This document shows positions 1 to 20,556 of a stretch of DNA of 20,556 bases, piece by piece (position 1 is the first letter of the stretch; the number at the start of each line of letters is the position of its first letter). The notes under the pieces were generated by a model. The model saw only the letters and a program-made list of their open reading frames with translations. It did no database searches and was not told where the DNA came from. The stretch comes from a virus: positions 1 through 20,556 of IMG/VR virus record IMGVR_UViG_3300006919_000605; one strand, 5' to 3'. Made by a program: the position numbers and the translations under genes.

Positions 1-735
1 AACGATCAAGAAAACCCTGAAACAGAAATTGAAATCGTGGTTCTTGTTGACGGTATCGAATGCGAAAAAAACCCTGCTCCATTGCCAAGAAATGTAAAGA
101 AAATCATCATTTCAACAGGCAGTCCTCTTTCAGGTCGTGAATTTGAAATCTTTGCTTGCTTTGAGAATGAAGAAGAAAAAGAAGCCGCAAAAGGCAAGCA
201 CTTTGATCATCACTTGAATGATTTCATGAGCGGAATCAATGAAGTCAAGAGCATGACTCCTGATCAGCAAATGCAAAAGTTGCGCGATATGGTGAAGACT
301 GATCCTGAAGACGAATTTGAAGATAAGGATGAATTGTTGATTGAAGGTGTGGACGTGATCAATAAACAAATCATTGTGATTGATCAATTGACAGCAAAGA
401 TTGAAGGCTTGAACGTCATTCTGAACAATCGTTGTCAAGCAATAGAATCACTTCATGATTCGGTTGAACTGAAGACGAAAGAGATTGAAGGCTTGAAGGC
501 TTCAAATGATTGCTTGCAAAGAATGCTTGAAGTCGCTGAAAAAGATCAAGCAAATGCACAAGAAACAATCATGTCTCAAAACGTCAACTTGAAGACAAGA
601 TCAGATCAACTTCAAGCGTGTCACAAAATGCTTGATGCAAACACAGAAACGATTGACATGCTTAGGCGAGAGAATAGTTCAATTTTGAACAAGCTGAACA
701 AGTTGAAAAATTTTGTTTACAGCATTGATGAATAA
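1..735 (+). CDS. Coiled-coil protein of unknown function, 5' end outside the window
   Basis: The reading frame is open from the first base, so the gene probably begins upstream; a GTG at 37 (232 residues) is the first possible start inside the window and is preceded by a purine-rich stretch, so it cannot be excluded. The N-terminal part has a compact mixed strand/helix look, followed by an acidic patch (EDEFEDKDELL). The second half (from about residue 100 of the GTG-started version to the end) is rich in spaced Leu/Ile with charged residues between, typical of a long coiled coil, and it suggests an oligomer. No catalytic motif is visible. It is followed 35 bp later by another unknown gene with the same type of leader. 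Function not recognised. Confidence 0.7.
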   Translation, partial: NDQENPETEIEIVVLVDGIECEKNPAPLPRNVKKIIISTGSPLSGREFEIFACFENEEEKEAAKGKHFDHHLNDFMSGINEVKSMTPDQQMQKLRDMVKTDPEDEFEDKDELLIEGVDVINKQIIVIDQLTAKIEGLNVILNNRCQAIESLHDSVELKTKEIEGLKASNDCLQRMLEVAEKDQANAQETIMSQNVNLKTRSDQLQACHKMLDANTETIDMLRRENSSILNKLNKLKNFVYSIDE

Positions 736-770
736 CAAGCAACAGAAAACAGACAAAAGAAAGAAACGAA

Positions 771-1265
771 ATGACCGATCAAAAAAAATTCAATCCACAA
801 ACGCTGAAGGCGTTATTCGCTGCTCATAAAGCAAATCAATTAGTTGAGTGCGTCGTCTACTCAACTGCAACAATGCAGTCACTGACTTTCAGGCAATCAG
901 ACGGCAAGAAGTTTGATCTTGCCCAAATTCCTCGTTGCGTCATTCAGTCTGACAGTGAAGGAAACAACGTTCACTTCTTTCTTGTCGGCCCATTCTTTTA
1001 CACCTGGACAAGAGCAGTTCTGCAAAAGATCATTTCAAAGGTGAATTCAAATGAATCAGGTTCACAATTGACCTACACTCAAGCGGAATCAATCTGCTGG
1101 TCAATTGACCGAATCATGACAGCATTTGAAACTTCAGGAATGGTTGACGCTGCTGCAATTGCTGACTTCAAAGATTTCAGCTTCTTGATCAATAAAGAGA
1201 ACTGGAAACCTGATGCTTCAGTTTTCAACAATTCACCAAGGACATTTAATAAGCTGACATGGTGA
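771..1265 (+). CDS. Hypothetical protein (164 aa)
   Basis: The ATG start follows the purine-rich leader AGAAAGAAACGAA, the same leader type seen in front of several genes in this segment, which supports both start and reality of the gene. The product is soluble with no membrane segment. It starts with a basic helix (KKFNPQTLKALFAAHKANQ), continues with a strand-rich middle, and ends with predicted helices. No known motif is recognised. It stands in a run of small phage accessory genes on the same strand. A 336-bp stretch without a convincing gene follows. Confidence 0.75.
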   Translation: MTDQKKFNPQTLKALFAAHKANQLVECVVYSTATMQSLTFRQSDGKKFDLAQIPRCVIQSDSEGNNVHFFLVGPFFYTWTRAVLQKIISKVNSNESGSQLTYTQAESICWSIDRIMTAFETSGMVDAAAIADFKDFSFLINKENWKPDASVFNNSPRTFNKLTW

Positions 1266-1393
1266 TGTCGGGCCCTACTTATTGACTTGAACTTGACTGG
1301 ACTGCTGGCAAGCGAAAGAGCCAATTGAAGGCAATTATGGGGAAGAAATGTAAACAGGCAATTAAGCGTGCAATGCGAATGACTGCAAAGGGC

Positions 1394-1422
1394 TTGACTT
1401 CCAGCGATCAAGGACATATCTT
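1394..1422 (+). promoter_or_regulatory. Candidate sigma-70 promoter
   Basis: TTGACT (1394-1399) and TATCTT (1417-1422) are separated by exactly 17 bp, giving five of six and four of six matches to the bacterial consensus. It lies in the one long gap of the window and points toward the ParB-like gene. Chance occurrence cannot be excluded. Confidence 0.35.
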
Positions 1423-1516
1423 TTCAGTCAAGTGCTTTGCATTGTCTCAACCTACTGCAACGCTTGCGTTTCTTTTGGCTTGAATTCGTCCTCAAGTCAA
1501 AGGTCCTTTCGTTTGG

Positions 1517-1577
1517 GGTGGTGGTCTTGGTCGCTTGTTTTTTCGTTGCAAGCAATCAGGATTGCCACCTTTTTTTT
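1517..1577 (+). terminator. Candidate intrinsic terminator or attenuator before the ParB-like gene
   Basis: A five-pair hairpin GCAAT-CAGG-ATTGC (1552-1565) is followed by CACC and a run of eight T (1570-1577). The CCACC at 1565-1569 can alternatively pair with GGTGG upstream (1517-1524), giving a larger but looser stem. The T run ends 24 nt before the next gene's start, so if it terminates transcription it would have to be conditional or bypassed by a phage antitermination mechanism. Confidence 0.4.
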
Positions 1578-1601
1578 ATGATCACAGAAAGAGAAATTGA
1601 C

Positions 1602-2366
1602 ATGACAGCAAAGAAGACAGCAAAGAAACCTGTTCTGAAAAAGAAACCGAAAAAGGCTTCAGCCAAGAAGACGGCAAAGCCTTCAGCATCAAATTCAAAA
1701 TCAACAAGACCAACAATCTACTACCTTGAAATTGCTGGCGAGAACTATCCTGCAATGCGCGTTGCTGACTTGCTTGGCAGGAAAGCTGAATACAATCCGC
1801 GCAAAATCTCAAAGCATGACAAGTCTGCTCTTGCTAAGTCAATGGAAAGATTCGGTACAGTTCAATCAGTTGTTTACAACGAGAGAACAAACACTGTTGT
1901 CGGTGGACACCAAAGGTTAGATGTTGCTGAAGCTTCTGGTCTTGAAATCTTCCCTGTCATGATAGTCAATCTGTCACTGATTGAAGAAAAGGCTTTAAAC
2001 CTGTCCCTGAATAGAATTTCAGGTGAATTCGTCATGCAAGGCGTTGCTTCTCTTCTGAATGACATACAAGGCATTAACAGCGACTATCTTGACTTCACTG
2101 GCTTCACAGGCGATGAAATGTCACCTTTGCTTGTGGCTCAATTTGAAGCTTCTGAAGAGAACCTTGAAGGCGTTGCAGGTGGTGAAGGTGAAATTGACGG
2201 CAAAAGCAAAGGCATGACGTTTGACAAATTTGTTGAAGTCGCACGTCAATTCGTTGATTCACCTGAACCTAATTCCATGAGCGGAAAAGGTGAAGAGTTG
2301 AAAGGTCAATTTCATGAGGCAATCAGAAATGCTGTTGACATGCTTGACGGTATGAATGAAACTTAA
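1602..2366 (+). CDS. ParB/sulfiredoxin-fold nuclease-like protein with Lys-rich N-terminal tail
   Basis: 254 residues. I chose ATG 1602 because AGAAAGAGAAA lies just upstream; the frame is open further 5' but that part reads through the terminator-like T run. Residues 1-37 are a Lys/Ala/Pro tail (MTAKKTAKKP and similar) resembling histone H1 tails, likely DNA-binding. Residues about 39-145 match the ParB N-terminal domain: the NPRKIS box at 65-70, the GGHQR motif at 101-105, and a conserved-looking ALNLSLNRISGEF helix region. The C-terminal third is acidic and unassigned. In phages this fold is found as a stand-alone nuclease or ATP/CTP-binding protein, often beside DNA methyltransferases. 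No ParA, centromere-like repeat or methyltransferase is in the window, so plasmid partition is not supported. Confidence 0.8.
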   Translation: MTAKKTAKKPVLKKKPKKASAKKTAKPSASNSKSTRPTIYYLEIAGENYPAMRVADLLGRKAEYNPRKISKHDKSALAKSMERFGTVQSVVYNERTNTVVGGHQRLDVAEASGLEIFPVMIVNLSLIEEKALNLSLNRISGEFVMQGVASLLNDIQGINSDYLDFTGFTGDEMSPLLVAQFEASEENLEGVAGGEGEIDGKSKGMTFDKFVEVARQFVDSPEPNSMSGKGEELKGQFHEAIRNAVDMLDGMNET

Positions 2367-2380
2367 TTTGTTAGACTGAA

Positions 2381-2482
2381 ATGAACAACGAAAACAAACA
2401 ATCAATCAATGAATTCAGTTGTCTTGTTGTCAACTGGATTGTCACAATTGCAATCACAATGATTGCTGTCCTGCTCTACTGA
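2381..2482 (+). CDS. 33-residue single-pass membrane microprotein
   Basis: A short frame starting ATG AAC AAC and ending TGA at 2480-2482. It begins 15 nt after the ParB-like stop, and its stop runs straight into the purine-rich leader of the next gene. The product has a polar N-terminus (MNNENKQSINEF) and then about 20 hydrophobic residues (CLVVNWIVTIAITMIAVLLY), exactly the layout of a small one-helix membrane protein. There is no strong Shine-Dalgarno (only GACTGAA upstream). Phages encode many such microproteins that act on host membrane complexes or lysis, but nothing here fixes a role. It is credible because the hydrophobic stretch fills the otherwise unexplained gap on the coding strand. 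Confidence 0.45.
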   Translation: MNNENKQSINEFSCLVVNWIVTIAITMIAVLLY

Positions 2483-2498
2483 AAGAAAGAAAGAAATC

Positions 2499-2822
2499 AT
2501 GTCAATCAACAAAAACGTCATTCAATCATTCATGGCACCTGTCACTGACAAACGCTGCACAATCATGTTGCCGCTGTCCGATGAAATGAAGCATGTTGGA
2601 ACAAGCGTTGAATTTGATCACACAGACAAACCTTCATTTTTGCAAATGTCTTATTTCGGCAAGCATGAAAGCGAAAGGACATTGAAGAGAGTTGAAATTT
2701 TCTTTGTTGTCGCTGAAGAGTTGATTGATGACAACTTGGTGATTCTTGCAACAGATAAGATTGAATCAGGTTCAAAACGTCGATATTTCATCGCCATTGA
2801 TTCAGATCAGATCACAGATTGA
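2499..2822 (+). CDS. Hypothetical protein (107 aa)
   Basis: ATG 2499 is chosen because the repeated purine leader GAAAGAAAGAAAGAAATC sits immediately before it; an upstream TTG in the same frame would include this leader as coding. The product is a small soluble protein with a Met/Phe-rich start, a central strand-rich part, and a segment with alternating hydrophobics (RVEIFFVVAEELIDDNLVIL) typical of a beta-alpha fold core. No catalytic motif is visible. The same GAAATCATG start context recurs at 3166. Unrecognised. Confidence 0.7.
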   Translation: MSINKNVIQSFMAPVTDKRCTIMLPLSDEMKHVGTSVEFDHTDKPSFLQMSYFGKHESERTLKRVEIFFVVAEELIDDNLVILATDKIESGSKRRYFIAIDSDQITD

Positions 2823-2879
2823 ATCAAGGTAATTGAAAGCAGACGAAATCAAATTTCACTTCAAAAGAAAGGTTCAGAA

Positions 2880-3134
2880 ATGAGCAACACAAAGCCACAA
2901 CTGAGAAAGAAAGTTATTGCTCTTGTCGTCAATACTTATTTGACGAATGAAGACATTGAAAGCAATCTTGCGGTCAAGCTTTGGGCGGGATCAAAGCAAG
3001 ATGACTTTCAAGCGGCGATCACGTTAGATTGTCGGAATGTTCGCGTGCTTGACAGTGACAACATTGAAGACACAAGAGCATTTGCAAAGAACAGTTTTGA
3101 AGACGCTGAAGACCCTGAAAGCGTTGAAGACTAA
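2880..3134 (+). CDS. Hypothetical small acidic protein (84 aa)
   Basis: ATG 2880 follows AAAGAAAGGTTCAGAA, which contains a fair Shine-Dalgarno (AAAGG) at about 9 nt. The N-terminus is basic (KPQLRKKVIALVVNTYLTNEDIESN) and the C-terminus strongly acidic (FEDAEDPESVED), with a helix-strand layout between. No motif is recognised. It belongs to the same run of small genes on one strand. Confidence 0.65.
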   Translation: MSNTKPQLRKKVIALVVNTYLTNEDIESNLAVKLWAGSKQDDFQAAITLDCRNVRVLDSDNIEDTRAFAKNSFEDAEDPESVED

Positions 3135-3165
3135 AACGAAAGCAAACGAAAGAAGAAACGAAATC

Positions 3166-4365
3166 ATGAACTATCAAATTGCTTGCAATTGCGGTCACAA
3201 AGGCAATCAGCACGCAGATCTATACAGTCGCGGAATTGATTCTTGTCCTGTCATTGGTGCTTGTTGTGTCCTTGGTTGCGATTGCAAAGGTTATTCTTCA
3301 ATTCCTGAAGTTGAAGTTGAGCCTGAATCCACAAATGCAATTGAAAAAGGCTTTGAAGCAATGCGGGAAAAAAGCGTTTTCATGCAGATTGACAAATCAG
3401 TTGAAGGTGAAGACGTTCATGAATTCAATGAAGTCAAAATGAAATCCTCTCTGATTTGCCTTGAATGCGATATTGAAAAGCCTGAATCATTCTTCCCTTC
3501 TCAGCGGTCAAACCTTCAAATCTGCCTTGAATGCTGTCGCATGAATGAAGCTGACAAAATCATTGAAGCTGGTGGTGGTATTCAAGACGTGAGAAGCTAC
3601 AAAGAGAATCACAAGCCAAATGGTCTTGTGATGGGTCCTCTTATGCAATCAATTGCACCTGTCAAGTCTGCTTCACCTGCTGAAGTGAAACAGTCCTGTC
3701 TTGTCTTCATTTCAGGTGGCTACAAGTCTGCAATAGTCGCTGCTCTTGCAGTAAAGAAATTTGGTGAAGAGAACGTGAAAGGCGTTTATCTGAAAGGGAC
3801 ATTCAAAAACAAGTTTCTTGATGAGCAGCAAAGGCTTGATGCTCATTTCGTTTGTGAAAGTTTGAACATTGAATTCAGTTCTGTTCAGTTGATTGAAACT
3901 GAAGTTACTGATGAGCCTGAAGAGGTTGATTTGATTTCATTGTTTGAATGCGCGTTAAAAGAAACCGATTTCACCTATGCTGCAATGGGATTTGCTCGTG
4001 ATGACTTGGCTTCACAATACGTTGAACAGGGTTTCTTTGATCCTATTGAAACCTTCCCGTTTGCACCTTTGCTCAAGCTGAAGCCTTCAGGAATTATCAA
4101 GCAGTTATTCTCTTCACCTTTGGCAATTCGTGCTGTTTGCACCTCTTCAAATTGCACGTCAACAAGAGGCGTTATTCATTGCGGTCAATGCAAAGGATGC
4201 TTGTCAAGAGCAAAAGCTTTTGCTGAATTCAACTCTTTAGCGCATAATGGGCCCTATTCAGATCCTGGTTTGACAGGAATTACTGAAGATTTGAAAAGTA
4301 AATTGCTGAAAGGTGGTTTCAAATATGTCGGAAGTGCTGAGAAGAGTAATTCACAGAGCGGTTGA
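3166..4365 (+). CDS. QueC-like PP-loop protein fused to two N-terminal zinc-binding modules
   Basis: 399 residues from ATG 3166, chosen for the AAACGAAATC leader; the frame is open upstream but overlaps the previous gene. Residues 7-40 are Cys/His-rich (CNCGH, then CPVIGACC and GCDC), a likely zinc module. Residues 98-124 form a second CxxC...CxxC zinc ribbon (C98, C101, C120, C123) of the KPxSxFF type common in phage nuclease-associated ribbons. From about residue 175 to 360 the order of motifs matches QueC (7-cyano-7-deazaguanine synthase): the PP-loop at 183-189 (SGGYKSA), a central MGFARDD segment, then the QueC zinc site (C325 or C330, C339, C342, C345 in CGQCKGC). QueC normally has SGGxDS; Lys replaces the Asp, so standard ATP chemistry is doubtful. 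It may be a divergent or repurposed enzyme of deazaguanine DNA modification. No other queuosine-pathway gene is in the window. Confidence 0.75.
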   Translation: MNYQIACNCGHKGNQHADLYSRGIDSCPVIGACCVLGCDCKGYSSIPEVEVEPESTNAIEKGFEAMREKSVFMQIDKSVEGEDVHEFNEVKMKSSLICLECDIEKPESFFPSQRSNLQICLECCRMNEADKIIEAGGGIQDVRSYKENHKPNGLVMGPLMQSIAPVKSASPAEVKQSCLVFISGGYKSAIVAALAVKKFGEENVKGVYLKGTFKNKFLDEQQRLDAHFVCESLNIEFSSVQLIETEVTDEPEEVDLISLFECALKETDFTYAAMGFARDDLASQYVEQGFFDPIETFPFAPLLKLKPSGIIKQLFSSPLAIRAVCTSSNCTSTRGVIHCGQCKGCLSRAKAFAEFNSLAHNGPYSDPGLTGITEDLKSKLLKGGFKYVGSAEKSNSQSG

Positions 4366-4696
4366 AAATGTCCGATCAAAAGAGCGGACAATAGGGGTCA
4401 GACAACTTCAAATCTTTGTTGATGTTGACAATGATTTGATCGACATTCAGAAACGTGATTCATTTCACGTTTCTGTTTCTATGTCTGAAGCCATTCATTC
4501 AGGTTATGAAACTGTCGATGAATTTACTGCTTGGTTTCAGGGTATCATCACAAAGCGTTTGAAGCGTGGTCCTGCAAGTCCTATGAAAGCAATCATGGTG
4601 AACCGTCCTGCTGTTGCTCCTGTTGATCAGTCTGAAGGCGTTGAACTTGATCTTGAGTCAAAAGAGATTGATCACAGGAAGGTTGAAGGTGACTAA
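4325..4696 (+). CDS. Hypothetical protein (123 aa) overlapping the QueC-like gene
   Basis: ATG 4325 is preceded by AAAGGTGG at 4309-4316, eight nt away, the best ribosome site in the area, and so preferred over the GTG at 4313. It overlaps the end of the QueC-like gene by 41 nt in another frame, implying translational coupling. The N-terminus is a basic helix (SEVLRRVIHRAVENVRSKER), the middle has a strand-like IFVDVDNDLIDI and a helix (TVDEFTAWFQGIITKRLKRG), and the C-terminus is acidic and disordered. It ends 5 nt before the small terminase start. Function unknown; its position suggests co-expression with packaging genes. Confidence 0.7.
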   Translation: MSEVLRRVIHRAVENVRSKERTIGVRQLQIFVDVDNDLIDIQKRDSFHVSVSMSEAIHSGYETVDEFTAWFQGIITKRLKRGPASPMKAIMVNRPAVAPVDQSEGVELDLESKEIDHRKVEGD

Positions 4697-4701
4697 CCTC
4701 T

Positions 4702-5493
4702 ATGACTGCAAAGAAGAAAGCGACAAAGAAGCGTGCTGCTAAAAAGAAGACTTCAGCAAAGAAGGCGATTCATGGCGCAACGAAGACTTCAAAGAAGGCT
4801 GCTGCTAAGAAAGGAAGTTCAAAGAAGGCTGTTGCTAAGAAGACAGCAAAGAAAACTGCAAAGAAGGCAGTGAAGAAAAGAGCAGTCAAGAAGACTTCAA
4901 AGACACAAGACAAGCGGATTGCTAAAAAAAATGCGAGGATAGAAAAGCAGCGCGTTATCAAGGCTGCTCAAGAGCGAAACGGTAAACGCTTACCTGACGG
5001 CAATGAAGGCACAAGACTTGAAGAAAAGGTTGGCATGATTCCAGTTGCCAATCTTACAGGTGATCCAGTTTATGATGATTGGATACCCTGTTTCCTTCTT
5101 GGCTTAAGACGCGAAAAAGGTGTTGCTGCTGCTTGTCGTGAAGCAGGTGTTGGTCGTTCAACTGCCTATGCTGTTCGTAAGAAATACAAAGCCTTCCGTG
5201 AAGCCTGGATTGAAGCAGTCGAGTTGAACACCGACGAATTGCAACAGACAGCAATGCACAGAGCCATTTACGGTTGGAATGAACCGTTGCTTTTCAAAGG
5301 CGAAATCAAAGCAGTCAAACGTGTCTATTCTGCTCCTTTGACTATCTTCATGCTCAAGAAAATGCGTCCTGATATCTTTGGTGACAAAGAAGAGAACAAG
5401 AATTTGACACCTGAAGAGGTTGCAGCAGCGTTGTCTGAATTTGCAAATATGGCAAGAGGGACTGTTGGTAATAAGCGGAACAAGAAAGGTTGA
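4702..5493 (+). CDS. terS: Terminase small subunit with histone-H1-like tail
   Basis: 263 residues; ATG 4702 sits nine nt after GAAGGTGA. Residues 1-85 are almost only Lys, Ala, Thr, Ser and Arg in KKA/AKK/TAKK repeats, like the C-terminal tail of histone H1 or bacterial AlgP. Residues about 125-180 hold a helix-turn-helix (GVAAACREAGVGRSTAYAVRK, 140-160, shown here as one run of the recognition region) as in the phBC6A51-type small terminases that bind the packaging start site. The C-terminal part (PDIFGDKEENKNLTPEEV) resembles the oligomer/portal-facing tail of that family. The large terminase follows directly, which supports the assignment. Usual family members lack such a long basic tail; it probably adds sequence-independent DNA contact. 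Confidence 0.88.
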   Translation: MTAKKKATKKRAAKKKTSAKKAIHGATKTSKKAAAKKGSSKKAVAKKTAKKTAKKAVKKRAVKKTSKTQDKRIAKKNARIEKQRVIKAAQERNGKRLPDGNEGTRLEEKVGMIPVANLTGDPVYDDWIPCFLLGLRREKGVAAACREAGVGRSTAYAVRKKYKAFREAWIEAVELNTDELQQTAMHRAIYGWNEPLLFKGEIKAVKRVYSAPLTIFMLKKMRPDIFGDKEENKNLTPEEVAAALSEFANMARGTVGNKRNKKG

Positions 5494-5497
5494 TTGA

Positions 5498-6919
5498 TTG
5501 TCACTAATTCCTTCAACACTTCAATCATTTGAGATTGAAGGCATTGACTTTGAATTCAAGTTTCCTGCACGCTGGTATCCTCTTGCATATCATGATGAGC
5601 AGGAAAAGCTTTGGTGTACTGAAACACGTTTTCGCGTTGTTCCTGCTGGTAGGCGATCAGGCAAGACTGAAATTGCAAAACGTTTCATTGTCATTCAGGC
5701 AATGACTTCACTTCAATCTGATGCGTGGTTTGTTTGTGCTGCTCCTGTCAACGATCAAGCTGTCCGAATTTATTGGGCTGACTTGAAAGCAATGTCACCT
5801 GCTTGGGCGGTCGCTGATATCAGTGAAGGCAAGCACACAATCACCTATGTCAATGGAGCGCAACTAACAGTGCTTGGGCTTGACAAACCTGAACGGATTG
5901 AAGGTCGTCCTCTTGACGGGATTGTTTTGGACGAATATGCGAACATGAAATCGAAAGTCTGGATTGAAAATGTTCGTCCTGCTCTTTCAACTCCTGGTCG
6001 TGTCCCTGGTTGGGCGTGGTTTATTGGCGTTCCCGAAGGTCGAAATCATTATTATAAACTTTCAAAGGCTGCTGAAGATGAGGCGCGTGAAGATTGGTCA
6101 AATCATCATTGGACAAGTCGTGGAATCGTTGATGAAAGTGAACTTGAATCAGCAAAAGGTGACTTGGACGAATTGACTTATGCTCAAGAGTATGAAGCAA
6201 GTTTCATCAACTTCAGTGGTCGTGCTTATTACACTTTCAATTCTGCAATTCATGCAGTTGAGCGGTTGACATACAATCCGAATCTTCCGATTCACCTGAA
6301 CTTTGACTTCAACGTTTCACCTGGAATTTGTTCAATTTCGCAGGAGTCACTTTATACGGGATCAATTGAAAAGGTTGACAAGTCAAAGCCAATCACCAAG
6401 TTTATCGGTGAAGTCTGGATTCCTCGTAACTCGAATACTCCCATGGTTTGCCGCAAAGCGTTGACGCTGACTTTTGAAGACGCTTACGGAAACAAACACA
6501 AGCTTGAAGATCATCTTGGTGATGTCGTTTGCTATGGCGATGCAACAGGTGGTGCGAAAGGGACAGCAAAGGTCAAGGGTTCTGATTGGGATCTGATCAA
6601 AGCTGAATTGCGTCCTGTCTTTGGGTCACGTTTGAAGATTCGCGTGCCGAAGGCAAATCCTCGTGAGCGTGTTCGGATCAACTCAATGAATGCTCGGTTC
6701 ATGTCGCACACAGGAGCGATTTGCGCGTTGGTTGATCCTCGCTGTAAACATTCAATTGAAGATTTGGACGGGACAGCACTGGTTGAAGGTGGAAGTGGTG
6801 AGCTTGACAAGAACTCTGATTCTGATCGCACACATATGACAGACGGCATGGGATACAATATCGTAAAACGTCACCCAATCAGGACAGGAATTGCGAATTT
6901 TGAAGAGTCGGTGTTGTAA
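5498..6919 (+). CDS. terL: Terminase large subunit (ATPase/nuclease)
   Basis: 473 residues, a normal length. A TTG at 5498 is used, with AAGAAAGG eight nt upstream; no ATG lies near. The ATPase half shows Walker A GRRSGKT at 51-57, Walker B IVLDE at 142-146 with the catalytic Glu146, and the coupling segment GVPEGRN at 177-183. The nuclease half has an RNase-H-like acidic triad: Asp270 in NFDFN, Asp348 in YGDATGG, and Asp449 near MTDGMG. It docks on the portal and drives genome packaging, cutting concatemers at the end. It lies 4 nt after the small terminase, so the two are probably coupled. All key residues are present, so it should be functional. Confidence 0.95.
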   Translation: MSLIPSTLQSFEIEGIDFEFKFPARWYPLAYHDEQEKLWCTETRFRVVPAGRRSGKTEIAKRFIVIQAMTSLQSDAWFVCAAPVNDQAVRIYWADLKAMSPAWAVADISEGKHTITYVNGAQLTVLGLDKPERIEGRPLDGIVLDEYANMKSKVWIENVRPALSTPGRVPGWAWFIGVPEGRNHYYKLSKAAEDEAREDWSNHHWTSRGIVDESELESAKGDLDELTYAQEYEASFINFSGRAYYTFNSAIHAVERLTYNPNLPIHLNFDFNVSPGICSISQESLYTGSIEKVDKSKPITKFIGEVWIPRNSNTPMVCRKALTLTFEDAYGNKHKLEDHLGDVVCYGDATGGAKGTAKVKGSDWDLIKAELRPVFGSRLKIRVPKANPRERVRINSMNARFMSHTGAICALVDPRCKHSIEDLDGTALVEGGSGELDKNSDSDRTHMTDGMGYNIVKRHPIRTGIANFEESVL

Positions 6920-6921
6920 GT

Positions 6922-6951
6922 TTGGCAAGTTTCTTCTTGACATGCTATGAT
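6922..6951 (+). promoter_or_regulatory. Candidate promoter for the lysis segment
   Basis: TTGGCA (6922-6927) and TATGAT (6946-6951) each match five of six consensus bases, with an 18-bp spacer ending in TGC, an extended -10 element. It lies immediately after the terL stop and 35 nt before the first lysis-region gene. This is the best promoter match noticed in the window. Confidence 0.5.
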
Positions 6952-6985
6952 TCGGGCGTGAATGATTCGGTGAAAGGTTAAAATC

Positions 6986-7246
6986 ATGGGCGCAATTATT
7001 GGTGCGATACTGAAAGCACTGCTTGAATTCTTTGTGCCATGGTTGTCAAAGCCTGATACGACAACTGAAGCAAAGAGAGCAGAAGAGCATGACGAAATTG
7101 ACAAAGGCGTTTCAGGCTATCTTGATCGCAAGCGTGCTGACTATCTTGATGGGATGTCAAACGGGACCGAAAGTGATCTTCGTGCAGGAAGCTTTGACGA
7201 TCAACGGGAAGCCTCAAGCGGTCCTGAAATTGGTGAAGACAAGTGA
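6986..7246 (+). CDS. Small membrane-anchored protein, candidate inner-membrane spanin
   Basis: 86 residues. ATG 6986 follows GAAAGGTTAAAATC, with AAAGG at a good distance. Residues 2-20 (GAIIGAILKALLEFFVPWL) are hydrophobic but contain Lys9 and Glu13, so this is either a weak membrane anchor or an amphipathic helix. The remainder is charged and polar, rich in Glu, Asp, Lys and Arg, and likely helical then disordered. A lipoprotein gene starts inside it in the +1 frame, the arrangement of lambda Rz/Rz1. This is the main reason for suggesting an i-spanin, which would link the inner membrane to the lipoprotein. Alternatively it is a small holin-associated or unrelated membrane protein. Confidence 0.55.
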   Translation: MGAIIGAILKALLEFFVPWLSKPDTTTEAKRAEEHDEIDKGVSGYLDRKRADYLDGMSNGTESDLRAGSFDDQREASSGPEIGEDK

Positions 7247-7352
7247 AGCAGACGTTTCATATTACAATGGCAATGAATGGATTGTTGTTGAAGACGTGAT
7301 TCTTCCTGAAGGCTGGCTTGTTGTTTCGCCCAAACTTGCTGAAGGCAAGTGA
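7089..7352 (+). CDS. Lipoprotein overlapping the previous gene, candidate outer-membrane spanin
   Basis: 87 residues from ATG 7089, with AGAGAGCAGAAGAG just upstream; an in-frame start further 5' would bury the signal peptide, so 7089 is preferred. The N-terminus is a clear type II signal: basic MTKLTK, hydrophobic AFQAILIASVLTI, and lipobox LMGC with Cys23 as the lipidated residue. The mature part is about 65 residues, strand-like, with GWLVVSP near the end; it is not proline-rich as classical Rz1. The first 158 bp lie inside the preceding gene in the +1 frame, as for Rz1 in Rz, and a holin-like gene follows. An outer-membrane spanin role is therefore likely but not proven. Confidence 0.65.
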   Translation: MTKLTKAFQAILIASVLTILMGCQTGPKVIFVQEALTINGKPQAVLKLVKTSEADVSYYNGNEWIVVEDVILPEGWLVVSPKLAEGK

Positions 7353-7387
7353 ACTGAATTTGATTTTTGAATAGTCACGAACAGAAG

Positions 7388-7397
7388 AAAGGAGGTG
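7388..7397 (+). promoter_or_regulatory. Strong Shine-Dalgarno that decides the holin-like start
   Basis: AAAGGAGGTG is the closest match to the full anti-16S sequence in the window. It makes the TTG at 7404, six nt downstream, the natural start; the GTG at 7395 lies inside the ribosome site itself and is unlikely to be used. Confidence 0.7.
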
Positions 7398-7403
7398 AAC
7401 GGT

Positions 7404-7652
7404 TTGAAAACTTTTCTAAGCGTTATCAAAGCACTGCTTTCGTCAAAGAAATTTGTCGGAATGATTGCAGGTCTGATCACAACACTTGTTGCAAAGATTG
7501 GACTTGATGTTGATGACGCAACGATCACAAAGCTGACTGCAATGGTTGTCAGTTTTGTTTTAGGTCAAGGCATTGCTGATCACGGCAAAGAAGCTTCAAA
7601 GATCAATGCTGAAGCAGCAAAGGTTGCTGAAGCAGCAAAGGTTGCTTCTTGA
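7404..7652 (+). CDS. Holin-like two-helix membrane protein
   Basis: 82 residues starting at TTG 7404. A basic start (KTFLSVIKALLSSKK) is followed by two hydrophobic segments, FVGMIAGLITTLVAKIGL (about 17-34) and LTAMVVSFVLGQGIA (about 44-58), then a polar Ala/Lys/Glu tail with a short repeated KVAEAAKVA. The segment VLGQGIADHGKEA is typical of a family of small phage membrane proteins usually annotated as holin or holin-like. It lies after the candidate spanin genes and before a terminator. If it is the holin, it would permeabilise the inner membrane to time lysis. No endolysin is adjacent. Confidence 0.6.
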   Translation: MKTFLSVIKALLSSKKFVGMIAGLITTLVAKIGLDVDDATITKLTAMVVSFVLGQGIADHGKEASKINAEAAKVAEAAKVAS

Positions 7653-7698
7653 GTGAAGCAATGAAGACTCTTGCTTTTCATTGGGCAAGGCTTTCTGT

Positions 7699-7752
7699 AG
7701 GGCCGCGAAACCCGTTGTTGAACTAACGTGGATTTTTTGCGGTCCTTTTTTT
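7699..7752 (+). terminator. Intrinsic terminator after the lysis segment
   Basis: AGGGCCGC (7699-7706) pairs with GCGGTCCT (7739-7746) over eight positions with one G-U pair. A T run to 7752 follows immediately. Inside the loop a second stem CGTT/AACG can form. This is the classical stem plus T tract in the right place, 46 bp after the holin-like stop. Confidence 0.75.
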
Positions 7753-7793
7753 ATGAAAAAAACGATAAAAAAAACAAGGCTAAGTAGTCAAGG

Positions 7794-8375
7794 GTGAACA
7801 TAAGTGAGGCTCTGATAAACTGCATCCTGGCAATCGGAACAGCTACAGGACTATTTGCAGCAATCAAGAAATGGTTGGATGGTAGGTTTCGTCGGCGATG
7901 GGCTTTGAGCGTTCGATCAATTCGCCGAATGGAAAGGGACTTGGAAGAGTCTTGCGAGGCACTCGGTGCGTTGAAGATTCGGATTCTTGATTGCACAAAC
8001 ACAAACGGAATCCCAACACCTCAATCGTCCCGTCTTTACTCAACGGTGGTTTGGGAGTTCCCAAGAACGACCGACGTTGTCTGGGAAAAGGTTACATGCG
8101 ATAGCCACCTAAGCGACATGCTGTTCGATTTGATCAGAAATCCTGAAGGGCATCGCGAAGGTTTAGTCAAGGACATAAGTGACAGCGCAATCCTAAAGGG
8201 TGTATATGGTCGAGAAGGCGTCAAGACTTCGGCTCAAGCGGTTATAGGTTTTGACGCGAAATGTATGTATTGGATCACGGTCCATTTCTCGGAAGAAAAG
8301 AAACTTACTCCCATCGAATGGGAGATAATTAGAAACCTCACTGCTTCTTTGAAGTACACGTTTAGAGTTCAATAA
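7794..8375 (+). CDS. Membrane-anchored protein of unknown function, codon use foreign to the phage
   Basis: 193 residues if the GTG at 7794 is used; the frame is closed by TAG at 7785 and the ribosome site is poor (AAGG touches the start), so the start is uncertain. Residues about 5-25 (EALINCILAIGTATGLFAAI) form a membrane anchor, followed by a basic, helical stretch (KKWLDGRFRRRWALSVRSIRRME) and a globular C-terminal domain of about 130 residues. The latter shows a strand/helix order reminiscent of GAF-like sensor folds (NTNGIPTPQ at the front, then alternating strands and helices), a weak resemblance only. Codons rare elsewhere in the window (CTA, ATA, GGA, CGA, CGG, GTA) are frequent here. 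It lies just behind a terminator and abuts the next gene. It looks like a cargo (moron) gene. Confidence 0.7.
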   Translation: MNISEALINCILAIGTATGLFAAIKKWLDGRFRRRWALSVRSIRRMERDLEESCEALGALKIRILDCTNTNGIPTPQSSRLYSTVVWEFPRTTDVVWEKVTCDSHLSDMLFDLIRNPEGHREGLVKDISDSAILKGVYGREGVKTSAQAVIGFDAKCMYWITVHFSEEKKLTPIEWEIIRNLTASLKYTFRVQ

Positions 8376-11291
8376 ATGTCAAACGGATTTTTCACGTTCG
8401 GGTTATCCGAAATCATCAACAGCAATATTGACTTGCTGTCTGACACAATCAAAGCAGTGCTGATTGACGCTGCTGATTACACTGTTGATCTTGCCAATGA
8501 TCAAGACTTTGCAGACGTGGATGTTGCTGCTCGTGTCTCTTCAACAACTCTTGCAAGCAAGTCATTAAGCGGTTCAATCTTTGATGCTGCTGACGCTGTC
8601 TTCAGTGCTGTTTCAGGTGATTCTTGTGAAGCTGTCTTGATCTACAAAGATTCAGGCGTTGAATCCTCTTCAACTCTTATTGCTTACATTGATACTGCAA
8701 TCGGATTGCCCATCACGCTTGTCGGTGATGACGTGACGCTTCAGTTTGACAACGGCATTGCAAAAATCTTTGACTATGACGACGAAACTTTCGGGTCACT
8801 GAAAGTGCTGAAACCAATTCACCACACAACAGCAATCACTGCTGCTGGTTATCAATTCACAAAGATGACAGCGAACGGTGTTGAAATTGATTTTGCTGAT
8901 CATCATATGGGTGCTGTTGGCACAATTGACGATCACTATGCTGCTCGCAATCGCAATGAATGGTCAATGCTCAACATGTTTGATGACGGCTCTGTGATTG
9001 GGCCGCTTGACATCGACTTGAAGCTTCAATTGACTGAAGGTCTTGTTGAGTTCGCGCAAAAGCTTCTCAACTTTGATATCAATTGGACTGCTGATGTTGT
9101 GAACGGTTCAATGAAGGCTGTTCCTTCGATTGAAATGGATTCATTCGTTTCTGCTTTATGGTCCTTTGATTATTGCTCAATTGAATTTCGCGTTCAACTT
9201 CCTGGCAATGGTGACACAAGCAAAGCTTTGTTGATGGTTCCAAGCGTGTCACAAAAGATTGTCAGATTTGATGACATTGATGAAATCCCAACAGCAGAAG
9301 AATTCAAATTTGTTCATCCTGGTCCTGGTGATCGCGGTGGGCAGGGCGTGCTTGATGCTGTTGATGGTATCGTTGCCTATGATGAGCCTGTCGGTGCAAT
9401 ATCACCTTCAGCAGGTGGTATTGCTAATTCACAAGCAATCTACCTATGGGACAGTGAAACGAATGAAGGCGTTCTGTTCAGAACGTTTGACAACGTTGGT
9501 CAAAACAAGATTTTCTCTGTGCAGCGTGCAGGTGATAACTTGATTGTTCGCGTTCGCTTCATTCCTCAAGATAATTCAATTGGCGTGAACAATCAGAGTG
9601 ATGAAATTCCTTTCGGCTATGGTCTCGAAATTAGACCGATGACAGGTGATTTCAATGATGCTTTGCGATATGACGCTGAAAGAAAAAAAGCTGAATCATT
9701 CTCTGCATTCGACAAACCAAGAATCAATGATCCTGCTTCAACGTTTCCTGCAAAGATGAAATCAGCAACTTGCTTTTCATGGCTCAATTCTGGTGGTTCT
9801 GGTTTTGACTTCTCAAAATTCGTTGAACAGAATCAGAGAATCAAGAAATTCTTTGCAGGTGGTTCGCATTCAGTGCTGTCAAGTTGGTACGGTTCCGGTC
9901 CTGGTGACTTGAACGAATTCGCTCCAACACACACGCCATTCAACAACAACTTTGTTGAACAGGTTGCAGCGGCAATTGCTCTTCAGCAGACGGTCATTGT
10001 TTACACTTTGCCATTTCAAGCAGACGTGATTGAAACTGACGCTGCTGCTCTTGGCATTCTTGCTGATACGGTGAAGACTCGAACAGGTTATGTTTACTCT
10101 GAAGAGCCTGATCTTGATGCTTCTGAAGAGCCAATCACAACACAACATTTGAGCGTTTCAGGGCGTTTGAAATATGCTGCTTTCACGTTTGCTGATTCGG
10201 CAAACAACGCTGAACTTGTTTCATTCATTGTTGATCAGTTTGCCTCAATTGGAATTCATGGTTTTTATTTGGACGTTGCAGGTTTTTACGGCGCATCCTG
10301 CAATGATGACCCAAATGCTGATTCTGCTGATCGCGGTTTCGGAAACAAAACGTTCACACCTGGAATTCTTTCAATCTCTGATTTGTTCCGATCTGAAAGT
10401 GATGTTGTCGATGCAATTGTTATGCACGAATGGCCTTCAGACTTCTCTGTGAAGGTTGCTGACTTCTTTGCTTGGAACAGTTTTGGTCCTGTCATTGATT
10501 CACCTTCACAGGTGTTTGGCCCTTCTGCACAATTCGGTGACAGGATCAGACACTCAACGTTCAATTCATTCGGGCAAGGTGCAAATGAAAACCTTGATTC
10601 ATTCACGATTGACGGTGTTGTTGACAAGAAAGAAATCCTGAACAGTTATTTTGCCTACTGGTTTGCAGGTGGTCACTTGATGCCTGTTTCCGCATATTGG
10701 GCTTTGCGTGATGAATATTTCATTGCTCTTGAAGGTGAAGCTGACTTTGATGATTGGTTTGAAGCAGCCATCCCACACTATGAATTCATTGCGCGTTTAT
10801 GGTGGAAGCAGGAAGCGTTGGTGCGACGATTCCATACTTCAAAACGCTTGTTTGAAATGAATGGTTCTTCTGTTGTTCGTCGGAAGGTTGATGAAGCACT
10901 TTCGCTGACTTCAACGCAATCAACCTATGTTCATTCGCAAGGCTGGTATGATGAATTCAATGACGTGCTTGGTTTCTGCTGTTCAAACTTCACGCTGACG
11001 CTTGCTGAAGGTGGTTTCTTGAATGTCACTGAAACTTGGGATGATTTCATTGACGTTAACAACTTCCCTGAATTGGGACTTGCTGCAAGGACGGTTCAAC
11101 TGCTTGATTGCGGAACAGGTGAGATTGAAACGCTTGCTGACTATGACGGTTCTGGTGGTTACACTTTCAATGTTGAAATGACTCCTGGTCGCGTTGTTTG
11201 GCTGATCATGGGTGATTATGTTCATGAGCCAGCAATACCGATTTCACTGGTCGCTGAAGATCAAACAACTGTCAACTTGTTAGGAAATTAG
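8376..11291 (+). CDS. Large chimeric virion protein with glycoside-hydrolase-like region, candidate receptor-binding or depolymerase protein
   Basis: 971 residues; ATG 8376 directly abuts the preceding stop. Residues 1-135 match a widespread phage structural domain: SDTIKAVLIDAADYTVDL, a FDAADAVFSAVSG segment and AVLIYKDSGVESSSTLIAYI, ending in LQFDNGIAKIF. Residues about 136-455 are strand-rich, lectin- or jelly-roll-like. Residues about 460-830 look like a TIM-barrel hydrolase: repeated strand-helix units, IHGFYLDVAGFYG with Asp633 and then MHEW with Glu685, the pattern of paired catalytic acids. The last 130 residues are a beta domain as in glycosidases. It probably sits on the virion and cleaves or binds a host surface glycan. 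Composition matches the phage. Catalysis is inference; a non-enzymatic binding role is possible. Confidence 0.65.
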   Translation: MSNGFFTFGLSEIINSNIDLLSDTIKAVLIDAADYTVDLANDQDFADVDVAARVSSTTLASKSLSGSIFDAADAVFSAVSGDSCEAVLIYKDSGVESSSTLIAYIDTAIGLPITLVGDDVTLQFDNGIAKIFDYDDETFGSLKVLKPIHHTTAITAAGYQFTKMTANGVEIDFADHHMGAVGTIDDHYAARNRNEWSMLNMFDDGSVIGPLDIDLKLQLTEGLVEFAQKLLNFDINWTADVVNGSMKAVPSIEMDSFVSALWSFDYCSIEFRVQLPGNGDTSKALLMVPSVSQKIVRFDDIDEIPTAEEFKFVHPGPGDRGGQGVLDAVDGIVAYDEPVGAISPSAGGIANSQAIYLWDSETNEGVLFRTFDNVGQNKIFSVQRAGDNLIVRVRFIPQDNSIGVNNQSDEIPFGYGLEIRPMTGDFNDALRYDAERKKAESFSAFDKPRINDPASTFPAKMKSATCFSWLNSGGSGFDFSKFVEQNQRIKKFFAGGSHSVLSSWYGSGPGDLNEFAPTHTPFNNNFVEQVAAAIALQQTVIVYTLPFQADVIETDAAALGILADTVKTRTGYVYSEEPDLDASEEPITTQHLSVSGRLKYAAFTFADSANNAELVSFIVDQFASIGIHGFYLDVAGFYGASCNDDPNADSADRGFGNKTFTPGILSISDLFRSESDVVDAIVMHEWPSDFSVKVADFFAWNSFGPVIDSPSQVFGPSAQFGDRIRHSTFNSFGQGANENLDSFTIDGVVDKKEILNSYFAYWFAGGHLMPVSAYWALRDEYFIALEGEADFDDWFEAAIPHYEFIARLWWKQEALVRRFHTSKRLFEMNGSSVVRRKVDEALSLTSTQSTYVHSQGWYDEFNDVLGFCCSNFTLTLAEGGFLNVTETWDDFIDVNNFPELGLAARTVQLLDCGTGEIETLADYDGSGGYTFNVEMTPGRVVWLIMGDYVHEPAIPISLVAEDQTTVNLLGN

Positions 11292-11292
11292 A

Positions 11293-11640
11293 ATGGCAAC
11301 TCGAAACCAAGATGTTGAAATGTTCAAAGGGAATGACATTGTCATTTCTTTCACGCTGACAAATTCAGATGGGACTTTTCCTGATCTGACTTCAGCAACT
11401 GCAATTGAATTCGGCGTTGCTGCAACTGCTGCAAGTACAACAAATGAATTTGTTGTTTCAAAGCCTTCAATGACGATCAGCGGCGCAAACAACAACATAG
11501 TTTCAATTCCAATTGCTGCAACTGATGTTGCTTCAATGTCTGCAGGTGCTTACTACCTTGAGTTGATGCGAACAATCGCAGGGGACACAATCACTTCTGC
11601 AGTCGGTACTTTTTTCTTGCGTGATTCTATTCACGATTAG
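11293..11640 (+). CDS. Ig-like virion or baseplate-associated protein (115 aa)
   Basis: ATG 11293 is one base after the previous stop, so translation is likely coupled. The product looks like one Ig-like or BppU-N-like beta domain: KGNDIVISFTLTNSDGTFPD, then LTSATAIEFGVAA, a middle strand pair, TDVASMSAGAYYLELMR and a final GTFFLRDS strand. The family is typically found N-terminal in baseplate upper proteins or as small accessory virion proteins; here it stands alone directly after the large chimeric protein, suggesting that they interact in the particle. Confidence 0.6.
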   Translation: MATRNQDVEMFKGNDIVISFTLTNSDGTFPDLTSATAIEFGVAATAASTTNEFVVSKPSMTISGANNNIVSIPIAATDVASMSAGAYYLELMRTIAGDTITSAVGTFFLRDSIHD

Positions 11641-11647
11641 GGGCTGA

Positions 11648-13234
11648 ATGATGGGTCAAAGCGTTTTCGGACCAATGGTCAAACCTGCTGTCAAGAGCGG
11701 TGAAGATGAAGTCAAGGTTGATGAAATGTGTCCTGCTTTTGATGCGATGTCAAAAGCTTGGTGCTTGATTGATGACTTGCTTGGTGGAACGTATGCAATG
11801 CGTGACGCTGGCAAAAAGTGGTTGCCGAAAGAGCCAAAAGAAGCACCTGAAACGTATGCCTTGCGTCTTGAGCGTGCAATTCTGTTTTCAGGATATGAAG
11901 ACGGTGTTGAACGTGTTGTTTCAAAACCTTTTTCAAATCCCGTGACAGTCAAGAATGAAGAGAAGTTGCCTGAAAAGGCTGCTCTGTTGCTTGACAACGC
12001 TGACTTGACTGGTCGTGATCTCACACAGTTTTTGAAGGACGTTTTCGCTGACGCTGTCAATCATGGACTGAGTCACGTTTTCGTTGATTTTGACGCTGAA
12101 GGTGCTGGTGATGCTGGTGAAGAGAAAGACAAAAACCTTCATCCATACTTCACGCACGTCAAAGCAAATCAACTGTTTTCGTGGCGTTCAAAGCGCGTGA
12201 ACGGTCGATTTGAATTGATGCAAATCAGGATCAAGGAATTCAGGACTGAGACTGTCGGCAACTACGGTGAAATTTCCGTTCCTCATGTTCGCGTTGTGAA
12301 TGCTCCTGATTTCGTTCAAGCAAACGGTCAACTTGTTCGCATTCCTGGTTCTTGGGAGCTTCATCGGCGTGATCCTGAATCGGGCAAATTCATGATTGTC
12401 AACGAAGGGAATTACACGTTTGATCGAATTCCTTTAGCGACATATTACACAGAGCGCACAGGTTTCATGACAGCGCGTCCACCAATGGAAAAACTTGCTT
12501 GGGCAAATCTTGCACACTGGCAAAGCTACGCTGATCAACGTCACCTGTTGCGATTCGTTCGCTATGCAATCCTGTTCATGTCTGGTGTGACTGATGAAGA
12601 CATGGATCAAAAGGTCACTGTCGGTCCTTCTGCTTTGTTTCGTTCAACTGCTGAAAATGCAAAGATGTCTTTTGTCGAGAACACAGGCAAAGGTGCTGAG
12701 ATTGGGCGCATTGATCTTCAGGACATTGAGGATTGGATGGAAGTTTTGGGTATGCGTCCTTTCCAAGAGCGTTCATCAAAAGCAACTGCAACAGGCAAAG
12801 CAATTGCTGAAGAGGGGATGAACGCTGACATCAAGTTGTGGATTCGTGGACTTGAAACGTTCGGTGATGAAATCTTTGCAATGGCTGCTGCTTGGAATAA
12901 AGATGTCATTCCTGAAGATGTTTCAGTTGATGTCTTTGATGATTTCGCTGTCGGTCTGCACGCTTCAGAAGACGTGAAGGCAATCACACTTTTGCGTGAC
13001 AAGCGAATGATCACGAACAAGCTTGCTCTTGAAGAGTTGAAAAGGCGTGGTTTGCTTGGTGAAGACGTGAACCCTGAAAACGAAACACAGGCTGTTCTTG
13101 ATGAAGGTCCTGACTTGCCGACGTTTGGTGATGATGACATTGAAGATGACAATGAAGACGTGAAGCCTGAAGACAAGCCTGAAAAGAAGGACAAAGGCAA
13201 AGACAGGCCTGAAGAAAAGAATAAGACTGAATGA
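11648..13234 (+). CDS. Portal protein (DUF4055-like)
   Basis: 528 residues. ATG 11648 (an ATG also at 11651) follows AGGGGCTGA. The N-terminal region has ETYALRLERAILFSGYEDGV, typical of the DUF4055 portal group. A central region with HVKANQLFSWRSKRVNG and WELHRRDPESGKF fits the wing and stem, and the helical part ERSSKATATGKAIAEEGMNA resembles the conserved portal segment near the channel. The C-terminal 60 residues are a charged, Asp/Glu/Lys/Pro-rich disordered tail. The portal forms the dodecameric DNA gate at one capsid vertex and binds terminase. It is followed by the MuF gene with a four-base ATGA overlap, the standard portal-MuF order. Confidence 0.85.
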   Translation: MMGQSVFGPMVKPAVKSGEDEVKVDEMCPAFDAMSKAWCLIDDLLGGTYAMRDAGKKWLPKEPKEAPETYALRLERAILFSGYEDGVERVVSKPFSNPVTVKNEEKLPEKAALLLDNADLTGRDLTQFLKDVFADAVNHGLSHVFVDFDAEGAGDAGEEKDKNLHPYFTHVKANQLFSWRSKRVNGRFELMQIRIKEFRTETVGNYGEISVPHVRVVNAPDFVQANGQLVRIPGSWELHRRDPESGKFMIVNEGNYTFDRIPLATYYTERTGFMTARPPMEKLAWANLAHWQSYADQRHLLRFVRYAILFMSGVTDEDMDQKVTVGPSALFRSTAENAKMSFVENTGKGAEIGRIDLQDIEDWMEVLGMRPFQERSSKATATGKAIAEEGMNADIKLWIRGLETFGDEIFAMAAAWNKDVIPEDVSVDVFDDFAVGLHASEDVKAITLLRDKRMITNKLALEELKRRGLLGEDVNPENETQAVLDEGPDLPTFGDDDIEDDNEDVKPEDKPEKKDKGKDRPEEKNKTE

Positions 13235-15600
13235 CTGTCAACGCGAATCTTCAAGACGCTGCAATCAGGCACGCTTTGCTTTTGGAAGGTTTCAAAGCAG
13301 GTGAAGTTGCCAAGATTCAGAAGTTTCTGAAGAACGATTTGTTTCCTGATCTTGCTGATACTGTCAGAAGGCGACTATCAAGGATTTCGCTTGCTGGCGG
13401 TCTTGATTCTGGTCCCTGGCGAACAAAGCGTTATCAAGACATGCTGTCTTCAATTGATCGAATGATGGGGAATGCTTTCAAAAAGGTGAGTGCTGACAGC
13501 GTTGATTCAATGAACAAGTTTGCTTTGTCTGAAGAACGTTTTCAGCGTGCTTCAATTGATCGCGCATTGCCTTTTGAGTCGATAACACGGGCTCCGAGTC
13601 CTGCAACGCTGAAGGCGGTCACAACAGCGCGTCCATTTCAGGGGAAGCACTTAAAGGACTGGTGGAAAAACGTTGATCAGCATGGACGGGACATAATCAA
13701 GCGACAGCTTTCAATTGGTATTGCTTCAGGTGAAGGGATTGAAACGATTGTGAAGCGGTTGACGGGCAATGCTCGTTCTTCTTTTGGTCCTGGCGCATTC
13801 AAGACGATTCAGCGCAACGCAAGAGTTGTCACAAGAACTGCAGTGACTCATGTTTCGAATGCAGCGCGTGAAGCGACATTCAAGGCAAATGAAAGCGTGA
13901 TCAAGTCGGTCAAGTTTGTTGCAACGCTTGACGCAAGGACAACTGACATTTGTGCTTCAATTGATGGCAGGACGTTTGCAATCAATTCGGGTCCTCGTCC
14001 ACCTATGCACCATCAATGCAGGTCAACGATTGTTCCAATCACGAAATCGTTGCAGCAGATCGTTGATGAAAGCAAAGGGATCAAAAATAAGGTTGATAAG
14101 TCTTCAGAGTCAATCAAATCAACAAGGGCCGAATTGCGCGGTGAAGTCCCTGCAAGTCAAACCTATGGTCCTTGGCTGAAAGGTCAACCTAAAGAAATTC
14201 AAGACTTTGCTCTTGGTAAGAAGCGTGCTGATCTCTTCAGGCGTGGTCATGTTGATATTCGCCAATTCACTGATAGGAAGTTTCAGCCTTTGACGTTGCA
14301 GGAGCTTGAGCAGGTCGAACGTGACATGCTTAGGCGTGCAAGTGGCAAGAAGGTTGTGAAGAAGAAAACTGCAATCAAGAAGACTGCAAGCAAAATTGAA
14401 CCAACAGCAAGACAATCTGCAAGATCATTGAGTGGCATTGAAGAAACTGCTGAAGAGGTTCGTGAAAAGCTTTTTGAAACTGCACGTCAACCAATCAAAA
14501 AAGATTCATTGATTGGGCGTGAAATATTGAAAGACATTGAAGGTCTCGAATTTCGTATTGCAAAGCTTGAGAAAATCAACATGACTCATGTTTCAATGTA
14601 TAAGGATGCAGTGAAAAAAGTGAAGCAGTTGAAGGCTTCATTCAGCAAAGGCTTCATTGATGACTTACCAACAGGCTTTGACGTTCAAATAACTTCAGGG
14701 CAGCGCAAAGCTGCAATGGAAGCTTTGGGGGTGAAGAACAAAGCAAAAGTGAAGATGGAATTTGCTTCAACAAACAAATTCAAGCGGACAATGCGGAATG
14801 ATGCAATCGGTGAAATGCGGCAAAGTGAAGCTTGGTTTGGTGACAAGCTTGAAATCCCTGCAAGATTGAATGAAGCAGAAGATTTTCTTTCTTCAGTGAT
14901 TTCAAAGAAGCTGATTGATGAGGATTTCTTGATTCGCGTTGGTCGATCACTTGATGATAATGGGAACCCTGCAAGTAGAGCCTATGCAAAAGTCGGTTCA
15001 ATTCATATCAGCAACAAGTCTGCAACAAGGACGATTGTGCATGAATTCACCCACAACGTTGAATTCAAATCATTGACAGAAAAGGCGCGTGATTTTCTCA
15101 AGAAGCGTGCCTTGAGGAGTGCAAAGAAGCTTGAAGCTGTTGACGATGACATGATTTTCTTGCTCAAAGAAAAAGCTGATCTTGACAAGCAGCTAAAGAA
15201 GCACAAAGCAAGGCTGAAAAAGATTGACAAGGAAATTGAAGCCGCTGGTGGTGAAGCCAAGATGACAGGTCCTCAAAGCACTGAGAGATTGCGTGCAAGA
15301 CAGGGTGTGAAGAACGTTGAAGAGGAATTGCGTTGGAACAGATCAGGAACAGAATACAGACGATCAGAGTTAAGAGAGCCACGAAAGCTTGGTGATATCT
15401 TCCCGAATAAAAATTACAGTGCTGATGAACGTGCTTGGGAAGATGACTTTTTCAGTGCTTACGCTGGAAAAGATTATGGTGAAGCTGCAACAGAGATTCT
15501 TTCGATGGGTGCAGAATTTCTTTATTCAAATCCCTATGAATTTGCTCGTGTTGATCCTGAATACTTTGATTTCATTGTGAACATTTTGCGAGGGAATTAG
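13231..15600 (+). CDS. MuF-type head morphogenesis protein fused to a zinc-metallopeptidase-like domain
   Basis: 789 residues; its ATG overlaps the portal stop (ATGA). Residues about 160-275 are the SPP1 gp7/Mu gpF domain: helical LSIGIASGEGIETIVKRLTG, ARVVTRTAVTHVSNAAREAT, then DARTTDICASIDGRTF and the signature PPMHHQCRST (His260, His261, Cys263). Residues about 368-400 form a Lys/Ala-rich linker. From about residue 490 there is a second globular unit with HEFTH at 604-608, the zincin HExxH motif, preceded by the usual TIVHEFTH context; EAATEILSMG (Glu751, Glu755) could supply the third zinc ligand. A coiled coil (about 645-690) lies between. MuF proteins are packaged in small numbers and are known carriers of C-terminal toxin or peptidase domains, so an injected protease is plausible. 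Confidence 0.8.
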   Translation: MTVNANLQDAAIRHALLLEGFKAGEVAKIQKFLKNDLFPDLADTVRRRLSRISLAGGLDSGPWRTKRYQDMLSSIDRMMGNAFKKVSADSVDSMNKFALSEERFQRASIDRALPFESITRAPSPATLKAVTTARPFQGKHLKDWWKNVDQHGRDIIKRQLSIGIASGEGIETIVKRLTGNARSSFGPGAFKTIQRNARVVTRTAVTHVSNAAREATFKANESVIKSVKFVATLDARTTDICASIDGRTFAINSGPRPPMHHQCRSTIVPITKSLQQIVDESKGIKNKVDKSSESIKSTRAELRGEVPASQTYGPWLKGQPKEIQDFALGKKRADLFRRGHVDIRQFTDRKFQPLTLQELEQVERDMLRRASGKKVVKKKTAIKKTASKIEPTARQSARSLSGIEETAEEVREKLFETARQPIKKDSLIGREILKDIEGLEFRIAKLEKINMTHVSMYKDAVKKVKQLKASFSKGFIDDLPTGFDVQITSGQRKAAMEALGVKNKAKVKMEFASTNKFKRTMRNDAIGEMRQSEAWFGDKLEIPARLNEAEDFLSSVISKKLIDEDFLIRVGRSLDDNGNPASRAYAKVGSIHISNKSATRTIVHEFTHNVEFKSLTEKARDFLKKRALRSAKKLEAVDDDMIFLLKEKADLDKQLKKHKARLKKIDKEIEAAGGEAKMTGPQSTERLRARQGVKNVEEELRWNRSGTEYRRSELREPRKLGDIFPNKNYSADERAWEDDFFSAYAGKDYGEAATEILSMGAEFLYSNPYEFARVDPEYFDFIVNILRGN

Positions 15601-15602
15601 AA

Positions 15603-15854
15603 ATGAAACTTGTGTTCAAAGAAGGCGAATTGAGAATCAGAAACGGTGTTTTTTCAGACAACGTTGACGGTTCACTTGCAGCAAATGCTGAAGTGATTTA
15701 TGAAGCAATTGAAGGCAATGGTTTCTCTGTTCCTGGTTCTGATCCTGATCCTGATCTTTCAACAATGCAGATTCTGTCTGCTCAATGGGGCGGCAAGCTT
15801 GAGGTTCCAAAGAACAGACCTAAACAGATTGCGCCGAAAGATGCTGTCAATTGA
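15603..15854 (+). CDS. Hypothetical small protein between MuF and scaffold (83 aa)
   Basis: ATG 15603 is two bases after the MuF stop, so it is likely coupled; the upstream GAGGGAATTAGAA is a fair ribosome site. The N-terminus is strand-like (KLVFKEGELRIRNGVFS), followed by a helix and an acidic Pro-containing linker (SDPDPDLS), then a basic end (PKNRPKQIAPKD). It is too short for a known head protein I could name. Its position suggests a role in head assembly or decoration, which is inference only. Confidence 0.6.
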   Translation: MKLVFKEGELRIRNGVFSDNVDGSLAANAEVIYEAIEGNGFSVPGSDPDPDLSTMQILSAQWGGKLEVPKNRPKQIAPKDAVN

Positions 15855-15858
15855 TTTC

Positions 15859-15888
15859 TTGACTTTTGCTTGCTTTTTTGCTTATCTG
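15859..15888 (+). promoter_or_regulatory. Weak candidate promoter before the scaffold gene
   Basis: TTGACT (15859-15864) and TATCTG (15883-15888), 18 bp apart, lie in a 97-bp gap in front of scaffold and capsid genes, where phages often add promoter strength. The -10 match is poor (three of six), so it is tentative. The -35/-10 words resemble those at 1394-1422. Confidence 0.25.
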
Positions 15889-15951
15889 ATTGTATGAAGC
15901 CTGAAAAGGCAAAGAAAAAGGTCACGAAAACCTGAAAGAGAACTTGAACAA

Positions 15952-16752
15952 ATGGCATTGAAAGCAATTGTTGACGCTGAAGCGTTTGAAGCACTGTCTG
16001 AAGATTTTCAGGCAGAATACAAAAAGCAAGCGGACGGTTCTTACCTGCTTGACGTTTCTGAAGCTGGTGGTCTGAAACTTGAGAACGTTTCAGGCTTGCG
16101 GTCTGCTCTTGAATCAGAGCGTGAAAACTTCCGCAATGCAAAGAAGCTTGCTGATTCGTTCGGTGACATGTCACCTGCTGAAGTCAAAGCGTTGGTCAAG
16201 AAGGCGAAACAGCTTGAAGGCAATGTTTCGGAAACAGAAAAGTTCAAGCAAGCACTTTCTGAGCGGGAAGCACAGATCGTTGCCAAGCATGAAAAAGAAT
16301 TGAATGCAGAGCGTGATAAAAATGGGATGTTTGAATCACAACTTGAAAAGCATTTGATTGAATCGAAAGCCGTTGCAGCGATCAATGAACATGGTGGGAA
16401 TGTGAAGCTTCTTTTGCTTCATGTTCGGTCGTCGATGAAAATGGTTCGGAATGATGACGGTGATTTCGTTGCACAGGTTGTCAATGAAAGCGGTGTTCCT
16501 CGTATCACTGAGAAATCAGGTTCACAGGATGCAATGGGTATTTCAGAACTGGTTGCTTCAATGAAGACAACTGATGATTTCAGTCGGGCTTTCGCGGGAA
16601 GCGGAAACAAGGGAACAGGTTCACATTCTGATGACAACGATAGCAACAGCAATCAGAGCGGTCCCAAAACACGGATTTCGCGTTCTGATCAAGAGGCTAT
16701 CAACGCAAACTTTGAGGCAATCGCGTCGGGTGACGTGATTGTAGTTGATTAG
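15952..16752 (+). CDS. Capsid scaffolding protein
   Basis: 266 residues from ATG 15952; the leader contains AAAGAGAAC. The product is highly charged and mostly helical: an N-terminal MALKAIVDAEAFEALSEDF, the segment GLKLENVSGLRSALESERE, then a coiled coil from about 45 to 125 rich in Lys and Glu. A flexible Gly/Ser/Asn/Asp stretch (NKGTGSHSDDNDSNSNQSG) precedes a short basic C-terminal helix (KTRISRSDQEAI), the type of element that contacts coat protein in other scaffolds. It comes directly before the capsid gene, the canonical place. It guides procapsid assembly and is then lost or cleaved; no protease gene of the classic head type is adjacent. Confidence 0.85.
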   Translation: MALKAIVDAEAFEALSEDFQAEYKKQADGSYLLDVSEAGGLKLENVSGLRSALESERENFRNAKKLADSFGDMSPAEVKALVKKAKQLEGNVSETEKFKQALSEREAQIVAKHEKELNAERDKNGMFESQLEKHLIESKAVAAINEHGGNVKLLLLHVRSSMKMVRNDDGDFVAQVVNESGVPRITEKSGSQDAMGISELVASMKTTDDFSRAFAGSGNKGTGSHSDDNDSNSNQSGPKTRISRSDQEAINANFEAIASGDVIVVD

Positions 16753-16878
16753 ATAGAAAAGAAGGCTGAAGGCAAGGCGGGATGCTTTGCACACAATACG
16801 TTAGACAAATGCGGGATGCTGAGTCAGAAAACGTTTGCCAAAAGTGGTTGACAGATTTTTGATAAGGAGTCCTGAAAA
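16753..16878 (+). promoter_or_regulatory. Leader of the capsid gene with strong ribosome site
   Basis: This 126-bp gap has a ten-base direct repeat GCGGGATGCT (about 16777 and 16812), each copy in a GC-richer patch than the surroundings. It ends in TTGATAAGGAGTCCTGAAAA before the ATG, with AAGGAG ideally placed. TTGACA at about 16848 has no partner -10 at normal spacing. It probably sets high translation of the coat protein. Confidence 0.4.
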
Positions 16879-18075
16879 ATGGCTAATGACTTAACCAACA
16901 TCATGCCCAAAATTTTGGCGCGTGGTTTGTCTGCTCTTCGCGAAGTGGTGATCATGCCGCGTCTTGTTAATGGTGACTATTCTTCTGAAGCAAAGAAGAA
17001 AGGTTCAACTATTGACGTTCCCCGCTCGGTTGCAGTTGCCACAAGAGCAGTTGCACCTTCAAACGTTCCACCATCAAGCGTTGATCATGACCCTGAATTG
17101 GTGCAGATCACGCTTGACAACTGGCAACAGAATGACCCTATTCATCTGCAAGACGATGAATTGGTGCAAGTTGACAAGGATGCTCATTATCTGCCTTTGC
17201 AGGTCAGTGAAGCGATCAAGGGACTTGCTAATGATGTCAATCTGGACATCATGGGCAATTACAAAGGCGTTTACGCTGCTGTCGGTACTGCTGGCACAAC
17301 TCCATTTGCAACAACTGCTGCTGGCGCAATCGACGCAAAAGGCGCGTTGAACAAGATGCTTTGTCCTCGTGGTCAACGTCGGTTGATCCTTGACACAGAT
17401 GCAGAAGCTAATGCTTTGGCTCTGTCTGTCTTCTCTGATCTTGAGAAAACAGGTGACAAGAATGTGAAGATTGAAGGTGAGATTGGCCGCAAGTACGGTT
17501 TCGATTTCTTCTATGAAGATCACGTTTTGACGCATACTGCTGGCAGTATGAGCGGAACAGCAAGCGGTGGTGCTGGCAAGGCAACGCTGAACGGTGCTTT
17601 GTCTGCAGGTGCAACAACACTTGCTCTTGATGATGCAACGTCATTGACAGGAACACTTGTTGAAGGTGACTTGATTTCGTTCGCTGGTTTGACCAACAAC
17701 GGCAAGTCTGGAACACCTCATTTCGTCGTCACTTCAACATTCACTGCTGTTGATCCTGACATGACTGGTGTGACATTCGATCCACCAATTCCTGCAGGTG
17801 GCGTTGCTGACAACACTGTTGTCACACTTGAAGATGATCACGTTGTGAATATGGCGTTCCAGCGTGACGCAATTGCGTTTGCAACCCGTCCTTTGATCAC
17901 GTCAACTGTCGGCATGGCTCTTGGTTCGCAAATCATGTCGATGCAAGATCCCAAGACTGGACTTGTCTTGCGCCTGGAAGTCTCACGCCAGCACAAACAG
18001 GTTGCTTGGGAATTTGATATTCTTTGGGGCTCAAAGCTGATTCGTCCTGAATTCGCTTGTCGTATCCTCGGCTAA
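16879..18075 (+). CDS. Major capsid protein, P22 coat family
   Basis: 398 residues, a normal length. The start is supported by AAGGAG about 12 nt upstream. Family hallmarks: N-terminal ILARGLSALREVVIMPRLVN (13-31), the HDPELVQITLDNWQQNDPIH region (70-89), QRRLILDTDAEANAL (166-180), NMAFQRDAIAFATRPLI (324-340) and the C-terminal WGSKLIRPEFACRILG. These match the coat proteins of P22-like and many siphophage capsids with HK97 fold. Residues about 220-320 form a beta-rich insert (GKATLNGALSAGATTLALDD, VEGDLISFAG), placed where this family carries its surface domain. It builds the icosahedral shell together with the upstream scaffold. Confidence 0.92.
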   Translation: MANDLTNIMPKILARGLSALREVVIMPRLVNGDYSSEAKKKGSTIDVPRSVAVATRAVAPSNVPPSSVDHDPELVQITLDNWQQNDPIHLQDDELVQVDKDAHYLPLQVSEAIKGLANDVNLDIMGNYKGVYAAVGTAGTTPFATTAAGAIDAKGALNKMLCPRGQRRLILDTDAEANALALSVFSDLEKTGDKNVKIEGEIGRKYGFDFFYEDHVLTHTAGSMSGTASGGAGKATLNGALSAGATTLALDDATSLTGTLVEGDLISFAGLTNNGKSGTPHFVVTSTFTAVDPDMTGVTFDPPIPAGGVADNTVVTLEDDHVVNMAFQRDAIAFATRPLITSTVGMALGSQIMSMQDPKTGLVLRLEVSRQHKQVAWEFDILWGSKLIRPEFACRILG

Positions 18076-18090
18076 TTGAAACACGTTTTC

Positions 18091-18122
18091 GTGACTGGAA
18101 AGGATGAAACCTTTCCAGTTGC
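18091..18122 (+). terminator. Hairpin after the capsid gene, possible partial terminator
   Basis: ACTGGAAAGG (18094-18103) and CCTTTCCAGT (18110-18119) pair perfectly over 10 bp with a six-base loop; three further pairs (two G-U, one G-C) extend it to 18091-18122. The sequence after it is TGCGGACGTTTTCAGTTTT, a weak T tract, so it may be a leaky terminator or an RNA-stability element, lowering expression of neck genes relative to coat. Confidence 0.6.
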
Positions 18123-18189
18123 GGACGTTTTCAGTTTTGCCTAATTGAATTGATTCGTCTGCAATTGGGTTTCTGGTTTCATCCTTTCC
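18097..18189 (+). promoter_or_regulatory. Long-range 15-bp inverted repeat competing with the hairpin
   Basis: GGAAAGGATGAAACC (18097-18111) is the exact reverse complement of GGTTTCATCCTTTCC (18175-18189). The left arm uses the 5' strand and loop of the hairpin at 18091-18122, so both cannot form at once. Between the arms CCTAATTG (18140-18147) can pair with CAATTGGG (18162-18169). The layout resembles a terminator/antiterminator switch; no ligand or function is known. Confidence 0.6.
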
Positions 18190-18217
18190 TCTTTCTACTT
18201 TTAAGGTCACGAAAAAT

Positions 18218-18541
18218 ATGCCGAAAGTATCACAAGAAAACGTTGTCGGAATAATCAACACTGGTGGCGGCAAGATGTTGGTTTCAAGGGACAAGCTTGA
18301 CTCCTATTTGGCTGCTGGTTGCACGCTGGCACCTGAAGCGACAAATGACAGCACTGAAGGCGGCAACGCTTCAGGTGGCAATTCTGGCGGTCCTGAAGAG
18401 TCTGTTGATGACGGTCTTGAGAAAATGAAGGTTTCTGATCTTCACATTCTTGCTGACGATGAAGATATGGATCTTCCAGAAGGCAAGAAGGCTGATCTGA
18501 TTGCCTTCATTCGTGCAGAGCGTTTGAAGCGGTCTGATTGA
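18218..18541 (+). CDS. HeH/LEM-domain protein, head-associated (107 aa)
   Basis: ATG 18218 follows TTAAGGTCACGAAAAAT, with AAGG at about 11 nt. Residues 1-40 form a small strand-turn unit (VVGIINTGGGKMLVSRDKLDSYLAAG). A Gly/Ser/Asn/Glu linker (about 42-64) leads to a C-terminal helix-extended-loop-helix (EKMKVSDLHILADDEDMDLP, then KKADLIAFIRAERLK), the HeH/LEM/SAP-like fold that is common in phage proteins next to the capsid gene. Such proteins are usually head accessory or head-tail connecting factors. A tandem repeat overlaps its stop codon. Confidence 0.7.
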   Translation: MPKVSQENVVGIINTGGGKMLVSRDKLDSYLAAGCTLAPEATNDSTEGGNASGGNSGGPEESVDDGLEKMKVSDLHILADDEDMDLPEGKKADLIAFIRAERLKRSD

Positions 18542-18581
18542 CTACCAATTGACTACCAATTGACTGCCAATTGACTGAAAG
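18538..18581 (+). repeat. 11-bp tandem repeat between connector genes
   Basis: Three full units TTGACTACCAA, TTGACTACCAA, TTGACTGCCAA (18538-18570) and a partial fourth TTGACTGAAAG (18571-18581). The first unit overlaps the TGA stop (18539-18541) of the preceding gene. The period is about one helical turn and each unit carries TTGACT, a -35-like word, but no -10 follows at the right distance. Either replication slippage or a binding-site array. Confidence 0.75.
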
Positions 18582-18593
18582 GTTTCTGATCAA

Positions 18594-19124
18594 ATGACGA
18601 TCACTGTTGAAGACGGAACAGGTTTGGCTGCTGCTGACTCTTATTTGTCGGTTGCTGCTGCTGACACGTACCATACAAATCACAGTGATTCGTCTGATTG
18701 GTCTGGTGCCACAACAGCAGTCAAAGAAAAGGCGTTGCGAATGGCAACGCAATATGTTGACACGGTTTACAAAAGACGCTGGAAAGGGATCAAGCAGCTT
18801 GAAACACAAGCACTTGCTTGGCCGCGATGGAAGGTCACTGACTTTGACGGTTTCACTGTCGGTGACGATCACGTCCCTGCTGATCTTGAAGACGCAATTG
18901 CTGAACTTGCCTTGCGTGACATCACAGAAACAGGCGGTCTGATTCCTGACATTGATGCACCTGGAACGATCAAATCTGAAAAGGTTGGTCTTGGTCGCGG
19001 TGCTATCGTGTCAGAAAAAACCTACGTCGGCGGCAAATCACAAATCAAGAAATTCAGGATCATTGACATGATGCTGAAGGACTTGCTTTCGCCCAAAGGC
19101 TATGAGGAGGTCGAAAGAAGATGA
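18594..19124 (+). CDS. Head-tail adaptor, DnaT-like family (head completion protein)
   Basis: 176 residues from ATG 18594, with AAAGG upstream. The N-terminus ITVEDGTGLAAADSYLSVAA and the following helices (YHTNHSDSSDWSGATTAVKE, ALRMATQYVDTVYKRRWKG) with the LAWPRWKVTDFDG segment are hallmarks of the phage family called putative DnaT-like single-strand DNA-binding proteins, which in practice are gp6/gp15-type head-tail adaptors that bind below the portal. Helices at about 100-112 (VPADLEDAIAELALRDITET) complete the four-helix bundle. It overlaps the next gene by four bases (ATGA), as neck genes often do. A replication role is unlikely in this context. Confidence 0.82.
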   Translation: MTITVEDGTGLAAADSYLSVAAADTYHTNHSDSSDWSGATTAVKEKALRMATQYVDTVYKRRWKGIKQLETQALAWPRWKVTDFDGFTVGDDHVPADLEDAIAELALRDITETGGLIPDIDAPGTIKSEKVGLGRGAIVSEKTYVGGKSQIKKFRIIDMMLKDLLSPKGYEEVERR

Positions 19125-19498
19125 CTGCTCTTGATCTCACAATTCCTGGCGAAGTCGTCAACCTGCTTGCTGAATTCGGTTCAACAGTGACGATCAAGGC
19201 AAGAGCAAAAGGCACTGACTATGATCGCGTGACAAGGCGAAATGTGAGCGTTGAAATCAGCGGTGATGTCAAGGCTTCACCTTTGTTTGAATACAGTCCA
19301 CGGGACATTGACGGTGACAACGTCAAGAGCGGTGATGCTCAAGCTGTCATGTCTGCAACGCTTCCAACAGGGATCACAGAAGACTTGCTGAACGGTAGTC
19401 AGTTTCTGAAAGGTGATATTGGATTCAGGATTGTTGGTGTTGAAAAAGTTGAGTCAGGTGATGACGTTGCTGCATATGTTGTGCAGCTAAGGCGGTGA
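19121..19498 (+). CDS. Head closure (stopper) protein
   Basis: 125 residues; the ATG overlaps the adaptor stop and GAGGAGGTCGAAAG supplies an excellent ribosome site. The product is a small beta-barrel-like protein: VVNLLAEFGSTVTIKARAKG, then VSVEISGDVKASPLFEYSPR, a VMSATLPTG strand, and a closing FRIVGVEKVESGDDVAAYVV. This is the layout of SPP1 gp16 or lambda FII-type closure proteins. The assignment rests on size, fold pattern and the exact neck order adaptor, closure, gp10-like, tail terminator. It would seal the DNA exit after packaging and connect to the tail. Confidence 0.65.
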   Translation: MTALDLTIPGEVVNLLAEFGSTVTIKARAKGTDYDRVTRRNVSVEISGDVKASPLFEYSPRDIDGDNVKSGDAQAVMSATLPTGITEDLLNGSQFLKGDIGFRIVGVEKVESGDDVAAYVVQLRR

Positions 19499-19501
19499 AT
19501 C

Positions 19502-20020
19502 ATGACTGACTTCAAAGGCGTCCGAAAATTCAATCGTGAAATGAGGAAATTTGCCAAGAAGCAAATTCCTGAAGTCGTCGCAAGAGCAACTGCACAGATT
19601 GTTTTGAACGTCTTGAAGATTGCTGTTGAAAAAACTCCTGTTGATACAGGAAGAGCAAGAGGTGGTTGGCAAGTTTCAATTGGAAGTTTGCCGACTCCCA
19701 ATAAGCGGAAAGACAAGAATGGCGGTCCTACAATTGCAAGCGGATCTTCAAAAGCTGCTCTTGCTCCACCTTATCAAATCATCTTCATTTCAAACGCTGT
19801 TGAATATATTGAAGTCCTTGAAAACGGGCTGTTTCGTCCTGCTGATCCTGGTCCGTCTGATGTTCGTTTCCCAAGTGGTAAAAAGATCCCTGGAAAGACA
19901 GGGACAGTGCTTGTGAAAGGCGGTTTCCACGTTCAAGCACCTGAAGGGATGCTTGCAATTGCAACGCAAGCAGCAATTCACAGAGCAAATTTTGAACTAA
20001 GGAATATCAAGGTCAGATGA
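19502..20020 (+). CDS. HK97 gp10-like neck/tail completion protein
   Basis: 172 residues from ATG 19502, three bases after the closure gene stop. Features of the HK97-gp10 family: a long N-terminal helix region (KGVRKFNREMRKFAKKQIPE, then ATAQIVLNVLKIAVEKTPVD) followed by the signature TPVDTGRARGGW (residues about 44-55), a strand region (PYQIIFISNAVEYIEVLENG) and a short closing part. It forms a ring in the neck between closure and tail terminator. Four-base overlap with the next gene (20017-20020). Confidence 0.85.
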   Translation: MTDFKGVRKFNREMRKFAKKQIPEVVARATAQIVLNVLKIAVEKTPVDTGRARGGWQVSIGSLPTPNKRKDKNGGPTIASGSSKAALAPPYQIIFISNAVEYIEVLENGLFRPADPGPSDVRFPSGKKIPGKTGTVLVKGGFHVQAPEGMLAIATQAAIHRANFELRNIKVR

Positions 20021-20457
20021 CAATCACGACAGATCAGGCAAAGGATAAGATGCAGGAGTCTTTCGGGGACTTCCTTGATTCTATTGATGCTTTGCATTCA
20101 CCTGTTGATTGGCCTAATGCACCTTTTGACTCTGTTGATCTCGGGGACTTTGCAGGAACACCTGTTGAATGTTGGGCTGCTGTTCGCTTCAACTTTGGTG
20201 ATCGTTCAAACGCTGCTCTTGGTTCAACTCCACAATATCGAACATTGGGCATTGCAACGGTGATGATTTTCACTGCTTTGAACACTGGTGAAGCAGTGAT
20301 TGACGGAATTGCTGAATCAATCCGATCAAATTATGAAGGTGGTCGCATTGATTCAGGTAATATAAAAATAAGAAACCCACAGATCACAACAGTCGGTGTT
20401 TCTAACGGTTGGTGGCAAGTGAACGTTTCACTTCCTTTTGAGTTTGACAGTCAGTAG
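20017..20457 (+). CDS. Tail terminator protein
   Basis: 146 residues; ATG overlaps the gp10-like stop. A helical start (TDQAKDKMQESFGDFLDSID) is followed by WPNAPFDSV, a loop-strand (WAAVRFNFGDRS), the conserved-looking RTLGIATVMIFTALNTGEAV strand-helix, and VGVSNGWWQVNVSLPFEFD at the C-terminus. This pattern is typical of phage tail terminator/DUF4128 proteins, which cap the tail tube as a hexamer. Its place between the gp10-like gene and the tail-tube gene fits and indicates a long tail. Confidence 0.78.
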   Translation: MTITTDQAKDKMQESFGDFLDSIDALHSPVDWPNAPFDSVDLGDFAGTPVECWAAVRFNFGDRSNAALGSTPQYRTLGIATVMIFTALNTGEAVIDGIAESIRSNYEGGRIDSGNIKIRNPQITTVGVSNGWWQVNVSLPFEFDSQ

Positions 20458-20473
20458 TTGAAGAGGAAAAAAA

Positions 20474-20556
20474 ATGACTAAAGCTGACAGTTCATCTGCT
20501 GACTTGGCCTATGCAGAAGAGACAACAAGTTACGGTGTTGCCGAAACAGGCAACTA
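20474..20556 (+). CDS. Start of the major tail (tube) protein, cut by the window end
   Basis: ATG 20474 follows AAGAGGAAAAAAA. Only 27 codons are visible, reading MTKADSSSADLAYAEE and then TTSYGVAETGN. An LAYAEETT-YGV opening is typical of phage tail-tube proteins, and the position right after the tail terminator is canonical. The 3' part lies outside the window. Confidence 0.6.
   Translation, partial: MTKADSSSADLAYAEETTSYGVAETGN

Follow-up and report, generated by a model that had tools for sequence, protein, structure and literature searches.

A phage QueC-like protein with a lysine in its PP-loop and two cysteine-rich modules ahead of the QueC-like domain

Canonical QueC (PF06508 cluster 1; E. 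coli QueC; PDB 3BL5 and 2PG3) combines a PP-loop fold carrying SGG..S with a published zinc signature, C-x8-C-x2-C-x2-C (PMC13329287), and the E. coli mutants Y35A, R99A and Y189A are inactive (PMC13329287). The SGGxDS form of the PP-loop is described as strictly conserved in QatC, and the other QueC clusters analysed are said to preserve it too (PMC13329287); its aspartate sits at the ATP phosphates in the QatC structure (PMC13279940). QatC (qatABCD) and Cap9 (type IV CBASS) are QueC-fold proteins recruited to other roles, which are still required and active in their systems with rebuilt substrate sites (PMC13279940, PMC13329287). Finally, Hutinet and colleagues (PMC6884629) noted that the QueC "singletons" of phages such as SP-15 and SFP10 may be functionally unrelated N-type ATP-pyrophosphatases. 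The SFP10-type protein (15636-16298 in our record L129) occurs in 209 phage records, mostly of Salmonella and Escherichia phages, with WSGGVDS and NGDDA conserved.

The window, that is, the whole stretch of DNA analysed here, is a linear IMG/VR virus record of 20,556 bases, a tailed-phage fragment whose genome is incomplete. A preliminary description, made from the letters of the sequence, had singled out an ORF at 3166-4365 as a QueC-like protein with an altered PP-loop and had related it to 7-deazaguanine DNA modification or to another role derived from QueC; the ORF, its coordinates and its motifs are confirmed in the sequence. The relevant features are as follows.

1596..2366, plus strand: ParB-type protein, upstream neighbour (phrog_620, 1.4e-27; ParB_N at E 7e-4, below cut-off)
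3166..4365, plus strand: gene for the QueC-like protein (399 aa and stop; coding GC pattern; 3' third matched at 100% identity by a second assembly, L002)
3184..3285, plus strand: front Cys/His module 1, residues 7-40 (CNCGHKGNQH, C27, C33, C34, C38, C40; FAM221 below cut-off)
3457..3537, plus strand: front Cys module 2, residues 98-124, zinc-ribbon-like by sequence only (CLEC ... CLECC)
3691..4233, plus strand: PP-loop/QueC-like domain, residues 176-356 (Pfam NAD_synthase at 176-244, QueC at 300-355; hhalign; weak structural support)
3712..3729, plus strand: altered PP-loop SGGYKS, residues 183-188 (Lys187 for Asp; D13 to K187 in three alignments)
4153..4209, plus strand: QueC zinc signature C330-x8-C339-x2-C342-x2-C345 and R348 (sequence, three alignments)
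4702..5493, plus strand: terminase small subunit, downstream neighbour
5498..6919, plus strand: terminase large subunit (TerL), downstream neighbour (PHROGs; phrog_4044 and phrog_2 for the terminase pair)

The codon-position GC of the ORF (0.50/0.39/0.34) fits a coding gene. An alternative in-frame ATG upstream, at 3037, would give 442 aa; we kept the start at 3166 because the upstream one overlaps the preceding gene and because a purine-rich AAAGAAGAAACGAAATC stretch, resembling the stretch before the gene at 2499, precedes the ATG at 3166. Exact-peptide scans of viral contigs returned only the identical fragment L002, which is 100% identical to the protein and covers residues 287-399 only, so that K187 and the two front modules are seen in a single contig. 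An assembly frameshift is an unlikely source of Lys187, because the reading frame stays open before and after this codon, AAG, which is two changes away from both Asp codons.

By profile comparison, the homology of the C-terminal half to QueC is above chance. Pfam QueC (PF06508) scores 25.3 bits on the full-length protein and 27.3 bits on the isolated domain, above the cut-off of 22, in two stretches of which the stronger lies at the zinc end; the six-frame score of 18 bits falls under this cut-off because one stretch alone was scored. The isolated domain also passes the thresholds of NAD_synthase (32.0 bits, cut-off 21) and of the MnmA HUP domain (21.5 bits, cut-off 20.6), both matches spanning the PP-loop part. 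The protein falls far short of the curated NCBIfam cut-offs for NAD synthetase, LarE and MnmA. These N-type ATP-pyrophosphatases, whose profiles and folds the PP-loop part matches, lack the four-Cys signature of QueC. With hhalign, five QueCs were matched at 95.5% probability over 75 columns of the C-terminus. A repeat with a separate alignment conversion reached a score of 50.1, where 60 shuffles gave at most 21.5 and the reversed sequence 23.9; these matches span the C-terminal 63-75 columns only. The QueC/PP-loop-like half first proposed is thus upheld, and in the broad sense of PF06508 the protein belongs to the QueC family by its profile score and its C-x8-CxxCxxC, while departing from it at SGGxDS.

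AlphaFold2 gave a weak model from five sequences (mean pLDDT 48.6, pTM 0.37, with blocks of about 50-72 across the first 80 residues) and a mean pLDDT of 30 from the single sequence. Foldseek ranked NAD synthetases first against PDB, followed by LarE, and proteins annotated as QueC first against viral models. VIA-align 2, which re-aligns Foldseek candidates only, placed B. subtilis QueC (3BL5) on top, with a Z of 9.7 and an rmsd of 5.1 over 155 residues; next by Z came Erwinia QueC (8.8), LarE (8.7), MnmA (7.5) and Cap9 (7.2). Middling Z scores are common in structural alignment, and the input alignment of the model contained QueCs, which bears on this ranking; we therefore take the structural alignment of the predicted fold to QueC as support, not proof.

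Residues were mapped, in E. coli QueC numbering, through three alignments of our protein to a set of nine QueCs or QueC-like proteins; between its residues 240 and 300 the alignment is unreliable. PP-loop residues S9, G10, G11 and S14 are kept and all three alignments agree on D13 to K187, so the lysine seen where an aspartate is expected is there. We did not take GGYKS for a Walker-A motif, because the profile context is that of a PP-loop and the residue before the lysine is not a glycine. Cysteines stand at 325, 330, 339, 342 and 345 in the C-terminal part; E. coli C188, C197, C200 and C203 correspond to C330, C339, C342 and C345, and R206 to R348, in the three alignments. The four-Cys zinc site is hence as described, and the choice that the preliminary description had left between C325 and C330 falls on C330, the counterpart of C188 in every alignment. 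The pattern C-x8-C-x2-C-x2-C arises in 0.2% of shuffles of this protein.

Apart from this signature and the arginine that follows it, and the SGG..S shared with canonical QueC (which also gives the best structural alignment of the weak model), the differences accumulate. Y189 is replaced by T331 in the three alignments, none of which puts a Tyr or an Arg at the places of Y35 (YxQxHxxE) and R99 (VPxRN), and 175 extra residues carrying two Cys modules lie at the N-terminus. The substrate motif YPDC (Y131, D133) does not occur in the protein, but the counterparts of Y131, D133 and K165 vary between alignments. Judged from these residues, canonical preQ0 synthesis is very unlikely and ordinary ATP-pyrophosphatase chemistry doubtful, because the aspartate is replaced by K187 and equivalents of Y35, R99 and Y189 are missing. 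A normal preQ0 synthase serving DNA modification, its remaining pathway genes lying outside the fragment, would account for the QueC zinc signature and the Pfam match and would suit an incomplete genome, but the protein lacks several residues that QueC needs and has a Lys for the PP-loop Asp, so that we consider it highly improbable.

We think that the protein is a diverged QueC-fold accessory protein that would lack preQ0 activity and work by binding (probability about 0.5). The change from Asp to Lys and the lost QueC residues would most likely abolish or strongly alter the ATP-pyrophosphatase step, the domain would probably bind a nucleotide, a nucleic acid or a partner protein, and the two front Cys modules would act as docking elements. 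The possibility, raised earlier, that the protein derives from QueC and plays a different part is supported. Several points speak against this reading: the SGG..S scaffold is intact, and the lysine could itself bind phosphate, so that the protein may be active; the record is a fragment, and pathway genes could be elsewhere; the alignment is unreliable over residues 240 to 300; K187 comes from one assembly, and no homologue was found that would show selection on the lysine or the modules.

The two Cys-rich stretches reported ahead of the QueC-like half are indeed present. Module 1 has cysteines at 7, 9, 27, 33, 34, 38 and 40 and matches FAM221 at 20.3 bits (E 5e-4), under the cut-off of 25; module 2 has them at 98, 101, 120, 123 and 124, with no match to a Pfam family and no significant match in phages. 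The front modules alone likewise gave no significant phage match at the sensitivity used, and simple patterns written for them were absent from the loci scanned with them. CxxC-x15-25-CxxC occurs in 1.8% of shuffles and seven cysteines within 34 aa in 3.7%; that the last figure is modest reflects the high Cys content of the protein as a whole (5.0% against 0.74% in its neighbours). Zinc or nucleic-acid binding by these modules is putative, being read from their Cys spacing.

By circumstance, the closest known kind is that of the singleton QueC-like N-type ATP-pyrophosphatases of phages, for example the Salmonella phage SFP10 gene at 15636-16298 (phrog_1550; PMC6884629), which is also a lone phage gene without a cassette, has also lost the QueC substrate motifs and also carries a Cys site at its C-terminus. 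Unlike our protein, the SFP10 type keeps the aspartate (SGGVDS) and has no front Cys modules. Profile alignment of the two with hhalign gave 83% over the domain in one build and 9% in another, and BLASTP gave nothing, so that direct homology, as far as these comparisons go, is uncertain.

QatC and Cap9 offer the other comparison. QatC is likewise extended at its N-terminus, although its extension is an alpha/beta sheet (PMC13279940) where ours consists of Cys modules, and its zinc spacing is C-x19-CGxCxxRR where ours is x8; the QueC domain of Cap9 is similarly short. Both retain SGGxDS, whereas the protein described here has SGGYKS. PADLOC returned no match for it, and neither qatA, qatB or qatD neighbours among the annotated ORFs nor a CD-NTase-like gene (the Cap9 partner) among the ORFs matched to families were found.

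These systems inspire two alternatives. In the first, the protein would be an active enzyme of changed specificity, whose rebuilt site adenylates a carboxylate or similar group, the target perhaps being a macromolecule held on the front Cys modules, by analogy with Cap9 and its protein N-terminus. SGG..S and the zinc site are retained, and QatC and Cap9 are active despite rebuilt substrate sites (PMC13279940, PMC13329287); on the other hand, both are reported to keep the PP-loop Asp that is a Lys here, and the neighbouring ORFs show neither a partner gene nor an MG(G/T)S substrate at an N-terminus. We regard this as unlikely, though it ranks second after the binding protein. In the second, the protein would be a decoy or inhibitor of QatC or Cap9, binding a partner or substrate without reacting; such defences exist (PMC13279940) and an inactive phage QueC-fold protein would suit the part, which is reasoning by inference only, but with no QatC- or Cap9-specific feature found and no PADLOC match this is the least credible of the readings considered.

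Turning to the neighbourhood, the genes downstream of the QueC-like gene encode terminase, portal, head morphogenesis, scaffold, major head and connector proteins. Between terminase and portal there is a possible lysis module (6986-7652), with two ORFs that overlap, 6986-7246 and 7023-7352 (the second encodes a lipobox-like LTILMGCQ), and a holin-like gene at 7395-7652 (phrog_9987); the same interval holds a protein of 971 aa (8376-11291), of which only the first 135 residues match a family, phrog_644, with no function assigned, while the remainder has none in Pfam. The Mu-F-like head morphogenesis protein (13231-15600, 789 aa) has a segment at about 700-788 that separately matches other PHROGs, with no function assigned. 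Among the genes near the QueC-like one, the ParB-type gene alone has matches in the loci of TerL relatives; ParB-type genes occur in only 3 of these loci, and no link was found for a pairing of ParB with a PP-loop protein.

Family searches found no FolE, QueD, radical-SAM or TGT member in the 20,556-base record, and PHROGs searches of the main ORFs no 7-deazaguanine pathway gene. The absence of dpdA rests on PHROGs, because PF01702 misses DpdA, being negative even for L020, a relative that has a dpdA-like gene end (see below). The search for folE, queD, queE and dpdA homologues, extending over the 20.5-kb fragment, was thus negative. From its sequence the protein is not a canonical QueC, because Y35, R99 and Y189 have no equivalents and the window has no pathway genes. 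The initial interpretation is in this respect supported in part: the altered QueC-like domain holds, and the role in 7-deazaguanine DNA modification is not supported, with these four genes missing from the fragment and residues for preQ0 synthesis missing from the protein.

One relative does count in favour of the broader modification idea. L020 (IMGVR_UViG_3300008218_001548), whose TerL is 47% identical to that of the window, carries at 2-3320 a dpdA-like gene end, a canonical queC, queD, queE and folE directly before its terminase genes. The shared pre-terminase position, at this level of TerL identity, is weak evidence, suggestive but not proof, that the QueC-like gene may derive from such a cassette. 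It could then be a remnant, an inherited queC that is decaying or was recently recruited, the other genes having been lost, and L095 (IMGVR_UViG_3300037010_002253) fits this as well, having at 2693-4121 a canonical QueC-family gene and, adjacent to it, a diverged one (SGGIDS, without YPDC), a pair that a single gene separates from a terminase-like gene. However, QueC, together with QueD, occurs in just 1 of the 36 TerL-relative records (L020), many of them short fragments; 399 open codons of ordinary coding composition and added Cys modules are unlike decay; and the QueC of L020 has no tblastn match to our protein. We find a remnant improbable.

Searches for closer homologues, of limited sensitivity, found none sharing the lysine or either module, let alone the lysine with both front modules. 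In phages and plasmids, tblastn gave only weak PP-loop or QueC matches (E 0.05 or worse); closer reading of six of them identified NAD synthases, one PAPS-reductase-like protein and one QueC. DNA-pattern scans that looked for CGxCxxCxxR at a distance of 144-154 aa behind GG-x-Lys-[Ser-like] yielded 28 stretches, all judged chance by their frame, stops or missing residues; they demanded GGT, GGA or GGC as first Gly codon as well as this spacing, so that Lys-type relatives can escape them. Scans of genome contigs gave 592 and 21 stretches and no relative.

As a long shot, we suggest that the protein might represent a new QueC-fold branch, in which a lysine replaces the PP-loop aspartate and fused Cys modules hold nucleic acid or protein, and which would be a new ATP-dependent macromolecule-modifying enzyme or, on the phage's side, a mimic of the QueC-family defence proteins. 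In bacterial defence, QueC-fold proteins were recently shown to have left base synthesis and taken up the modification of proteins. For phage annotation, the label "QueC-like" should be treated with caution before it is taken as a sign of modified DNA. Finally, since the QueC clusters studied to date are reported to retain the PP-loop aspartate, a phage member that lacks it and is fused to Cys modules would mark either a protein that has given up catalysis for binding or an active site of an unusual kind.
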